A stretch of 64,000 bases of DNA from an uncultured Bacteroidota bacterium (GTDB lineage Bacteria > Bacteroidota > Bacteroidia > Bacteroidales > P3), in NCBI GenBank assembly GCA_902774845.1, contig CACYJU010000001.1:62001-126000 (forward strand). The letters run 5' to 3'. Both the position numbers and the translations under genes were made by a program. The notes under the pieces are model-generated. The model had not been told where the DNA came from. It ran no database searches and saw nothing but the letters and a program-made list of their open reading frames with translations. Shown here piece after piece: positions 1-64,000 of the stretch (its first letter is position 1; each line of letters begins with the position of its first letter).

Positions 1-1470
1 CAGCCTCACCGAATCCCTCTCTATCGGATAGGTGAACTCCATCACAGCCTCTCCGCCAAAAAACACCTCATCGAGATACCAACTGCGGCTCTTCCCTCTC
101 TTGCTCTGGTCATACACTTTGATCTCTCGGTTCTCCACATCCGCCACGTCGGGTTCCACATGCAGACGCGCTTCTGGTTTCTTCGCAACTTCAAGGTGTA
201 GATAGTGGCTGCTGTCACATCCCTGTTCCGTCGTATACCTCACCACGTAGTTCCCCTCTTTCGAATACTGCTGTCCCTCCATCTCGTACACCTCTCCCTC
301 GCATATCGTCACCGTGTCGTAAGTGGCATAGGTGAGGTAGAGGCTGTACAGCACCATGCTGTCACATCCATACCTGTCTGCCAACATCACGCTGTCGTTT
401 GTCACCTGCGTGTCGTATGACCGCCCTTCGTAACTCCAAGGCAGCTGCTCCACACTTATGGTGTCACTCTGATAGGTCACCTCATGCTGATCTCTTACCT
501 GAAGTACCAGCGTCATCTGCGACCGCCCTTCTCCATGCACATATACCCCCGCGTCACAGACGGTAGTGTCCACAAACTGATAACACTCCCCATAGCATAT
601 CGTGTCGTATATCGTGTCTATCACCGCCGACAAGCTGTTCGCCTTCAAAAAAACTCCCGAATCCAATGCATAATCCGACGCATCCGCTATAGCCATCATC
701 AGATGATATGTCGTATGGGGCACTACCCTCGCCGCCGCCGTAAGCGGAACCGTATATCCGTCATACTCCACCCACTGCCCATATGTGTTATCTACATAGT
801 ATTCCGAATTATCCCAGTCGTTCACATTATTTATTGTTATAGGCATATCAGTATTGGGAATAAGCGCTATGTTTTTGTTCTCGTACGGCTCACCTCCGTC
901 GGGATTCTGTCCAGATATGAAGAAACCGAAGACATCGTTATATGCATATACAAATTCAGGGTATTCCTCCGAACCAAACACATATTCGAACACGATGGAA
1001 TCACTCATAGGCACAAAGTCAAACTCCAAAACTATCACATCGTTCGCCCAGTCGTTTATTAGATCTTCAAGTAATGTACAAGTGTAAAAGTTGCCACATC
1101 CCCATCCTGTCATTCCGGAATTGTCATTTATTCCCGCCACCGAATCCGCGCATCCGTTCGTCAGTATAATCCCCTCTTCTATTCCGAGGCCTGTCTCTTC
1201 CTCTCCCGTAGTGAATATCCCTATCATCCCACTATTTGTACTTCCGTCGTTGATTATCCCATTACTCTCATTTAACCTCACGTTGCTCACCGTCACACCC
1301 GTTCCCAGCAGCACGTTCCTCACCAGCGAATCCGCCGTCCAGTTCTCAGGAAACTCCGACCCCGATGTCACTATCAGCTGTCCCCTCACACCACCAGGCA
1401 CCAGCAACACCACCGCCATCAGCAGCAAACAAACAAACCATCTATGTCCACATCTTAACAATTTCTCCAT
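1..1470 (-). CDS. Choice-of-anchor-L surface protein, C-terminus beyond window
   Basis: This reading frame is open from an ATG at 1470 to the window edge (490 codons, no stop), so the C-terminus is missing. Residues 1-30 form a signal peptide with a hydrophobic run ending near Gly-Gln. Around residues 160-175 lies the VFEYVFGSEEYPEF motif that marks the choice-of-anchor-L family of secreted proteins. From about residue 290 there are repeated modules with spaced Cys, a GxY core and a closing GCDS, as in Bacteroidetes adhesins. Such proteins usually end in an outer-membrane or type IX sorting domain, but that part is not visible. It is probably an extracellular adhesin or matrix protein. The upstream 70 bases are a heptamer repeat array rather than a recognisable promoter. 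Confidence 0.85.
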   Translation of the reverse strand, partial: MEKLLRCGHRWFVCLLLMAVVLLVPGGVRGQLIVTSGSEFPENWTADSLVRNVLLGTGVTVSNVRLNESNGIINDGSTNSGMIGIFTTGEEETGLGIEEGIILTNGCADSVAGINDNSGMTGWGCGNFYTCTLLEDLINDWANDVIVLEFDFVPMSDSIVFEYVFGSEEYPEFVYAYNDVFGFFISGQNPDGGEPYENKNIALIPNTDMPITINNVNDWDNSEYYVDNTYGQWVEYDGYTVPLTAAARVVPHTTYHLMMAIADASDYALDSGVFLKANSLSAVIDTIYDTICYGECYQFVDTTVCDAGVYVHGEGRSQMTLVLQVRDQHEVTYQSDTISVEQLPWSYEGRSYDTQVTNDSVMLADRYGCDSMVLYSLYLTYATYDTVTICEGEVYEMEGQQYSKEGNYVVRYTTEQGCDSSHYLHLEVAKKPEARLHVEPDVADVENREIKVYDQSKRGKSRSWYLDEVFFGGEAVMEFTYPIERDSVRL

Positions 1471-1483
1471 AAAAACTCAATCA

Positions 1484-1553
1484 TTTGTCTATTCACTAAT
1501 CACCATTCACTATTGTCTATTCACTAATCACTATTCACCAATCACTATTTAAT
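1484..1553. repeat. Heptamer tandem array (WTRGTGA type)
   Basis: Read on the minus strand, this spacer is a run of seven-base units such as ATAGTGA, TTAGTGA, TTGGTGA and ATAGACA, about nine in a row. It fills the gap between nadA and the adhesin gene and slightly overlaps the nadA 3' end. Similar heptamers recur at 41183-41252 and 46636-46672. Confidence 0.75.
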
Positions 1554-2495
1554 TATCCCCAACTCCCGCGACATCTCCAGCATCCTCACTATCGGCCTCT
1601 TCGCCGCCTCTATCAGCTCCTCGCTCATGATGATTTCGGGTTTCTCGTCCCGCAGACACGCCACTAGGTTCTCCAGCGTGTTCATCTTCATGTATCCGCA
1701 GTCGTCGCACGCGCAGCTCTTCTCGTCCTTCAGCGTGATGAACTCCCGATCAGGATTCTCCTTCTTCATCTCATACAGTATGCCGCTTTCCGTCACCACG
1801 ATGAACCTCTTCGCCTCCGACTTCTTGATATAGTTCAGCATCGCCTTCGTCGATCCCACGAAGTCCGCCACCTTCAGCAATGCCGCGTTACATTCTGGAT
1901 GCGCGATCACCGGAGCGTCCCTGTTCTCCGCTTTCAGTTTCAACACCGCCTCCGCTTGCATCGCGTCGTGCACCATACACACTCCATCCCACAGCAGCAT
2001 CTCCCTTCCCGTCTTCGAGTTGATATACCCTCCCAGGTTCTTGTCTGGCGCGAAGATTATCTTCTGCTCCTTAGGCAAAGCATTCACCAGCTTCTCGGCG
2101 TTTCCGCTCGTGCATATCAGGTCGCTCTCCGCCTTCACCTCCGCCGTACAGTTGATATACGATATCACTATATGGTCGGGATGTTCCGCGTGAAACCTTC
2201 TCAAGTCTTCCGCCTTGCACGACTCCGCCAACGAGCAACTCGCCTCCATCACCGGAAGCAGCACCTTGCGCGACGGGTTCAGTATCTTCGCCGTCTCCGC
2301 CATAAAGTGCACTCCGCAGAACACTATGATGTCTGCCTCACATCTCTGAGCCTCTTGCGCCAGCGCCAAGCTGTCTCCGATATAATCCGACACCTCCTGT
2401 ATCTCCGGCCTCTGGTAGTAATGCCCCAAGATGACAGCATTCTTCCGCCGTTTCAACTCGATGATCTCCTGTTGTAATTCTTTTATTGTGGACAT
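1545..2495 (-). CDS. nadA: Quinolinate synthase NadA
   Basis: NadA condenses iminoaspartate with dihydroxyacetone phosphate to make quinolinate, the precursor of NAD, in the cytoplasm. The 316-residue protein has the family hallmarks: the N-terminal GHYYQRPEIQEVSDYIGDS segment (residues 24-42), VFCGVHFMAETAK (58-70), the HPECN motif (199-203) and a CACDDCGYM segment (261-269). Cys87, Cys173 and Cys266 fit the three ligands of the [4Fe-4S] cluster. The partner nadB is not in the window. A minus-strand TATCTTTG box at 2711-2718 would give a leader of about 210 bases that carries two copies of a 50-base repeat. Confidence 0.96.
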   Translation of the reverse strand: MSTIKELQQEIIELKRRKNAVILGHYYQRPEIQEVSDYIGDSLALAQEAQRCEADIIVFCGVHFMAETAKILNPSRKVLLPVMEASCSLAESCKAEDLRRFHAEHPDHIVISYINCTAEVKAESDLICTSGNAEKLVNALPKEQKIIFAPDKNLGGYINSKTGREMLLWDGVCMVHDAMQAEAVLKLKAENRDAPVIAHPECNAALLKVADFVGSTKAMLNYIKKSEAKRFIVVTESGILYEMKKENPDREFITLKDEKSCACDDCGYMKMNTLENLVACLRDEKPEIIMSEELIEAAKRPIVRMLEMSRELGIIK

Positions 2496-2503
2496 CTGAT
2501 TTG

Positions 2504-2651
2504 TAATTAATGATAAATTATATGGATAATTATACGGTAATTAATGTTTTAAAACGATGATATGTGTTGACCCGAAAAACGGTATATTAAACTAGTGTTC
2601 ATTAATTAATGATAAATATACGGATAATTATACGGTAATTAATGTTTTAAA
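2504..2651. repeat. Two direct copies of a ~50 bp AT-rich repeat
   Basis: Copies at 2504-2554 and 2602-2651 are nearly identical. Each runs from an ATTAATGATAAA block through GGATAATTATACGGTAATTA to GTTTTAAAA. They lie in the presumed nadA leader, 47 bases apart. Their role is unknown; a repeated operator or a slipped duplication are both possible. Confidence 0.85.
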
Positions 2652-2710
2652 AATTTCAAGTCAACTCCTATATTGTTCCTTTATTATATTCTATACTATA
2701 TATTAATCTG

Positions 2711-2718
2711 CAAAGATA
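2711..2718 (-). promoter_or_regulatory. Bacteroidetes -7 box, probably nadA promoter
   Basis: The minus strand reads TATCTTTG, a match to the TAnnTTTG -7 element used by the Bacteroidetes primary sigma factor. It points toward nadA. No convincing TTTG sits 19-21 bases upstream, so this rests on the -7 box alone. Confidence 0.5.
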
Positions 2719-2748
2719 AGAAAAATTAGTGATATCGAAATAGTTTTG

Positions 2749-2756
2749 TACTTTTG
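2749..2756 (+). promoter_or_regulatory. Bacteroidetes -7 box before the structured RNA
   Basis: TACTTTTG matches the -7 consensus and is divergent from the nadA box about 30 bases away. A transcript would start at about 2762, exactly where the folded region begins. Confidence 0.55.
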
Positions 2757-2761
2757 CATTT

Positions 2762-3000
2762 GCTTACGAGAGTTTATGTAAGCTTGCGAGAAAAGCATTG
2801 CAATATTATCCTTTCATTGAAATTTCGCCAAAATTCTATACTGGAGGAGTGTGCATTGATTATTTCGCTTGATTGAATATGCCTCATTCTGGCATATCAT
2901 CAGGCGTGAGATTTGTTCCCCAGTATTCGTTCCAGTAAGGGTGTTTGGCGACACCTCAATGAAGACGATATGAGCACATAACCTCATGCCTTTCTTATTT
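2762..3000 (+). ncRNA. Candidate rod-shaped structured RNA
   Basis: Nested complementary segments would fold into a long interrupted rod: 2813-2820 with 2956-2963, 2826-2832 with 2944-2950, and 2838-2844 with 2920-2926. A perfect 7-base-pair hairpin at 2877-2897 sits inside the apical loop. A separate 6-bp hairpin (2762-2783) sits at the 5' end, and a short ATGAG/CTCAT hairpin followed by a U-rich run lies near 2967-3000. A -7 box lies immediately upstream. Size and shape recall 6S RNA, but I see no sequence signature that proves a family. It could also be a long leader of the lipoprotein gene at 3038. Confidence 0.45.
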
Positions 3001-3037
3001 TACCTCATTTTTTGTTTAATCATTATTTTACATTCTT

Positions 3038-3526
3038 ATGAAAAAGTCCTTCTATCTCTTAATCCTGACCCCTTTCCTCCTCTCTTCCTGCTTCTCCTAC
3101 GTCCCCGCTATGTCCGAAAGCAGCTATCAGCATACTGTCGACGTCGTGAAACAGAAACTCCTCGACGATGGGTTCAATCTCACAGGCAATGGTATTAGCG
3201 GCGGTTATCATGATACAGAGACTTACAAGTTCTCTAATTCAGATGGTGGCGAAGTGGAGTTCAAACTTATGGTTCATCGTGGCGATAATAATGGGCAGGT
3301 TTTCATCGACGAGGTCGAAGTCGTAGGTTGCAATACGGTTAATTATTCTGACCCAAAATTCTGCGAACAAGAAAGCGGCACCCTTGAAAAACTCATATCC
3401 GAAAACATAAACAACGATATCAAAGGCAGAAAGTTTAGTGTTGGTAAGACTGTTGGTGCCATCGTCGGTGGATCTGTTGGTTTAGGTGTTCTTTTCGGAG
3501 TTATTATGGTTATTGCTGCATTATAA
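3038..3526 (+). CDS. Small lipoprotein with C-terminal hydrophobic segment
   Basis: This is a 162-residue protein of unknown function. Residues 1-18 are a lipoprotein signal peptide ending in LSSC, so Cys18 is probably lipidated and the protein sits in the envelope. The middle (about 25-120) is polar and predicted mixed alpha/beta, with two further Cys. The last 25 residues form a glycine-rich hydrophobic helix with a GAIVGGSVGLG pattern, which could be a second membrane contact. Its end overlaps the end of the next, convergent gene by 6 bp. The start fits the signal peptide; a frame beginning upstream at 2986 is a different phase and a shadow. Confidence 0.75.
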   Translation: MKKSFYLLILTPFLLSSCFSYVPAMSESSYQHTVDVVKQKLLDDGFNLTGNGISGGYHDTETYKFSNSDGGEVEFKLMVHRGDNNGQVFIDEVEVVGCNTVNYSDPKFCEQESGTLEKLISENINNDIKGRKFSVGKTVGAIVGGSVGLGVLFGVIMVIAAL

Positions 3527-4159
3527 TTCCACCTCCTTCTGCGTAGTTTCCGAGTAGACGCCTCTCTCCTTATTATACGCAAACGCATACACCCTCAACT
3601 TCTTCCCAACCCATTTCTCGTCTATTTTGCATTCCCTCCTACCCTCTCCTGGAGTTGTAAAGAACAGTTCCCCTTTTATCAGCTCCTCACAGAACACATA
3701 CAGCAGCACATCGTTTCTCTCCAGCGATTCTCCCTTCGTCATATCGTATTCCACCTCAACCGTCTTCCCCTCTTTAATCCTCGCACTCTTTATCTCCACC
3801 TTCTCTCCCGTACCGTAACTCAGCTGCAGCTTCTCATAGTTTACCTTCCAGTTATTCATCCGGCACGTCTTCAGGTTGAGGCTCTTGAACACATCTCTCG
3901 GGTGTTCCCCTTTCCTCTTTGCCTTCAGTTTCAAACCCAGCATATACGCCGCTTTCATCTCCTTCGCAAGCTTCGACACCATCGAAAACGCCTCCTGATG
4001 GGCTTTGTTCTCTTCCGAGAGTTCCACATCCTTGTCCTTCTTCCTACGCTTTCCGATTAGTTTCCTCAGCTCGTCAACCTGTACCGTAAGCAGCTTCACC
4101 TGCTCCCTCAACGCCTCAACCTGCTCCTTCAGTAACACCTCTTCTTTCTTTTTAGCCAT
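3521..4159 (-). CDS. Coiled-coil protein, C-terminal half DUF6266-like
   Basis: This is a 212-residue protein of unknown function. Residues 1-45 form a Lys/Glu/Leu heptad coiled coil. Residues 55-90 are a basic helix. The C-terminal half has a beta-rich pattern with N-N-W-x-V-x-Y and a closing WVGKKLRVYAFAY strand, which reminds me of the DUF6266 family of Bacteroidetes, recalled rather than searched. There is no signal peptide. The ATG at 4159 is preferred over a TTG two codons upstream. A TATCTTTG box at 4467-4474 would give an unusually long, repeat-rich leader of about 300 bases. Confidence 0.7.
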   Translation of the reverse strand: MAKKKEEVLLKEQVEALREQVKLLTVQVDELRKLIGKRRKKDKDVELSEENKAHQEAFSMVSKLAKEMKAAYMLGLKLKAKRKGEHPRDVFKSLNLKTCRMNNWKVNYEKLQLSYGTGEKVEIKSARIKEGKTVEVEYDMTKGESLERNDVLLYVFCEELIKGELFFTTPGEGRRECKIDEKWVGKKLRVYAFAYNKERGVYSETTQKEVEL

Positions 4160-4466
4160 ATTCAAATGATTTAGATTTAACGTAACTATACCATAACTAT
4201 ACTCTAACTATACCCCACCTATCACCCACCTTAACTCCGCACTCGACACAGACAGCACTCACACAGCATCTGCACAGCACCTTCTGTCAGCATTATGTCA
4301 GACAAATCTCAGATAAGTGTCAGAGAAGCACTCATCCACTTTTCTTTAACTATCTGATAATTAATAATTAGACTTTTTCAATCACCCCTTTTTCCTCTCT
4401 CCTTCTCTCCTATCTCCCTAATTCTCACCATCCTTAAACCAATCTTTTACTCATCCTTTCGCCCTA

Positions 4467-4474
4467 CAAAGATA
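4467..4474 (-). promoter_or_regulatory. -7 box for the coiled-coil gene
   Basis: The minus strand reads TATCTTTG, with a GTTG 21 bases further upstream as a weak -33 element. It is the only consensus box in front of the gene that starts at 4159. Confidence 0.5.
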
Positions 4475-5173
4475 CGAAACTTTTTCCCCGCTCTACAACT
4501 ATATAAATATCTTTTTTCAAACACCCTCACCCCTCTCTAAAGAGAGGGGCAACCCATATTTAGAAAACCCAGCACTTTTATAAAAAACTCCTCATTATAG
4601 TTAGTAACAAAAAATCTCCAAAACCGTCAACCAAAAAGAAATTTTTTTTAAAGAATGTCCCAAAGAGAGACGCTACTATAAGTGAGAAGAATTTAAAAGA
4701 AAAAATAAAAATAAGTTTAAATATTTTTTACTTTTTTTCTCCTTTGTTAATTTGGTTGAAAACTACGTAACCATCGCTATTGCACCCCACCATTACATTC
4801 CATCTTCAACACCCTTTTCAACGCCCCATTCCATTCGTCATAAGCCATTTATCTTCCTTTTCAACAACTGTTCATTTCCACCTAGACAGCCTCCTGTTAA
4901 TTCTCACTTACGACCTCACTCTTTTGTGTAAAATCTTTCACAAATCGCCCCCTCATCAACAGGGTACCCCCCTACCCTACTTTTCAACACCACTTTTTCA
5001 ACCTTTTCAACAATTACTAACAAATAACCACGTAATCCCAAAAATTTTTCCAATCCTTCCCTTTCATCTACATAAAAATAGTTACTAACTCACACCTCTC
5101 TATCTTTCAGCAACATTGGCTGTTAGTTAAAAAGTTATTGCCTCCTCCAGCCATAGAGGAGGCTTATTTATTG

Positions 5174-5181
5174 TATCTTTG
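5174..5181 (+). promoter_or_regulatory. -7 box of rpiB
   Basis: TATCTTTG lies 20 bases before the rpiB ATG at 5202 and fits TAnnTTTG. The leader would be only about 15 bases. Confidence 0.6.
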
Positions 5182-5201
5182 CACCAAAATAAAAAACTAT
5201 T

Positions 5202-5642
5202 ATGGCAGAAATAATACCTATCGCCTGCGACCATGCAGGTTACGACTTGAAACAGAAAGTGATGGCCCGTCTCGTAGAGATGGGATTCGAACCGAAGGAC
5301 TTTGGCACCTACTCCTCCGACAGTTGCGATTATCCCGACTTTGCCCATCAGGTCGGCTCAGCCGTCAACAATGGCACCTACCGTCGCGGCATCGTCATCT
5401 GCGGTAGTGGCAACGGCGTTCAGATGACTGTCAACAAATACCCCAACGTGCGTTGCGCCCTCTGCTGGAATGTCGAGATAGCACATCTCGCACGTCAGCA
5501 CAACGACGCCAACATCCTCTCCCTCCCTGCCCGCTTCATCTCCGAAGACCTCGCTCTACAGATACTTAAGGAATATATCGAAACTCCCTTCGAAGGCGGC
5601 CGCCACCAGCGTCGTGTAGAGAAAATCAACAAGCTGATATAA
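5202..5642 (+). CDS. rpiB: Ribose-5-phosphate isomerase B
   Basis: RpiB interconverts ribulose 5-phosphate and ribose 5-phosphate in the pentose phosphate pathway. The 146-residue length is normal for the family. The N-terminal CDHAGYDLK (residues 9-17) forms the phosphate and sugar pocket, Cys67 in the ICGSGNGV loop is the expected catalytic base, and His100 in RQHNDAN is the expected ring-opening residue. It is followed by deoC, and the two together feed pentose phosphates and deoxynucleoside breakdown into central metabolism. It probably forms an operon with deoC. Confidence 0.95.
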   Translation: MAEIIPIACDHAGYDLKQKVMARLVEMGFEPKDFGTYSSDSCDYPDFAHQVGSAVNNGTYRRGIVICGSGNGVQMTVNKYPNVRCALCWNVEIAHLARQHNDANILSLPARFISEDLALQILKEYIETPFEGGRHQRRVEKINKLI

Positions 5643-5720
5643 AAGACATTGTCAGCTGTCTGTCGCCGTTCAAACCTATCACCTTTCAAGCGAAGCGAAA
5701 CTTTAAAACAAACACAACTT

Positions 5721-6473
5721 ATGGACGATCTCCGCACTCTTTTCAGTTGTATCGACCACACAACGCTCAACTCAACAGATACCGAATCCTCTGTCGAACA
5801 GTTCTGTCAAGAGACATTGAGGATGTGCGAAACCGTCGATGAGAAGGTGGCTGCTGTGTGTGTCTATCCTCCTTTTGTTGCCAAAGCCGCCGAGGTGTTG
5901 AAAGGGTCGGGCATAGCTGTCGCTGCCGTCGCTTGCGGCTTCCCCTCAGGTCAGATGCCTCTGCGGCTCAAACTCGAAGAGGTGAAATACGTGCTTGACC
6001 AAGGCGCCTCCGAAGTCGATATGGTTATCTCGCGGGGCGATGTGGTCGAAGGCAACCTTGTAAAGGTATTCGACGAGATTGCCGCCGTACGCGAATACTG
6101 CTTCAGCCAGAAACTGAAGGTCATCATCGAGACGGGCGAACTGAAAACCGAAGCCAACATAACAGCCGCCTCCCAAACGGCCATCGCTGCTGGAGCCGAC
6201 TTCATAAAGACTTCAACAGGCAAGATTCCCGTCGGCGCCACCATCGAGGCAGCTGAAATTATGTTAAAAGTTTTAACAAATAACATTGAAATTTCGAAAA
6301 AAACAATCGGTTTCAAGGCTTCGGGAGGCATCTCAACCATAGAACAGGCGATGGAATATGCCGACCTCACCCGTCTCCTTATGGGCGAACAATGCTTTAA
6401 TAAACAATATTTTAGAATCGGTGCAAGCCGTCTGACGTCTAAAGTGTTTGAACTTTTGAAGCAAAAAAATTAG
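5721..6473 (+). CDS. deoC: Deoxyribose-phosphate aldolase
   Basis: DeoC splits 2-deoxyribose 5-phosphate into acetaldehyde and glyceraldehyde 3-phosphate. With the ATG at 5721 the protein is 250 residues, a normal length. The Schiff-base lysine is Lys163 in ADFIKTSTGK, supported by Asp100 in ASEVDMV and Lys199 in GFKASGG. The frame can be extended to an ATG at 5649, but the extra 24 residues are not family-like. They are encoded by a stretch (5686-5699) that shares 14 bases with the element inside wbqC, so I reject that start. It lies 78 bases after rpiB. Confidence 0.95.
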   Translation: MDDLRTLFSCIDHTTLNSTDTESSVEQFCQETLRMCETVDEKVAAVCVYPPFVAKAAEVLKGSGIAVAAVACGFPSGQMPLRLKLEEVKYVLDQGASEVDMVISRGDVVEGNLVKVFDEIAAVREYCFSQKLKVIIETGELKTEANITAASQTAIAAGADFIKTSTGKIPVGATIEAAEIMLKVLTNNIEISKKTIGFKASGGISTIEQAMEYADLTRLLMGEQCFNKQYFRIGASRLTSKVFELLKQKN

Positions 6474-6492
6474 ATATATTACAGGAATTTTT

Positions 6493-6500
6493 TACTTTTG
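6493..6500 (+). promoter_or_regulatory. -7 box of the sphingolipid genes
   Basis: TACTTTTG lies 31 bases before the ATG at 6532. No clear -33 TTTG is present at the usual distance. Confidence 0.5.
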
Positions 6501-6531
6501 CAAGTTCCGTAATACGTCATTTGAATTATAG

Positions 6532-7716
6532 ATGAAACCGATTAGAAAGAAACTAGCACAGTATAGAGCGCCCCAGGAGGCTAAAGCCAAGGGCATCTAC
6601 CCCTATTTCACCCCTATTTCGTCCGAGCAGAACACCGAAGTACTCGTTCATGGGAAGAAAGTCCTCATGTTCGGATCCAATTCTTATCTGGGTCTTACCA
6701 ACCATCCCAAAATCAAAGAGGCAGCCAAAGCCGCCATCGACAAATACGGCACAGGATGCGCCGGTTCACCTTTCCTCAACGGCACTCTCGACATACACAT
6801 TCGTCTCCAGGACGAGCTCTGTGAGTTCCTGGGCAAGGACGCCGTGATGCTCTTCTCGGCGGGTTTCCTCGCCAACTCGGGCACCATCCCCTGCATCACG
6901 GGTCGTAACGACTTCGTCTATTTCGACGAGCGCGACCACGCCTCCATCATGGAAGGCAAGCAGATTACCTTCGCCGCCAACTACAAGTACAAGCACCTTA
7001 ATCTCGACGACCTCGAGCGCCTGCTACAGAAGAACAACCCCGACGACGGCAAGCTCGTAGTCACCGACGGCGTATTCTCGATGGAGGGCGATGTGGCTCA
7101 GGTCGATAAGATGGTCGAGCTCTGCAACAAATACAACGCCACCCTTATGGTTGATGAGGCTCACGGCCTCGGTGTCTTTGGACGCGAGGGACGCGGTGTC
7201 TGCGACCATTTCAACCAGCTCCCCAACGTCGATATCGTGATGGGCACTTTCTCCAAGTCGCTGGCTTCCATCGGCGGTTTCATCGCTGCCGATGCCGACA
7301 CCATCAACTGGATGAAACACAACGTCCGCCCCTATATCTTCACCGCTTCCATGACTCCCGCCACCACCGCCTCCGTCCTTGAGGCGCTACACATCATGCG
7401 CTCCGAACCTGAGCGCCAGAAGGCCCTCTGGGACAACACCCACTACGCCATGAAGGCTTTTCGCGACCTCGGATTCGAGATCGGCAACACCGAAACGCCT
7501 ATCATACCGCTCTTTGTGCGCGACAACGACAAGACCTTCCTCCTCACCCACATGCTGCTTGAAGAGGGCATCTTCGTCACACCAGTCATCGCACCTGCCG
7601 TACAGTCACAGGATACCCTCATCCGCGTCGCCCTGATGGCCACCCACACCAAAGCGCAGATCGACTTCGCTGTGGACAAAATCCACCAATGCTTCAAGAA
7701 ACTCGAGATACTTTAA
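6532..7716 (+). CDS. spt: Serine palmitoyltransferase-type PLP enzyme
   Basis: This 394-residue alpha-oxoamine synthase joins an amino acid to an acyl-CoA. In Bacteroidales this type is serine palmitoyltransferase, which makes 3-ketosphinganine for sphingolipids. PLP contacts are visible: His136 in DHASIM, Asp208 and His211 in VDEAHG, and the Schiff-base Lys242 in GTFSKSLASIGG. The fold is shared with 8-amino-7-oxononanoate synthase and KBL. The sphingolipid assignment rests on the N-terminal GIYPYFTPISSEQ segment, the lack of biotin or threonine-breakdown neighbours, and the tightly linked acyltransferase-like gene that starts 3 bases after its stop. Confidence 0.85.
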   Translation: MKPIRKKLAQYRAPQEAKAKGIYPYFTPISSEQNTEVLVHGKKVLMFGSNSYLGLTNHPKIKEAAKAAIDKYGTGCAGSPFLNGTLDIHIRLQDELCEFLGKDAVMLFSAGFLANSGTIPCITGRNDFVYFDERDHASIMEGKQITFAANYKYKHLNLDDLERLLQKNNPDDGKLVVTDGVFSMEGDVAQVDKMVELCNKYNATLMVDEAHGLGVFGREGRGVCDHFNQLPNVDIVMGTFSKSLASIGGFIAADADTINWMKHNVRPYIFTASMTPATTASVLEALHIMRSEPERQKALWDNTHYAMKAFRDLGFEIGNTETPIIPLFVRDNDKTFLLTHMLLEEGIFVTPVIAPAVQSQDTLIRVALMATHTKAQIDFAVDKIHQCFKKLEIL

Positions 7717-7719
7717 TAA

Positions 7720-8835
7720 ATGGTTGAAATCCACCCAGTAACCTCCCGCCGGGAACTCCACAGATTCATACAGTTCCCCAACCGTCTTTTCAAGAACGTT
7801 CCCACCTACATCCCGCCTCTCGTCAGCGACGAGGTCAAACTCCTGACCGACAAGAACCCCTCGCGTGAATACTGCGACATGCAGCTCTACCTCGCCTATC
7901 GAGGCAAGGAGATAGTGGGTCGCGTCGCCGCCATCATCAACCACCGTTGCAACGAGCGCTGGGAGAAGAAGGCTGTCCGCTTCGGATGGATGGATTTCAT
8001 CGAGGATTACGAGGTCTTCTCCGCTTTGATGGACGCTGTGGTCGATTTCGGACATCAGCACGGCATGGACGAGATAGAAGGACCTTTCGGCTTCACCGAT
8101 ATGGACAAAGAGTGCTGGGTTATCGAGGGTTTCGACGCTCGCCAGAACATCAGCACCCTCTACAATCCGGAGTATTACATCAAGTTCGTCGAGCGTTACG
8201 GCATGACTTCCAAGTGCCAGTGGGCGCAGTACAAGATGCCAGCTAACCAGCCGGTTCCTCCAAAGGTGGCACGCATCAACGGTCTTATCCTTGAGAAATA
8301 CAACCTCAAGCTCCTCAAATTCAAGAACCGCAAGGAGGTCTATCCCTACGCTCGCAAGTTCTTCCACACCCTCAACGACGCATTCAAAGACCTCTACGAC
8401 TTCGTCCCCCTTACCGACAAGGAGATTGATGTCTATGTCAAGGAATATTTCCCCTTCATTAACCTCGATTTTACCACTTTCGTCGTCGATAAGGACGATA
8501 ACTTGGTCGCCTTTGGACTTAGTGTGCCCGACCTCTCGAAAGCTTACCAGAAGGCCAAAGGACACCTTTTCCCCTTCGGCTGGATTTATATCCTTCGTGC
8601 GTTGAAGAAATTCGATACCATCGACGGCCTCCTCAACGGCGTCCATCCCGACTGGCAGAAACGTGGCGTACACTCCATCTACTATGCCGCCATGAGCGAA
8701 GCCGCCATTCGCTACAACGTCCATACCGCCTACACCAACCCCCAGATCATAGGCAACGAGGCCGTCAAGATCTGGAGCACCCAATACACCGCCACTCCCT
8801 TGATGAAGCGCGCCGTCTTCGGCAAGAAAATTTAA
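7720..8835 (+). CDS. GNAT-like acyltransferase, candidate sphingolipid enzyme
   Basis: This is a 371-residue protein that starts 3 bases after spt, so the two are surely co-transcribed and probably coupled. The N-terminal third has a GNAT-type pattern: EIVGRVAAIINH (about residues 64-75), followed by a GWMDFIEDYEVFSALMDAV helix and EIEGPFGFTDMD. The second half is a further acyltransferase-like region ending in an N-P-Q-I-x-G-N-E-A motif, where an acyl-CoA pyrophosphate loop would be expected. No membrane segment is present. Bacterial ceramide synthases described in Caulobacter belong to the GNAT superfamily, so N-acylation of a sphingoid base is a reasonable inference from position. It is not proven. 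Confidence 0.65.
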   Translation: MVEIHPVTSRRELHRFIQFPNRLFKNVPTYIPPLVSDEVKLLTDKNPSREYCDMQLYLAYRGKEIVGRVAAIINHRCNERWEKKAVRFGWMDFIEDYEVFSALMDAVVDFGHQHGMDEIEGPFGFTDMDKECWVIEGFDARQNISTLYNPEYYIKFVERYGMTSKCQWAQYKMPANQPVPPKVARINGLILEKYNLKLLKFKNRKEVYPYARKFFHTLNDAFKDLYDFVPLTDKEIDVYVKEYFPFINLDFTTFVVDKDDNLVAFGLSVPDLSKAYQKAKGHLFPFGWIYILRALKKFDTIDGLLNGVHPDWQKRGVHSIYYAAMSEAAIRYNVHTAYTNPQIIGNEAVKIWSTQYTATPLMKRAVFGKKI

Positions 8836-8846
8836 GACACTCGTCA

Positions 8847-9203
8847 ATGAAAACCATCAGAAAATATGCTCCCATTGTCTTTCTATTGATAGGGTGCATG
8901 TTTGTGGTATCATGTTTCATAGATGAATGTGCTGACTATAAAAGTGTTCGGCAGGATTTATGTGTGGAGGCGGCGGTAGAATTCGATGTTGATGATTTAG
9001 AATGGAGCGAGGGTGATGATGTAGATGGTTGGTATTTTGCATGTAATGTGCTATCGTCGAATATTCAATATGTAAATATCGTTGTGCCAGTAGTTTCCAG
9101 CGATATTCATAGATCTTCGGAGCAATGGATGGGGTTGGTACGAAAGCATTCACCAAGGAAGAATACAGCTTTGAGGTGTCAGTATATGCGGTATATCTCC
9201 TGA
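8847..9203 (+). CDS. Small lipoprotein, probably frameshifted near its end
   Basis: This is a 118-residue protein of unknown function. Residues 1-23 are a lipoprotein signal ending in VVSC (Cys23). The middle is acidic (DVDDLEWSEGDDVDGW) and then strand-rich. From about codon 92 the annotated frame turns into basic, low-hydrophobicity sequence. The frame at position 2 modulo 3 is instead open from 9113 to a TAA at 9221 and reads like a continuing beta-rich domain (TKAFTKEEYSFEVSVYAVY). I infer a one-base shift near 9110-9125, either a real mutation or a sequence error. Confidence 0.55.
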   Translation: MKTIRKYAPIVFLLIGCMFVVSCFIDECADYKSVRQDLCVEAAVEFDVDDLEWSEGDDVDGWYFACNVLSSNIQYVNIVVPVVSSDIHRSSEQWMGLVRKHSPRKNTALRCQYMRYIS

Positions 9204-9220
9204 GAGGATTTGTACCGCTT

Positions 9221-9228
9221 TAATTTTG
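9221..9228 (+). promoter_or_regulatory. Possible -7 box of the Na/Pi transporter
   Basis: TAATTTTG lies 21 bases before the ATG at 9250 and overlaps the alternative stop of the preceding lipoprotein. No -33 element was found. Confidence 0.4.
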
Positions 9229-9249
9229 TCAGCACGAATATAAAGTAAT

Positions 9250-10929
9250 ATGGAAATAACAGACATTTTTATTGCAATTTTCACTTTGATGGCAGGCATA
9301 GGCGTGTTTTTGGTCGCCTGCCAGATGTTGAGTGGTAATTTGGAATCTCTATCGTCACGACGTCTTAAACAGTTGTTTTCAAAGACGGGACGCAATAAGT
9401 GGATTGGCGTTGGTATAGGCACAGTCGGTACGGCTGCAATACAAAGCAGTGGTGCTGTTACGGTTATGGTAATTGGCTTCGTGAACGTGGGCATTATGTC
9501 TCTTTCGCAAGCTGCTACCATTATCTATGGTGCCAATATTGGAACCACAGTCACAGCGCAACTTGTTGCTCTCGGTATGTCGGGTACAGGTGCCCTTTCT
9601 CCTACTATTTTATTTATGGCTTTAGCTGGCGTGGGGGCGTTTCTTGCTATTTTTGCCAAGCATGATACCTTGAAACATATTGGTGGCATCATAACAGGTT
9701 TTGGCTTGCTCTTTGTGGGTTTATCCATGATGGCAGACGCTATGGATGGCTTCGCTGCCCTTGACTCTGTAAAACTGTTTTTGGCAAGCATAGACAATAG
9801 TTTGTTATTGGTCTTTATAGGTGCATTGCTCACAGCGGTGATACAATCTTCGTCGGTGATGACATCGATTGCCATAACAATGGTAATGACTGGTTTGGTA
9901 ACGCTGAACCAAGGTATTTATCTGACCATGGGTTCGAATATCGGCTCATGTGTAGTGGCGTTGATTGCGGGATTGACAAGCGGTGTCAATGCTCGCAGAA
10001 CAGCCATGATTCACCTAACTTTCAATGTGATGGGTGTGGTGCTATTCATGTTAATCGCTCTGATTCTTTGGATAACGACGGCTGGTGAATGGAATTTCGG
10101 TCGGGTATTCGGTCAGCTATTTCGAGGTGAACCTCAGTTACAGCTGGCAATGTTCCACACGGTGTTCAACGTGTGTACAATGCTCGTCGCTCTCCCGCTT
10201 ACAAATGCGCTTGTCAAGCTGTCTTGTCGTATGGTGAAAGAAGAAGAGAAACCCGCTTTGGAAAATGAACCACATTTCTATTATCTTGACCGACAGATGC
10301 TGAGTACCCCTGTTGTTGCTGTACGTCAGTTGAAGGCAGAAATCGAAAATATGGCGAAACTGGCTATGGAGAATTTCCATCGTGCTGTTAATATTGTCAC
10401 CACGATGAACTATAAAGAAGTGGAAGAATTCAGACGGACAGAGGTGGAACTCAACTACTTGAACTCTGAATTGGTCGGCTTTACAGTACAACTTATGGAC
10501 AAGCATTTGAACCGTTTCGACAACCAATATCTCACCACCGCCATCAAGTCGGTGTGTGATTTGGAAAGGATTGGCGATTATGCAGAGAACATTGTTGAAT
10601 ATGCTGATACTCTGAAACAACACGGCATATCCTTTTCTAAAGAGGCAGTTGAGGAAATACGATATATGGAAGGCCTCATTGTGAATCTATATGAAGAGAT
10701 TAAATTGGCCTACCATAAATTGGATATGCAGGCTTTGAACCGTGCGCTTGTAATAGAAGATAATATCGACGATTTTACAGAAGAGATGGAGCGGCACCAT
10801 ATTGAGCGTCTTGGCCGCGGTGAGTGTGATCCAACTACGGGTGCGGAGTATCTGTCATTGGCTCAAAACGCAGAGCGTGTGGCCGACCACTTGGTTAACG
10901 TAGGCAACACAATCAAAACTCTCGTTTAA
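9250..10929 (+). CDS. Na/phosphate cotransporter with C-terminal PhoU-like domain
   Basis: This is a 559-residue inner-membrane protein of the NptA/PNaS family. Residues 1-330 contain about eight hydrophobic segments and the two inverted QSS signatures of the family: AAIQSSGAVTVMVIGFVN (about 59-76) and TAVIQSSSVMTS (about 197-208). Residues 350-555 are an all-helical PhoU-like domain with two repeats. Proteins of this type import phosphate with sodium, and the PhoU part probably tunes activity. The 3' end overlaps the next, convergent gene by 4 bp. The ATG fits the first membrane helix, so I keep it. Confidence 0.9.
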   Translation: MEITDIFIAIFTLMAGIGVFLVACQMLSGNLESLSSRRLKQLFSKTGRNKWIGVGIGTVGTAAIQSSGAVTVMVIGFVNVGIMSLSQAATIIYGANIGTTVTAQLVALGMSGTGALSPTILFMALAGVGAFLAIFAKHDTLKHIGGIITGFGLLFVGLSMMADAMDGFAALDSVKLFLASIDNSLLLVFIGALLTAVIQSSSVMTSIAITMVMTGLVTLNQGIYLTMGSNIGSCVVALIAGLTSGVNARRTAMIHLTFNVMGVVLFMLIALILWITTAGEWNFGRVFGQLFRGEPQLQLAMFHTVFNVCTMLVALPLTNALVKLSCRMVKEEEKPALENEPHFYYLDRQMLSTPVVAVRQLKAEIENMAKLAMENFHRAVNIVTTMNYKEVEEFRRTEVELNYLNSELVGFTVQLMDKHLNRFDNQYLTTAIKSVCDLERIGDYAENIVEYADTLKQHGISFSKEAVEEIRYMEGLIVNLYEEIKLAYHKLDMQALNRALVIEDNIDDFTEEMERHHIERLGRGECDPTTGAEYLSLAQNAERVADHLVNVGNTIKTLV

Positions 10930-11342
10930 TTTGGGTTTCCATTCCCGCTCGTTGCCTGTCCACTGAAGCTAACGCGCTTGTCGCCCATTTTGCATTCGAA
11001 GGTTAATGTTGTGGCGTCGGCTATGCCCTTGAAATCGTGTATGGTGCGATTTGCGTGAGGCTTTCCGTTGCTGAGGGGGATTATATTGTTTCCGTTCAGC
11101 GACACCACTCTTTGCCGTCTGTTTGCGGTAAGTCCTTTCACCTCTACGTCGACTTTTACGGGCATCAGCTTGGCAAACTTCACATGCCTCATCATAAGCG
11201 TAACCGTTGCCCCTTTCTCAGAAAGCTCCATCTTTGCGTTCTTATAGGTATATCCGTTGGTTGTAAGCTCTCCTATATATGTCTGCCCATAGGCGGCAAC
11301 GAACACCATGAGGGCGATGAAAAAAAGCAGAAGATGTTTCAT
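10926..11342 (-). CDS. Secreted calycin-like protein
   Basis: This is a 138-residue exported protein. Residues 1-19 are a signal peptide ending in AYGQ, followed by a small beta-rich domain of about 115 residues with the pattern YxGxLTTNGYTYKNAKMELSEKGATVTL and a closing VSFSGQA strand. This matches my memory of the calycin-like domain proteins of Bacteroides; no function is known. The ATG at 11342 is preferred to one three codons upstream because it starts at the Lys-rich n-region. It overlaps the transporter gene tail to tail. Confidence 0.7.
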   Translation of the reverse strand: MKHLLLFFIALMVFVAAYGQTYIGELTTNGYTYKNAKMELSEKGATVTLMMRHVKFAKLMPVKVDVEVKGLTANRRQRVVSLNGNNIIPLSNGKPHANRTIHDFKGIADATTLTFECKMGDKRVSFSGQATSGNGNPN

Positions 11343-11385
11343 AAAAGACAAGAAATAAACATTACAATTGTCTAATCACTATGAT

Positions 11386-12186
11386 TCACACCTTATAATA
11401 CCCTCTCAGCACATCGACAAACCAGTTGCCTGGCAGAACGCTGTGAAGCAGGATAGAAAGCCTCTGTTCGAGGTTCGCTACTGGGTAGCGTAGCTTCGGC
11501 CGACGTGAATTGACAATTTTCTCTATCATTTTTGCAAGCACCTCTGGCGCAAGCCCTCCGTTTTCTTCTTTTTCTATTATTCCCAGCGACCTGCGGAAAC
11601 TCTTGCCGTAGTCGGCATCTTCTATCGTGGCTTGCGAGTTCATTCTGCTTGCTGTAAAGCCGGTTTTGAAGTCTCCTGGTTCTACTATGCTTACCGTAAT
11701 GCCAAACCTTTTCACTTCGGCGCTCAATGCCTCCGAAAAGCCTTCTATGGCGAACTTCGAAGCTGAGTAGAATCCTTGATAGGGCAATCCCATCACTCCG
11801 CCGATGGAGCTAAGGTTGATAATACGTCCACCACGTTGTTTTCTCATATACGGAAGCACCTTCTGGCACACGTTCACACATCCCATAAAGTTTGTCTGCA
11901 TCTGTGCGTGGATTTCCTCATGTGTGGCCAGTTCCAGCGACCCTCCGATACCCATTCCTGCGTTGCATATCACAACGTCTATCCTGCCCTCTTTTTCTAT
12001 GATTTCCTCCACTCCTGCTTTCACCGAATCCGCCTCCCGCACATCCATCTGCAGGAAATGTATGGTGGGATGTTGTTGTGGTTTACGGCTGGTTCCATAT
12101 ACTGTATGCCCTTTGGCCACAAGGCGCACTGCTGCGGCCTTTCCGAATCCTGACGATGCGCCGGTGATAAGTATTACTTTGCTCAT
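11386..12186 (-). CDS. Short-chain dehydrogenase/reductase
   Basis: This is a 266-residue classical SDR enzyme, cytoplasmic and NAD(P)-dependent. The nucleotide-binding TGASSGFG is at residues 8-15 and NAG at 75-77. The active site is Ser126/127, Tyr140 and Lys144 (YSASK). The ATG at 12186 places the Rossmann motif at the usual distance; the frame extends nine codons upstream without support. The substrate cannot be told from the sequence. A minus-strand TACCTTTG box (12211-12218) lies 25 bases upstream, divergent from the next gene. Confidence 0.9.
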   Translation of the reverse strand: MSKVILITGASSGFGKAAAVRLVAKGHTVYGTSRKPQQHPTIHFLQMDVREADSVKAGVEEIIEKEGRIDVVICNAGMGIGGSLELATHEEIHAQMQTNFMGCVNVCQKVLPYMRKQRGGRIINLSSIGGVMGLPYQGFYSASKFAIEGFSEALSAEVKRFGITVSIVEPGDFKTGFTASRMNSQATIEDADYGKSFRRSLGIIEKEENGGLAPEVLAKMIEKIVNSRRPKLRYPVANLEQRLSILLHSVLPGNWFVDVLRGYYKV

Positions 12187-12210
12187 GGTTACGACAAGTG
12201 ATGTTGACTG

Positions 12211-12218
12211 CAAAGGTA
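12211..12218 (-). promoter_or_regulatory. -7 box of the SDR gene
   Basis: The minus strand reads TACCTTTG. It is divergently paired with the plus-strand box at 12249-12256. Confidence 0.5.
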
Positions 12219-12248
12219 CTTAAAAATGTTCAAATTGCGTAAATTTTG

Positions 12249-12256
12249 TATTTTTG
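12249..12256 (+). promoter_or_regulatory. -7 box of the DUF4175 gene, decides its start
   Basis: TATTTTTG lies 17 bases before the ATG at 12273. A TTG-initiated extension of the frame (12246) would include this box, so the true start must be 12273. Confidence 0.6.
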
Positions 12257-12272
12257 CAAGATTATACACGAC

Positions 12273-15200
12273 ATGAAGCACAAAGACTTGCTCATAGAAA
12301 GTCTGGATTCTTTTATCCGTAAGTACTACAAGAACCGTCTGATACGCGGTATATTGTATGCTTGTGCCTTGCTCTTCTCCCTGTTCATAGTGCTTGTGAC
12401 GGCCGAATATTTCGGTTGGTTTGGAAGGGGTGTGCGTACTGCCGTCTTCTGGTTTTTCATTGCCGCCATCGTCGGTGTGGCTGCGGTATATGTCGTGTTG
12501 CCTCTGCTGCGTATGCATCGCCTGGCTGGCGGTCTTTCCTATCCTGATGCCGCACGTATCGCTGGCGCTCACTTTCCCGAGATACAGGATAAACTGCTCA
12601 ATCTGTTGCAGTTGCAGGAGATGGGTGGGAAGGTTGATCCTGCAACACAAGAATTATTGCAGGCAAGTATCGATCAGAAGTCTGCCTTGCTTCGGGTGGT
12701 ACCCATAAATAAGGCTATCAACCTGAAAGTCAATTGGAAATACGTAAAATATGTAGCCATACCGCTATTGATTATAGTTGTGCTATTAGCGGTTAAGCCG
12801 TCATTCATTACGGCTCCCACCCAGCGTATCGTCCATCATAATGCTGTGTATGAAAAGCCCGCTCCATTCACTTTCGTGGTGACGAACGAAAGCCTTGAGG
12901 CGGTACAGCAAGAGGATTACACGCTACATGTTACTGTCGAGGGTTCCTCGGTGCCGGAAGAGGTATACCTCAACATAGATGGCTATTCCTATAAGATGCA
13001 GAACCTCGACCGCACTCATTTTTCCTATACCGTAAAAAACATTCAGCATACATGTGACTTTAATGTGAGTGGGGGAGGGGTGACCTCGAAGACGTTCACT
13101 ATCAATGTGTTCAACCGCCCGTTGGTTGCTTCGTTCAGCGTGAAACTATCCTATCCTGCCTATACGGGTAGGGGTGTCGAAACTCTGACTAATGTTGGGG
13201 ACATCGTGGTGCCTGAGGGTACTTCGTTAAGGTGGTATTTCCAGCTGAAGCATACTGACAATCTGATGTTTATCATAGATAGCAACGCTACCTCCTTTAC
13301 TCCGGATAAGAATGGAAGACTTGAGATATCTCATCGTGCCGGTCGTTCGTTCAGCTATGCTTTCACTGTTTCGAATGGTGCGGTAAACTCTTCTGACACT
13401 ATGCGTTATGCTGTCACCACTATACCTGACGGCTATCCGCAGATTGCGGTATTGGAGATGCGTGATTCGGTTTATGGCGACCGTCTCTTCTTCAAGGGCC
13501 GAATAAAGGATGATTATGGGTTCCGTAAGATGGATTTCGTGGTGGTGTATGGTAATAAGTCCAATCAAGAACTATTTGATACTCTGTATTATCCGATTGC
13601 TGTTTCACGTGAAACAGAGCAGGATTTCTCTTATTCATATAACCTCAACTCTCTCGACATCTCTCTAGGCGACCAGCTGTTCTATTACTTCCAGGTGTGG
13701 GACAACGACGAGGTGCATGGTAGCAAGTCTACCAAATCGCGTGTATTCGAGTATTCTGTGCCTTCCGAGGAGGAATTGAAAGAGACCATATCTCGCAATG
13801 CTGCAGACGCTCAAAGCCAGGCTTCTCTCTCGATTGCCGAGATAAAGAAGTTGCAGCAGGAGATTGATGAGATGGTGCGCAAGCTGGTAGATAAGAAAGA
13901 GCTCAACTGGCAGGATAAGCAGGAGCTGAAACGTCTGTCGGATAAACAAAAGGATCTGCAGAACAAGCTGGAGCAGATGAAGAACTCCATCCAGCAGAAC
14001 AATCAGTTGAAGGAGAAATATTATGAGCAGAGCGAACAGATAATGGAAAAACAACGTGAGTTGGAGAAGATGATGGAAAATCTGATGAGTGAGGAGATGA
14101 AGAAAACCCTCGAGGAGATCGACCGTCTGATGCAGGAGGCCGACAAGAAGCAGGTGCAGGAGCAGCTGGAAAACCTCAAGATGCAGAACTCCGATTTGGA
14201 AAAACAACTCGACCAGAACCTTGAGCTGATGAAACGTCTGGAATTGGAATCACGTGTCGATAACGCTAAGGAGTCGGCCAAGAAACTGTCGGAAGAGCAA
14301 CGCAAACTGTCGGAGCAAACCAATGAAGCCAAAGGTAAGGACAACGAGCAGCAGAAAGCCCGTCAACAGGAGCTCTCAAACCAATTCCAGCAGCTGAAGC
14401 AAGACTTGAAAGCCATAGAACAAGATTACAAAAAACTTGAGCCTTCGGCCAATTTCAAACTCGGTGAACAGACGCAGCAGAATATCGAGCAAAACCAGCA
14501 GAACGCTCAGCAGCAGATGAACAAAGGCAACAATAAAGGTGCCTCCAAATCGCAGCAGCAGGCTGCCGACCAACTCGACTCGCTCGCTCAGCAGATAGAG
14601 CAGGAACAGGAGCGTATGGAGCAGGAGGAGATGGCTGAGGACTCCGAACTGATAAGGCGGCTGCTGAAAAACCTCGTGGGCATATCTTTCAATCAGGAAG
14701 CTCTCATCAGTAGGGTGGGGGAGACCTTCATTCAAGACCCGCGCTATCAATCTATCATCCTTGATCAGAACCAGATAAAAGATGACTTCGGACAGATCGA
14801 AGACTCTCTGCGGAGTATCGCTAAACGGCAGTTCAACGTGGCGTCGGCTATAAATCAGAACCTGGGCGAAGTGAATCTAAATATAGGTAAGTCGCTCAAC
14901 ACCCTTCTGGCATACAATCAGTCTTTCTACGGAAACTCCAAGAATGTTTCAGCAGCCAAATGGATGCAGTATTCCATGACCTCCGTCAATAACCTCGCAT
15001 TGCTTCTTGCCGAATCGCTCGACAAGATGCAGGATCAGCAGCGTAAAAGCAAGGGTGGCAACTGCAAGAACCCATCGAAGACGAAGTCAAAGAGTCAATG
15101 TAACAATCCCGGCAAAAACCCGTCGCCCAAGTCTGTGCGCAAGATGCAGGAGGAGCTCAACAAGCAGCTCGAAGCCCTCAAAAAACAACTCGAGAAAGAG

Positions 15201-15671
15201 GGCAAGCCTGCAGCCCGTAAGCAGATAGGAGAGAAGAACGGTATGAGCGAGCAGCTGGCCAAGATGGCGGCCCAGCAGGAGATGATCCGTCGCATGATGC
15301 AGGAATATGGTCAACGTATGAAAGAGAGCGACGCTGGTAACACTAAGCTTGCCAAAGAGATAGAGCAGCTGCAACGTCAGATGGAACAGACAGAGCAGGA
15401 TATCGTGAACCGCACTATCACCCAGCAGACCATCTCTCGTCAGCAGCAGATACTCACTCGCCTGCTCGAACATGAGAAAGCCGAGATGCAACGTGAGAAA
15501 GACGACCGTCGCCAGAGTCGTGAAGCCAAAGATATATACGAGCCTTCTCCAAAAGAACTTGAAAGCTATGAACAGATGAAACAGAGCAATATAGACCTCT
15601 TCCGTCGCTCTGTTCCCAACCTGAACGACTTCTACAAACGCAAGGTGTCAGACTATTTCTATAAGTTCTGA
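12273..15671 (+). CDS. DUF4175 membrane-anchored coiled-coil protein
   Basis: This is a 1132-residue protein of the Bacteroidetes DUF4175 family, function unknown. Two membrane helices lie within residues 20-75 and a third near 155-172. Residues 180-500 are beta-rich, probably Ig-like and periplasmic. From about 500 to 870 it is a very Gln/Glu/Lys-rich coiled coil, with further coiled coil at 940-1110. The architecture suggests a long envelope-spanning scaffold anchored in the inner membrane. The start is fixed by the promoter just upstream. It is followed, about 100 bases on and with its own promoter, by an RsbW-like ATPase. Confidence 0.85.
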   Translation: MKHKDLLIESLDSFIRKYYKNRLIRGILYACALLFSLFIVLVTAEYFGWFGRGVRTAVFWFFIAAIVGVAAVYVVLPLLRMHRLAGGLSYPDAARIAGAHFPEIQDKLLNLLQLQEMGGKVDPATQELLQASIDQKSALLRVVPINKAINLKVNWKYVKYVAIPLLIIVVLLAVKPSFITAPTQRIVHHNAVYEKPAPFTFVVTNESLEAVQQEDYTLHVTVEGSSVPEEVYLNIDGYSYKMQNLDRTHFSYTVKNIQHTCDFNVSGGGVTSKTFTINVFNRPLVASFSVKLSYPAYTGRGVETLTNVGDIVVPEGTSLRWYFQLKHTDNLMFIIDSNATSFTPDKNGRLEISHRAGRSFSYAFTVSNGAVNSSDTMRYAVTTIPDGYPQIAVLEMRDSVYGDRLFFKGRIKDDYGFRKMDFVVVYGNKSNQELFDTLYYPIAVSRETEQDFSYSYNLNSLDISLGDQLFYYFQVWDNDEVHGSKSTKSRVFEYSVPSEEELKETISRNAADAQSQASLSIAEIKKLQQEIDEMVRKLVDKKELNWQDKQELKRLSDKQKDLQNKLEQMKNSIQQNNQLKEKYYEQSEQIMEKQRELEKMMENLMSEEMKKTLEEIDRLMQEADKKQVQEQLENLKMQNSDLEKQLDQNLELMKRLELESRVDNAKESAKKLSEEQRKLSEQTNEAKGKDNEQQKARQQELSNQFQQLKQDLKAIEQDYKKLEPSANFKLGEQTQQNIEQNQQNAQQQMNKGNNKGASKSQQQAADQLDSLAQQIEQEQERMEQEEMAEDSELIRRLLKNLVGISFNQEALISRVGETFIQDPRYQSIILDQNQIKDDFGQIEDSLRSIAKRQFNVASAINQNLGEVNLNIGKSLNTLLAYNQSFYGNSKNVSAAKWMQYSMTSVNNLALLLAESLDKMQDQQRKSKGGNCKNPSKTKSKSQCNNPGKNPSPKSVRKMQEELNKQLEALKKQLEKEGKPAARKQIGEKNGMSEQLAKMAAQQEMIRRMMQEYGQRMKESDAGNTKLAKEIEQLQRQMEQTEQDIVNRTITQQTISRQQQILTRLLEHEKAEMQREKDDRRQSREAKDIYEPSPKELESYEQMKQSNIDLFRRSVPNLNDFYKRKVSDYFYKF

Positions 15672-15739
15672 TATTGCCAAATCACACTAATTTGTTAATA
15701 ATTTTTAAAATTTCCCCTGCAGCTTTCAGTCTAAAATCG

Positions 15740-15747
15740 TACCTTTG
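15740..15747 (+). promoter_or_regulatory. -7 box of the RsbW-like gene, decides its start
   Basis: TACCTTTG ends 27 bases before the ATG at 15775. The longer TTG-initiated frame from 15745 overlaps the box and is rejected. Confidence 0.6.
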
Positions 15748-15774
15748 TATTCGACATCAAATAACATAGTTACT

Positions 15775-16224
15775 ATGGAAGAGCTTGTAATACAGTCGGA
15801 TGAAAAATATTTAGAGAAAGTAGAGTCTTATCTTTGGGACATCTGCGAGTCGAAACATATCACCGACTATTTCGGCATTATCTCTGTTCCGGTAGTACAA
15901 GCTGTTAAAAACTCCATCCAGCATGGGAACCATGGTGATGTCGACAAGCAAGTCCATATTTCATGTGATACTATCCAGAGCGGCCTCTCCATCAGCGTTT
16001 CGGATGAAGGCGAAGGATTCGATCACACAAACTATGGTGATTTTCCAATGAACGAGGGTGACCATCAGGGTCTTTATCTAATAAAACATCTTGCCGACAA
16101 CGTTTCTTATAGTCGCGGATGTGTTTCGATGGAATTTATGCTGAGTGGTGTCGACGAGCGTTACGCTTCAAGTCGTCGCAACGTACTTGAAAATTTTGGT
16201 GTCAGAAAATATGTCACGGTTTGA
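15775..16224 (+). CDS. RsbW-like histidine-kinase-type ATPase
   Basis: This is a 149-residue stand-alone HATPase domain of the kind found in anti-sigma factor kinases such as RsbW. The N box with Asn46 (AVKNSIQHGN) and the G1 box DEGEGF (residues 77-82) are intact, and a glycine-rich DHQGLYLIKHLAD segment follows at 96-108. RsbW-type proteins bind ATP and either phosphorylate an anti-anti-sigma partner or sequester a sigma factor. No STAS partner is next to it, so its target is unknown. Bacteroidetes commonly carry such orphans. Confidence 0.85.
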   Translation: MEELVIQSDEKYLEKVESYLWDICESKHITDYFGIISVPVVQAVKNSIQHGNHGDVDKQVHISCDTIQSGLSISVSDEGEGFDHTNYGDFPMNEGDHQGLYLIKHLADNVSYSRGCVSMEFMLSGVDERYASSRRNVLENFGVRKYVTV

Positions 16225-16451
16225 ACCGCATATTTTCTTTCGTCGACATGTTTCTTTTTTTTCACTTTTTTCTGAGAAAGATTACCTGGTGTGGGTTGGT
16301 TTATCAAGGCCACAATACTTCCGCATAGCTTTTAACCCACTCTCGTTAACGAAAGATATCGGATAAAGCATACTTAATAATCTGGGAATAAGGATATAAT
16401 AATAGGAATTCGAAAAAACAGGCCAGATACCCTAAAAACTATTTGAGAACG

Positions 16452-16877
16452 ATGGCAATCACTTTTTCGGAAAATATAGAAGGATTTGAGCTCCCTGAGA
16501 AGAAAAAGGTAAAGGGATGGCTGACTGCTCTGATTGAAGAGCAAGGAAAACATCTCGGCACCATCGGTTACCTTTTTTCTGATGATGAGTTTGTGCTCGA
16601 GGCCAACCAGCGTTATCTCAACCACGACACCTATACCGACATTATCACTTTCGATTATGTTGAGGGCGACCTCATATCTGGCGATATCATGATAAGCGTG
16701 GATAGAGTTCGGGATAATGCCGAGAAGTTCGATGTCTCTTTCGATGACGAGCTCCATCGCGTGATTGCTCACGGAGTCCTCCACCTCTTGGGACAAGGGG
16801 ACAAGACCGAAAAAGAAGCCGCCGAGATGCGTAAGAAAGAGGAGCATGCGTTATCCAAATGGCATGAAATCAAGTGA
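16452..16877 (+). CDS. ybeY: Endoribonuclease YbeY, rRNA maturation
   Basis: YbeY is a single-strand-specific zinc RNase used in 16S rRNA 3' processing and ribosome quality control. The protein is 141 residues from the ATG at 16452; a TTG three codons upstream is rejected. The metal site reads HGVLHLLGQGD, so the ligands are His107, His111 and Asp117. The third ligand is His in E. coli, while Asp at this place is usual in Bacteroidetes, as far as I recall. The upstream 227 bases hold no gene. mnmG follows 75 bases later. Confidence 0.93.
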   Translation: MAITFSENIEGFELPEKKKVKGWLTALIEEQGKHLGTIGYLFSDDEFVLEANQRYLNHDTYTDIITFDYVEGDLISGDIMISVDRVRDNAEKFDVSFDDELHRVIAHGVLHLLGQGDKTEKEAAEMRKKEEHALSKWHEIK

Positions 16878-16952
16878 ATATATAGGGAACAACGATACTG
16901 TCCTTTAAAATTATAAATTTCCATTCTCAATAGTCAACGCTCAGTCAACATA

Positions 16953-18839
16953 ATGCTTTGGAATCAATATGATATAGTAGTCGTTGGAGGAGGTCACGCG
17001 GGAGCCGAAGCTTCCTATGTGTCTGCAACTATGGGGGCTAAAACCCTCCTTGTTACGCAAGAGATTGATTCTATTGCACGCATGTCTTGTAACCCAGCTA
17101 TGGGTGGCGTAGCCAAAGGACAGATTGTAAGAGAGATAGATGCTCTTGGAGGTATGTCAGGCATCGTCACCGACCATACCGCCATACAGTTCCGCATGCT
17201 CAACCGTTCCAAGGGGCCGGCTATGTGGAGTCCTCGTGCTCAATGTGACAAAGCTCGCTTCTCTGCCGAATGGCGAAATATCCTGGAGCATACTCCTAAC
17301 CTCAGCATCTGGCAGGACGAGGTGATAGATATCATGGAACAAGGGGGTCGTGCCTGCGGAGTCCGCACTCGTATGGGTCTCGAGATACCAGCCAAGGCGG
17401 TGATCCTCACTAACGGCACTTTCCTCAACGGACGTATCTTCATCGGCGAAGTCAGCTTCGAGGGTGGTAGGATAGGAGAGAGGGCTGCCGTCGGACTTTC
17501 TGATTCCTTGCGTTCCAGAGGGTTCGAGGTGGCTCGCCTTAAGACCGGAACACCTGTTCGTATAGACGGTCGCACCATCGACTTCTCCAAGCTCACCGAG
17601 CAGCCGGGAGATGATGATCCTCAGGGATTCTCTTTCCTCCCCTCCGAGCGTCGTCTTAAGACGCAGAAGCCATGCTATCTGGCATATACGAGTGAGAAGA
17701 CACACGATATATTAAGGAAAGGGTTCGACCGCTCACCTATGTTTCAAGGCATGATTCATGGTCGCGGCCCACGCTATTGCCCCTCTATCGAGGACAAGAT
17801 TGTACGCTTCGCCGACAAGAACCGTCATCAGCTTTTCGTCGAGCCAGAAGGTTTGGATACAGTCTCTTACTACCTTAACGGCTTCTCCTCGTCGCTCCCG
17901 TTGGAAATACAGCTCGAAGCCCTACATTCCATCGAAGGCTTCGCAAATGCCTGTATCTTCAAGCCTGGCTATGCTATCGAGTATGACTATTTTCCTCCCA
18001 CACAGCTGCGTTACACTCTTGAAACCAAGCTTATAGAGAATCTCTATTTTGCTGGCCAGATAAACGGTACCACAGGTTATGAGGAGGCTGCATGCCAGGG
18101 ACTTGTGGCAGCCATCAACGCAGCTGCCAAACTGAAAGGCTACGATCCGTTCATTCTCACTCGTGAGCAGGCCTATATCGGAGTGCTTATAGATGACCTT
18201 GTGACCAAGGGGGTCGACGAGCCCTATCGTATGTTCACCTCTCGGGCCGAGTATCGTATTCTTTTAAGACAGGATAATGCCGACGAGCGACTCACCCCAC
18301 TTTCGTTCGAGAAATATCATCTCGCTTCCGAGCTGCGTATGCAACGTGTGGAGCAGAAACGGCAGAACGCCTCTCAGTTGAAAGAGCAATTGTCCGCTTT
18401 GTCTGTCACCCCGTCTGAAATCAACGAGACACTTGTCCGTTGTGGTTCGGCCGGGTTGCAGCAACGTGCCAGACTTGAGAGCCTTCTGCTGAGACCCGAA
18501 ATAGATATGAAGGCCCTTGAGGAATGCTCGCCCGAACTCTCACAAGCCATAGAATCAATCCAGGAGGATATGCGGGAAGAGGTGGTGGAGTCGGTCGAGA
18601 TAGCCACCAAGTATCAACGCTATATAGAAAAAGAGCAAGAGGTAGCTGAGCGAGTGGTGAAGTTCGAGAAAGTGTTGCTTCCACCAGATATAGATTATCA
18701 CTCCATACATGCCATCTCGTACGAAGCCAGAGAAAAGCTCTCCGCCCTTCGCCCCAAGACCTTAGGCCAGGCATCAAGAATCAGTGGAGTTTCCCCGGCA
18801 GATGTCTCTGTTCTTTTGGCCTATTCGCTTCCGTCGTGA
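16953..18839 (+). CDS. mnmG: tRNA uridine-34 carboxymethylaminomethyl enzyme MnmG
   Basis: MnmG (GidA), with MnmE, installs the carboxymethylaminomethyl group on wobble uridine of several tRNAs, using FAD. The 628-residue length is normal. The FAD site VVGGGHAGAEASYV lies at residues 9-22, CNPAMGGVAKGQIVREIDALGG near 47-68 and the cmnm-binding GYEEAACQGLVAAINAA near 376-392. The C-terminal helical MnmE- and tRNA-binding region is complete. mnmG often lies near the replication origin, in line with the origin-like region 12 kb upstream, but that is weak evidence. mnmE is not in the window. Confidence 0.97.
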   Translation: MLWNQYDIVVVGGGHAGAEASYVSATMGAKTLLVTQEIDSIARMSCNPAMGGVAKGQIVREIDALGGMSGIVTDHTAIQFRMLNRSKGPAMWSPRAQCDKARFSAEWRNILEHTPNLSIWQDEVIDIMEQGGRACGVRTRMGLEIPAKAVILTNGTFLNGRIFIGEVSFEGGRIGERAAVGLSDSLRSRGFEVARLKTGTPVRIDGRTIDFSKLTEQPGDDDPQGFSFLPSERRLKTQKPCYLAYTSEKTHDILRKGFDRSPMFQGMIHGRGPRYCPSIEDKIVRFADKNRHQLFVEPEGLDTVSYYLNGFSSSLPLEIQLEALHSIEGFANACIFKPGYAIEYDYFPPTQLRYTLETKLIENLYFAGQINGTTGYEEAACQGLVAAINAAAKLKGYDPFILTREQAYIGVLIDDLVTKGVDEPYRMFTSRAEYRILLRQDNADERLTPLSFEKYHLASELRMQRVEQKRQNASQLKEQLSALSVTPSEINETLVRCGSAGLQQRARLESLLLRPEIDMKALEECSPELSQAIESIQEDMREEVVESVEIATKYQRYIEKEQEVAERVVKFEKVLLPPDIDYHSIHAISYEAREKLSALRPKTLGQASRISGVSPADVSVLLAYSLPS

Positions 18840-18967
18840 AAATGTTTCATGAGAAACATTTGCCATAACTGCCTGATAAATTGTGAGCTAGTAAATGTTT
18901 TGTGCCAATACAATAAAAAAATAGACGATAACGTTATCCATAATTATTAATTAAAACAAATACAATC

Positions 18968-19126
18968 ATGGAAAAGTATGTTTGCGAAGTCTGCGGTTAT
19001 GTTTATGACCCAGCGGTTGGAGATCCTGACAACGGGATTGCTCCTGGCACAAAGTTTGAGGATTTGCCGGCTGATTGGGTGTGTCCACTTTGCTCGGTTG
19101 ACAAGACCAATTTCAAGAAGCAGTGA
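18968..19126 (+). CDS. rub: Rubredoxin
   Basis: This is a 52-residue rubredoxin, too short for many gene finders. The single iron is held by Cys6, Cys9, Cys39 and Cys42 in two CxxC pairs ([10 protein letters not shown] and CPLC). The whole family pattern, including [20 protein letters not shown], is intact. It passes electrons to oxygen- and peroxide-reducing enzymes such as the rubrerythrin at 24177. It is followed 67 bases later by ferritin, so the pair may be an iron/oxidative-stress unit. Confidence 0.96.
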
Positions 19127-19193
19127 GGGAATTGGTTTAAATAACCATATAGGGAAGTTAAATAATCAAAATAACATTTTAATTTAAAACATT

Positions 19194-19709
19194 ATGCTTA
19201 ACAAGAAAGTTTCCGACCTGCTCAACGAGCAGATCAACAAGGAGCTCTATTCGGGCTATCTTTATCTGGACATGAACAATTATTTCGACAAGCGCGGCTT
19301 GAACGGTTTCGCCAATTGGTATATGATCCAGGCAATGGAAGAGCGCGACCACGCCATGCTTATCTACAAGTACATGCAGAACAACGACTGCCCCATCGTA
19401 CTGGGTGCCATCGCCAAGCCCGACAAGAAGTTCAAGAAAGATATGGACGTGCTGAAAGCAGGTTTGGAACACGAGGAGTATGTAACTGCCTCAATCCATA
19501 CTATTTACGATGCTGCATACAAGGTGAAGGATTTCCGCACCATGCAGTTCCTCGACTGGTTCGTGAAAGAGCAGGGTGAAGAGGAGACCAACGCCCGCGA
19601 TATGATCACCAAGATGGAACTCTTCGGCAGCGACGCCAAGAGCCTCTACATGCTCAACCAAGAGCTCGCCGCCCGCACCTACAACGCTCCAAGCTTGGTG
19701 TTAGATTAA
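19194..19709 (+). CDS. ftnA: Ferritin
   Basis: This is a 171-residue bacterial non-haem ferritin, which oxidises Fe(II) and stores iron in a 24-subunit shell. The ferroxidase centre is visible: Glu17, Glu50, His53 and a Glu near 94 in LEHEEYV, with the EQGEEE segment near 127. The four-helix bundle plus short fifth helix has normal length. It is likely co-transcribed with rubredoxin. Directly after the stop begins a repeated 165-bp element, and a strong terminator hairpin lies 200 bases downstream. Confidence 0.95.
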   Translation: MLNKKVSDLLNEQINKELYSGYLYLDMNNYFDKRGLNGFANWYMIQAMEERDHAMLIYKYMQNNDCPIVLGAIAKPDKKFKKDMDVLKAGLEHEEYVTASIHTIYDAAYKVKDFRTMQFLDWFVKEQGEEETNARDMITKMELFGSDAKSLYMLNQELAARTYNAPSLVLD

Positions 19710-19710
19710 G

Positions 19711-19875
19711 AAACTGTTTAATATGATTCAATGTTTTTCTTAAAGCATTTAAGCGGCATCTTTTCCCTCTTCCCTCAGTTACAATGGAATCCCCATTGCG
19801 CCTTCGATAAGAAGAAAAATCTGTTCGTTTAAATGCATAATAAATTCCATCAATCAAATTTAAATAGTTTCTAGG
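19711..19875. repeat. 165-bp palindromic element, copy 1 (MITE-like)
   Basis: The ends are imperfect inverted repeats (GAAACTGTTTAA... against ...TTTAAATAGTTTC) followed by TAGG. A second inverted pair GCATTTAA/TTAAATGC lies inside. The centre has GTTACAATGG and CCATTGCGCC as a hairpin. A second copy of the same size, ends and centre lies at 41619-41785. No coding capacity is seen. Confidence 0.7.
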
Positions 19876-19910
19876 TCAGAAGACGCCACAAGACGTCATC
19901 TAAAAAAGCA

Positions 19911-19947
19911 GAAAGCGCACCTCAACTCGAGATGCGCTTTCTTTTTG
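19911..19947 (+). terminator. Terminator of the rubredoxin-ferritin unit
   Basis: GAAAGCGCA (19911-19919) pairs with TGCGCTTTC (19933-19941), followed by a T-rich run. An A-rich run lies before the stem, so it may also serve the converging SulP gene. Confidence 0.8.
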
Positions 19948-19998
19948 TTCTGCCAGATAGTTTATCTATCGATGTAACGTTCTGGTAATGAATATTAT

Positions 19999-21705
19999 CT
20001 ATTCTTGAGGGCTGGTAATCTTGCGCAGGTATTCGGTACAGTCCTCGAAGGTCTTGAAGGTGTGGTCTTCAGGTACGATAGCCGGGATGACGTTCATGCG
20101 GCGCAGCATGTACATCGGTTGTGGCTGTATGATGGTCATCAGGACGGTTGCCCCACGCGATTGTATCTCCTTGATGGCGTTCTCCATAGCGTAGAGGCCC
20201 GACTGATCCATGAAGCTCACTAGACGCATGCGGATGATTACTATCTTCGCGTCCATGGGCACGTCGGTCATCACCTGCTTGAATTTATTGATGGTACCGA
20301 AGAAGATAGGTCCGTTGAGACGCTGGATGTAGATGCTGTGCTTGGCTGTATCGGGCATACCCCCTTCGTCGTTCCAGGGGCTCTCCTTATCGAAGTTGGT
20401 CATCTCCTGGCTGCTGTAGCCGCCTTCCACGAGGTCGGAGGCACGTTTCATGAAGAGCACGCACGCGATGACCATACCGATTCCGACGGCGGTCAGGAGG
20501 TCGACAAAGACGGTCACGAGGAAGACCACGATAAGCACCACAGCGTCGGCCCTCGGTATCTTGAGCAGGTCTTTGAATCCTTTGAAGTCGATGATACCCC
20601 AACCCACTGTGATAAGGATGCCGGCCAACACCGAAAGCGGCACATATTTGACCAGGCTGCCCAATCCGAGCATGACGGCGAGAAGCAGCAGAGCGTGCAC
20701 CACGCCACTCAGAGGCGTGCGTCCACCCGACCGCACGTTGACCACCGTACGCATCGTGGCGCCGGCTCCTGGGAGGCCACAGAAGAGGCCAGCGACGGCG
20801 TTTCCGATACCTTGACCGATGAGCTCGCGGTTGGAGTTATGTTTGGTTTTGGTGATATTGTCGGCCACCACAGAGGTGAGCAGAGTATCGATGGAGCCAA
20901 GGCCAGCGAGGGTGAGACCCGGGATGACCGCAGCCTTGACGATAAGTATCCAGTCGAGGCCGGCGAGGGTGACGCTGTCGTTCAGGAAGAACGGCTTGGG
21001 AAGGCCCGAAGGGATGTTGCCTATCGTGAGTCTTGGATCAAGCTTGCAGAGCAGCGAGACCACCGTCATGACGATGAGAGCCACAAGGGTGGCAGGCACC
21101 TTCTTGGTAAGCAGTGGGAAGAGGGTGACAATCAGTATGGTACCTATGCCGAGAAGCAAGGCTGTGAGGGATATGCCGCCAGCGACAGCCGACGGGAAGC
21201 CAGCGAGAAGCTGTATCATAGAGCCCGACCCTTTCAATCCGACGAGTGGGTATATCTGCTGCAGGATGATGATGACACCGATGCCGCTCATGAAGCCCGA
21301 AAGGACGGGATAGGGGATATAGCGCACATATTTTCCCAGTTTGATGATGCCGAAAAGCACCTGGAAGAGGCCGCACAAGATAGCCGCCATAGTCATCGAG
21401 ATAAGTACCGTCGACAGGCTGCCTGACGACGCAGCCCATGCCGAGGAGACGAGGGCGGCGGTGACCACCGTCATCGGTCCCGTAGGACCGGATATCTGCG
21501 AAGGGGTGCCGCCGAAGATGGCTGCGAACATACCGAGCATCGTGGCGCCTACCAATCCAGCCAACGCGCCTATCGAGGCAGAGTCGGGGCTGTCGATGCC
21601 GCCGAAAGCTTGAATACCGAAAGCGAGGGCGAGGGGCAAAGCCACGATGCCCGCGGTGAGGCCACCGAAGAGGTCGCCTTTCAGGTTGCCGAAAATCTTA
21701 TTCAT
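19999..21705 (-). CDS. SulP family anion transporter with STAS domain
   Basis: This is a 568-residue inner-membrane transporter of the SulP/SLC26 family, moving sulfate, bicarbonate or similar anions. The first 400 residues hold 12-14 hydrophobic segments, with the family motif near the start of the core (GLTAGIVALPLALAFGI, about 12-28). The C-terminal STAS domain (about 450-560) includes IVIIRMRLVSFMDQSGLYAMENAI. The ATG at 21705 is chosen because it begins directly before the family N-terminus (MNKIFGNLKGD). The 15-residue upstream extension is not family-like. Sulfate and bicarbonate cannot be told apart here. Confidence 0.92.
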   Translation of the reverse strand: MNKIFGNLKGDLFGGLTAGIVALPLALAFGIQAFGGIDSPDSASIGALAGLVGATMLGMFAAIFGGTPSQISGPTGPMTVVTAALVSSAWAASSGSLSTVLISMTMAAILCGLFQVLFGIIKLGKYVRYIPYPVLSGFMSGIGVIIILQQIYPLVGLKGSGSMIQLLAGFPSAVAGGISLTALLLGIGTILIVTLFPLLTKKVPATLVALIVMTVVSLLCKLDPRLTIGNIPSGLPKPFFLNDSVTLAGLDWILIVKAAVIPGLTLAGLGSIDTLLTSVVADNITKTKHNSNRELIGQGIGNAVAGLFCGLPGAGATMRTVVNVRSGGRTPLSGVVHALLLLAVMLGLGSLVKYVPLSVLAGILITVGWGIIDFKGFKDLLKIPRADAVVLIVVFLVTVFVDLLTAVGIGMVIACVLFMKRASDLVEGGYSSQEMTNFDKESPWNDEGGMPDTAKHSIYIQRLNGPIFFGTINKFKQVMTDVPMDAKIVIIRMRLVSFMDQSGLYAMENAIKEIQSRGATVLMTIIQPQPMYMLRRMNVIPAIVPEDHTFKTFEDCTEYLRKITSPQE

Positions 21706-22048
21706 GAGAAAAAACGTTTCTGTCTGTAAAAATAACAATAACGTATCCAATAACGGTTTTATTATGGCAGATAATTCAACACATTTTGTTGCAAGAGTGC
21801 CCGTTTGCGAAAAGAATTAATCAACAATAAGTTGTATAAAACTTTAACAATTCGAAATGTTAAAATTTGATTTTTAACAAAATAAACCGACTATTGGATA
21901 CACTAAAAAAAGAAAATATCCGTAGACGGTTTGCAGAATAAAAAAAAGTTCATATCTTTGCACCGATAAATAAATCACCTGTTGGAAACAAACAATTAAG
22001 CCTATCGAAAGAAGTACTATCAGTTTTTGACATCAATTTTTTACAGTT
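21706..22048. other. Intergenic region between SulP and ECF sigma genes
   Basis: The DNA is AT-rich, with one clear feature: the complete plus-strand promoter at 21930-21960. Nothing else recognisable. Confidence 0.6.
21930..21960 (+). promoter_or_regulatory. Complete consensus promoter of the ECF sigma gene
   Basis: TTTG (21930-21933), a 19-base spacer and TATCTTTG (21953-21960) match the Bacteroidetes primary-sigma promoter exactly. The leader to the ATG at 22049 is about 80 bases. Confidence 0.8.
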
Positions 22049-22639
22049 ATGGACAACAAGCTTTCCAAACTTTCCGACAATGAACTGATACAGGGATACC
22101 GCGATGGTGACAGCGCCTGCTTTGAGGTGCTCCTATCGAGGTATCAGGCAAAGGTCTACGGCTACATCTTCTCTGTGGTGAAAGACAAAGAGGTGGCCGA
22201 CGACGTGTTTCAGGACACTTTCCTCAAGGTGATTGTGACCATCAACTCGGGAGTGTATAAAGACGAAAACAAGTTTATCCATTGGGTGATGCGAATAGCG
22301 CACAATCTTATCGTCGACCACTACCGTCGAGGCAACAAGATGCCTATGGTTCCCAACCGTCCCGATTACGACGTGGTGCAGAACCTCCGTCTTCAGGATG
22401 AGGATGTGGAACACCGCATCATCAAGCAGCAGACCAGCTCCAACATACGCAAGCTGGTAAAGATGTTGCCCCCCGAGCAACGCCGCGTGGTGATCCTGCG
22501 TCACTATGGCAAGTGCGACTTCAAAGACATAGCCGCCCGTACCGGAGTGAGCATCAACACCGCCCTGGGACGTATGCGCTATGCTATCATCAACCTGCGC
22601 CGTCTGGCTCAGGAGAACAACATGCAGATCGAGCTGTAA
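22049..22639 (+). CDS. ECF-type RNA polymerase sigma factor
   Basis: This is a 196-residue group 4 sigma factor. Region 2 (about residues 27-95) contains the core-binding DDVFQDTFLKV and the -10-recognising WVMRIAHNLIVDHYRR segments. Region 4 (about 125-185) has LPPEQRRVVILRHY and a helix-turn-helix CDFKDIAARTGVSINTALGRMRYAI. No anti-sigma factor gene is adjacent, and the gene stands alone between a consensus housekeeping promoter and a strong terminator. It is therefore probably controlled by level or by a distant partner. Its target promoters are unknown. Confidence 0.93.
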   Translation: MDNKLSKLSDNELIQGYRDGDSACFEVLLSRYQAKVYGYIFSVVKDKEVADDVFQDTFLKVIVTINSGVYKDENKFIHWVMRIAHNLIVDHYRRGNKMPMVPNRPDYDVVQNLRLQDEDVEHRIIKQQTSSNIRKLVKMLPPEQRRVVILRHYGKCDFKDIAARTGVSINTALGRMRYAIINLRRLAQENNMQIEL

Positions 22640-22679
22640 GTAACGGATAATTAAGATAGTTAATAATCTTGTTGACCTA

Positions 22680-22711
22680 GGGGCTTCGTCATGAAGCCCC
22701 GTTTTTTTTTG
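22680..22711 (+). terminator. Terminator of the ECF sigma gene
   Basis: GGGGCTTC (22680-22687) pairs with GAAGCCCC (22693-22700), followed by nine or more T. Confidence 0.9.
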
Positions 22712-22782
22712 TTAAAAATTCAACCCCATACAATAAAACCACCACGATGGTAGTTTTTAAGGGAAATTGATGTCAAACCCAA

Positions 22783-22995
22783 ATGTGCGCTTATGAAGCA
22801 ATTCTACGACCTTCAACCAACCAGCACAAATACATCATTGAAGTCGGCAAGCGCATGGGGTCCATCACCTATCGTGGTGGAAAATATCCTCAAGGCCGCT
22901 GATACGGAGTGCAGAATCCTGCGCCACGTGATCCAGAGCCAGAAATGTTTCCAGCAGATCCGAGTCAACTCGGTCAGAATGGAGATATGCCTTAA
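22783..22995 (+). pseudogene. Possible decayed small ORF with internal TGA
   Basis: The frame from ATG 22783 reads 39 protein-like residues (ending RMGSITYRGGKYPQGR), then TGA at 22900, then continues open with a Pro/Asp/Gln-rich sequence to TAA at 22993. It sits between two terminators, so it was probably transcribed. I do not recognise it; chance remains likely. Confidence 0.2.
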
Positions 22996-23020
22996 CTAAA
23001 GGGTTGATGAGGAAAACCGA

Positions 23021-23063
23021 GAGAGCGAGGAGTGTCACACGACACTTCTCGCTCTCATTTTTC
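23021..23063 (+). terminator. Strong terminator hairpin
   Basis: A 16-bp stem (23021-23036 with 23041-23056, one G-U pair) has a 4-base loop and is followed by ATTTTT. Only the decayed ORF precedes it. Confidence 0.8.
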
Positions 23064-23113
23064 GTGTTACATTGACGAAGACAAGAAAGAAAAAAACAAA
23101 AACAAGAAAAACT

Positions 23114-23240
23114 CTTTTTGATGTTTGTGGTTCCGTTGGAACCATGTGCTAAGTGCTATGCACTTGCCTTTAAGAGCAAGCTCTTCAGCCAAGCCATACC
23201 CCTTATCACAATAACTGTCGTTATTACAAACATCAAAAAG
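23114..23240. repeat. Multi-hairpin element A with 15-bp closing arms
   Basis: Perfect 15-bp arms (23114-23128 and 23226-23240, CTTTTTGATGTTTGT and its complement) enclose four perfect hairpins: 23129-23143, 23151-23165, 23172-23185 and 23210-23225. Two of the hairpins directly abut the arms. As RNA or a cruciform this would be a multi-branched junction. Function unknown. Confidence 0.75.
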
Positions 23241-23344
23241 CAAAAACATCGCTCCGCTAAAAAACAGTTTTGCAACAACCTTAACCTTAACGATAACCCT
23301 AACGTTAGAGATGGGACAGGAGTTTCTATGGTTTTTGTTAAAAC

Positions 23345-23788
23345 CTAGAATGCGTACATATTACCTGTCTTTTTGTCCAAATAATATCGTTCACATTGGT
23401 CATGGACAGGAGCAAAGTTGTATAACACTCCAATACAAATGCCTGACAGCCTCATATAATTCCATATCTGTTGACGTTGCTCAGGCCCTATTTGCTCAAT
23501 GGCTTTACATTCTATCAATATGTCATCACCAACAAGAAAATCAACATAATGCTTATGTCTTATCTGCTTACCATGAAATGTTACAGAGAAATAATATTCC
23601 TTTACTCGTTTGATATCGTTTTCTTCGAACAATATATCTAAAGCCTCCTGATACATATATTCGTTTAGAAAAGGCCCCATTTCCCTATGCACCTGTTGGC
23701 ATAGACCTACAACTCTGTAACACTTGTTTTTGAGTTCTTTAGCAAGGCTCGTATTGACATCTGCAAGTTTTGAAATATTGTAATTCAT
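23345..23788 (-). CDS. GxxExxY family protein (nuclease-fold)
   Basis: This is a 147-residue member of the GxxExxY family, recognised by GPFLNEYMYQEAL (about residues 37-49) followed by a PD-(D/E)xK-like core: Asp in HYVDFLVGDD (about 81-90), then ILIECKAIEQI (about 91-101), and a C-terminal IGVLYNFAPV strand. The core suggests a nuclease-like fold; the biological role of the family is not established. It stands alone between two multi-hairpin elements that both end in a TATGGTTTTTGTkAAAA word, which suggests a mobile cassette. It may relate to DNA defence or repair, an inference only. Confidence 0.85.
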   Translation of the reverse strand: MNYNISKLADVNTSLAKELKNKCYRVVGLCQQVHREMGPFLNEYMYQEALDILFEENDIKRVKEYYFSVTFHGKQIRHKHYVDFLVGDDILIECKAIEQIGPEQRQQIWNYMRLSGICIGVLYNFAPVHDQCERYYLDKKTGNMYAF

Positions 23789-23890
23789 GACTAAAAACGA
23801 TTTTTATTGGCCAAACGCTGAATCAGATGATATTATTGTGGCAATCATTGTTTTTTAGATTGTGGTAACAATCGATGTTTTTGCTCACAA

Positions 23891-24039
23891 AGTATGAGGT
23901 GGATCCGAAGGAGACAAAGCGGAGAGGTAGATATTTTATCTAAGTGCTTGCACTTAAGGGAAAATATACAGCTCGAAGCTCGTAAGGACTGCAAGTCCGA
24001 CACATACTGAAGTGAGGGTTTTTATGGTTTTTGTGAAAA
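23891..24039. repeat. Multi-hairpin element B
   Basis: Short arms AGTATG (23891-23896) and CATACT (24003-24008) enclose hairpins TAGATA-ttt-TATCTA (23928-23942), AAGTGC-tt-GCACTT (23942-23955), AGCT-cga-AGCT (23970-23980) and GGACT-gca-AGTCC (23986-23998). A tail word TATGGTTTTTGTGAAAA (24023-24039) matches element A's tail (23327-23343) with one difference. Confidence 0.6.
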
Positions 24040-24097
24040 TCACAGGTTGTTGCTGGTGAGTCAAATCAAGTAATTATCCACACCATCAAAAAATTTC

Positions 24098-24128
24098 TTT
24101 GGTTTGTTGGGGAAAAGGTGTATCTTTG
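24098..24128 (+). promoter_or_regulatory. Complete consensus promoter of rubrerythrin
   Basis: TTTG (24098-24101), 19 bases, TATCTTTG (24121-24128). It leads into rubrerythrin at 24177. Confidence 0.8.
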
Positions 24129-24176
24129 CAGTTGTCAATTGTCACAAATTATTAATCCATACAAAACACAAAGACT

Positions 24177-24719
24177 ATGAGTAAAAAGTTTATCTGCCCT
24201 GTGTGCGGCTATGTTTATGAAGGCGACGAGATGCCCGAGAAATGCCCTATCTGCGGCAAACCGATGCAGGAAGTGAAAGAAGACATCAAGACCTGGGCCG
24301 CCGAACATATCGTAGGCGTGGCTAAGGACGCTCCCGAAGACATCAAGATGGACCTCCGCGCCAACTTCGAAGGCGAGTGCAAAGAGGTGGGAATGTACCT
24401 CGCAATGGCACGTGTGGCTCACCGCGAAGGCTATCCCGAAATCGGTCTCTACTGGGAGAAGGCCGCTTTCGAAGAGGCTGAGCACGCAGCCAAGTTCGCC
24501 GAGCTTCTGGGTGAAGTGCTGACCGACAGCACCGCCGAGAACCTGAAGATGCGTGTCGACGCCGAGTACGGCGCCACCGCCGGCAAGACCGACCTCGCCA
24601 AACGCGCTAAAGCCCTCAACCTCGACGCCATCCACGACACCGTCCACGAGATGGCACGCGACGAGGCTCGTCACGGCAAAGCCCTCGAAGGTCTGCTCAA
24701 CCGCTACTTCAAGAAATAA
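24177..24719 (+). CDS. Reverse rubrerythrin
   Basis: This is a 180-residue peroxide/oxygen-reducing di-iron protein of anaerobes. The rubredoxin-like iron site is N-terminal (Cys7, Cys10, Cys23, Cys26), followed by a ferritin-like di-iron domain with [25 protein letters not shown] and [11 protein letters not shown] helices. This order is the reverse of classical rubrerythrin. It reduces hydrogen peroxide with electrons from NADH-linked donors or rubredoxin. It has its own consensus promoter and a downstream terminator, so it is monocistronic. Confidence 0.95.
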
Positions 24720-24748
24720 GCGTTAGGTTAGATAACGTTTCAAACTAT

Positions 24749-24778
24749 AAATCCCGCCAAAAGGCGGGATTTTTTTTG
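24749..24778. terminator. Bidirectional terminator between rubrerythrin and giant protein
   Basis: AATCCCGCC (24750-24758) pairs with GGCGGGATT (24763-24771), with T8 after and AA before. The two genes converge on it. Confidence 0.85.
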
Positions 24779-24805
24779 TCTCAATCTCCATCTCGGTGGG
24801 TTGGT

Positions 24806-27800
24806 CTAATTTCCCTTCACCAATCGTACGCAGAAGCCCCAACTGCGGACATATGTAGTGTATGTCGCCACTGTGCCGGATGTTATAACCACCACATCGG
24901 AGTTGTCGCTATTTGTACTGCTTGCCGTCGCCGCCCTGTATCGGCAGTTCACATTCACATCGCTCACCGAGGTCCCGTTGCGTCTGCCCGCACAAGGCAA
25001 AAACACCGCCCCGGCCGCCTCCATCAATGTCCAATTGTCGGCAGTGATGGTGTTGGATGTCGAGGCTCCGCCCACATTGTTGATATTGCTAAGTGCGGCC
25101 ACTCCAGTTGGATGGACGTATGTGTCGGGCAACACTATAAGTCCTACTACCCCAGCCACCTTAGCCGGTGCAAATCGGGCACTGTCAACTCCCTCCACGG
25201 TAGAACCATCACGACTGAACAGCAGATAGTTCCACTCGTCGTATGTCAGCGTCCTCCAACTTTCTGGAGAGTTTCCTCCGTTCGATATGGCGTTGAACAC
25301 GCCCCAGTCGGCGTTGGCATAGCTCCCAGTGAGGCTGTTGGCACCCGATCCTCCCACTTTATAGTCCGAATCGGTGTTCGAGGTGCTATAGGGCATATAG
25401 CATGTAGCCCCGCTGTTCCAGCCACTTGTGCCATATCCGAAGAGGTCTATCCATCCGGTATAAGAACTTGCTATGTTGCTGTTGGCGCTCCCTATATAGT
25501 CATATTGTTTCTCTGCAAAACGCCAAACTCCTTGTTGAGAGCCACCGGTAGCCACGTCGTGAGTGCCTAGGGTGTTGTATTGTAGGTTCCCTTGTGAGAA
25601 TTTCACCGTTTTGGTAGCACTTACCGAGAAAGTGGAGTGGGAGGCTCCGTTTTCATCGAATGCAGCGGTAAAATCGGCAGTGGTCATCTCCACTTCGTTG
25701 CCGTAGGCAATCCCTGCCTTGTTGATGGCATATGCTCGTACATAATATGTGGTGTTGGGTTGCAGTCCTGTCATGGTGCAACTATATGATCCTGTGCCAT
25801 TGCCTTCTAGTTGGTTGTTGTTGGCAATGGTTGGGTTATGGTTGGTACTCCAGCATATTCCGCGGCTGCTGATAAGGGCTCCTCCTCCGTCGTTTGTCAC
25901 CTCGCATGCAACCGTAGCTGTGGCTAGCGTGCCACTCACGCTTCCAGTGGTCACCGTAGGCACGCTATATGTGCTCTCTTCTCCCATCACAAGTCTAACA
26001 CTTTCTCCGCTACGTCTATAGGAATTGCCTATGCTCACTCCGCTGCTAGACACCTCAACTCTTGTTACTCGCGAGTCGTCGGTACCTCTTGTTGAACTAA
26101 GATAGTAACCATAACTACCTGCACCACTTACCGATGTGCCGCTGCGCCAGCCGCCTGCCGGCAGGAACACCGCGCCGGCATCCTGCATTAGTGTCCAGTT
26201 GTCTGCCGTGTAGTTGTTGGTGCCAAACCCTAATGTGGCATTGTTGATATTGGATGGTTGTGTCACCTCTGTCGGATGACTGTATGTGTCGGGGAACAAT
26301 ATTATTCCGACCTTGCTGTTAACGGTTGCTTTTGCAAAGCGGGCGTTGGCTGTGCCATTCACCGTCGATGCACTACGTTGGAATAGCACATAGTTCCACT
26401 CGTCCTGCGTCATAGTGCGCCACATTTGCGGAGTGTTGCCCCCGTTGCTAATGGCATTGTACACGCCCCAGTCGGCGTTGGCATAAGCTCCGGTCAGGTC
26501 ATTGTCGGGGCTTCCACCCGGATAGAAGTCTGAACTGACCGTACTTGTTGCATAGGGCTGATATGCTGTGGCCCCACTTGCCCAGCCACTGGTACCCCAG
26601 CAGAAGAGGTCTATCCAGCCGATATAGGTTGACGAGATGTTGCTGTTGTTTGATCCTCTGTAGTCATACTGGTTTTCTGCAAAGCGGAAAGTGCCGTTCT
26701 GTGTGCCTCCTGTAGCCACGGCATGGCTGCCGCTGGTCGAATATTGTAGGTTGCCTCTTGAGAACTTCACCGTGTTGTTGGCGCTCACCGAGAACAGCGA
26801 ACCGATTGCCCCATTGGCATCTATACTCCCCGCGATTTCTCCTGTGGTCAGTTGCACATCGTTGCCGTAGGCTGTCCCTGTCCTGTTAGTGGCGTAGGCT
26901 CTTATATAATATGTCGTATTTGAGCGTAGGTTGCCGAGGAGCACTTCGTAGCTGCCCATGCCGGTACCGTTGGCGACTGCCGTGTCGGCAATGGTCGGAT
27001 TGTGACTGGTACTCCAGCAGATTCCTCGACCGGTAACTGCCGTACCACCTCCGTCGTAGGTGACTTCGCCTGTGACCTGCACCGAGCCCGACGAGAGAAG
27101 CACCGCAGCCGTAGTCACCGTCGGCAGGTCATATTCTGTCACATCGCCCATCACTAGTCGCACACTCTCGCCGTTGCGTCGGTAATAGTTGTTTTGTGCT
27201 ACAAGGGAACTCGACGTGAACTGCACTCCGCTGGCGTTACTCGACTCTGTTCCTTTGGTTGACGACCAGTAGTCTCCATACGAAGTCACTTCGTTAATTG
27301 TTGTGCCGTTGCGCCAGCCTGCCGCAGGCAGGAACACCGCTCCGGCATCCTCCATCTGCACCCATTCGTTAGCCGTGTAGGTGCTGCCTGTGTATGCTGC
27401 GCTTGTATTGTTGATATTGGATGGAAGGGCAAGTTCGGCAGGATGCGTATAGTTGTCAGAAAACAATATCAAACCAGGCACATTGTTCACCTTGGCTTTG
27501 GCAAATCGGGCATTGGCTGTCCCGTTCACCGTCGAGGCTGTACGGGTGAAGAGAAGGTAACTCCACTCTTCGTAGGTCATCGTGCGCCACATCTGCGGCA
27601 TGTTGCCTCCGTTGCTTATGGCGTTGAACAAGCCCCAGTCGGCGTTGGCATAGCTGCCCGATAGCTCGTTTTCTTCTGATCCTCCAGGGGAATAATCGGT
27701 CGACGAGGTGGAGCTGGAATAGGGTGCATAGTACGTGGCTCCGCTGTTCCATCCGCTGGTTCCCCAGCTGAAAAGGTCTATCCATCCAGTATAGGTTGAA

Positions 27801-30800
27801 GAGATGTTGCTATTACTCGACCCTACATAGTTATACTGCTTTTCGGCAAAACGGAAGGTGCCGCTGGCTGTACCTCCTATCGCCACGGCATGCGTGCCGG
27901 TGGTGGTGTATTGTAGGTTGCCTTTCGAGAACTTCACCGTATTGTTCGCACTTACCGAAAACTCCTGGTTGGTCGCTCCGTTGCCGTCAATGCCGCCAGC
28001 CACTGTGCCAGTGGTTATCTCTACCTCGTCGCCATAGGCTGTACCGGCCACATTGGTGGCGTATGCTCTGATGTAATATGTGGTGTTCGACTGAAGGCTG
28101 CCTATCACACTGGCAAAAGTCCCCATTCCTATGCCGTTGCTGGTGTGTGGGTCGGCTATTGTGGGATTGTGGCTGGTGCTGTAGCATACTCCCCGTGCGG
28201 TGATACTGGCTCCGCCCCCGTCGTATGTCACCTCCCCTCCTCCGGCTACCGACCCCGACGAAAGGTTGCTCACAGCGGCAGTGGTGACCGTCGCCAGTGC
28301 GTAGGTACTTACCTCGCCCTTCACCAATCTTACACTCTCGCCGTTGCGGCGGTAGTGGTTGTTTTTCACTTCCATAAGGCTCGATGTGGCATTGAAACTC
28401 TGCGCTATCGAGTCGGTTGATCCGTGGGTCGATGTCCAGTAATTAAGCGAACTGCCGGCTTCGCTGACCGATGTGCCGTAACGCCAGCCACCAGCCGGCA
28501 GGAACACAGCACCGGCATCTTGCATCACCACCCAGTCAGTCGAGGTGTAGTTGTTGCCACCATAGCCTGCCGTAGCATTGTTGATATTGGCTGGCATCGT
28601 CAGCTCCGTTGGGTGGCTGTATGTGTCGGGGAAGATTATTATTCCGCTATTGCTGTTGACTGTCGCTTTGGCGAAGCGGGCGTCTGCTGTGCCGTTCACC
28701 GATGAGGCACTACGAGTGAAGAGCAGGTAGTACCACTCGTCTCTCGTCATCGTACGCCACATCCCGGGTTGGTCGCCGCCGTTTTCTATGGCGTTGAATA
28801 ATCCCCAGTCGGCATTTGCGTTGGCTCCCGTCAGGTCGTTGACATAACTGCCACCTACTATGTATCCCACATGGTTGTTGGTGCTGCCGTAGGGCTGGTA
28901 TACTGTGGCTCCACTGTTCCATCCGCTGGTCCCCCAGCCGAAGAGGTCTATATATCCCGTATAGCTAGACGAAATGTTGCTGTTGTATGTTCCCCTATAG
29001 TCATATTGGTTTTCGGCAAATCGGAAGGTACCTACCTGTGTCCCTCCTGTGACTACGCTGTGGCTACCGCTAGTGGTGTACTGCAGATTGCCTTTCGAGA
29101 ACTGCACCGTGTTGGTCTCGCTCACAGAGAAATGCGCATTGGTCGCTCCGTTACTGTCGATTCCACCGGCTATTTCGCCTGTGGTCACTTCCAGCACCTC
29201 ACCATATCCCACACTGTCGCAGTTTCTGGCGTATGCTCTTATGTAATAAGTGGTATTGGGTCGATTGTTGTAAAAGGTTGTGGTGAACGTGCCCAGCCCC
29301 GAGCCTCTTTCAGTCGAACGGTCGTCCAGGGTTGGCGTTGGATTGGTCCTGCTCCAGCAGAAACCTCTTTCTGTCACATCGGTGCCGCCTCCGTCTCCTA
29401 AGACCTCTCCCTCGGCAAGTATCGATCCTGACGACATCAGCGTGGCTGAGGTGGTCACAACTGTCGGCTCGTTATACACCGTCACGTCGCCCATCACAAG
29501 CCTCACGCTCTGTCCATTGTAGCGATAGTGTGTTGTCGACATCTCGCATTCACTTGAGGTGAACTTCAAGGCCGAAGCTCTCCCGTCCTCGCTCCCCTTG
29601 GTTGAAGACCAATAGTCACCGTTTGCTGTGGCGGAATATACCGACGTACTTTGTCTGTAGCCCGCTACCGGCAGGAATATGGCTCCAGAATCCTCTATCG
29701 CTATCCACTGGTCGGAACTATAGACGTTACCTGTGAACGCTGCGGTGGAGTTGTTTATGTTCGTCGGCAATGCCTGTTCCGTCGGGTGGTTGTAGTGGTC
29801 AGGGAATATTATCAGACCTTGCACATTGGCTACCTTGGCCTTGGCAAAGCGCGCATTGGCTATCCCGTTCACTGACGAGGCAGTACGGGAGAAGAGCAGG
29901 TAGTTCCATTCGTCTTTCGTCATCGTGCGCCACATCTCTGGAGCGTTGCCGCCGTTGCTTATCCCGTTGAACACTCCCCAGTCGGCGTTGGCGTAGGTTC
30001 CCGTTAGGTTGTTGTCTGTAGTGCCGCCGGGATAGTAGTTGGAGGCGGTGCTCGAAGATGACCACGGTGCTGTCGAACTGGCTCCGCTGGCCCAGCCGCT
30101 GGTGCCCCAGCCGAAGAGGTCTATCCACCCATTGTAGCTGCTCGAGATGCTGCTGTTTCCGGTACCAATACAGGTGTATTGGTTTTCGGCAAATCGCCAT
30201 GTGCCGCTAGCTGTCCCGGTCTCCACGGGGTGCGTGCCGACTGTGCTGTATTGCAGGTTGCCTTTCGAGAAGTGTACCACGTTGTTTCCGCTTACCGAGA
30301 ACTCGGCTATCGAGGCTCCGTTGCCGTCAAATGCTATGCTGTTGTTTGCAACGGTCGTGAATTCTACCTCCTCGCCGTAGGCCGTCCCTCTTTGGTTGGT
30401 GGCATACGCTCTTAAGTAATATAACGTGCCGGGGTTGAGTCCTGTCATATAGCTCGTGAACGTACCTGTCCCGGCTCCGTCGCTGCTGTGGCTGTCGCTG
30501 ACTGTCGGGTTGTGGTTTGTACTCCAACACACTCCTCTCGCCGTCACCTCTGCTCCTCCGTCATCGCTCACATCTCCGCCGCATGTGGCTGAGGTCATCG
30601 CTGTGTCGCTCACCTCTCCTGTGCTAACCGAGGGCAGCTCGCTCTGCGTGGTGAAGGTCATGTCCGCGCTATATGCCGTACCTACACTGTTGGTTGCGTA
30701 GGCTCTCAGGTGATAGATGGTGGTGCGCGTCAGCCCGTCTATACTGCTGGTGAAAGTGCCTACACCGCTGCCGTCTGTGGTGTGGCTGTCACCTATCGTA

Positions 30801-32242
30801 GGATTTTCGCTGCTGCTCCAACACACTCCTCGCTCCACTACCGTTGCGCCTCCGTCATTGGTTACCCTGCTGCTTACCGATGCCCCGTTTACCGATGGGT
30901 TTACGTTAACTACTATCACCGATGGCAGTTCATACACTATCTCCTCTTCCGTCGTGAACGTCCGTTCCTCTCCGTAGGCGGTGCCTTCGCTGTTGGTTGC
31001 GTAGGCCCTCACATAGTATGTCGTGTTGTCAGTCAAACCGTTGATGGTGCTGGTAAACGAGCCTGTACCTGTGCCGTCGGTGGTGTGGCTGTCGCTTGTT
31101 GTCGGGTTGTGGCTAGTGCTCCAGCACACTCCGCGAGCTGTCACCGTAGCATTGCCGTCTGCGGTGACATTTCCTCCGCATGTGGCCGACGTCGTAGTGA
31201 TATTGCTTACCGTAGCTGTCGTCACCGTCGGCAGTTCATACACTATCTCCTCTTCCGTCGTGAACGTCCGTTCCTCGCCGTAGGCGGTGCCAAGTTCGTT
31301 GGTTGCGTAGGCCCTCACATAGTATGTGGTGTTGTCAGTCAAACCGCTTATGGTGCTGGTATACGAGCCTGTGCCAGTGCCGTCGGTGGTGTGGCTGTCG
31401 CTGGTAGTCGGGTTGTGGCTAGTGCTCCAGCACACTCCGCGAGCCGTGACGGTGCCGCCTCCGTCATGAACTACGTTGCCGCCGCAGACGGCCGTTGAGG
31501 TGGTAACGGCACTCACCGAGGCAGTAGATACGGAGGGCAGTTCAATATTGGGCATCTGATCCCAGAAAACTAATACGATGGTCTCGTCTTCGGTCTGTGC
31601 CTGCGTCACAGGCTCGCAGATACTGTTCGAATGTTCGCCGGTATACGTCATCACGTCACCAGGTTGGAACGCTCCTATGGCATCAGCTTTGCTGGACCTT
31701 CCTTCGGCGGTCCTGCCACATTCTCCAGGTGTTACCTCTATGGCGTCTCTGCCTCCTTTCGACTTGCTTACCATCTTCAGCACATAATGATGGTTCTGTG
31801 TCGTAACGCTAAGAAACGCTATCTGTGTCTCACCTAGTGAGATACCTATCTTGTAGGCTCCCGCCACAAGGTCGTCATTCCATTCTGCCTTTACAACTCC
31901 GTTCACCCCAATGAGTTGCATCTGCACCTTGCCTGTCTCTACAAGAGATAGTACTGTCTCGGTGTGTCCTTCAAACGGGTTGGGATAGTTTGGCAACAGG
32001 CCTCCGTCAACACCCATAACATCTGCGATGCCTTCCTCACTGTAATGCAATATTAAAACCGTGTCGGGATAGTGCAGAGTTTGCGACCATCCGCGAGTAT
32101 CATTACTGACAGTTACTGAACTGAGCTGGTACCAGGCACCGCTGTTTCCTGAACGTCCTGTGAATCTCACTGTAACGCTCTGCGCATATACAGCACAAAC
32201 ACTTGCCAATGCAAATAGGCAGAAAAGAATTGTTTTCTTCAT
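24806..32242 (-). CDS. Giant repetitive secreted surface protein (2478 aa)
   Basis: Residues 1-21 are a signal peptide. Residues 22-210 include NYPNPFEGHTETVLSL followed by GKVQMQLIGVNG and a strand-rich end. This resembles a type IX sorting or CUB-like fold normally found at the C-terminus. Then come eight FN3-like repeats of about 95 residues with ARGVCWSTSHNPT and NTTYYVRAYATN signatures: four in tandem, the others alternating with five large (about 275-residue) domains. Each large domain runs from FSVS...VKFSKGNLQY through WGTSGW and MWRTMTxDEWNYLLF to YRRNGESVRLV, similar to Fibrobacter-type paralogous domains. The protein ends with the fifth large domain. It is probably an extracellular or cell-surface protein; its function is unknown. 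Start fixed by the signal peptide. Confidence 0.85.
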   Translation of the reverse strand: MKKTILFCLFALASVCAVYAQSVTVRFTGRSGNSGAWYQLSSVTVSNDTRGWSQTLHYPDTVLILHYSEEGIADVMGVDGGLLPNYPNPFEGHTETVLSLVETGKVQMQLIGVNGVVKAEWNDDLVAGAYKIGISLGETQIAFLSVTTQNHHYVLKMVSKSKGGRDAIEVTPGECGRTAEGRSSKADAIGAFQPGDVMTYTGEHSNSICEPVTQAQTEDETIVLVFWDQMPNIELPSVSTASVSAVTTSTAVCGGNVVHDGGGTVTARGVCWSTSHNPTTSDSHTTDGTGTGSYTSTISGLTDNTTYYVRAYATNELGTAYGEERTFTTEEEIVYELPTVTTATVSNITTTSATCGGNVTADGNATVTARGVCWSTSHNPTTSDSHTTDGTGTGSFTSTINGLTDNTTYYVRAYATNSEGTAYGEERTFTTEEEIVYELPSVIVVNVNPSVNGASVSSRVTNDGGATVVERGVCWSSSENPTIGDSHTTDGSGVGTFTSSIDGLTRTTIYHLRAYATNSVGTAYSADMTFTTQSELPSVSTGEVSDTAMTSATCGGDVSDDGGAEVTARGVCWSTNHNPTVSDSHSSDGAGTGTFTSYMTGLNPGTLYYLRAYATNQRGTAYGEEVEFTTVANNSIAFDGNGASIAEFSVSGNNVVHFSKGNLQYSTVGTHPVETGTASGTWRFAENQYTCIGTGNSSISSSYNGWIDLFGWGTSGWASGASSTAPWSSSSTASNYYPGGTTDNNLTGTYANADWGVFNGISNGGNAPEMWRTMTKDEWNYLLFSRTASSVNGIANARFAKAKVANVQGLIIFPDHYNHPTEQALPTNINNSTAAFTGNVYSSDQWIAIEDSGAIFLPVAGYRQSTSVYSATANGDYWSSTKGSEDGRASALKFTSSECEMSTTHYRYNGQSVRLVMGDVTVYNEPTVVTTSATLMSSGSILAEGEVLGDGGGTDVTERGFCWSRTNPTPTLDDRSTERGSGLGTFTTTFYNNRPNTTYYIRAYARNCDSVGYGEVLEVTTGEIAGGIDSNGATNAHFSVSETNTVQFSKGNLQYTTSGSHSVVTGGTQVGTFRFAENQYDYRGTYNSNISSSYTGYIDLFGWGTSGWNSGATVYQPYGSTNNHVGYIVGGSYVNDLTGANANADWGLFNAIENGGDQPGMWRTMTRDEWYYLLFTRSASSVNGTADARFAKATVNSNSGIIIFPDTYSHPTELTMPANINNATAGYGGNNYTSTDWVVMQDAGAVFLPAGGWRYGTSVSEAGSSLNYWTSTHGSTDSIAQSFNATSSLMEVKNNHYRRNGESVRLVKGEVSTYALATVTTAAVSNLSSGSVAGGGEVTYDGGGASITARGVCYSTSHNPTIADPHTSNGIGMGTFASVIGSLQSNTTYYIRAYATNVAGTAYGDEVEITTGTVAGGIDGNGATNQEFSVSANNTVKFSKGNLQYTTTGTHAVAIGGTASGTFRFAEKQYNYVGSSNSNISSTYTGWIDLFSWGTSGWNSGATYYAPYSSSTSSTDYSPGGSEENELSGSYANADWGLFNAISNGGNMPQMWRTMTYEEWSYLLFTRTASTVNGTANARFAKAKVNNVPGLILFSDNYTHPAELALPSNINNTSAAYTGSTYTANEWVQMEDAGAVFLPAAGWRNGTTINEVTSYGDYWSSTKGTESSNASGVQFTSSSLVAQNNYYRRNGESVRLVMGDVTEYDLPTVTTAAVLLSSGSVQVTGEVTYDGGGTAVTGRGICWSTSHNPTIADTAVANGTGMGSYEVLLGNLRSNTTYYIRAYATNRTGTAYGNDVQLTTGEIAGSIDANGAIGSLFSVSANNTVKFSRGNLQYSTSGSHAVATGGTQNGTFRFAENQYDYRGSNNSNISSTYIGWIDLFCWGTSGWASGATAYQPYATSTVSSDFYPGGSPDNDLTGAYANADWGVYNAISNGGNTPQMWRTMTQDEWNYVLFQRSASTVNGTANARFAKATVNSKVGIILFPDTYSHPTEVTQPSNINNATLGFGTNNYTADNWTLMQDAGAVFLPAGGWRSGTSVSGAGSYGYYLSSTRGTDDSRVTRVEVSSSGVSIGNSYRRSGESVRLVMGEESTYSVPTVTTGSVSGTLATATVACEVTNDGGGALISSRGICWSTNHNPTIANNNQLEGNGTGSYSCTMTGLQPNTTYYVRAYAINKAGIAYGNEVEMTTADFTAAFDENGASHSTFSVSATKTVKFSQGNLQYNTLGTHDVATGGSQQGVWRFAEKQYDYIGSANSNIASSYTGWIDLFGYGTSGWNSGATCYMPYSTSNTDSDYKVGGSGANSLTGSYANADWGVFNAISNGGNSPESWRTLTYDEWNYLLFSRDGSTVEGVDSARFAPAKVAGVVGLIVLPDTYVHPTGVAALSNINNVGGASTSNTITADNWTLMEAAGAVFLPCAGRRNGTSVSDVNVNCRYRAATASSTNSDNSDVVVITSGTVATYTTYVRSWGFCVRLVKGN

Positions 32243-32390
32243 ATCAATTCGGAATAGTTGGTTATCATATATATTTATATATCAACAATATACCCCCCTC
32301 TATACGTTCTTCATGATATATTAGTGTCTACAAAAATACACTTTTTTTGGAAATTGTTAAGAAACTAAGCACAGGTTATTGAAGGGAGAC

Positions 32391-32426
32391 AAAAAAAAGC
32401 GACCGCCCGTTTCACCGAGCGGCCGC
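32391..32426 (-). terminator. Terminator of the candidate sRNA
   Basis: GC-rich 11-bp stem at 32399-32409 and 32416-32426 on the minus strand, with a six-base loop, followed by T8 at 32398-32391. Confidence 0.85.
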
Positions 32427-32500
32427 CTCCCGTTATTAATCCACAAAACCAAAACATTAAGCACCCTTCACGGGCAAATGGCAAAATGCTATGTTTTTCA
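32391..32500 (-). ncRNA. Candidate small RNA with own promoter and terminator
   Basis: The minus strand carries a perfect promoter (TTTG at 32532-32535, 19 bases, TACTTTTG at 32505-32512). About 75 bases later comes an 11-bp GC-rich hairpin (GCGGCCGCTCG with CGGGCGGTCGC through G-U pairs, 32399-32426) followed by eight T. The transcript would be about 110 nt. No open frame of note lies inside. A CCCgtgaaGGG hairpin sits in the middle. I cannot assign it to a known sRNA family. Confidence 0.6.
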
Positions 32501-32504
32501 ATTG

Positions 32505-32535
32505 CAAAAGTACATCCATCCGCCAATACAGCAAA
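32505..32535 (-). promoter_or_regulatory. Complete consensus promoter of the candidate sRNA
   Basis: Minus-strand TTTG (32535-32532), 19-base spacer, TACTTTTG (32512-32505). Identical spacing to the promoters at 21930 and 24098. Confidence 0.75.
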
Positions 32536-32593
32536 TAACCAAAGTTAGTCAAAAACACCGCCACCGCTCACTACAATTAGGGAAAGGAGATGT

Positions 32594-32631
32594 TATTGCT
32601 TGAATGCGTTAATGTGTTAATGCGTGAGTGA
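32594..32631. repeat. Octamer-like repeat run (TTGAATGC type)
   Basis: ATTGCTTGAATGCG is followed by TTAATGTG, TTAATGCG and TGAGTGAG units. The same word set recurs at 43050-43093, 45953-45983 and 50612-50650. Confidence 0.6.
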
Positions 32632-33020
32632 GGATTTGCCTCATTTAGGAGACATTGTATCTATTTTCAAACCAGAAAAATGTACTTATGCGTTACGGAT
32701 TTTCCGTTACGGAAATTCCGTAATGAAACACACTCATCTAATACTGACTTGAATATGAGAAAATGTACTGCAAATCTCTATGTATGTTATGGTTACGAAA
32801 GTCCAAAATATTTCTGCGATCGCGAAGGAGAGACAAAAAATATGCTCTCATCGCTCTATAATGGAAGAAATATCACCTTGATTTCAACCGTAAATTAGGT
32901 AAAACGGGGCTGATTTGGCAAGGTTTCATCATATATGGTCAGTCATGGCTGCAGGCGAAGCCTGCGGCTCGTTGCTTTATGTATATGCGGCCCCACACAG
33001 AAACTTTCAAAAGATTTTCG

Positions 33021-33028
33021 TAATTTTG
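33021..33028 (+). promoter_or_regulatory. -7 box of the hsd operon, decides hsdM start
   Basis: TAATTTTG lies 25 bases before the ATG at 33054. A TTG start at 33033 would fall within 5 bases of the box and is unlikely. Confidence 0.5.
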
Positions 33029-33053
33029 CAGATTGCAAAAAAATCATTGTCAA

Positions 33054-34769
33054 ATGACTAAAACAGAAGAACTGCAAAAACGGACAACCGTCAATATACA
33101 GGAGAAAGCTAACCTTATTTGGGCTATTGCCGATAAGCTGGTTGGCACATACAAACCACACGAATACGGCAACGTGGTGTTGCCTATGTGTGTCATCAAA
33201 CGCTTCTCCGATACCCTTGCACCCACCAAACAAGCTGTACTGGATGCCTACGAACTTTATGCCGTGAAGCGAAAGCTTGCGGTCTATGACGGTTTCCTGC
33301 GTGATGCAGCTGGGTTCGACTTCTACAACACCTCACGCTTCACTTTCGAAGGCTTGCTGGCTGATGCCGACAACATAGCCGACAACTTTCGCAGCTACCT
33401 CAACCACTTCTCCAAGAACGTGATTGACATTATTGAGAAGTTCGACTTCGACAAGGAAATCACCAAGATGGAGCATAACGGCATACTCTACAATGTCATT
33501 GCCGAGTTCTGTTCCAAGAAAGCCTATATGGGTGCCGACGCTATTTCGGCAGTCGATATGGGCTACATATTTGAAGAGTTGGTTAGGAAGTTTTCGGAGA
33601 GCTACGACGAACAAGCTGGAGCCCATTTCACCGCCCGTGACATTATCTATCTGATGGCCGAGTTGCTGATTGCCGAGCAGTCAGACACGCTCCGTACACA
33701 AGGCGTGACAGCTTCCATCTATGATATGGCGATGGGAACAAGCCAGATGCTCGACTGTCTGGGTGAAAAGCTCCGCGAGATTGACCCCGACGCACAGCTT
33801 ACAGAGTTCGGTCAAGAACTGAACGAACAGACCTTCGCCATCGCCAAGTCAAACCTGCTAATCAAGGGTGGTCAGGCTGACAATATGCAGCACGGGAACA
33901 CCCTGAGCGATGACAAGTTCGACGGCTACCGCTTCGACTATATCATTTCTAATCCCCCGTTTGGCATCGAGTGGAAGAACGAGAAATCGGCTGTCGAGGC
34001 CGAACATCGGCGTGGTTCCGCTGGCAGGTTTGCAGCTGGCCTTCCTGCCATAGGCGACAGTCAGCAGCTCTTTATGCTCAACGGTGTAGCCAAGCTCAAA
34101 GACAATGGCCGAATGGCCATCATCCAGAACGGCTCGCCCTTGTTCAAAGGCGACGCTGGCAGCGGAGAGAGCGAGATTAGGGGCTATTTGTTAGAAAACG
34201 ACTGGTTGGAAGCCATAGTGCAGATACCAAACGATATGTTCTACAACACGGGTATTGCCACATACATTTGGATTGTAACGAAGAACAAATCAACCCAGCG
34301 TGTCGGCAAGGTACAACTAATCGATGCCAGCCATTGCAGCCACAAACGCCGTAAGCCCATAGGCAATAAACGCAACGAGTTCACCGACGACTGCATAGCA
34401 TTGGTGCGCAAAGCCTTTCTGGCCTTCAAAGATGGTATATACGAAGATGGCGACTTGCAGGTCGAGGTCAAGATAAAGGACAATGAAGACTTCAAGTTCC
34501 GTAAGGTGACAGTCATGGACGGCAAAGACAAAGACACCGAGACCATTCCTTGGAAAGAGGAAGTTGAAGATTATATGCAGCGGAACGTCTATCCCTACCT
34601 GCCGAAAGCCAAGATAGACCCCAAGAAAACCAAGATAGGATACGAGATACCCTTCACACGCGAGTTTTACAAGTACGTCGCACCACGCAAGAGTGAAGAC
34701 ATATTCGCCCACCTGCAACAGCTTGACCAGCGAGAGCAGGAGTTAATGACTAAAATAATGGGGAGATAA
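33054..34769 (+). CDS. hsdM: Type I restriction enzyme methylase subunit HsdM
   Basis: HsdM transfers a methyl group from SAM to adenine in the type I recognition sequence, working with HsdS. The 571-residue protein has the helical N-terminal HsdM domain (about 1-150), the SAM-binding region and the N6-adenine motif NPPF in IISNPPFGIEW (about 300-306). Motif I reads DMAMGTSQML instead of the usual DPxxGTGG; the Gly-Thr is retained. ATG 33054 gives the standard N-terminus (KTEELQKRTTVNIQEKANLIWAIADKL). It is first in the operon hsdM-hsdS-helper-hsdR. Four bases separate it from hsdS. Confidence 0.95.
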   Translation: MTKTEELQKRTTVNIQEKANLIWAIADKLVGTYKPHEYGNVVLPMCVIKRFSDTLAPTKQAVLDAYELYAVKRKLAVYDGFLRDAAGFDFYNTSRFTFEGLLADADNIADNFRSYLNHFSKNVIDIIEKFDFDKEITKMEHNGILYNVIAEFCSKKAYMGADAISAVDMGYIFEELVRKFSESYDEQAGAHFTARDIIYLMAELLIAEQSDTLRTQGVTASIYDMAMGTSQMLDCLGEKLREIDPDAQLTEFGQELNEQTFAIAKSNLLIKGGQADNMQHGNTLSDDKFDGYRFDYIISNPPFGIEWKNEKSAVEAEHRRGSAGRFAAGLPAIGDSQQLFMLNGVAKLKDNGRMAIIQNGSPLFKGDAGSGESEIRGYLLENDWLEAIVQIPNDMFYNTGIATYIWIVTKNKSTQRVGKVQLIDASHCSHKRRKPIGNKRNEFTDDCIALVRKAFLAFKDGIYEDGDLQVEVKIKDNEDFKFRKVTVMDGKDKDTETIPWKEEVEDYMQRNVYPYLPKAKIDPKKTKIGYEIPFTREFYKYVAPRKSEDIFAHLQQLDQREQELMTKIMGR

Positions 34770-34773
34770 GAGT

Positions 34774-35973
34774 ATGAGCAGAGCAATGAAAGATAGCGGA
34801 ATACCGTGGATTGGTGAGATACCAGAAGAATGGGAATGTGCCAATTTTAAGTATTTACATAATAAATCGAATGTAGGAGAGTCCATAGATAAGAATTTTC
34901 ATACGGATGACATAAACAATAGCATCATTTTTTACACAGCTGGTGTGAAACCATTGCGTGTTATTTACAATGATTTCCCCGAATGGAAATATACCCAAAA
35001 TGAAGACTTACTACTTTCCAGAAATGGAACACCATACGTTTATTTGCCTATAAATCATTCTGCATATTCAGACCATATTATTAGGGTTGATATAATTGAG
35101 GACAAATATTGTAAAAGGTATGTTCGTTACTGTTTGCAACGTGCCATTTCATATGTTGTAGTAGATAGTGTTAGCCTTGCTACTTGGTCTATTACTTTAT
35201 GGGATAAACAGAAAATACCGCTTCCTCCTCTTTCAGAGCAGCAACGGATAGCTGAGTTTCTGGATAGGAAGTGTGGTGAGATTGACGAAACGATAGCCTT
35301 GCAGGAAGAGTTCATTGAGGAACTGAAAGCATATAAGCAGTCTGTTATCACTGAGGCCGTCACCCGTGGACTCAATCCCAATGTGAAGTTCAAAGATAGT
35401 GGCGTTGATTGGATTGGTAAGATACCGCAAGGGTGGAAGTTAATACGACTTAAATATCTGAGTAAGATAGAAACTGGCAATCAAGACACCCAAGATGCAG
35501 TTCCTGATGGAGAGTATCCTTTCTATGTACGTTCGCCACAAGTAGAGAGAAGTAATAAGGCTACGTTTGAAGGAGAAGGAATATTGATGGCTGGTGATGG
35601 AGCAGGCGCAGGAAGAGTTTTTCACCACGCATATGGCAAATATGCCGTGCATCAAAGAGTTTATAGGTTATCTGAAATTGAAGGCGTATTATCCAACTAT
35701 CTTTTCTTTTACATAAGCAACCTGTTCGGCAAGGTAATGGATATGGGAAGTGCCCAATCAACAGTTCCATCTGTCAGATTACCTATGCTTACCAACTTTG
35801 CGGTTTGTATACCATCGCCTACTGAGCAACAGCAAATTGCTGACTACCTCGACACCAAATGCTCCGAGATTGACAGCCTTATCGCCATCAAGCAGCAGAA
35901 GATTGAGGAACTGAAAGACTACAAGAAGAGTATCATTTACGAATATGTAACTGGCAAGAAGGAGGTGAAATAG
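34774..35973 (+). CDS. hsdS: Type I specificity subunit HsdS
   Basis: This is a 399-residue HsdS that chooses the bipartite DNA target for both modification and restriction. Two target-recognition domains are each introduced by the same phrase, SGIPWIGEIPEEW (about 8-20) and SGVDWIGKIPQGW (about 209-221). Each is followed by a conserved helix beginning PLSEQQRIAEFLDRKCGEID or PTEQQQIADYLDTKCSEID. The duplicated helical spacers set the gap in the target. TRD1 is richer in A+T than the surrounding genes, as usual for exchangeable TRDs. No inverted partial hsdS copy is nearby, so shuffling is not evident. Confidence 0.95.
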   Translation: MSRAMKDSGIPWIGEIPEEWECANFKYLHNKSNVGESIDKNFHTDDINNSIIFYTAGVKPLRVIYNDFPEWKYTQNEDLLLSRNGTPYVYLPINHSAYSDHIIRVDIIEDKYCKRYVRYCLQRAISYVVVDSVSLATWSITLWDKQKIPLPPLSEQQRIAEFLDRKCGEIDETIALQEEFIEELKAYKQSVITEAVTRGLNPNVKFKDSGVDWIGKIPQGWKLIRLKYLSKIETGNQDTQDAVPDGEYPFYVRSPQVERSNKATFEGEGILMAGDGAGAGRVFHHAYGKYAVHQRVYRLSEIEGVLSNYLFFYISNLFGKVMDMGSAQSTVPSVRLPMLTNFAVCIPSPTEQQQIADYLDTKCSEIDSLIAIKQQKIEELKDYKKSIIYEYVTGKKEVK

Positions 35974-36072
35974 GCGAACCTAAAAGGTAATAGGGAAAAC
36001 AAAAACTTAGCAAATCCTAGGTGCACCTAAGAACACCTAGTAACGCTTAAGACAACATAAAACAGTAATACA
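35974..36072. repeat. Decamer CCTARG repeats upstream of the helper gene
   Basis: The spacer after hsdS carries CCTAGGTGCA, CCTAAGAACA and CCTAGTAACG units in ten-base phase (about 36018-36047). They match the array before hsdR at 36717-36779. Confidence 0.7.
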
Positions 36073-36729
36073 ATGGAATATAAGAAAGGGCAAGTGCTTA
36101 AAGGTGGTGTGGTTTGGAAGAACCTCTATATCTACCGTAAGAGCGACGCACTCTATCAGCTGACCGTGGTATTTTGCAGGCGTTTCCTGCCGCCATACGG
36201 CGACCGTACCGTTGACCAGATGATACAGGCAGCCCGCAGCGGCAAGCAGAACATCGTGGAGGGAAGCGAGGACGGCAAAACCAGCACCGAGATGGAGCTG
36301 AAGCTGCTGAATGTGGCGCGAGCCAGCCTACAGGAACTCTGCGAGGACTATAAAGACTACCTCAAGAGCCACAACCTTCCATTGTGGAACAGCAGCAACG
36401 ACAGATATGAGCGTATGCGCCTTTTCTGTCGGGAACACAACGACTACGACGCCTACAGCCAGATAGCGGAGACAATGAGCGATGAGGAGATGGCCAACCT
36501 GGCTTTGACGCTCTGCCACCAAACCGACAAGATGATGGTGAAATATTTGGAGCAACTGGAGAAACAATTTGTGACGGAGGGAGGCATCAAAGAGCGTATG
36601 CACGCTGCACGAACCGGCTACCGCAATGGAATGGACAACCGCCTGCACGAGCTGGAAGCCGAAAACCAGCAACTAAAAGAAGAGGTAGCAAAGCTAAAAG
36701 AAGAAATAAGAAGGCTTAGGAATACCTAA
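36073..36729 (+). CDS. Four-helix-bundle protein with suffix domain, hsd-associated
   Basis: This is a 218-residue all-helical protein. Residues 1-120 match the four-helix-bundle suffix family of Bacteroidetes (KGGVVWKNLYIYRKSDALYQLT, then QMIQAARSGKQNIVEGSEDGKTSTEMELKLL). The C-terminal 35 residues are a Lys/Glu/Leu coiled coil. The parent S23-type bundles have no defined role. Its place between hsdS and hsdR in one operon suggests a helper of the type I system, perhaps through protein contacts. Its last two codons and stop lie in a decamer repeat array, so repeat-number changes could alter its end. Confidence 0.8.
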   Translation: MEYKKGQVLKGGVVWKNLYIYRKSDALYQLTVVFCRRFLPPYGDRTVDQMIQAARSGKQNIVEGSEDGKTSTEMELKLLNVARASLQELCEDYKDYLKSHNLPLWNSSNDRYERMRLFCREHNDYDAYSQIAETMSDEEMANLALTLCHQTDKMMVKYLEQLEKQFVTEGGIKERMHAARTGYRNGMDNRLHELEAENQQLKEEVAKLKEEIRRLRNT

Positions 36730-36779
36730 GACCACCTAAGAATACCTAGGACCACCTAGGAATACCTAAGACCACCTAA
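36717..36779. repeat. Perfect decamer array before hsdR
   Basis: Six ten-base units alternate between forms: TAGGAATACC, TAAGACCACC, TAAGAATACC, TAGGACCACC, TAGGAATACC, TAAGACCACC. It spans the helper-gene stop codon and ends 5 bases before the hsdR ATG at 36784. Confidence 0.95.
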
Positions 36780-36783
36780 GAAA

Positions 36784-39700
36784 ATGGACTCAACTGAAAA
36801 ACGATTTGAAAGCGACATAGAAGCCTATCTGCTCAACGAGGGTGGATATATCAAAGGCAACCAGAAGACATACGACAAGGCGAAAGCCATCGATATGGCT
36901 ACGCTTATCAGTTTCATATCACAGACCCAGCCGAAGACTTGGCAGAGGTATCAAAACGTCTATGGTGAGAGAGCCGAGAAGCAACTGTACACCATCTTCC
37001 AGCAGAACGTCGCCGACTTCGGCCTGATACACGTATTGCGTAATGGTGTGAAAGACCGTGGTATAGAGCTTCGCTTTGCCTACTTCCAGCCAGCATCACA
37101 CAAGAACGAAGAACTGGTAGAGAAATATCACCAAAATATACTGACCTGTACACGTCAGTTCGCCTACTCGACACAGAATCACAACACCATTGATATGGTG
37201 CTGTCGCTGAACGGCATCCCTGTGGTGGCCATCGAGTTGAAGAACCAGCTGAAAGGGCAGAGCGTGGAGAACGGCAAACGCCAATGGCGAGAAGACCGCG
37301 ACCAAAAGGAGCCGCTGTTCCACTTCAACAACCGCATACTGGCCTACTTCGCCGCTGACCTTTACAACGTCTATATGGCTACCGAGCTGAAAGGCGAGGA
37401 TACATTCTTCTTGCCCTTCAACCAAGGCAGCAACGGAGCTGGCAATATCGGTGACGGGGGCAATCCAGAGAACCCCGACGGATACGCCACCAGCTACCTA
37501 TGGGAAAGAGTGTTGAAGCGTGATATGCTGCTGGCCATACTGCAACGCTATATCAGCCGTGAGGAGAAAGAGACCATTTACATCCAGAATGGAAGAAAAG
37601 TCAAGAAGAAAAGTGTCAAGATCATTTTTCCACGTTACCACCAGCTCGACGTTGTAGAGAAATTGGTAGAAGATACTCGCAAGCAGAGCGAGGGCAAGAA
37701 CTACCTGATACAGCACTCCGCTGGTAGCGGCAAGAGCAATTCGATAGCGTGGCTCACCTATCGCCTGGCCTCATTGCATGACGAGGAAGACAACGAGATA
37801 TTCCAGAGTGTCTTCGTCATCACCGACCGCCGTGTACTTAACCGCCAGCTGCAAGAAACCATACTTGGATTTGACCACAAGACAGGACAGATTGTCACCA
37901 TTACCGACAAGGACAACTCTACCAAGCTACGTGAGGCTATCAACGACAAGAAGCGTATCATTATCACCACACTTCACCGATTCCCGCTTATCTACAAAGA
38001 ACTCGACGGACACCAAGGCAAGCGTTTTGCTATAATCGTTGATGAAGCCCACAGTTCACAAAGTGGCAAGAGTGCCGAGAAGCTGAAAGCTGCCCTTGCC
38101 GACACCGACGAGGCGTTAAAAGAGATGGCTGAGCTGGAAGGAAAGACCGAAGAGGAGCTGAAAGACGGTATGGACGTGATGACCGAGACCCTTTTGACAC
38201 AAGGTCGGCACAAAAACGAATACTTCTACGCTTTCACCGCCACACCCAAGCCGAAGACTTTGCAGACATTCGGCATAGAGGCAGGCAAAGGCGAAGACGG
38301 CCAGCCACAGTACACAGCCTTCCATCACTACTCGATGCGACAGGCCATTGATGAGGGATTTATCCTCGACGTGTTGCAGTTCTTTACCCCGATAGAAACC
38401 AGCTACAAGGTTGCCAAGACCATTCAGGAAAACCCCGAATACGAGGAACCGCCAGCATTGAAAGCCGTGCGTGAATACCACGATAATCACCAGTTCGTGA
38501 TAGAGCAGACAGCAGAGCTGATTGTGGAGAAGTTCAGGGAGATTACGCTGACCAAGATTCATGGCAAGGCAAAGGCAATGGTGGTGTCGCCAAGCAGGGC
38601 ACACGCTGTACGCTATTATCTGGCCATAAAGGAATATTGCAAGCAAAAAGGCTATACAGATGTGATGCCATTGGTGGCTTTCAGCGGTACGGTCAGCTAT
38701 GGGGGCAAGGAGTACACGGAGCCGCAGCTGAACAGCACAAGCGACTTGAGAATAAGCGAGTCGGCATTGCCTATGTACTTCGCCAGCGATATGTTCAATG
38801 TGCTGGTGGTGGCAGAAAAATACCAGACAGGCTTCGACGAACCGCTGCTGCATACCATGTTCGTTCTGAAAGGTCTGAAAGGAGTAAAAGCCGTGCAGAC
38901 GCTTTCAAGGCTGAATCGCAGCTGCAAGGACAAGATAGACACCTATGTTTTCGACTTTGTAAACTCGGCCGAGAGCATACAGGCATCATTCAAACCGTTC
39001 TACGAAGATACGCTGCTGGCCGAGCCGATAGATGTCAATGTCGTTTACCGATATTTGACCGAGCTGAAATCATATCACTTATGGAGTGAAGAGACCGAGG
39101 AGGCTGTTTACGCTGTCTATAATGAGAATCAGGACAGCAAAACGCTGGGTAAGCTAGCAAGTGTCCTGAAACCAGTTGTGGACGATTTCGGACAACTGGA
39201 CGAAGAAGACCGTTTCAAGGTACGTTTCTTGGTGAAATCATTTGTCCGCTTCTACGCTTATATGGCTCAGATAGCACGAACTTTCGACCGCGACCTGTTT
39301 AAGACTTATATCTTCTGTGAGTATCTGTATAAGCTTCTGCCTAAGACACCGCACGAAAAGGTGGATTTGAGTGGCAAGCTGACACTGGAACACCACCTGT
39401 TCAAGGTGCAGCCCAGCGGAGCCATAGAGTTGAAGCCTACAACCAAGGAGAAAACCATCAAAGGCGAGAAAGGTGGCAAAGGCAAGAAAGAGGATGAGAA
39501 GCGTGACCTGCTGGACAACATCATCGACAAGATTAACCTGATGTATCAGGGCAACTTCACCGAAGCCGATAGGGTGATTGTGGAGAGCATTTTTGACCGT
39601 CTACAAGGTTCAGGCAAGACGCTGGCAAAGCAAGCCAAGACTTCAGATGTCAATATGTTTGCACACAACATCTTCCCCAAGACCTTTGACAAAGTGGCCC

Positions 39701-39882
39701 AGAAATGTTACGCCGAGCAGATGGATGCTTTCACCAGACTCTTTGAAGACCCACAGTTCTACAAAACCGTGATGGAGGCAACAGCTAAGGCTATGTACTT
39801 CAAGTTCAAGAACGACGTAGTACAGAAGCAACAATATGAAATAGAACCCCTCAAGACAACCTCCCTTGCTGCAGACAAGTAA
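36784..39882 (+). CDS. hsdR: Type I restriction endonuclease subunit HsdR
   Basis: HsdR is the ATP-driven translocase and nuclease of the type I complex; it cuts unmodified DNA far from the target. The 1032-residue protein has the N-terminal nuclease motif (Asp near 136 in TIDMVLSLNG, then AIELKNQ near 146), Walker A SAGSGKSNS (about 312-320) and the DEAH box IIVDEAHSS (about 418). RecA-like motifs follow, including FTATPKPKT. The C-terminal helical region for HsdM binding is complete. No frameshift is seen, so the system is probably active. Confidence 0.96.
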   Translation: MDSTEKRFESDIEAYLLNEGGYIKGNQKTYDKAKAIDMATLISFISQTQPKTWQRYQNVYGERAEKQLYTIFQQNVADFGLIHVLRNGVKDRGIELRFAYFQPASHKNEELVEKYHQNILTCTRQFAYSTQNHNTIDMVLSLNGIPVVAIELKNQLKGQSVENGKRQWREDRDQKEPLFHFNNRILAYFAADLYNVYMATELKGEDTFFLPFNQGSNGAGNIGDGGNPENPDGYATSYLWERVLKRDMLLAILQRYISREEKETIYIQNGRKVKKKSVKIIFPRYHQLDVVEKLVEDTRKQSEGKNYLIQHSAGSGKSNSIAWLTYRLASLHDEEDNEIFQSVFVITDRRVLNRQLQETILGFDHKTGQIVTITDKDNSTKLREAINDKKRIIITTLHRFPLIYKELDGHQGKRFAIIVDEAHSSQSGKSAEKLKAALADTDEALKEMAELEGKTEEELKDGMDVMTETLLTQGRHKNEYFYAFTATPKPKTLQTFGIEAGKGEDGQPQYTAFHHYSMRQAIDEGFILDVLQFFTPIETSYKVAKTIQENPEYEEPPALKAVREYHDNHQFVIEQTAELIVEKFREITLTKIHGKAKAMVVSPSRAHAVRYYLAIKEYCKQKGYTDVMPLVAFSGTVSYGGKEYTEPQLNSTSDLRISESALPMYFASDMFNVLVVAEKYQTGFDEPLLHTMFVLKGLKGVKAVQTLSRLNRSCKDKIDTYVFDFVNSAESIQASFKPFYEDTLLAEPIDVNVVYRYLTELKSYHLWSEETEEAVYAVYNENQDSKTLGKLASVLKPVVDDFGQLDEEDRFKVRFLVKSFVRFYAYMAQIARTFDRDLFKTYIFCEYLYKLLPKTPHEKVDLSGKLTLEHHLFKVQPSGAIELKPTTKEKTIKGEKGGKGKKEDEKRDLLDNIIDKINLMYQGNFTEADRVIVESIFDRLQGSGKTLAKQAKTSDVNMFAHNIFPKTFDKVAQKCYAEQMDAFTRLFEDPQFYKTVMEATAKAMYFKFKNDVVQKQQYEIEPLKTTSLAADK

Positions 39883-39910
39883 CGGAGTAGATAGGAAACA
39901 ATCGGGGAAG

Positions 39911-41140
39911 ATGAACAGAATCGTACTCATAGGCAATGGTTTTGACTTGGCACATGGGCTAAAGACCAAGTATGAACACTTCATTGATTGGTATTGGGAT
40001 CAAAGGGTTAATGGTTTTATTGGGAATTACACTAATATATCAATAGACCCTTTGTGTACGTTTGAAATAAAAAACAAGACAGATTTCTGGAATGTGTATT
40101 ATTATCATTCACCAAAATTCGCCACAAAGTTTTCTGGTAAAGATGTTGTCCAATCACTAATAAATGATACTTCACGATATAATGTCGTGTTTTCTCCTTT
40201 CTTTGAAAGAATAATTAAAAGCATCGAAACCAAAGGCTGGGTTGATATTGAAAATGAATACTACAAATTGCTGACGCAAGAGTTAAGGGTGAACTCCATT
40301 AATACGGTTCACACAACCGCCAAAGAGCTGAACGAGCAACTGGATTACTTGCAAAAAAGTTTAATTCGATATTTGAATACTATTGACCAAACGTCTATCA
40401 CCTATAACGATTCAATTCATGATAAAATATACTCTCCTATTGACCCCCAAGACGTTTCCATTGAGAAACAATCTCAGTTAAAGGAATATGTAGAATGGTG
40501 TACAAAACAAGATGGCAGATATTGGAAAGAGAAAATGGGCAGATACGGTATACCGTATTACACAGATTCTGAAATTGAACGATATAAAAAAGACCATACT
40601 GAGAACTACCCGTCAAAATACCCTCAAGCTTTCATGCTACCTGACCAAGTTATGCTTTTGAGTTTCAACTATACCAGCACTGCCAAGCTGTACCATAAGC
40701 ATAACTTTTTCCTCAATTACATTCATGGAGAGTTGGATAAACCTGAAAGTATAATTTTTGGCTATGGAGATGAATTGGATAAAAAATATTCTGAACTCAG
40801 AGATCTGAATGACAATGAATATATGCGTCATGTAAAATCCATCAACTATTTGGAGTCCGATAACTATAGGAGCGTATTGGAATTTATTGAGTCAGCACCT
40901 TTTCAGGTATGCATTATGGGGCATTCATGCGGAAATTCTGACCGTACATTACTTAATACAATATTTGAGCATAAGAACTGTATCTCCATCAAGCCGTACT
41001 ATTATGTAAAAGAGGATGGAACAGACAACTATCTCGAACTGGTGCAAAACATTAGCAGAAACTTTACTGACATGAAACTGATGCGAGATATGGTTGTGAA
41101 CAAAACATATACAGAACCTCTCACAAGTCCTATAGGGTAA
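39911..41140 (+). CDS. abiH: AbiH-like abortive infection protein
   Basis: This is a 409-residue protein resembling the AbiH phage abortive-infection family. The signature is the N-terminal MNRIVLIGNGFDLAHGLKTKYEHFIDWYW. It also has the later LSFNYTSTAKLY (about 253-264), NYIHGELDKPESIIFGYGDE (about 273-292) and IMGHSCGNSDRTLL (about 336-349) segments. The mechanism of AbiH is not known. It lies 28 bases after hsdR, so the two layers of defence are linked. ATG 39911 is chosen because the family begins there; the 15 upstream codons are not conserved. Its base composition is clearly more AT-rich than hsdR, in line with separate acquisition. Confidence 0.85.
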   Translation: MNRIVLIGNGFDLAHGLKTKYEHFIDWYWDQRVNGFIGNYTNISIDPLCTFEIKNKTDFWNVYYYHSPKFATKFSGKDVVQSLINDTSRYNVVFSPFFERIIKSIETKGWVDIENEYYKLLTQELRVNSINTVHTTAKELNEQLDYLQKSLIRYLNTIDQTSITYNDSIHDKIYSPIDPQDVSIEKQSQLKEYVEWCTKQDGRYWKEKMGRYGIPYYTDSEIERYKKDHTENYPSKYPQAFMLPDQVMLLSFNYTSTAKLYHKHNFFLNYIHGELDKPESIIFGYGDELDKKYSELRDLNDNEYMRHVKSINYLESDNYRSVLEFIESAPFQVCIMGHSCGNSDRTLLNTIFEHKNCISIKPYYYVKEDGTDNYLELVQNISRNFTDMKLMRDMVVNKTYTEPLTSPIG

Positions 41141-41182
41141 AGATGGGTTCATAGTGTAAGGTTTATCCAGTAGCGTCTTTTG

Positions 41183-41252
41183 TCATTAGTCAATAGTCAT
41201 TAAGAAAATCGGATTCCTAAATTGAAAATCCTTATTGACTATTGACTAATGA
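41183..41252. repeat. 22-bp inverted repeat of heptamers
   Basis: Arms 41183-41204 and 41231-41252 match at 21 of 22 positions and consist of TTGACTA-type heptamers. It follows abiH by 43 bases and could act as its terminator, although the loop is 26 bases and no T run follows. Confidence 0.8.
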
Positions 41253-41298
41253 CCACTAATGACAGAAGTGTAACAACTGAAACTGAAACGCCGTCTCT

Positions 41299-41443
41299 GT
41301 TACAGTTACAGTTGTTACAGTTGAAAAATGTGTTACAACATTTCCCTCTTTATTATATAAATACTTAATATATAGATATATATGTATATGAGTATAGGAA
41401 AGTGTAACCTCAAAAAAAGAACTGTAACAACTGTAACTGTAAC
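41299..41443. repeat. Perfect 24-bp inverted repeat around an AT-rich core
   Basis: Arms 41299-41322 and 41420-41443 are exact complements built from GTTACAGTT words. The 97-base interior is AT-rich with TATATA runs and a GTGTTACAACA / AGTGTAACC pair. Confidence 0.9.
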
Positions 41444-41618
41444 GCACTCCGCAATCGTTTTTCACCTAAAAGGCTAAATATCAATGGGTATGACTTGCCA
41501 ATAGGGGAAACGGGCGTTTCAATTCCTGACAGTTGACAGTTTTGACAATTAAAAAAATGCATGACAATATCCCATATATAAACTATATAACTAATTAATA
41601 TATAATAATATATATTGA

Positions 41619-41785
41619 GAAACTGTTTTGATTTTATTCGATGGCAATATTACAGCCTCTTGTCGGTGCTTTTTCACCCGTTTTTCGGTTACAATGCCAC
41701 CACATTGCGCCCTCAAAACAGTTTAAAAATCCCTCAACAATAGTCAATAATCTTATCTATCAATAAAATCGAAACAGTTTCTAGG
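41619..41785. repeat. 167-bp palindromic element, copy 2 (MITE-like)
   Basis: Terminal arms 41619-41638 and 41762-41781 match at 19 of 20 positions (GAAACTGTTT...), followed by TAGG. The centre has GGTTACAATG and CATTGCGCC. This equals the copy at 19711-19875 in size, ends, centre and right flank. Confidence 0.75.
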
Positions 41786-41810
41786 GAAAATAGGGGTACC
41801 TCAAAATCAC

Positions 41811-41867
41811 TTGTCGTGCAAGAGCGAGAGCAGAACAAAATTTGTTATGCCGAGCCGAAGCCGACAA
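41811..41867. repeat. CAAGAGCGAGAGC palindromic element, intergenic copy
   Basis: TTGTCG (41811-41816) and CGACAA (41862-41867) close the element. Inside are CAAGAGCGAGAGCA, a hairpin AACAAA-a-TTTGTT (41834-41846) and TGCCGAGCCG. The reverse strand of 45998-46061 in wbqC has the same conserved words with different, still complementary, stems. Confidence 0.75.
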
Positions 41868-42183
41868 CGTTGAACCGTAGGTGAAAAAACTGTCATAACT
41901 GTCAACTGTCAGATTTCATGCCTATCACTCTTGAAATCAACGGAATATGATTTCGACAACTGTCAGAAGACAAGGGGAATGTGACAAAAAAGGGCTTTTT
42001 TTAACAAAAATTAAGGCTCGAAAGTGATGCCGGATACCCATTTGGGGTGAATTTCTCCTTCCTTGGCGAACGGTTTTTAAACGTAAATTGCCATATAATT
42101 GCTCATTAATTAATGGATAATTTGTGAAAATTCATGTTAAAAGCTATTCTGTGAAGGGAGGTTGGTATGCGGAGCTTGTGCGG

Positions 42184-42227
42184 AGTTAAGTGATAGCTTG
42201 ATGATAGTTAAGTGATAGCTTGATGAT
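42184..42227. repeat. 22-bp exact tandem duplication
   Basis: Two head-to-tail copies (42184-42205, 42206-42227) beginning AGTTAAGTGATAG. The preceding GTGCGGAGTTAAG also occurs on the minus strand of the 4.2-kb leader region. Confidence 0.9.
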
Positions 42228-42297
42228 AGGTAAAAGACTCTCCCCCCGACCCCCTCTCTGTTTAGAGAGGGGGAGTGGAAAGCGGGGTTAGATGGGA

Positions 42298-42373
42298 GGG
42301 AAATGTGATTTTTTGCCCTAAAATCATGCGGAAAATGTGATTTTTTGCCTATATTTGCATGCGGAAAATGTGA
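42298..42373. promoter_or_regulatory. Three ~31-bp tandem repeats before cutC
   Basis: GGAAAATGTGAT is repeated three times at about 31-base spacing (near 42299, 42330 and 42361), the first two continuing into TTTTTTGCC. The cutC -7 box TATATTTG (42350-42357) lies between the second and third copies, so the repeats could be operator sites. Confidence 0.6.
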
Positions 42374-42391
42374 TACGACAATAACAGAGAT

Positions 42392-43072
42392 ATGATACAG
42401 ATTGAGATATGTGCGCCGGGACGGAGCTCGGCGGAGAACGCTAAGGCTGGCGGAGCCGGCAGGATAGAACTGTGCGAGAACCTCAATATCGGTGGCACGA
42501 CCCCGAGGATGGAGGATGTCAGCTACTGCGTCCACGACCTGCGGCTGCGTACCCACGTGCTGGTACGCCCTCGCGGGGGCGACTTCTGCTACTCTGACGA
42601 CGAATACCTTCAGATTCTTGACGACATAAGAGGCTGCCGCGAGGCTGGCGCTCAATGTGTGGTGGTAGGTTTCCTCACTCCCGACGGCAAGGTGGATGTC
42701 GAGCGCACTAAGGCTGCGGTTGCTGCCGCCGAAGGGATGGAGGTGACCTTCCATCGTGCGTTCGACCGCGTGGAAGATCCCTACGAGGCGCTGGAAGAGG
42801 TGATAGGGTGCGGATGCCATCGTATACTGACTTCGGGTTGCAAGCCTACGGCAGAAGAGGGGATAGAGGTGCTGCGTGAGCTGGTGAATCGGGCCGAAGG
42901 ACGAATAAAGATTCTGGCGGGAAGCGGAGTGACGCCAGCTAATGCGGCCCGCATAGTGGCGGAGACAGGCGTGAAAGAGATCCACGGGTCGTGCAAACGG
43001 ATTGATTGCAAGGGTAATGCGGTGACGGACATAGATACCGTGAGACGGTTGTTAGAATGCGTGAATGATTGA
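42392..43072 (+). CDS. cutC: CutC family protein
   Basis: This is a 226-residue TIM-barrel protein of the CutC family, historically linked to copper homeostasis, with an unclear molecular role. Family signatures are IEICAPGRSSAENAKAGGAGRIELCENLNIGGTTP split over residues 3-37, VLVRPRGGDFCYSDDE (about 56-71) and the C-terminal ILAGSGVTPANA (about 168-179). The promoter box is only about 34 bases upstream, inside a tandem repeat. Its last codons fall in the GAATGCGTGAATG repeat run. No copper genes are adjacent. Confidence 0.92.
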   Translation: MIQIEICAPGRSSAENAKAGGAGRIELCENLNIGGTTPRMEDVSYCVHDLRLRTHVLVRPRGGDFCYSDDEYLQILDDIRGCREAGAQCVVVGFLTPDGKVDVERTKAAVAAAEGMEVTFHRAFDRVEDPYEALEEVIGCGCHRILTSGCKPTAEEGIEVLRELVNRAEGRIKILAGSGVTPANAARIVAETGVKEIHGSCKRIDCKGNAVTDIDTVRRLLECVND

Positions 43073-43093
43073 TTGCTTGAATGCGTGAGTGAT
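43050..43093. repeat. Octamer-like repeat run at the cutC 3' end
   Basis: GAATGCGTGAATGATTGATTGC continues in octamer phase as TTGAATGC and GTGAGTGA units. It overlaps the cutC stop codon (43070-43072). Confidence 0.65.
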
Positions 43094-43130
43094 GTAAGAG
43101 GTAAGATGCTTGGGGAATAGGGTTGCTTTG

Positions 43131-43181
43131 CTACACAGGCGCTTCCAGCGCCCTACACTAGCGGCTGAAAGCCGCCTACAC
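43131..43181. repeat. Tandem CTACAC-hairpin repeat
   Basis: The pattern is CTACAC, hairpin GGCGCT-tcc-AGCGCC (43138-43152), CTACAC, hairpin GCGGCT-gaa-AGCCGC (43161-43175), CTACAC. Each unit is a 6-3-6 perfect hairpin with a CTACAC spacer. It ends 22 bases before the next gene and could influence its translation. Confidence 0.85.
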
Positions 43182-43203
43182 CTAAACTGAAAGTTTTATC
43201 ATT

Positions 43204-45843
43204 ATGAGACGTATAAATTTTTTCTTTATCTTGCTTGGAATCAGCGTGTGCCTTATGATGACGGCGGGCTGTGGCAAGAAAAAACATTTTATTAGCGACA
43301 AGAACTATCGCACTCAGGTGCACGAGGATTACCTGAACCGCACTCAGCTGGCTGAGGGACGCGGCGAGATCCTCTTCGCGGGTATGGACACCCTCGGAGT
43401 CAGGGAGCGTGAGGCGATGGAGTTCCTCTACGCTTATATGCCTTATAGCGACTTGGCCGACTACGACTTCGTATACTTCTTGAAACAAGTGCGTTACGCA
43501 TTCAAGGCGCAGGGGGAGATGGCTTGGGGCAAGGAGGTGCCGGAAGATATCTTCCGCCATTTCGTTTTGCCTTATCGTGTTAATAACGAGAACCTTGACA
43601 CGGCGAGGATGTATATGTACGAGGTGCTGAAAGATAGGGTGAAAGGGCTGACGATGGAAGAGGCGGCTCTGGAGGTGAACCATTGGTGTCATGAGCATGT
43701 GGCCTACAGGGGAGCCGACGCCCGCACGTCGGCTCCCCTGGCTACGATGAAGACCTCGTTGGGTCGTTGCGGCGAGGAGAGCACCTTCGCGGTCGCGGCC
43801 TTGCGGTCGGTAGGAATACCTGCACGCCAGTGTTATACGCCCCGTTGGGCACATTGCGACGACAACCACGCCTGGGTCGAGGTGTGGGTTTATAATCCCG
43901 AAACGAAAGCGGGTGAATGGAAATTCCTCGGAGCTTGCGAGCCCGACCCGAAGCTCAACATGGGTTGGTTTGCCGAGCCGTCGAGCCGCTGTATGATGGT
44001 GCATACCAAGGCGTTCGGACGCTATCATGGCGACGAGGAGGTGGTGAAAGGGACGGCTATGTACTCGGAGCTGAACCTGCTGTCGCATTACGCACCCGTC
44101 TGCAAGGCGGTGGTGACGGTAACGGACGAGTCGGGCAAGCCGAAAAGCGGCGCCCAGGTGAGGTTTAAACTCTACAACTATGCTGAATACTACACACTTG
44201 CGACGATAAAAAGTGACGAGCAGGGTAAAGCCAGCCTTACTACGGGATGGGGCGACCTGCTGGTGTGGGCCAGCGACGGCGAACGGTTTGGATATGTGAA
44301 GATGGACACGCGGGCGAACAAAGAGCTGACGATAAAGCTCGACCATCAGGTTGGGGAGGAATATGTTGAGAACGTGGATATCGTGCCTCCGGCGCCGAGC
44401 TGCGAGCTGACCAAGGCGACCGACGAGGAGCAGGCGGCCAACGGCAAAAGGATTGAATATGAGGATTCGGTACGCGGGGCTTATGTGTCTACCTTCTGGT
44501 GCAACAGGGAGAGAAGCGAATGGGGAGTGAAAGCCAACGCGAACATCACGGAGGAGCAGATGACTGAGATCATGCGCAGGTGCGAGGGCAACTACGAGGA
44601 GATAGCCCAGTTTCTGAACCGCCATACGGAGAAGACGGACTTCCCGCTCTACAGCTACCTCAAGTCGTATAGCGACAAGGACATGAGGGACATCACGGCC
44701 GACGTGCTCGAGGCCCACATAACGGAACTGGCTTCAACTTTGAACTATTCAGTTTATGAAAAAGGGCTGATGCCCGCGAGGGTGAGCAACGAGATGGTGA
44801 GAGGATGGAGGAAAGGGCTTGGAGAGGCTATGAAGAGCGAAGGGGTGAAGACGGTCAACCAGCTGATTGCATGGGTGAAAGAGAACGTGAAGGTGGACGA
44901 TACTGGCAACTACTATAACTGTCCGATATCGCCTATGGGTGTGTATGAACTGCGCCATTCGGATGCCCACTCGCGCGATATCTTCTTCGTGGCCGCATGC
45001 CGCTCGATGGGCATACCGTCATATATGGACAACGCAACGGATCAGATATTTGTCGCACCCGACGGAGAATGGACGGAGGTGACGTTTGCAGAGGGAGGGA
45101 AAGCGGAAAAGGAGAGTGACGGACAGAGCTCACTTACGGTTAAACTGTCAAGCAATCAGCCGATTGCTGATCCTCAATATTGGAAGCACTATACGATAGA
45201 GCGTTATGAGGATGGCGACTTCGTGTCGCTCGACTATGAGGACGACGAGAGGGTGGCGACCTTCCCCTACACGCTGACGCTCAAGCCGGGATACTACTGT
45301 CTCTCGACGGGCAACCGCGACGAGAAAGGGAGCGTGAGGTCAAGGTTGGAGTTCTTCGAGCTGAGAGAAGGCGAGACGAAAGAGATGGAGGTGGTGATAA
45401 GAGACCTCACGGAAGGAGCCGACGACGAGGTGGTGACGGTCGATAAAGGGTTTGAGGTGATAGGCGGGATGGCCACCATCGAAGACTATGCAGGAGAGAA
45501 AGGGTTTATCTTTGTGTCGCTGGGCGACTACCGCGAGCCATCAAAACATCTGGTGAAGGAGCTGATAGAGAAGCGAGAGCAGCTGGAGCGCTGGGGCGGT
45601 ATGATATACCTTCTGGTGCCCGAAGGGGTGCCGGCGATGAGCTGGGACATCCCGGGAGCGGATGTGGCGATATGGCGTAAGAGCTTAGACGACCCGCTGG
45701 AGAAGATGCTGGTGAAAGAGCTGGGAATCAGCGAGCCGGTGGTCTATCCTGTGGTGGCGTTGGTCAAAGGCGACGGACGGGTGACGTTCCACTCGAACGG
45801 CTACAAGATAGGCGTTGTCGAGCAGTTTATGCGTCAGCTTTAA
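43204..45843 (+). CDS. Transglutaminase-like lipoprotein
   Basis: This is an 879-residue envelope protein. Residues 1-23 are a lipoprotein signal (MMTAGC, Cys23). A transglutaminase-like Cys-His-Asp core lies at about 170-250: Cys near 189 in LGRCGEEST, His near 223 in DNHAWVEV and Asp near 247 in ACEPDP. It is followed by an Ig-like segment (about 295-390) and a second, degenerate transglutaminase-like region (about 560-640). The C-terminal 120 residues are thioredoxin-fold-like without CxxC. Such Bacteroidetes lipoproteins are thought to act on peptides or proteins; the substrate is unknown. The stop overlaps wbqC tail to tail by 17 bp. Confidence 0.85.
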   Translation: MRRINFFFILLGISVCLMMTAGCGKKKHFISDKNYRTQVHEDYLNRTQLAEGRGEILFAGMDTLGVREREAMEFLYAYMPYSDLADYDFVYFLKQVRYAFKAQGEMAWGKEVPEDIFRHFVLPYRVNNENLDTARMYMYEVLKDRVKGLTMEEAALEVNHWCHEHVAYRGADARTSAPLATMKTSLGRCGEESTFAVAALRSVGIPARQCYTPRWAHCDDNHAWVEVWVYNPETKAGEWKFLGACEPDPKLNMGWFAEPSSRCMMVHTKAFGRYHGDEEVVKGTAMYSELNLLSHYAPVCKAVVTVTDESGKPKSGAQVRFKLYNYAEYYTLATIKSDEQGKASLTTGWGDLLVWASDGERFGYVKMDTRANKELTIKLDHQVGEEYVENVDIVPPAPSCELTKATDEEQAANGKRIEYEDSVRGAYVSTFWCNRERSEWGVKANANITEEQMTEIMRRCEGNYEEIAQFLNRHTEKTDFPLYSYLKSYSDKDMRDITADVLEAHITELASTLNYSVYEKGLMPARVSNEMVRGWRKGLGEAMKSEGVKTVNQLIAWVKENVKVDDTGNYYNCPISPMGVYELRHSDAHSRDIFFVAACRSMGIPSYMDNATDQIFVAPDGEWTEVTFAEGGKAEKESDGQSSLTVKLSSNQPIADPQYWKHYTIERYEDGDFVSLDYEDDERVATFPYTLTLKPGYYCLSTGNRDEKGSVRSRLEFFELREGETKEMEVVIRDLTEGADDEVVTVDKGFEVIGGMATIEDYAGEKGFIFVSLGDYREPSKHLVKELIEKREQLERWGGMIYLLVPEGVPAMSWDIPGADVAIWRKSLDDPLEKMLVKELGISEPVVYPVVALVKGDGRVTFHSNGYKIGVVEQFMRQL

Positions 45844-46579
45844 GAGAGGAAAGGTATTTCCTGGCTTCTGCCGGACCGATATTGAAGAGGAGGTCTATTA
45901 TGCTGAGGTTGGGGCAGAAACCGAGCCTGTCGGCCCAAAGTTGGTAGTACTTTAATTGCTTGAATGCTTGAATGCTTGAATGCCTCCTTTCGGAGTCATT
46001 GTCTCTGCGGCTCGGCAATACTTGAGCAAGCTCAGTATTGCTCTCGCTCTTGTGAGACAATTGCGTTAGTGGGTTCGCTTCGCTTGAGGGGTTGTGGGCG
46101 AACATATTCCGCATATCCAACTGCTTGTTGCTGGCTGCCTGCTGAAGGGTGACATAATCCTCGCTATACTGCAGCTGGCAAGAGATGTTGAGTTTGGTGA
46201 GGAGGTAACGCATGATCTCGCTGTTGAGGTCGATGAGGCGGTCGTGGCGACGAAGCAGGATAGCCTTCAGGTCGTCCCAGAGATAGAGGAAGTATGGAGT
46301 CATGCTGTAAGCTGATTCTATGGCTCTTATGTGCTGGATGTTCCACCTCTCGGCGTAGGAGACGGTTATGTCGGAAGTGGGGGTGTGGTTGCCTGAGGTG
46401 CGGACGACGGGGACGCTCAGCCGCATGATGCCGTTGGCGGTCATGATCTCGCAACGGTTGCGGTGGGTCTGCTTGGGATAGGTCTCGTGGATCTCGATGG
46501 TGGCGCAAGGGCAGTCGAGCAGGAGCGCAACATAGCTGAGAGGAGGCAGATAGGAGGTGGGAAGGAGCAATTGATTCAT
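45827..46579 (-). CDS. WbqC family protein with in-frame repeat insertion
   Basis: This is a 250-residue WbqC-like protein; the family is found with O-antigen and glycolipid genes and has unclear enzymology. The N-terminus (LLLPTSYLPPLSYVALLL), IEIHETYPKQTHRNRCEI (about 29-46) and the C-terminal YYQLWADRLGFCPNLSIIDLLFNIGP are family-like. Between about residues 164 and 210 lies an unrelated Ser/Asn/Arg-rich segment. It is encoded by a palindromic element plus an octamer array (45953-46090), still in frame. The family is normally about 200 residues, so the insert explains the excess. A TACCTTTG box lies only 4 bases before the ATG, so the transcript may be leaderless. Confidence 0.85.
   Translation of the reverse strand: MNQLLLPTSYLPPLSYVALLLDCPCATIEIHETYPKQTHRNRCEIMTANGIMRLSVPVVRTSGNHTPTSDITVSYAERWNIQHIRAIESAYSMTPYFLYLWDDLKAILLRRHDRLIDLNSEIMRYLLTKLNISCQLQYSEDYVTLQQAASNKQLDMRNMFAHNPSSEANPLTQLSHKSESNTELAQVLPSRRDNDSERRHSSIQAFKQLKYYQLWADRLGFCPNLSIIDLLFNIGPAEARKYLSSLKADA
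45953..45983. repeat. Octamer array TTGAATGC inside wbqC
   Basis: Three exact TTGAATGC units follow TAATTGC. On the coding strand it encodes HSSIQAFKQ. The same array type encodes HSSIQAIKQ in queA. Confidence 0.9.
45998..46061. repeat. CAAGAGCGAGAGC palindromic element inside wbqC
   Basis: Closing arms ATTGTCTC (45998-46005) and GAGACAAT (46054-46061) are exact complements. The inner hairpin (46015-46041) is 12 bp with one bulged T and an AA loop. On the minus strand the conserved words are CAAGAGCGAGAGCA and TGCCGAGCCG, shared with 41811-41867. Confidence 0.85.
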
Positions 46580-46583
46580 GGTG

Positions 46584-46591
46584 CAAAGGTA
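46584..46591 (-). promoter_or_regulatory. -7 box of wbqC (leaderless geometry)
   Basis: The minus strand reads TACCTTTG, ending 4 bases before the wbqC ATG (46579). Confidence 0.5.
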
Positions 46592-46635
46592 TTAGATTTT
46601 CGACGATAAACGCAATTTTTTGGGCAGAAAAAAGT

Positions 46636-46672
46636 TAATTATAGTGATTAGTGATAGGTAATTAGTGACTCG
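46636..46672. repeat. Short heptamer run (ATAGTGA/TTAGTGA)
   Basis: ATAGTGA, TTAGTGA, TAGGTAA, TTAGTGA in register, in the wbqC/aspartate kinase spacer. Same heptamers as at 1484-1553. Confidence 0.6.
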
Positions 46673-46753
46673 ACAAATGGAATTGGTCCACATTGTTAAA
46701 TAATTACACACAACATAGCTACAACTTTTTTACTTAACCAACGAAATCCATTC

Positions 46754-48022
46754 ATGGATGTAGAAGTATTCAAATTCGGAGGAGCCTCGGTCAACAGCGC
46801 GCAAGCGGTACAGAACATGGCCTCGATAGTGAAGAGATACCACGATGCCGGACGGCAGATGGTGATAGTGGTGTCGGCTATGGGGAAGACCACCAACGCC
46901 TTGGAGCAGCTTGTGCCTAACGCGAAACAGGAAGATGAGCAGGAGATAATATTCAAGAACCTCGTGGATTATCATCTGCAGATAGTGAGGCACCTCTTCC
47001 CGAATCCGTCAGACGAGATATATGTCAGGCTGAGAGCTCTTTTCGCAGACCTGGAGGAGAGCCGGAAGAGGAGTTCGGGAGAGTATAACTACGACTACGA
47101 CCAGGTGGTGTCGTACGGCGAGCTGCTTTCGACGACCATCATAAGTGCCTATCTGGAGCAATGTGGTGTTGGGAATCAGTGGGTTGACGTGAGGAAGATA
47201 ATAGTGACCGACGGGGCGAACCGTTGTGCACAGGTGGATTGGAGCCGTACGATGGAGAACCGCGAAGCGTTGGAGCAGTTCCTTAAGGGCGGACGTTCGG
47301 TGGTGACGCAAGGGTTCATAGCGGCATCGAAAGAGGGGGTCACGACGACACTTGGCAGAGAGGGGTCGGACTATACCGCAGCCGTGCTCTCGTATATGCT
47401 GGAGGTGAAGCGGATGACGATATGGAAGGATGTGCCGGGATTCCTGAATGCCGACCCGAAGTACTTCCCCGATACGGTCAAGATAGAGGAGATGCCCTAT
47501 CACGAAGCCATAGAGCAGGCCTACTACGGAGCTTCGGTGATACATCCCAAGACGATAAAACCGTTGCAGAACAAGCAGATACCCCTATATATAAAGTCGT
47601 TCATCAACCCGGAGGCCGAAGGGTCGGTGGTGGGACCGTATGAGGTCATCAAACCGCAGATACCGCTTTATATCTTCAAAGAGAATCAGGTGCTTATGTC
47701 GATTATGCCGAAAGACTTCTCGTTCATAGCGGAGGAGAACCTGCAACGGATATTCTCGATACTCTCGCAGGTGGGAGTGAGCGTCAACCTGATGCAGAAC
47801 TCGGCGTTGAGTTTTTCGATCTGTATCGACTATAACAAGATACTTATCGACCAGCTTATCGAACGGTTAAGTGCTGATTTCAAGGTACGTTACAACCGTG
47901 AGATGGAGTTGGTGACGGTACGCCACTATACGCAGGAGATCATCGACTCGATAGTGGCCGGAAGGAAAGTCTTTCTGGAGCAGCGGAGCCGCGACACAGC
48001 TCAGCTCGTGGTGGAGGATTAG
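46754..48022 (+). CDS. lysC: Aspartate kinase
   Basis: Aspartate kinase phosphorylates aspartate, the first step to lysine, threonine, methionine and diaminopimelate. This is a monofunctional 422-residue form. KFGGASV (residues 7-13, Lys7 in the catalytic loop) and VVSAMGKTTNALEQL (about 38-52) form the kinase site, with LGREGSDYTAAVLSYML (about 202-218) following. The C-terminal third has two ACT domains (about 305-420), which usually mediate feedback by lysine or threonine; which effector is not visible. Its end overlaps aroB tail to tail by 4 bp. Confidence 0.94.
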   Translation: MDVEVFKFGGASVNSAQAVQNMASIVKRYHDAGRQMVIVVSAMGKTTNALEQLVPNAKQEDEQEIIFKNLVDYHLQIVRHLFPNPSDEIYVRLRALFADLEESRKRSSGEYNYDYDQVVSYGELLSTTIISAYLEQCGVGNQWVDVRKIIVTDGANRCAQVDWSRTMENREALEQFLKGGRSVVTQGFIAASKEGVTTTLGREGSDYTAAVLSYMLEVKRMTIWKDVPGFLNADPKYFPDTVKIEEMPYHEAIEQAYYGASVIHPKTIKPLQNKQIPLYIKSFINPEAEGSVVGPYEVIKPQIPLYIFKENQVLMSIMPKDFSFIAEENLQRIFSILSQVGVSVNLMQNSALSFSICIDYNKILIDQLIERLSADFKVRYNREMELVTVRHYTQEIIDSIVAGRKVFLEQRSRDTAQLVVED

Positions 48023-49062
48023 GCGCTGAGGACGGCGTCGCGCACTTCGTTGTCGCTCACGGGGACATCGATCATCGGAACGCCCGGCTCCTGGAGCAGG
48101 ACGCAGAGATGCTCGCCGTCGTGGTGTTTCTTGTCGTGGCGCATATATCCAAGGAGTTCCTCTATATCCTTCAACGAGAGGCGAGGGACGGCCATACGGT
48201 TGGATAGCCAGGATTTGTATTGACGATACGAGGAGGCGTCGAGGCCTACTTTCTTAGTGGAGAGATAGAGGGCATAGAGCATGCCGACTGCGACACACTC
48301 GCCATGAGAGGATTCGACCTTGTGTGAGAGGTTGTAGGCTTCGAGGGCATGACCGAAGGTGTGGCCGAAGTTGAGTATCTTGCGCAGCCCCTTGTCGAGT
48401 GGGTCGGAGGCGACGACAGAGAGCTTGAAGTCGATGCACTCCTGTATGCAACCGATATAAGAAAAAGAGGGGTCGGAAAACGCCGACTCGAGGTGAGAGC
48501 CGGTCAGCAGGAGGGTTTTCATGATCTCGTACTCGCCGCTACGCAGCTCTTTCTGAGGGAGCGTCTGCAGGAAAGCGGGCTCGACGCAGGTGAGCAGCGG
48601 GTTATAGAATGCGCCTATCTGGTTCTTGCTGTTGTCGAAGTTGATGGCGGTCTTGCCACCTATGGCGGCGTCTACCATAGCGGTGAGGGAGGTGGGTATG
48701 TTGACGAAGTCGATACCCCGCTTGAAGGTGGCGGCGATGAACCCGCCAGCATCGCAGACACAGCCGCCTCCGAGGTTGACTATGACGGCGTCGCGGTCGG
48801 CTCCACTCTCGAGGAGCGAGCCCCACACCTCGTGTATGATGGCGAGGTCCTTGCAGGCTTCGCCTACCGGCAGTTCGAGGAAGTCGGAGGACTCCAGTTC
48901 GGGCACGTTATAGATAAGCGTCGGAAGACAATGCTCCAGGACGTTCTCGTCGGTAAGTATAAAAAACCGTCTTTCCCCTTCGGGATTGATCTGACGGAGT
49001 TTCAGATCAAGCGATTTGAGAGAGGACTTCCTGGTGTTCAGAATGATTTGTGTCTTTTTCAT
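48019..49062 (-). CDS. aroB: 3-Dehydroquinate synthase
   Basis: AroB carries out the second step of the shikimate pathway, closing DAHP to 3-dehydroquinate with NAD and a divalent metal. The 347-residue protein has the NAD/substrate region VNLGGGCVCDAGGFIAATFKRGID (about 95-118) and PTSLTAMVDAAIGGKTAIN (about 123-141). It also has metal-ligand segments including FGHTFGHALE (about 233-242) and HGECVAVGM (about 254-262). It is the last gene of a minus-strand operon pssA-queA-comF-aroB, 19 bases after comF. Confidence 0.95.
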   Translation of the reverse strand: MKKTQIILNTRKSSLKSLDLKLRQINPEGERRFFILTDENVLEHCLPTLIYNVPELESSDFLELPVGEACKDLAIIHEVWGSLLESGADRDAVIVNLGGGCVCDAGGFIAATFKRGIDFVNIPTSLTAMVDAAIGGKTAINFDNSKNQIGAFYNPLLTCVEPAFLQTLPQKELRSGEYEIMKTLLLTGSHLESAFSDPSFSYIGCIQECIDFKLSVVASDPLDKGLRKILNFGHTFGHALEAYNLSHKVESSHGECVAVGMLYALYLSTKKVGLDASSYRQYKSWLSNRMAVPRLSLKDIEELLGYMRHDKKHHDGEHLCVLLQEPGVPMIDVPVSDNEVRDAVLSA

Positions 49063-49081
49063 GACGTATGATGTTTTTTTG

Positions 49082-49780
49082 TCAGGTGCCAGCGTAGGCG
49101 AGGGCGGCCACGCTCACGGTTACACCTTTGATTTTTGAAAGCGCTTCGTAGCAGGACCTTACGGTAGAGCCTGTGGTGATCACGTCGTCGAGCAGGAGTA
49201 TATGCTTCCCCTCGAGGGAGGAACCACGTTTTATGCTGAATGCCTTATCCACGTTCTTCACACGCTCCTGATGCGACTTGCGCGTCTGGGTGGTGGTATA
49301 TCGGGAACGGACAATCAGGTTGTTGCAGATGGGGCGAGGGAAGGTCTCGGCCACGCCCGAAGAGATGATGCGGCTTTGGTTGTAGCCACGTTGCAACCAC
49401 CTGAAGAGATGCAGCGGGACAGGTACGATGACATCGACATCGTCGAAACGATGGGAGTCGGAGAGGGCGGAGCCGAGAAGGCGTCCGAAAAGTTTTCCTA
49501 AGCCCAGGTTGTTGTGGTATTTTATCTCGTGGACGATATGCTGCGGGCATTCGTTCTTGACGTAATGCATCAGAGCGGTAGCCTTCACGTTAGGGATTGT
49601 GTTGACGAGGAGCGCCTCCAGCTGATTGTCAGGAGTGTATTCGAAACCGGTATAGGGAATCTGGCTGAGGCAGTTGACACACAGGAACCGTTCGTCGCCA
49701 ACCAGCGTCTTGCCACAACTCACACAAGAGGGAGAAAAGAGGACGTTGAGGAGATCGTTGAAGGGACGGAAGGCAGACAT
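49082..49780 (-). CDS. comF: ComF family phosphoribosyltransferase-like protein
   Basis: This is a 232-residue ComF-like protein. Residues 19-42 are a zinc-finger-like Cys4 segment (CVSCGKT and CVNC). The C-terminal PRTase fold has the PRPP-loop LLLDDVITTGSTVRSC (about 193-208). ComF proteins link to DNA uptake in naturally competent bacteria, but the gene is universal in Bacteroidetes and its role there is unclear. It starts 6 bases after queA. Confidence 0.9.
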   Translation of the reverse strand: MSAFRPFNDLLNVLFSPSCVSCGKTLVGDERFLCVNCLSQIPYTGFEYTPDNQLEALLVNTIPNVKATALMHYVKNECPQHIVHEIKYHNNLGLGKLFGRLLGSALSDSHRFDDVDVIVPVPLHLFRWLQRGYNQSRIISSGVAETFPRPICNNLIVRSRYTTTQTRKSHQERVKNVDKAFSIKRGSSLEGKHILLLDDVITTGSTVRSCYEALSKIKGVTVSVAALAYAGT

Positions 49781-49786
49781 AACCGA

Positions 49787-51052
49787 CTAATTGTCATGAG
49801 GAAGGAAGAGACAGCTGTCGCCATAGCTCAGGAATCGGAAACCATGATCCAAAGCAAACCGATAACACCTTTTCCACTCGTCGCCTATGAGGGCCGAAAC
49901 CAAGAGGAGCAAGGTGCTCTTAGGCTGATGGAAGTTGGTTATCATACCGCTGATTACATGATATTTATAGCCAGGAGCGATAATCAGCTGGGTCTCGCCC
50001 AAGAGGATGTCGGCATCATGCCGAGCCATCCAGTCGAGCACGTTGGAGTAGGACTTGCGGAAGTCGATCTCATGAGGGTTGTCATAAGGCTCCCATTGCG
50101 AGACGTGCATAGCGTCGACCGAAGAATTCCCCTCCAGCTGAACGCCGAACCAATAGATTGATTCCAAGGTGCGTACGCTTGTGGTGCCTACGGCTATGAG
50201 AGGTTTTCCGTAGTGGTTCAAGATGTTCTGTATGGTGCTGCGGTTGACCACTATCTTCTCGGTGTGCATCTCGTGGCCGCCTACGGTGTCGCTGTTGACC
50301 GGCTTGAAGGTGCCGGCACCCACATGGAGGGTGAGGAAGTCGGTCAGGATGCCTCTGGATTGAAGCTGGCTGAAGACCCTCTCGGTGAAGTGAAGGCCTG
50401 CGGTAGGAGCTGCGACCGAGCCCATCGGGTCGGCGTAGACGGTCTGGTAGCGCTCGTTGTCGTCGGCTTCGGCGTTGCGATGCAGGTAAGGAGGCAGCGG
50501 GATGACGCCCGCCTGCTCTATCACCTCGGCGAAGCTTATGCCGCCCGTCCAGCTGAAGTCTATAATCCAGGCGTTGCCTACAGCCTCCCTGCGGGTGGCG
50601 GTGAGAATGGTATTAATGCCTGATTGCTTGATTGCTTGGATGCTTGAGTGTTCGCTGACCACTGACTGCTGACCGCTGACCACTTTCTCCAGACATCCGC
50701 TTTTCCATTTCTTGTTGTTCCCCACGAAGCAGAGCCAGGTGCAATGCTCACGTTGTTCGAAAGCCTCGGATATGGCCGTCTGATAGGGTTCGAGGCAGAA
50801 GATCTCTATGGTCGAGCCCGTCTCCTTCTGGAACACCAGCCGAGCGTGGATGACCTTGGTGTTGTTGAAGACCAGGAGCGATCCGTCGGGTAGGAGGTTC
50901 GGGATATTCGAAAAAGTGTCCTCAGAGATATTTCCGTTGCGGAAAACCAGAAGCTTCGACTTGTCGCGTTCAGCCAGAGGATATTTCGCTATGCGATCTT
51001 CAGGCAGAGGGTAGTCGTAGTCGGCTATAGCTATCGTTTTAGGGTCAGTCAT
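49787..51052 (-). CDS. queA: tRNA preQ1(34) S-adenosylmethionine ribosyltransferase-isomerase
   Basis: QueA transfers and isomerises the ribosyl group of SAM onto preQ1 in tRNA, giving epoxyqueuosine. The 421-residue protein belongs to the longer Bacteroidetes form. Signatures are LPEDRIAKYPLAERDKSKLL (about 15-34), LVFNNTKVIHARL (about 63-75), SVAAPTAGLHFT (about 214-225) and HVGAGTFKPV (about 246-255). Residues about 124-147 are a low-complexity insert (SGQQSVVSEHSSIQAIKQSG) encoded by heptamer and octamer arrays at 50612-50683. The ATG at 51052 (MTDPKT) overlaps pssA by 8 bp; another ATG three codons upstream is possible. Confidence 0.93.
   Translation of the reverse strand: MTDPKTIAIADYDYPLPEDRIAKYPLAERDKSKLLVFRNGNISEDTFSNIPNLLPDGSLLVFNNTKVIHARLVFQKETGSTIEIFCLEPYQTAISEAFEQREHCTWLCFVGNNKKWKSGCLEKVVSGQQSVVSEHSSIQAIKQSGINTILTATRREAVGNAWIIDFSWTGGISFAEVIEQAGVIPLPPYLHRNAEADDNERYQTVYADPMGSVAAPTAGLHFTERVFSQLQSRGILTDFLTLHVGAGTFKPVNSDTVGGHEMHTEKIVVNRSTIQNILNHYGKPLIAVGTTSVRTLESIYWFGVQLEGNSSVDAMHVSQWEPYDNPHEIDFRKSYSNVLDWMARHDADILLGETQLIIAPGYKYHVISGMITNFHQPKSTLLLLVSALIGDEWKRCYRFALDHGFRFLSYGDSCLFLPHDN
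50612..50683. repeat. Octamer plus heptamer arrays inside queA
   Basis: 50612-50650 is an octamer-type run (TTGATTGC, TTGGATGC, TTGAGTG). 50653-50682 is heptameric (TGACCAC, TGACTGC, TGACCGC, TGACCAC). Together they add about 23 codons without breaking the frame. Confidence 0.85.
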
Positions 51053-51785
51053 GATTTCCAAGATAAAAGGTGGCGACAGAAAGGATCACATACCAGAGTA
51101 TGATGAAAAGGATTCCGATGACCCCGAAGAGGAGGAGCAGCAGCAGGCAGGAGATAAGAAACAGGAAGCGCACCTTGTTGTCGTTCCATCTCAGGTTCTT
51201 GAACTTCAAGGCGAACAGAGGTATTTCGGAGACCATGAGCACGCAGCATATCAAGGCGAGGACAGCCAAGACCACAGCGCCCGTTGGGGAGAAGAGGAAG
51301 AGCGGGAGCTCGGGCAGCTTGATGAGAGCGACCGAAGACCAGTGAGGGCAGTTGTAATAGAAGCCGATACAAGCCCAGACGAGAGCGTTGGACGGAGCGG
51401 GGAGGCCGAGGAACGAGCTTGACTGGCGGGAGTCGAGGTTGAACTTAGCCAGGCGCCAGGCGGCAGCCAGAGGGATAAGCAGGGCCGCGAAAGCTATCCA
51501 GCTGGGCGAGGCATGGTGCAGGAGGATGTAGAAGAGGATGAAGCCAGGAGCCACGCCAGAGGTGACCAGGTCGGCGAGAGAATCCAGTTCCTTGCCAACA
51601 GGCGACGCCACCTTCAGAGCGCGGGCGGCGAGCCCGTCGAAGAAGTCGAAGAAGATGCCCAACAAGATGAAGATAGCTGCGAAATGCAGCTGCCCCAGCA
51701 CAGCCTGCCAGGCGGCGATGGTGCCACAGAGCAGATTGAGAAGCGTGATGCAGTTAGGAATATTGCGTTTGATGGAGTGGAACAT
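51045..51785 (-). CDS. pssA: CDP-diacylglycerol-serine O-phosphatidyltransferase
   Basis: This is a 246-residue inner-membrane enzyme that makes phosphatidylserine, the precursor of phosphatidylethanolamine. The CDP-alcohol phosphatidyltransferase motif is complete: Asp50-Gly51, Ala54-Arg55, Gly64, Asp68 and Asp72. About seven hydrophobic segments follow. It is the first gene of the pssA-queA-comF-aroB operon and overlaps queA. The C-terminal 70 residues are unusually hydrophobic (VRFLFLISCLLLLLLFGVI). No promoter box is obvious within 100 bases upstream. Confidence 0.92.
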   Translation of the reverse strand: MFHSIKRNIPNCITLLNLLCGTIAAWQAVLGQLHFAAIFILLGIFFDFFDGLAARALKVASPVGKELDSLADLVTSGVAPGFILFYILLHHASPSWIAFAALLIPLAAAWRLAKFNLDSRQSSSFLGLPAPSNALVWACIGFYYNCPHWSSVALIKLPELPLFLFSPTGAVVLAVLALICCVLMVSEIPLFALKFKNLRWNDNKVRFLFLISCLLLLLLFGVIGILFIILWYVILSVATFYLGNHD

Positions 51786-51803
51786 ATTATACTTATTGTA
51801 TGC

Positions 51804-51853
51804 TAAATAAAAAAAGCAGTCAGTAGCCTCTGTGGTAGTTGACTACTGACTGC
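51804..51853 (-). terminator. Terminator of the OmpA/TPR lipoprotein gene
   Basis: On the minus strand GCAGTCAGTAG (51853-51843) pairs with CTACTGACTGC (51826-51816), followed by T7 and more T. The stem is built from the same TGACTGC heptamers as in queA, so a repeat here serves as a terminator. Confidence 0.85.
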
Positions 51854-51870
51854 TGGGGGATGACCACTGG

Positions 51871-53706
51871 TTATTCTTCGGTGTAGAGTTGGACGATGGT
51901 CTTGAACTCCTGGTCGTCCCAGAAGTTGCGGAACTCGACATCGGTCTGTGCGGTCTTCTTGTACTCGTAGTTCTGTGCTACCGACTCCTTGAGGTTCTTC
52001 AGGGCGTTGGCCTTATCACCCAGGCGTGCGTAGGCGACAGCGCGGAGGTAGTAGACTTCGGCGTTCTGGTCGAGGCAGCAGTCGAGGGTGCGGATGGCGG
52101 TGGTCGCCTGGTCGTTCTGGAGCTGGGCGAAAGCGAGGTTGAAGCTGCAGGTGTTGCCTTTCAGACTCTTCTCGGCTTCTTCATAGTTGCCTTGCTTGAG
52201 GTTGAGGATAGGAATATTGGCATCGGCATCGACACTTCCCTGACGCTGGGCTTCCTCGAAATATTTCTTTGCCATCGGGTACTCTTTCTTGGCCATATAG
52301 AGCAGGCCTGTGTTGTTGAGCACGTCGGGGTTGTGAGGGTTCATCTGGCGAGCGACATTGAGGTAGCGCTCAGCCTCTTCGACATCGCCCAGATAGAGCG
52401 AGACGGCGCCGGCGTTGTTCCAGGCGGCCCACTCGTCGCTGTGGTTCTCGGTGGCCCACTTGTAGTATTTCAGCTTGGTGGGATAGCTGTAGTTGATATA
52501 GGCGGCGTACATCAGCTCGTCGAAGGAGAGCTTCGAGGGGTTGATGGTGGCCTGCTTTGCGAGGTCTTGGTCGTTCTTGCGTGCCTCGGAATAGTAGAGT
52601 GCGATCTGTGCACGACGGAGGTTGGGGAAGATCTCGTCGGCCAGCTGGGTGTAGACGGTGGAGTAGTTCTTGATCATCTGCTCGCGCTTGATGAGGTTCT
52701 GCTGGGTCTCCACGACGTTGACGATAGAGTGCTTGTCCTGGATGTCGGACTCTTCGACCATGAGGACGAAGTGCACCCAGTCTTCGCCGGCGGCGCGGGT
52801 GGTCTGAACCACCTCTTTCTGGAGGTTGTATTTGAAGTAGTCGAGGTCTTGCGGTTTGACTTTGGCGCGTTTGGCCATTGCGTTGAGGGTCTCTTCGAAC
52901 ACACGTTTGAACTGCTCGGTAGCCACGTCGGCACGACCTTTGGAGACGCCTATATTGTTGGTTTCCTCACCTTCGGGAGAGGCCCATCCGGTGATGGTCA
53001 CCTGCTTGGGCAGGCCGTTCTGGAGCATGATCTGCTTGAGCTCTTCGAGTCCGTTCTTGGTGTCGAACTTGCGGTTCATCTCGAAATTCCAGTCGAGCTT
53101 GGAGAGGCCGTTGGGGAAGTAGATGTCGGCGGTCTCGACGATGCCTTGCTTCTTGTTGTAGTTGATGGGGGCGATGGAGATATTGCCACGTATGTCGACC
53201 CAGGCGGAGGTGTTGTTGACTCCGTCGGAGATGAGCACCTCGTTGAAGGTCTTGCCGTTATGTTTGTCTACGATCTCGTCGGCAAACTTGGTCTCGGCGT
53301 CGGTGAAAGAGGTCTTATAGCCTACGGGAGCGAGGGTCACACGACCGGTCTCCATGCCAGGTTTATAGTCGAGCAGGTCGGTATAGAGGAAACGGCCACC
53401 ACTCTGATACTTGATGAGCGTGCCTTCACCTTCGACATTTTCGCCTTTCAGGGTCATGGGCTCCAGAGGAATGCTTCCACCATCCCAGGTGAAGACGGGC
53501 TGCAGGAATACCGCCACGTTCTTGGCAAAATATTTCTGAGGGACAGCACCCGTGAACTTGACGACGACCTTGTCGTCCATGGTGGCTACAGGATCAGGAA
53601 TGGCTTGATACCGCACCTCGCCAGCATGTCTTTTCATGTAAGACAGACCTTTGCATCCGACAAACATGATGCACAACACGGGAATGAGAAAGAGAATTTT
53701 TTTCAT
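51871..53706 (-). CDS. Outer-membrane lipoprotein with OmpA-like and TPR domains
   Basis: This is a 611-residue protein. Residues 1-18 are a lipoprotein signal (MFVGC, Cys18). Residues 30-180 are beta-rich. About 190-300 contains an OmpA-like region (ITGWASPEGEETNNIGVSKGRADVATEQF) that in relatives contacts peptidoglycan. From about 370 to the end there are four to five TPR units (AWNNAGAVSLYLGDVEEAERYL, VLNNTGLLYMAKKEYPMAKKYF and others). It probably anchors a protein complex to the outer membrane and cell wall; the partner is unknown. A TACTTTTG box lies at 53783-53790. A 618-codon frame opposite it is a shadow. Confidence 0.88.
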   Translation of the reverse strand: MKKILFLIPVLCIMFVGCKGLSYMKRHAGEVRYQAIPDPVATMDDKVVVKFTGAVPQKYFAKNVAVFLQPVFTWDGGSIPLEPMTLKGENVEGEGTLIKYQSGGRFLYTDLLDYKPGMETGRVTLAPVGYKTSFTDAETKFADEIVDKHNGKTFNEVLISDGVNNTSAWVDIRGNISIAPINYNKKQGIVETADIYFPNGLSKLDWNFEMNRKFDTKNGLEELKQIMLQNGLPKQVTITGWASPEGEETNNIGVSKGRADVATEQFKRVFEETLNAMAKRAKVKPQDLDYFKYNLQKEVVQTTRAAGEDWVHFVLMVEESDIQDKHSIVNVVETQQNLIKREQMIKNYSTVYTQLADEIFPNLRRAQIALYYSEARKNDQDLAKQATINPSKLSFDELMYAAYINYSYPTKLKYYKWATENHSDEWAAWNNAGAVSLYLGDVEEAERYLNVARQMNPHNPDVLNNTGLLYMAKKEYPMAKKYFEEAQRQGSVDADANIPILNLKQGNYEEAEKSLKGNTCSFNLAFAQLQNDQATTAIRTLDCCLDQNAEVYYLRAVAYARLGDKANALKNLKESVAQNYEYKKTAQTDVEFRNFWDDQEFKTIVQLYTEE

Positions 53707-53782
53707 GTATGTTACCTATGGTTAGTTGTTCGTAAAGCAATATAACGCTAACTTGAGCGCTTTAGTATATACTTATAGGATG

Positions 53783-53790
53783 CAAAAGTA
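53783..53790 (-). promoter_or_regulatory. -7 box of the OmpA/TPR lipoprotein gene
   Basis: The minus strand reads TACTTTTG, about 75 bases before the ATG at 53706. Confidence 0.55.
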
Positions 53791-53843
53791 AGAAAAATTT
53801 TTTCAATGGGGGAAGAAATGCGGTAACCACGGGCTTTGGGAGG

Positions 53844-56693
53844 TCAGTCGGCAGCGGCATTTTTTGAGGCGGACGAGGGCAGTTTCTTGCAGACGGAGGC
53901 GATGGTGCAGTAGTCGCAGTTCTTTTTGTCGTCTTTCATGACGAACGGGATGGTCTTGTCGAACATCTCGGAGAAGATGAGCGACAGGGTCTTTTCGAAG
54001 CTGTCGATGACCGCCGGGGTGATGATCACGCTGTCGTCGACGGAGGCCGGCATAAAGTCGCTCCTGAGGTTCTGGAGCGGCATGATTCCCGACATCATGT
54101 TTTCGTTGACCTTATGGGTGCGGGCGTAGTACCAGGAGTAGAACATGACCTGGAACCATTTGTCTTTCATGTCGCGCCATGTCTTCTGGTCGTTGGTTTT
54201 CCACTTCAGGTCGGAGTCGACGACCTTGCCCGACTTGTAGTCAATCACACGGAGGACTCCATCGATGCGGTCGATGCGGTCGGCGGTGACGTTGAACTTC
54301 AGGCTACAGGGTTTGCCGTTGACTTCGACGGACACGGGCTGCTGCATCTTCTCCTCCAGTTGGATGATCTCGATCGTATGTTTTTGTTCGATGATGGAGA
54401 TCTCTTTTTTCAGGAATCGTACAACCTGGGTGATGGCTACGGAGCGTAGCAGGTCGTTCTTGCCTTCGTGCAGGTCGCCGTTGACAAAGGATTTCTTTAT
54501 GAGGCTTTCTATGCGGTCGGGTACGGTTTTAACCTCATCTTCCAGACGGTTCTTGTCGACTGGGGCTTGTTTGAATTGGGAATAGATGTCCTTCAGGCAT
54601 TCATGGATGATGGAACCCAGCTCGTTCTTTTCGATGGTGTCGGTTATCTCGTCTTCCTTGCGGACATAAAGCAGGCTTTCATAGAAGAAGCGGAAGGGAC
54701 AGTCTCTATAGGTGTTGATGGAGGATGGGGAAAGGGGTTTGTCGCGCAATAACGAGATTATTTCGTCGGTTTTGTCGATATGGTCAACGATATTGTCGCG
54801 GAGTTCGATATTGCTGTTCGACACGGAGAGTTCCTGGATGTGGATGTTGCTGTATTTTTTTGCGAGCTCAGCGCGTAACTGCTGGACGAAACGGCTCTCG
54901 CAGGCTTTGGTGTTGTTTTCGGAGACGATATAGATCTCTTCGGCGCGTTGGAGGAGGTGGTAGAAATTGTAGGCGTAGACAGCATCTTTCTCATAGTAGG
55001 TCGGCATCTCGAAGGCATGCTTCAAACTATTAGGAATAAGGGTGTTGACGCTTCGGCTTGATGGGATAATCCCTTCGCCGGCGGAGAGGAGTATGATGCG
55101 GCGGAAGTCGAGATTTCGTGTTTCGAGCACACCAAGAATCTGGAGTCCGACCTTGGGGTCGCCTTTCAAGGAGACATTACGACGTTGCGCTATGCGGAGG
55201 TATATCTTCTTTAGATTCTGGATGTTGTCGATGGGGTTGGAGATGGGCTGTTCTGCCTTTTCGATATGCTGCCTGATGGACTCCAGGTAATCTATAATCT
55301 GGATCAGACATTCGAGAGCCGCCTGCTCCTTCGACTCTTGCGGTATAATCTCCTTGGATAGAATTGTCTGCGCCAGTTGACGTATGGTGTTCAACACGTC
55401 GAAAGGTGAAGTATAGTCGGCGGAGAAAAGGAACGCAATAGGCTCAAAATCATACTCGAAGGCAGAGAATAGGTCGCGGATATTCGCCAGACTTGTGTAG
55501 ATGGCTTTCTTCTTGGTGAGCTCTCGAATCACCTTTTCGGGCACTTTCTTCTGTTCGAGCAGGCCACAGACGTAGGGATTGGTCAGGAGGTCGGTCAGGT
55601 CCTTGTGGTAGAAAAGGTTGCGGGAGTCGCGGATGTTGGCATAGAGCGAGATGACCGAGAGTACGAGAGAGTGGGTGTCGGTAGTAGAGAAGGGGATACC
55701 CATAGTCACGTTGGCGGTGCTGACGGCGTCGGGAAGCGAGTTCAGGACGGGGTAGATAAGCCCTTCGTCGGCGAGGACCAGGGCGGTTTCATCAATCGAT
55801 ATAGAATTGCTATCGCTCGTTTGTCCAGCAATCTGCTCCAGGACGGTGCTGGCGTATTTGGCCTGAGAGATATTGTCGGGGGTCTTGACGAGGAAGATGT
55901 TTTTCGAGCCTTCTTTGAAGTGCTCATCGAACGAGGTTACGGAGCTGATAGCAAGATTTCTACGTATGAAAAGACCCGCCTCGTGGGATGGGGAGTCAAC
56001 ATAGTATTTGTCACCATCGGGAATATAATGTGCCCGTCCACGAGAGATGTAAGCTTTTATGATGGCCTCTTCGCATTTGGATAAAGCGTTGAATCCAAGG
56101 AAATAAAGCCGCTCTGCTTCGCGATTGTCAAGGATTGAGTCGATATTCTCCGCCACCTTGCGGTAAGCCATTCCGTAGTAGGCTTGATTTCGGCTGTCCA
56201 GCAGGGTGTTAAGCTCGGAATAGTAGTTGAAGATTGACTTATAGAACCGCAGGTATTCCTTCTGAGCTGCAGTCAGTTCGCTACCGTCGATCCTCCATTC
56301 GCCTATCTCTTTTAGATCGTGCAGGTTGCCATAGATGTCTTTGACGTCGACCATGTAGCGGTCGATTTCGGAGAAGTCGGCCAGCATCATGTCGGCCATA
56401 GGGATAAACTGCTCGAGGGTACGATGGTCTTGTGGGTTGATTTTCTGGTGGATAAAGAAGAGCTCGAAGAGGAGAAACTCATTGGGAAGTATTTCAACAT
56501 TGCCGAGGTCGGAGACGAGGTCGTCGAAGACGATGGATTTGGGCATGAAGAAGTTGTCGCCACAGATCTCATGCACATATTTCTTCGCGAAGAGAGAAGG
56601 ACGGCGGTTGTTGAAAACCAGCGTCACGCCGCTCAGGTCTCCCTTGTTTTCGACAACGATATTGCGTATGGCTTCTTTGAGGAAGGGTTCCAT
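53844..56693 (-). CDS. AddB-like PD-(D/E)xK nuclease/helicase-like protein
   Basis: This is a 949-residue protein of the AddB type. Bacterial AddAB processes DNA double-strand ends for recombination. The N-terminal 650 residues are an inactivated helicase-like part without a Walker A motif. The C-terminal nuclease has HECLKDIY, then VIDYKSGKV with the catalytic Asp-x-Lys. A four-Cys iron-sulfur staple is complete: Cys in YRDCPFRFFY and CDYCTIASVC near the end. No addA partner is in the window. It ends the minus-strand pair with the nucleotidyltransferase 6 bases upstream. Confidence 0.88.
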   Translation of the reverse strand: MEPFLKEAIRNIVVENKGDLSGVTLVFNNRRPSLFAKKYVHEICGDNFFMPKSIVFDDLVSDLGNVEILPNEFLLFELFFIHQKINPQDHRTLEQFIPMADMMLADFSEIDRYMVDVKDIYGNLHDLKEIGEWRIDGSELTAAQKEYLRFYKSIFNYYSELNTLLDSRNQAYYGMAYRKVAENIDSILDNREAERLYFLGFNALSKCEEAIIKAYISRGRAHYIPDGDKYYVDSPSHEAGLFIRRNLAISSVTSFDEHFKEGSKNIFLVKTPDNISQAKYASTVLEQIAGQTSDSNSISIDETALVLADEGLIYPVLNSLPDAVSTANVTMGIPFSTTDTHSLVLSVISLYANIRDSRNLFYHKDLTDLLTNPYVCGLLEQKKVPEKVIRELTKKKAIYTSLANIRDLFSAFEYDFEPIAFLFSADYTSPFDVLNTIRQLAQTILSKEIIPQESKEQAALECLIQIIDYLESIRQHIEKAEQPISNPIDNIQNLKKIYLRIAQRRNVSLKGDPKVGLQILGVLETRNLDFRRIILLSAGEGIIPSSRSVNTLIPNSLKHAFEMPTYYEKDAVYAYNFYHLLQRAEEIYIVSENNTKACESRFVQQLRAELAKKYSNIHIQELSVSNSNIELRDNIVDHIDKTDEIISLLRDKPLSPSSINTYRDCPFRFFYESLLYVRKEDEITDTIEKNELGSIIHECLKDIYSQFKQAPVDKNRLEDEVKTVPDRIESLIKKSFVNGDLHEGKNDLLRSVAITQVVRFLKKEISIIEQKHTIEIIQLEEKMQQPVSVEVNGKPCSLKFNVTADRIDRIDGVLRVIDYKSGKVVDSDLKWKTNDQKTWRDMKDKWFQVMFYSWYYARTHKVNENMMSGIMPLQNLRSDFMPASVDDSVIITPAVIDSFEKTLSLIFSEMFDKTIPFVMKDDKKNCDYCTIASVCKKLPSSASKNAAAD

Positions 56694-56699
56694 GGGAAA

Positions 56700-57434
56700 T
56701 CAGTTATTGAGACCGTGATGCATGAATTCGGGGGCGGCGGCGAGCTTTGCCGGCGAACCGACATCGAGCCAGTCGCTTGGAAGATGCTCGAAATGAGACA
56801 CTTTTTTTTCTTTGGCCACCTTGAGTAACTCAGGTATGATGGAATAGGGGTGATCGGCAGGAGGCAACAGCTCTACCAGAGAGGGGTCGATAGCCCATAT
56901 ACCGCTGAAAGCAATCTCTTTATATATGTTGACGGGGTGGTCGGTCCATAGGGTTTCATCTTTCTCTCGATTGCGCCAACCGCAGAGAAGACCATCTTGG
57001 TCGAAAAGCAATTGGCGATTGGTGTTGCGCTGGCTTACGGCCAGGGTAGCTATATTGTGGTTTTCCAAGTGACGGGTGATGATTTCCTTTAAGGATATGT
57101 TAGAGAGGATGTCGACATTGTGGACCAGTATGGGCTCATTTAGCGACAAGAGGGAGGCGGCTTTTCTCACCCCGCCGCCGGTATCGAGAAGCAGACTTCG
57201 TTCATCGGAGATGACGACCTCGGTGTCCCACTTGTGGTTTGAGATGAAGTCGATCATCATGTCGCCAAAATGGTGGACGTTGACCACGATACGCCTGGTC
57301 CCTTCGGATGCAAGCCGTTCGATGCAGAGTTCCAGGAGCGTGCGTCCGTTGACTTCCACAAGGGCTTTGGGCTTAGAGTCGGTGAGCGGACGCAGGCGTG
57401 TGCCCAATCCGGCTGCAAGAATGATGGCTTCCAT
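56700..57434 (-). CDS. Sugar-phosphate nucleotidyltransferase (MurU/RfbA-like fold)
   Basis: This is a 244-residue enzyme with the N-terminal nucleotide-binding motif LAAGLGTRLRPLTDSKPKAL (residues 6-25), the metal-binding HNVDILS (about 104-110) and the SDWLDVGSP C-terminal motif. At 244 residues it is shorter than RfbA (about 290) and nearer to MurU, which makes UDP-MurNAc in cell-wall recycling. The substrate is not certain. It is co-transcribed with the AddB-like gene (6-base gap) and divergent from the rhamnose genes. Confidence 0.85.
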   Translation of the reverse strand: MEAIILAAGLGTRLRPLTDSKPKALVEVNGRTLLELCIERLASEGTRRIVVNVHHFGDMMIDFISNHKWDTEVVISDERSLLLDTGGGVRKAASLLSLNEPILVHNVDILSNISLKEIITRHLENHNIATLAVSQRNTNRQLLFDQDGLLCGWRNREKDETLWTDHPVNIYKEIAFSGIWAIDPSLVELLPPADHPYSIIPELLKVAKEKKVSHFEHLPSDWLDVGSPAKLAAAPEFMHHGLNN

Positions 57435-57532
57435 AGTTGTAATTTTGCTATACTAACGCCTCGCACTTGGTTTTATTGCGACCTGGGGGATTGACAAGGA
57501 GAAGAAAAGCCGCATAGTTTACCCGAATTTAG

Positions 57533-57540
57533 TATCTTTG
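57533..57540 (+). promoter_or_regulatory. -7 box of the rfbCDB operon
   Basis: TATCTTTG lies 32 bases before the rfbC ATG. Confidence 0.6.
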
Positions 57541-57572
57541 CAAGATTAATACCTCACGGGAGGGTATGTTAT

Positions 57573-58124
57573 ATGAATATATTAAAGACTGAAATAGAGG
57601 GAGTTGTTGTCATCGAGCCACAGGTTTTCGGTGACAATCGAGGCTATTTTTTCGAGAGTTATCATTTTGAGCGCTATGCCAAAGAGATAGGATTGGAGCA
57701 TCCTTTTATACAGGATAACGAGTCGCGTTCGCGTTATGGAGTGGTCAGGGGTCTCCATTTCCAGAAGCCACCCTATGCCCAAGGGAAGCTTATCAGAGTG
57801 GTGAGCGGAGAGGTTCTGGATGTGGCTGTAGACTTGCGGCGTGAGTCTAAGACCTTCGGGAAATATGTGTCGTTCAAGCTTTCGGGTGAGAATCACCGAC
57901 AGCTGTACCTTCCGCGCGGGATGGCACACGGCTTTGCTGTATTGAGCGACGACGTGATATTCCAATACAAATGTGATAACTATTACCACCCTGAAAGTGA
58001 AGGTTCTATAGCGTGGAACGATCCGACCGTCGGGGTGGATTGGATGGTCCCTCTCGACAAGGTAATATTGTCGGAGAAAGACTCCCACAGCCCGCTACTC
58101 TCTGAGATAGTGTCACCGTTTTAA
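57573..58124 (+). CDS. rfbC: dTDP-4-dehydrorhamnose 3,5-epimerase
   Basis: RfbC makes dTDP-4-keto-L-rhamnose from the 4-keto-6-deoxyglucose form. The 183-residue cupin has the family line VVRGLHFQKPPYAQGKLIRVVSGEVLDVAVDLR split over about residues 56-88 (His62 catalytic), and LPRGMAHGFAVLSD (about 112-125). It is the first of three genes rfbC-rfbD-rfbB. The gap to rfbD is 19 bases. Confidence 0.96.
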   Translation: MNILKTEIEGVVVIEPQVFGDNRGYFFESYHFERYAKEIGLEHPFIQDNESRSRYGVVRGLHFQKPPYAQGKLIRVVSGEVLDVAVDLRRESKTFGKYVSFKLSGENHRQLYLPRGMAHGFAVLSDDVIFQYKCDNYYHPESEGSIAWNDPTVGVDWMVPLDKVILSEKDSHSPLLSEIVSPF

Positions 58125-58143
58125 CAAGAAAAACAACAGCTAA

Positions 58144-59007
58144 ATGAACATATTAGTCACAGGATCGAACGGACAGTTAGGCACTCACCTTGGGTTGCTT
58201 GCTGATGGGTTGGAAAGGAACCACTGGATGTTTTGCGACATCGATACGCTCGACATCACAAACGAGACGGATGTGGCGGGATATGTTGAGAAGAACGAGA
58301 TAGACTGTATCGTCAACTGTGCGGCCTACACCAACGTTGATGCTGCCGAAGATGCGGAGAGCGATGCCGACAAGGTGAACAACCAGGCAGTGGGTATCTT
58401 GGCGCGAGAGATGGCAAAAAAGGACGGGATGTTGGTTCATATCTCTACGGATTATGTTCTTGGTGGGAACCTATACAACACACCATGCAGCGAGACGGCA
58501 GAGGTGAATCCTACAGGGGCTTACGGACGTACCAAGCTTGCTGGAGAAAAAGCTGTTGCAGCAGCAGGATGCCGCAACATCATTATCCGTACGGGCTGGC
58601 TTTATAGTGAGTATGGGCGCAATTTTGTGAAGACGATGCTTTCGCTGATGGCCACACGAGACAACCTGACGGTGGTTTATGACCAGGTGGGGACTCCTAC
58701 ATACGCCGGAGACCTGGCGCAAGTCATATTCGATATTGTCGAGAAAGGATTGTATCAAGGACGTTACGGACTATATAACTACTCTAACGAAGGGGTCTGC
58801 AGCTGGTATGACTTTGCCAATGCCATAGCCAGAATCTCGGGTTCGGCATGCCGTATAGCTCCGTGTCGTAGCAGCGACTATCCAAGCAAGGTGGTGAGAC
58901 CGAGCTATTCGGTGTTAGACAAATCGAAAATAAAACAGACATTCAATATCGACATCCCCTATTGGGAGTCGAGCCTCCAGAAATGTGTAAAAAATATACA
59001 GAAATGA
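58144..59007 (+). CDS. rfbD: dTDP-4-dehydrorhamnose reductase
   Basis: RfbD reduces the 4-keto group to give dTDP-L-rhamnose with NADPH. This 287-residue SDR-type enzyme has the N-terminal VTGSNGQLGTHL (residues 5-16), CAAYTNVDAAEDAE (about 60-73), STDYVLGG (about 101-108) and the catalytic Tyr/Lys in GAYGRTKLAGE (about 126-136). Its stop overlaps the rfbB start in ATGA. Confidence 0.95.
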   Translation: MNILVTGSNGQLGTHLGLLADGLERNHWMFCDIDTLDITNETDVAGYVEKNEIDCIVNCAAYTNVDAAEDAESDADKVNNQAVGILAREMAKKDGMLVHISTDYVLGGNLYNTPCSETAEVNPTGAYGRTKLAGEKAVAAAGCRNIIIRTGWLYSEYGRNFVKTMLSLMATRDNLTVVYDQVGTPTYAGDLAQVIFDIVEKGLYQGRYGLYNYSNEGVCSWYDFANAIARISGSACRIAPCRSSDYPSKVVRPSYSVLDKSKIKQTFNIDIPYWESSLQKCVKNIQK

Positions 59008-60140
59008 AAAAGACTATAGTCATCACCGGCGGAGCCGGATTTATCGGAAGCCACGTGGTAAGGCTGTTTGTGAATAAATATCCTGAGTATAGGATTATCA
59101 ATCTCGACAAGCTGACATACGCCGGCAATCTGGCTAACCTCAAGGATATAGAGGACAAGCCGAACTATAGGTTCGTACGTATGGATATCTGCGATTTTGA
59201 AGGTATCTACAAGCTCATGCAGGATGAGCATGTGGACGGGATAATACATCTTGCTGCGGAATCACATGTGGACCGCTCCATCAAAGACCCGTTCACCTTT
59301 GCCCAGACCAATGTGATGGGTACGTTGAGCTTGCTTCAGGCAGCCAAAGCCTATTGGGAGAGTCTGCCAGAAAAATATGAAGGCAAGCGATTCTACCATA
59401 TCTCTACCGACGAGGTGTACGGAGCATTGGAGATGACTCACCCAGACGGTATTGAGCCACCGTTCAGCACGAAAGCCTCCTCTGGAAAGCATCATCTGGC
59501 CTACGGAGAAAAATTCTTTACCGAAGAACTGAAATACCAACCACATAGTCCATATAGTGCAGCCAAGGCCAGTAGTGACCACTTTGTGCGCGCGTTCCAC
59601 GACACTTTCGGTATGCCTACGATAGTCACCAACTGCTCTAACAACTATGGACCTTATCAGTTCCCGGAAAAGCTGATACCGCTTTTCATCAACAATATCC
59701 GTCATCGCAAGGCTTTGCCTGTATACGGCAAAGGAGAGAATGTGCGTGACTGGCTTTATGTTGAAGACCACGCAAGAGCGATAGATACCATATTCCACAA
59801 AGGCAAAATAGCAGAGACCTACAATATCGGCGGATTCAACGAGTGGAAGAATATAGATATAATAAAGGTGCTCATCAATACCGTAGACAGACTCCTTGGG
59901 CGTCCCGAAGGTCAAGATATGGACCTTATAACCTATGTCACCGACCGAGCTGGACACGATCTGCGTTATGCCATAGACTCATCCAAACTGCAGAAAGAAT
60001 TGGGCTGGGAGCCGAGTCTACAGTTTGAAGAAGGTATAGAAAAGACCGTACGCTGGTATCTGGATAACCAAGAATGGATGGATAACGTCACCAGCGGCGA
60101 CTATCAAAACTATTACGAGTCTATGTACGGAGGTAGATAG
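59004..60140 (+). CDS. rfbB: dTDP-glucose 4,6-dehydratase
   Basis: RfbB dehydrates dTDP-glucose to dTDP-4-keto-6-deoxyglucose. The 378-residue protein from ATG 59004 has the NAD motif ITGGAGFIGSHV (residues 6-17), the TDEVYG catalytic loop (about 134-139) and the YSAAK Tyr/Lys pair (about 180-184). The ATG overlaps the rfbD stop, which supports coupling and rules out the start 42 bases upstream. rfbA, the thymidylyltransferase needed for dTDP-glucose, is not adjacent. Confidence 0.96.
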   Translation: MKKTIVITGGAGFIGSHVVRLFVNKYPEYRIINLDKLTYAGNLANLKDIEDKPNYRFVRMDICDFEGIYKLMQDEHVDGIIHLAAESHVDRSIKDPFTFAQTNVMGTLSLLQAAKAYWESLPEKYEGKRFYHISTDEVYGALEMTHPDGIEPPFSTKASSGKHHLAYGEKFFTEELKYQPHSPYSAAKASSDHFVRAFHDTFGMPTIVTNCSNNYGPYQFPEKLIPLFINNIRHRKALPVYGKGENVRDWLYVEDHARAIDTIFHKGKIAETYNIGGFNEWKNIDIIKVLINTVDRLLGRPEGQDMDLITYVTDRAGHDLRYAIDSSKLQKELGWEPSLQFEEGIEKTVRWYLDNQEWMDNVTSGDYQNYYESMYGGR

Positions 60141-60264
60141 ACAGGATTTTGAAAAATAGTTGATAGCGGGCGGATAATCGCTGATAGTCGACATTCTGCA
60201 AGTCTTTCAGGGTTTTTCGGGGAAAATATGTTTTTTTTCGGGGAAAACCGTGAGGGAATACTCC

Positions 60265-60272
60265 TATTTTTG
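60265..60272 (+). promoter_or_regulatory. -7 box of the Gly/Ser-rich protein gene
   Basis: TATTTTTG lies 34 bases before ATG 60307. Upstream the word TTTTTCGGGGAAAA is repeated twice (about 60212-60247). Confidence 0.55.
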
Positions 60273-60306
60273 CAACGAAAACAAAACAAAAAAGAAAGGA
60301 GACATT

Positions 60307-61461
60307 ATGAAAACCTCAAAATTCATCGCAGCAGTTCTGATAGGAATCGTCGTCAGCATCGTCCCTGCCTATGCTCAACGAGGCGGTGGTGGTGGTGGTA
60401 GCCGTGGTGGCGGACATTCGGTCAGCAGCGGCTCCGTTTCACGTGGAGGCTCATCCTATTCGGGTGGATCACGTGGAGGATCGTCCTATTCTAGTTCTTC
60501 ATCACGCAGCAGCTACTCTTCGTCATCGAGCAGCCGCTCGTACAGCGCGCCTTCATCGTCGCGTAGCTACTCCTCACCGAGCAGCAGCCGTTCATACAGT
60601 TCGTCTGCTCCAAGTCATTCTTATAATCATACTACTTCGAGAGACCATAGTGGATACAGTGCCCCTCGTGGTGGCTCAGCCCCCTCACGCGGCGCTGCCA
60701 CTTCGACCCCACATCGTGGCACCACAACCAACGGTGTAGTACGTGGTTCTTATAGTGGTTCGCGTCCAGCTCCTGCAGCAGGTTCTTCGAGAGAAGGTCG
60801 CCCGGCTCCAGCTGGTGTGTCACCGGAACGTCGTGGAGGTTCATCCTATAGTTCGGGACGTCCAGCTCCAGCCGTACGTGGCGGTGGCAGCACCCATCGT
60901 GGAGATATCAAGACCGGTGGTGCACCCGTAGGACCTCGTGGTCCAGTAAATGCAGGATATGCCAGACCAGGTCGTCCTGGTGGAGTGACTCCTCCTGCAG
61001 CACGTCCTGTGCGTCCAGCCCCTTACTTCCATCATCCTCATCACCACCACATGATACATATGCGTCCGGTGTACTGGCATCCGCTTCCGCTCCGTCCGCT
61101 GTACTGGCCTGGATTCTGGTACTATTGCAACAGCTACTGGTATGACTACCACTGCACGGATGTCATCGTGGTGAGAGAGTATGTACGGGACAATTATAAA
61201 GTAGATATGATAGACTTTGCCATGAGTGGTGACATCATGTACGCACTGGTCAACGATACTGACGGCAAGACCTACCTGCAGGTCTACAGTAACGAGGACA
61301 AGCTGCTGGCCGAGCAGGTGGTTAACAAGAAATACAACAAACTGGAGATAGACAAGGAGAACGGAGGTTGCTGGATTTTCAAGAATCGTGACAAGGACCC
61401 GCTGCTCTTCATCTACACAGGTTCAGAATTGTTGATTTACGAAGCCGACAATAATGATTAA
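60307..61461 (+). CDS. Gly/Ser/Arg-rich exported protein with C-terminal domain
   Basis: This is a 384-residue protein of unknown function. Residues 1-24 are a signal peptide ending AYAQ. Residues 25-250 are low complexity, rich in Gly, Ser, Arg, Tyr and Pro, with SSSRSYS-type repeats. A His-rich segment (YFHHPHHHHMIHM, about 252-264) may bind metal, and a Trp/Tyr-rich stretch follows. The last 110 residues form a folded mixed domain (VIVVREYVRDNYKVDMIDFAM through LLIYEADN). An AAAGGAG ribosome-binding site, rare in this phylum, precedes the ATG at 60307; the longer frame from 60250 contains the promoter and is rejected. Confidence 0.8.
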   Translation: MKTSKFIAAVLIGIVVSIVPAYAQRGGGGGGSRGGGHSVSSGSVSRGGSSYSGGSRGGSSYSSSSSRSSYSSSSSSRSYSAPSSSRSYSSPSSSRSYSSSAPSHSYNHTTSRDHSGYSAPRGGSAPSRGAATSTPHRGTTTNGVVRGSYSGSRPAPAAGSSREGRPAPAGVSPERRGGSSYSSGRPAPAVRGGGSTHRGDIKTGGAPVGPRGPVNAGYARPGRPGGVTPPAARPVRPAPYFHHPHHHHMIHMRPVYWHPLPLRPLYWPGFWYYCNSYWYDYHCTDVIVVREYVRDNYKVDMIDFAMSGDIMYALVNDTDGKTYLQVYSNEDKLLAEQVVNKKYNKLEIDKENGGCWIFKNRDKDPLLFIYTGSELLIYEADNND

Positions 61462-61484
61462 TATAGTCGGCCAGTAAATGGAAA

Positions 61485-61523
61485 GGGGCGCTGCGGTTAA
61501 AACCGCAGCGCCCCACTTTTTTG
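61485..61523. terminator. Very strong terminator between convergent genes
   Basis: A 14-bp GC-rich stem (61485-61498 with 61501-61514) is followed by ACTTTTTT on the plus strand. It also lies downstream of hpf. Confidence 0.9.
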
Positions 61524-61535
61524 AGTATAGGGTCT

Positions 61536-61829
61536 TTATTTGAAGCTTGCCTTGTATTTTTCAATCTGCACTTTCATGGTGTCGACACATTCCAACACAG
61601 CCTGCTCAAAGGTGTCGGCCTGTTTGCTGTTGAAGAGGGTTTGTTTTGGCAAGGAGATCGAGATTTCTGCCACCTTATTATTCTCACTTTCAGGTTTGTC
61701 CACCTTAAGTGTCACTTCACACTTAGTTGCATTGTCCACCATTTTGTCCAATTTTGCAACTTTCTCTGTTACAAAGTTCTCAAGTTTCGGGTCGGCTTTG
61801 AATTTGACCGCATTGATTACTGTGTTCAT
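61536..61829 (-). CDS. hpf: Ribosome hibernation-promoting factor (short HPF)
   Basis: This is a 97-residue short-form HPF/RaiA protein that binds the 30S subunit at the mRNA/tRNA channel in slow growth. The beta-alpha-beta-beta-beta-alpha pattern is complete, with FVTEKVAKLDKMVD (about 19-32) and the closing FEQAVLECVDTMKVQIEKY helix. No C-terminal dimerisation extension is present. It is 21 bases downstream of the recombinase gene on the same strand, so probably co-transcribed. Confidence 0.92.
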   Translation of the reverse strand: MNTVINAVKFKADPKLENFVTEKVAKLDKMVDNATKCEVTLKVDKPESENNKVAEISISLPKQTLFNSKQADTFEQAVLECVDTMKVQIEKYKASFK

Positions 61830-61850
61830 AATGATATGTATTTAGGGTTA

Positions 61851-62753
61851 TTATTTCCCAGATTTCTTTGCTCTTGGGTGAGCATGTTTGTAAGCTTCTT
61901 TCAGGTGTTCCCGAGTATTATGAGTATATATCTCAGTTGCGTTGAGGTTGGCGTGACCTAGCAGTTCTTTTATTGCATCGATGTTCGCTCCTTCGTTTAG
62001 CATGTGTGTTGCAAAGGTGTGGCGGAAGATATGGGGGCTTATCCTTTCAGCGTTCGACAACGTGCTCATGTATTTCTTTACTATATTGTACACGTTGTTG
62101 GCGGTTATCCCACACCCATGTTTGGTGATAAACAGGTTTGCGTTCCCCGGATGCTCTTTCTCCTTTAACGTCAGATAGCGTTCAATATTGCGTAACAGTT
62201 CGTCTTCTACTGGTATGTATCTCTCTTTGTTACCTTTACCTAATACTTTTATGGTTTTGCCGCTGAAGTCTATACTTTCAGGTTTCAGATTGGCCAGTTC
62301 GGAACGACGCATGCCAGTTTCATATAACATGCGCAAAATCAGTTTGTCGCGTTCGCCCTCATAGTCATCGGTGAAGATATTGGCCTCATAAATACGTTCT
62401 GTCTCAGATTCTTTGAAGAAAACAGGCAAACGATTAGGGGTTTTGGGGGCGGCGATTTTAGCCATCACGTCGCGTTCTACCCACTTATGGCTACGCAAAA
62501 ACCTGAACCACGACCTTACCGACGAGAGTTTCCTTTTCATAGTACCTTCACCGATACCAGCTTCGATGTTGGCCATTTGCCAGCCACGTATATCCCTTGC
62601 TGTGATGTCACTAACTTCCGTCACACCACTTTCTGTAAGGTGCAACATAAGATCTCCCAGGTCGGTAATATAATTCTTCACCGTCCCGGCAGCCAGCCTT
62701 TTTTCTGTCAGCAGGTAGCGTTCATATTGCTTTATGGTCTCTTCGATGGACAT
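61851..62753 (-). CDS. xerC: Xer-type tyrosine recombinase
   Basis: This is a 300-residue tyrosine recombinase. The N-terminal SAM-like DNA-binding domain covers residues 1-95. The catalytic residues are Arg149 (GMRRSEL), Lys173 (LGKGNKER), His241 and Arg244 (HIFRHTFATHML), His267 (GHANL) and Tyr276 (EIYTHN). XerC/D resolve chromosome dimers at dif. XerC and XerD cannot be separated here. The housekeeping neighbours hpf and rlmN argue against a mobile-element integrase. Confidence 0.88.
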   Translation of the reverse strand: MSIEETIKQYERYLLTEKRLAAGTVKNYITDLGDLMLHLTESGVTEVSDITARDIRGWQMANIEAGIGEGTMKRKLSSVRSWFRFLRSHKWVERDVMAKIAAPKTPNRLPVFFKESETERIYEANIFTDDYEGERDKLILRMLYETGMRRSELANLKPESIDFSGKTIKVLGKGNKERYIPVEDELLRNIERYLTLKEKEHPGNANLFITKHGCGITANNVYNIVKKYMSTLSNAERISPHIFRHTFATHMLNEGANIDAIKELLGHANLNATEIYTHNTREHLKEAYKHAHPRAKKSGK

Positions 62754-62795
62754 TGTGAAACTATTAACGTACCGCAGATCAGAATTATTTGATAA

Positions 62796-63419
62796 CTACC
62801 ACTTGCCGTAGTGGACTTTCTCTGGCTTCCATTTGTCTTTGGGTTTCTCGTCGAGACGAGGATAGCCGATAGGGACTATACTATAAGGTACTACATTGTC
62901 AGGAAGTCCTAACTCACGTTTCACGGGAGTCATCTGTCTTTCAAATGGATAGCAGGCAGTCCAACAAGCTCCAAGTCCGTATGCTTCGACAGCTAAAAGG
63001 AGGTTCTCGGTACATGCTCCCAGATCATCACGCCAGATACTGTTCGGAGTTGTCACAGCCGGTCCGTTGGGATTATTCCGTGGGGGACGGGTTACCGTGG
63101 TGTCGGCGCATAACACAATCACTACCGAAGACTCCTTGAATTTCTTCATATTGCCATTGCCTTCGAATATTCTGTCATACTGTGAAGTATCTCTCAGCAC
63201 AACGAAATACCATGGTTGAATGTTCATCCCCGTAGGTGCAGCCATAGCTGCTTTCAACAGCTCGGTAACAATCTCGTCAGGTACTTTTTTATCGGAATAG
63301 GTGCGAACACTCTTGCGTTGATGGATGTTTCTGAGTACGGCTTTGGTGTCTTTCTTCTGGGAGAAAGAACATGGTGCTACCATGCAGATGAGCAACATAG
63401 TGATTAGAATCTTTTTCAT
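62796..63419 (-). CDS. Exported nitroreductase family protein
   Basis: This is a 207-residue FMN-dependent nitroreductase fold: QRKSVRTYSDKKVPDEIVTELL (about 34-55), AAMAAPTGMNIQPWYFVVL (about 57-75), SIWRDDLGACTENLLLAVEAYGLGACW (about 131-157) and IPIGYP. It begins with a signal peptide (MKKILITMLLICMVAPCSFSQ) and a Cys at 16, possibly lipidated although Pro at -1 is unusual. Most relatives are cytoplasmic. ATG 63419 is chosen since the 97 codons upstream run into the end of rlmN in another frame. The substrate is unknown. Confidence 0.87.
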   Translation of the reverse strand: MKKILITMLLICMVAPCSFSQKKDTKAVLRNIHQRKSVRTYSDKKVPDEIVTELLKAAMAAPTGMNIQPWYFVVLRDTSQYDRIFEGNGNMKKFKESSVVIVLCADTTVTRPPRNNPNGPAVTTPNSIWRDDLGACTENLLLAVEAYGLGACWTACYPFERQMTPVKRELGLPDNVVPYSIVPIGYPRLDEKPKDKWKPEKVHYGKW

Positions 63420-63450
63420 ATTATTGTGGTTTATTGTTTGTGATCTATGG

Positions 63451-64000
63451 TTATCTCTCGGCCCGTTCGGGGACAGACCCGGCCAAAAGTCCGCATGCGG
63501 CCATAATATCTTCTCCACGAGAGGCTCGTATGGTGCAGCGAATCCCGTGATTGACGAGATAATCCATGAACTGTTGCATGGTATTTCGCGGACTGGTATG
63601 GAATGGTGTGTCGGGTGATGTGTGAAAGCGGATGAGGTTGACCCTACAATGGAGAGGTTTGAGTAATCGCACAAGCGACTCAGCATGAGAGAGATCGTCA
63701 TTGAGTCCGCCAAACATGGTATACTCGAACGAAAGCCGCCGTTGACCCGACCAATCGTATTCCTTCAGCATCGCTACAACCTTAGCAATAGGATAGGTCT
63801 TTTGCATCGGCATTATGGATAGCCGTTCGTCTGCTATGGGATTGTGAAGACTTATGGCAAGATGGCAGTCACAGTCGTGTAGGAATCTCTCAATGCCAGG
63901 CACGACGCCTACGGTGCTTACCGTGATACGGTGAGGGCTCCATCCCAGACCCCAGCCGGAAGTGAGCACTTCGATGGAACGCATAACGGCATCGTAGTTG
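63451..64000 (-). CDS. rlmN: 23S rRNA/tRNA adenine C2 methyltransferase RlmN, N-terminus missing
   Basis: This is the C-terminal 183 codons of a radical-SAM methyltransferase that methylates A2503 of 23S rRNA and A37 of some tRNAs. The open frame runs off the window edge, so the CxxxCxxC cluster motif is not visible. Seen are STVGVVPGIERF, LAISLHNP, FEYTMFGGLNDD, VNLIRFH and the C-terminal Cys in MAACGLLAG, which becomes the methyl-carrier cysteine. The stop at 63451 lies 31 bases before the nitroreductase ATG. Confidence 0.93.
   Translation of the reverse strand, partial: NYDAVMRSIEVLTSGWGLGWSPHRITVSTVGVVPGIERFLHDCDCHLAISLHNPIADERLSIMPMQKTYPIAKVVAMLKEYDWSGQRRLSFEYTMFGGLNDDLSHAESLVRLLKPLHCRVNLIRFHTSPDTPFHTSPRNTMQQFMDYLVNHGIRCTIRASRGEDIMAACGLLAGSVPERAER

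Follow-up and report, generated by a model that had tools for sequence, protein, structure and literature searches.

An in-frame palindromic element of about 80 nt in wbqC of a Bacteroidales bacterium and its relatives in other genes and genomes

Rickettsia palindromic elements (RPEs) are small palindromic repeats of several subfamilies, found in frame in unrelated housekeeping genes, translated, and variably present from one species to another (PMC10969869, PMC4316617). They were reportedly described by Ogata et al. (2000, 2002). Further reports of translated palindromes concern Wolbachia, Methanocaldococcus and REPs of several phyla (PMC3733652, PMC2996958). REPs measure 20–40 bp and carry a GTAG or CGTC tag, the GTAG families being tied to RAYT transposases (PMC3733652). 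Both kinds have been located inside open reading frames (ORFs) in many bacteria, with uvrA and pseudouridine synthase genes among the hosts, and in recB of two Xanthomonas species different repeats occupy the same site (PMC3733652). The SDRs of Nostoc (Elhai et al. 2008) are reported to be tiny structured elements with compensatory changes, lying inside heptamer tandem repeats. SDRs are cyanobacterial and 21–27 nt long, and in-frame coding is not known to be their hallmark. The BrickBuilt MITEs of Porphyromonas gingivalis are curated as intergenic, non-coding repeats (PMC5771137). Their make-up is one of tandem repeats. No report of translated palindromes in Bacteroidales was found in the literature searched, most subscription journals being outside its scope.

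Here we describe a palindromic element lying in frame in a wbqC-like gene, within a 64,000-nt stretch of DNA from an uncultured member of the Bacteroidales (the whole stretch analysed, hereafter the window). The element resembles RPEs in that it too occurs in frame in unrelated protein genes, and in having several subfamilies and a variable presence. It differs from them by its phylum, its length of about 80 nt, a conserved internal loop, a second 3′ hairpin, frequent octamer arrays and the use of three reading phases. Any kinship is drawn by analogy only: the likeness is one of behavior and shared ancestry is not shown. The protein-coding palindromes of Wolbachia, their M. jannaschii equivalents and the PARCEL repeats (PMC2996958) are likewise translated within proteins, in other taxa. 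The double occupancy of recB in Xanthomonas is paralleled by the two different elements that we found in WbqC of two genomes. As with the intragenic REPs, a UvrA-type gene and a pseudouridine synthase gene are among the hosts. Like the Nostoc SDRs, as generally understood, the Bacteroidales element is structured, shows compensatory changes and is embedded in short tandem repeats. The BrickBuilt MITEs are also repeats of Bacteroidales but, unlike our in-frame element, are intergenic and non-coding.

Translated palindromic repeats have so far passed for an oddity seen chiefly in Rickettsia and Wolbachia. The same outcome, with translation inferred, is now seen in gut and rumen Bacteroidales, in enough species that, within one gene, sites holding the element, sites lacking it and sites holding a different one can be compared; such a comparison lets the tolerance of inserts and the origin of new protein segments be tested.

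The insert in wbqC and its relatives

The features of the wbqC locus are given in Table 1. The insert encodes the predicted 45-residue peptide PSSEANPLT...AFKQ, in which SESNTELAQVLPSR and HSSIQAFK can be read. On the coding strand the octamer CACTAACG is followed by the element and then by the GCATTCAA array; octamers resembling CACTAACG are also present upstream of other element copies. The element in WbqC is not a chance sequence, as shown by its model score (97.2 bits, E=1.7e-20, covariance model, search of the window), its many copies in the genome and its RNA fold (z=-5.45 against dinucleotide shuffles). The training set of the covariance model contains the WbqC copy itself, which bears on this score. 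No solved structure matching WbqC by sequence was found.

Table 1. Features of the wbqC locus and the second element copy (positions in the window)
Feature	Position	Strand	Details and support
wbqC-like gene, host of the insert	45827-46579	minus	250 aa; ORF call; Pfam WbqC PF08889, E=2.5e-32; homologues in 104/120 congeneric genomes
Whole insert, 135 nt, codons 164-208	45956-46090	minus	protein alignment with homologues; translated in frame (inferred)
Palindromic element core, 83 nt	45981-46063	minus	fold, covariance model, covariation
Outer stem, 5′ arm ATTGTCTC	46054-46061	minus	fold; pairs with 45998-46005
Outer stem, 3′ arm GAGACAAT	45998-46005	minus	fold
3′ hairpin CTCC GAAA GGAG	45984-45995	minus	fold; helix 3 pairs covary
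Octamer array (GCATTCAA)3.4, downstream of element	45957-45983	minus	TRF: 3.4 copies, 100% matches; translation
Octamer CACTAACG, directly upstream of element	46064-46071	minus	sequence
Conserved C-terminal WbqC motif YYQLWADRLGFCPNLSIIDLLFNIGP, after insert	45827-45955	minus	alignment with homologues
Second element copy, diverged, intergenic	41808-41879	plus	42.4 bits, E=9.4e-8, covariance model

The congeneric set comprises 120 genomes including that of the window (G000), or 119 without it, and WbqC homologues were recovered in 103 of the latter. Nearly all of them, two close relatives excepted, align only over residues ~1–165 and ~205–247 and, where aligned without the insert, pass from 'MF.H' to 'YYQ.W' through a short loop. 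The spacing between these two motifs is 45 residues in G000 against 13 in G112 (locus L187), the nearest insert-free homologue, a net gain of ~32 residues. The element was not found in WbqC of G112 nor of the other congeners searched (~100), save G064 and G073.

In G064 the insert is present and identical over its 135 nt while the remaining aligned gene differs by 3.2%, an identity with P=0.012 at the gene's own divergence; it could possibly reflect constraint or recombination rather than neutrality. Since G000 and G064 are syntenic over much of the window, with 77–97% DNA identity, their common insert may have been inherited or may have been recombined. As a separate observation, window positions 5075-8835 are 96.7% identical to G064, compared with the 77–97% range along the window, which suggests recombination. 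In G073, whose WbqC shares 66% protein identity, the same loop is filled by an element that belongs to another subfamily (AATTCTGCGATTAAG...). It is not read in the phase used in G000, and the octamer that borders it on either side, ATCAACRT, also differs.

The original prediction, made from sequence alone, was that a palindromic repeat translated inside wbqC adds about 45 residues near the C-terminal motif without breaking the frame. This held, translation still being inferred. It had also placed the element in a family represented elsewhere in the window, which held for one other copy (Table 1), and had proposed that an alignment of homologues would define the segment as an insert, as it did. 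The outcome that would have refuted it, homologues all bearing the segment, did not arise, G064 and G073 being the only exceptions among congeners without it.

Structure and distribution of the element

Read on the coding strand, the element consists of an outer stem of ~8 bp, an asymmetric internal loop (GAGCGAGAGC / GCCGAGCC), which is conserved, and an apical hairpin, which varies; these are followed by a second hairpin, CTCC-GAAA-GGAG, and by a terminal GCA. Stem sequences vary freely among copies while pairing is kept, G-U pairs included. Double-sided changes were observed at 17 of 23 pairs among 38 matches from the genome of the window itself, at 22 of 23 among 91 distinct copies from other congeners, and again at 22 of 23 among 36 distinct copies found elsewhere in the order. 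The covariation score was not attained by any of 500 shuffles, and the structures collapse when slid. The alignments were fitted to the covariance model, which biases them toward structure; the excess is large nonetheless. The conserved trait of the element is its secondary structure, as DNA or RNA, not its peptide.

BLAST showed the element to be repeated in G000, and a covariance model (R1) returned 48 matches at E<=1, 41 of them at E<=3.1e-5, the E-values of the covariance models being rough. Most copies are intergenic. Matches occur in 93 of the 119 other congeneric genomes. With model R2, an order-wide sample of 198 genomes gave matches in 27, which represent 22 of the 151 genera sampled, and single genomes held up to 21 copies or more. 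Neither the element in 12 loci nor the surroundings of the WbqC insert gave an Rfam match at or above the gathering score. The family is thus missing from Rfam and present across Bacteroidales. An origin as part of a phage or plasmid was rejected, as no element match was obtained in the phages, plasmids and viral contigs searched.

Two further loci or groups of loci stand apart. In three species, elements of one subfamily (L114, L286 and L119) lie in a context of ~100–140 bp that is 94–95% identical; these are perhaps an RNA with a role. At a contig end (L110, G048:C68), an element lies just ahead of a sequence resembling the start of a 16S rRNA gene (GAAGAGTTTGATCCTGGCTC).

In-frame copies, reading phases and octamer arrays

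Four further in-frame copies were identified in G000: in a shikimate kinase, a UvrA paralogue, the tRNA methylthiotransferase MtaB and, within an N-terminal extension, a pseudouridine synthase. Pfam or NCBIfam domains resume on both sides of the inserts within single open frames; MtaB with its insert scores 394.9 for a family cut-off of 357. Shikimate kinase matches the solved structure 3vaa in two segments, and its insert maps to the break that separates them, between residues 93 and 97 of 3vaa. In the three hosts compared (shikimate kinase, UvrA paralogue and MtaB), no element was found in G064, G073 or G112, and the corresponding loops in G073 or G064 often hold just tandem repeats of 7–8 nt.

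Beyond this genome, QueG of G042 (L292:1177-2370) carries three tandem in-frame copies of 26 codons each, plus an octamer array, between its two iron-sulphur motifs. Other copies supported by homology lie in UppP (G124), a protein-ADP-ribose hydrolase/macrodomain protein (G070), an AlaX-like protein (G103) and, near the N terminus, HsdS of G254, from another family of the order (L320:1442-2767); weaker cases without Pfam support occur in G090, G089 and G088. Altogether the element is known in frame in about nine genes besides wbqC, in this and related bacteria, its translation there being inferred. It is a real and general feature, wider than the original prediction could see.

The copies are read in three phases: WbqC, shikimate kinase, UvrA and pseudouridine synthase of G000 use phase 0, MtaB uses phase 2, and WbqC of G073 uses phase 1. 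A conserved function of the peptide was rejected, since three phases are used and the peptides differ. The original prediction had further proposed that the encoded words recur in other proteins and had compared the insert to Rickettsia palindromic elements. The words do recur: QLSHKSESN...LPSRRDNDSE is encoded in frame in the shikimate kinase, the UvrA paralogue and the pseudouridine synthase of G000. The comparison held for behavior, not for kinship. Two refinements are required: what is kept is DNA or RNA structure rather than peptide, and Rickettsia is not alone in having translated palindromes, as the reports cited above indicate.

Every intragenic copy found keeps the frame. This is partly a matter of ascertainment, intragenic copies having been sought as open frames over the element; a non-exhaustive inspection of the neighbors of the copies in G000 itself revealed no obvious gene split by an element. 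All homology-supported internal insertions are in sense orientation, whereas intergenic copies between co-directional genes occur, by inspection, in both. Sense peptides are hydrophilic (mean GRAVY of open frames -1.37 to -0.58), and antisense peptides neutral to hydrophobic (0.01 to 0.36), with antisense frames more often open. The octamers GCATTCAA, GCAATCAA and GCACTCAC encode AFKHSSIQ, AIKQSSNQ and ALTHSRTH, respectively, in all frames of one strand, and a stop codon is present on the other strand. In four of five whole inserts examined, all three antisense frames contain stops. We infer that the open frames and sense orientation result from the frame-neutral arrays, the antisense stops and the hydrophobic antisense peptides. 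The orientation was not retained as a sign of a strand-specific mechanism, antisense array stops and hydrophobic antisense peptides being sufficient. Frame-neutral octamer coding is a simple reason for the survival of genic insertions in one orientation only.

Tandem repeats were present at 17 of 92 element flanks, compared with 17% of 23 non-coding control positions, and no enrichment is apparent. A general targeting of elements to tandem repeats is not claimed, the flanks being enriched over all positions but not over non-coding ones. The link between element and array therefore rests mainly on the intragenic cases.

Arrays without an element were also encountered within genes. QueA of the window (Pfam Queuosine_synth, E=1.8e-97; ORF 49787-51052) contains an in-frame heptamer-like plus octamer array (VVSGQQSVVSEHSSIQAIKQ) at 50617-50681 on the minus strand. 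A MutS-family protein of G000 (MutS_V, L023:5824-7449) has a long octamer array, with about nine AIKQSSNQ-like repeats before the Walker motif, and a TMEM260-like membrane protein (L028:597-2807) has one (ALKHSSIQASKHSSIQAIKHS) between hydrophobic stretches.

Proposed origin of the insert and alternatives

Repetitiveness, compensatory conservation of structure, presence varying between close relatives and frame-keeping in the intragenic copies seen are all shown. We consider it likely that the WbqC insert is one copy of a dispersed element of ~80 nt, non-autonomous and able to form hairpins, that is set among short octamer repeats, entered a variable loop of WbqC and is translated there as added sequence. 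The element would spread selfishly, selection merely filtering the sites where copies may persist. Genic copies would persist in loops between conserved motifs, in the stop-free hydrophilic orientation and where the length added in total brings the gene back into frame. Arrays of octamers may help copies to survive in genes because they encode the same eight-residue cycle in the three frames of one strand and stops on the other. That the element is translated is an inference from open frames and homology. It rests on draft genomes alone, many of which were assembled from metagenomes, without support from protein or RNA data.

The strongest alternative is that arrays came first. Octamer or heptamer repeats would arise and grow through slippage in loops that tolerate them. 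The element would be secondary, arriving by insertion or by template switching between arrays, so that the primary phenomenon would be repeat growth in protein loops. In favor of this are the loops of shikimate kinase, the UvrA paralogue and MtaB in G073 or G064, which have tandem repeats without the element, and the element-free in-frame arrays in QueA, the MutS-like protein and the TMEM260-like protein. Such arrays in the same loops leave it possible that arrays precede elements. However, many element copies have no adjoining tandem repeat, no enrichment was shown over the non-coding background, and the three tandem copies in QueG imply that the element itself multiplies too. On balance we lean slightly against this view.

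It is unlikely that the insert is kept as an mRNA hairpin regulating wbqC, whether by pausing translation, by affecting mRNA stability or by serving as a protein-binding site. The strong conservation of structure, including G-U pairs, and the unchanged insert in G000 and G064, where the rest of wbqC has diverged, would agree with such a role. Against it, the host genes are functionally unrelated, most copies are intergenic, and of the four internal insertions in G000 three have no counterpart in the closest relatives.

Still less plausible is that the insert is present in the mRNA but not in the protein, either because it is spliced out or because ribosomes bypass it. Bypassing would be consistent with a strong hairpin, and proteomic data are lacking, yet removal or bypass requires neither a kept frame nor an absence of stops, and all intragenic cases are open and in phase, in three phases. 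An assembly error or a decaying gene, which draft and often metagenome-assembled sources and the breaking of contigs at repeats might suggest, is all but excluded by the same insert in the independent assembly G064, by the conserved motifs flanking it, by the core nature of several host genes and by MtaB passing its family cut-off despite its insert.

Apart from these alternatives, a bolder form of the dispersed-element reading, which we consider slightly less likely than not, is that uncatalogued, order-wide structured elements of ~80 nt and frame-neutral octamer arrays repeatedly colonize the same loops of core proteins across species, with different subfamilies and in different frames. This would be a loop-generating system independent of peptide sequence; its movement would possibly involve no Y1 transposase and proceed through an RNA or single-stranded intermediate.

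As for how the dispersed element moves, no transposase or other mobilizing gene was found adjoining element copies. Of 14 carrier genomes, 8, G000 among them, lack the Y1_Tnp domain (PF01797), with the reservation that assemblies are incomplete, and a Y1/REP transposase is an unlikely mover. Identification as a GTAG-tagged REP was rejected on this count and because the element is ~80 nt long with two hairpins, reads CAATTG...GGAGGCA and has no GTAG at its ends. A CGTC-tagged REP, with its stem of 8–9 bp, loop of 4–5 nt, terminal CGTC and CCA-like tail, was likewise rejected, the element being longer and two-hairpin; CGTC occurs inside some congeneric copies, not as an invariant tag. A MITE is expected to have terminal inverted repeats and a target-site duplication and to be moved in trans by a transposase. 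The present element is palindromic as a whole. Direct repeats border some copies but fall in octamer arrays, where a duplication cannot be distinguished from array units. The element was not retained as part of an insertion sequence, as the ORFs beside two copies in G003 show no evident transposase (ORF listing, without Pfam search). In this same genome, identical element copies form part of composite repeats that are intergenic and reach ~400 bp.
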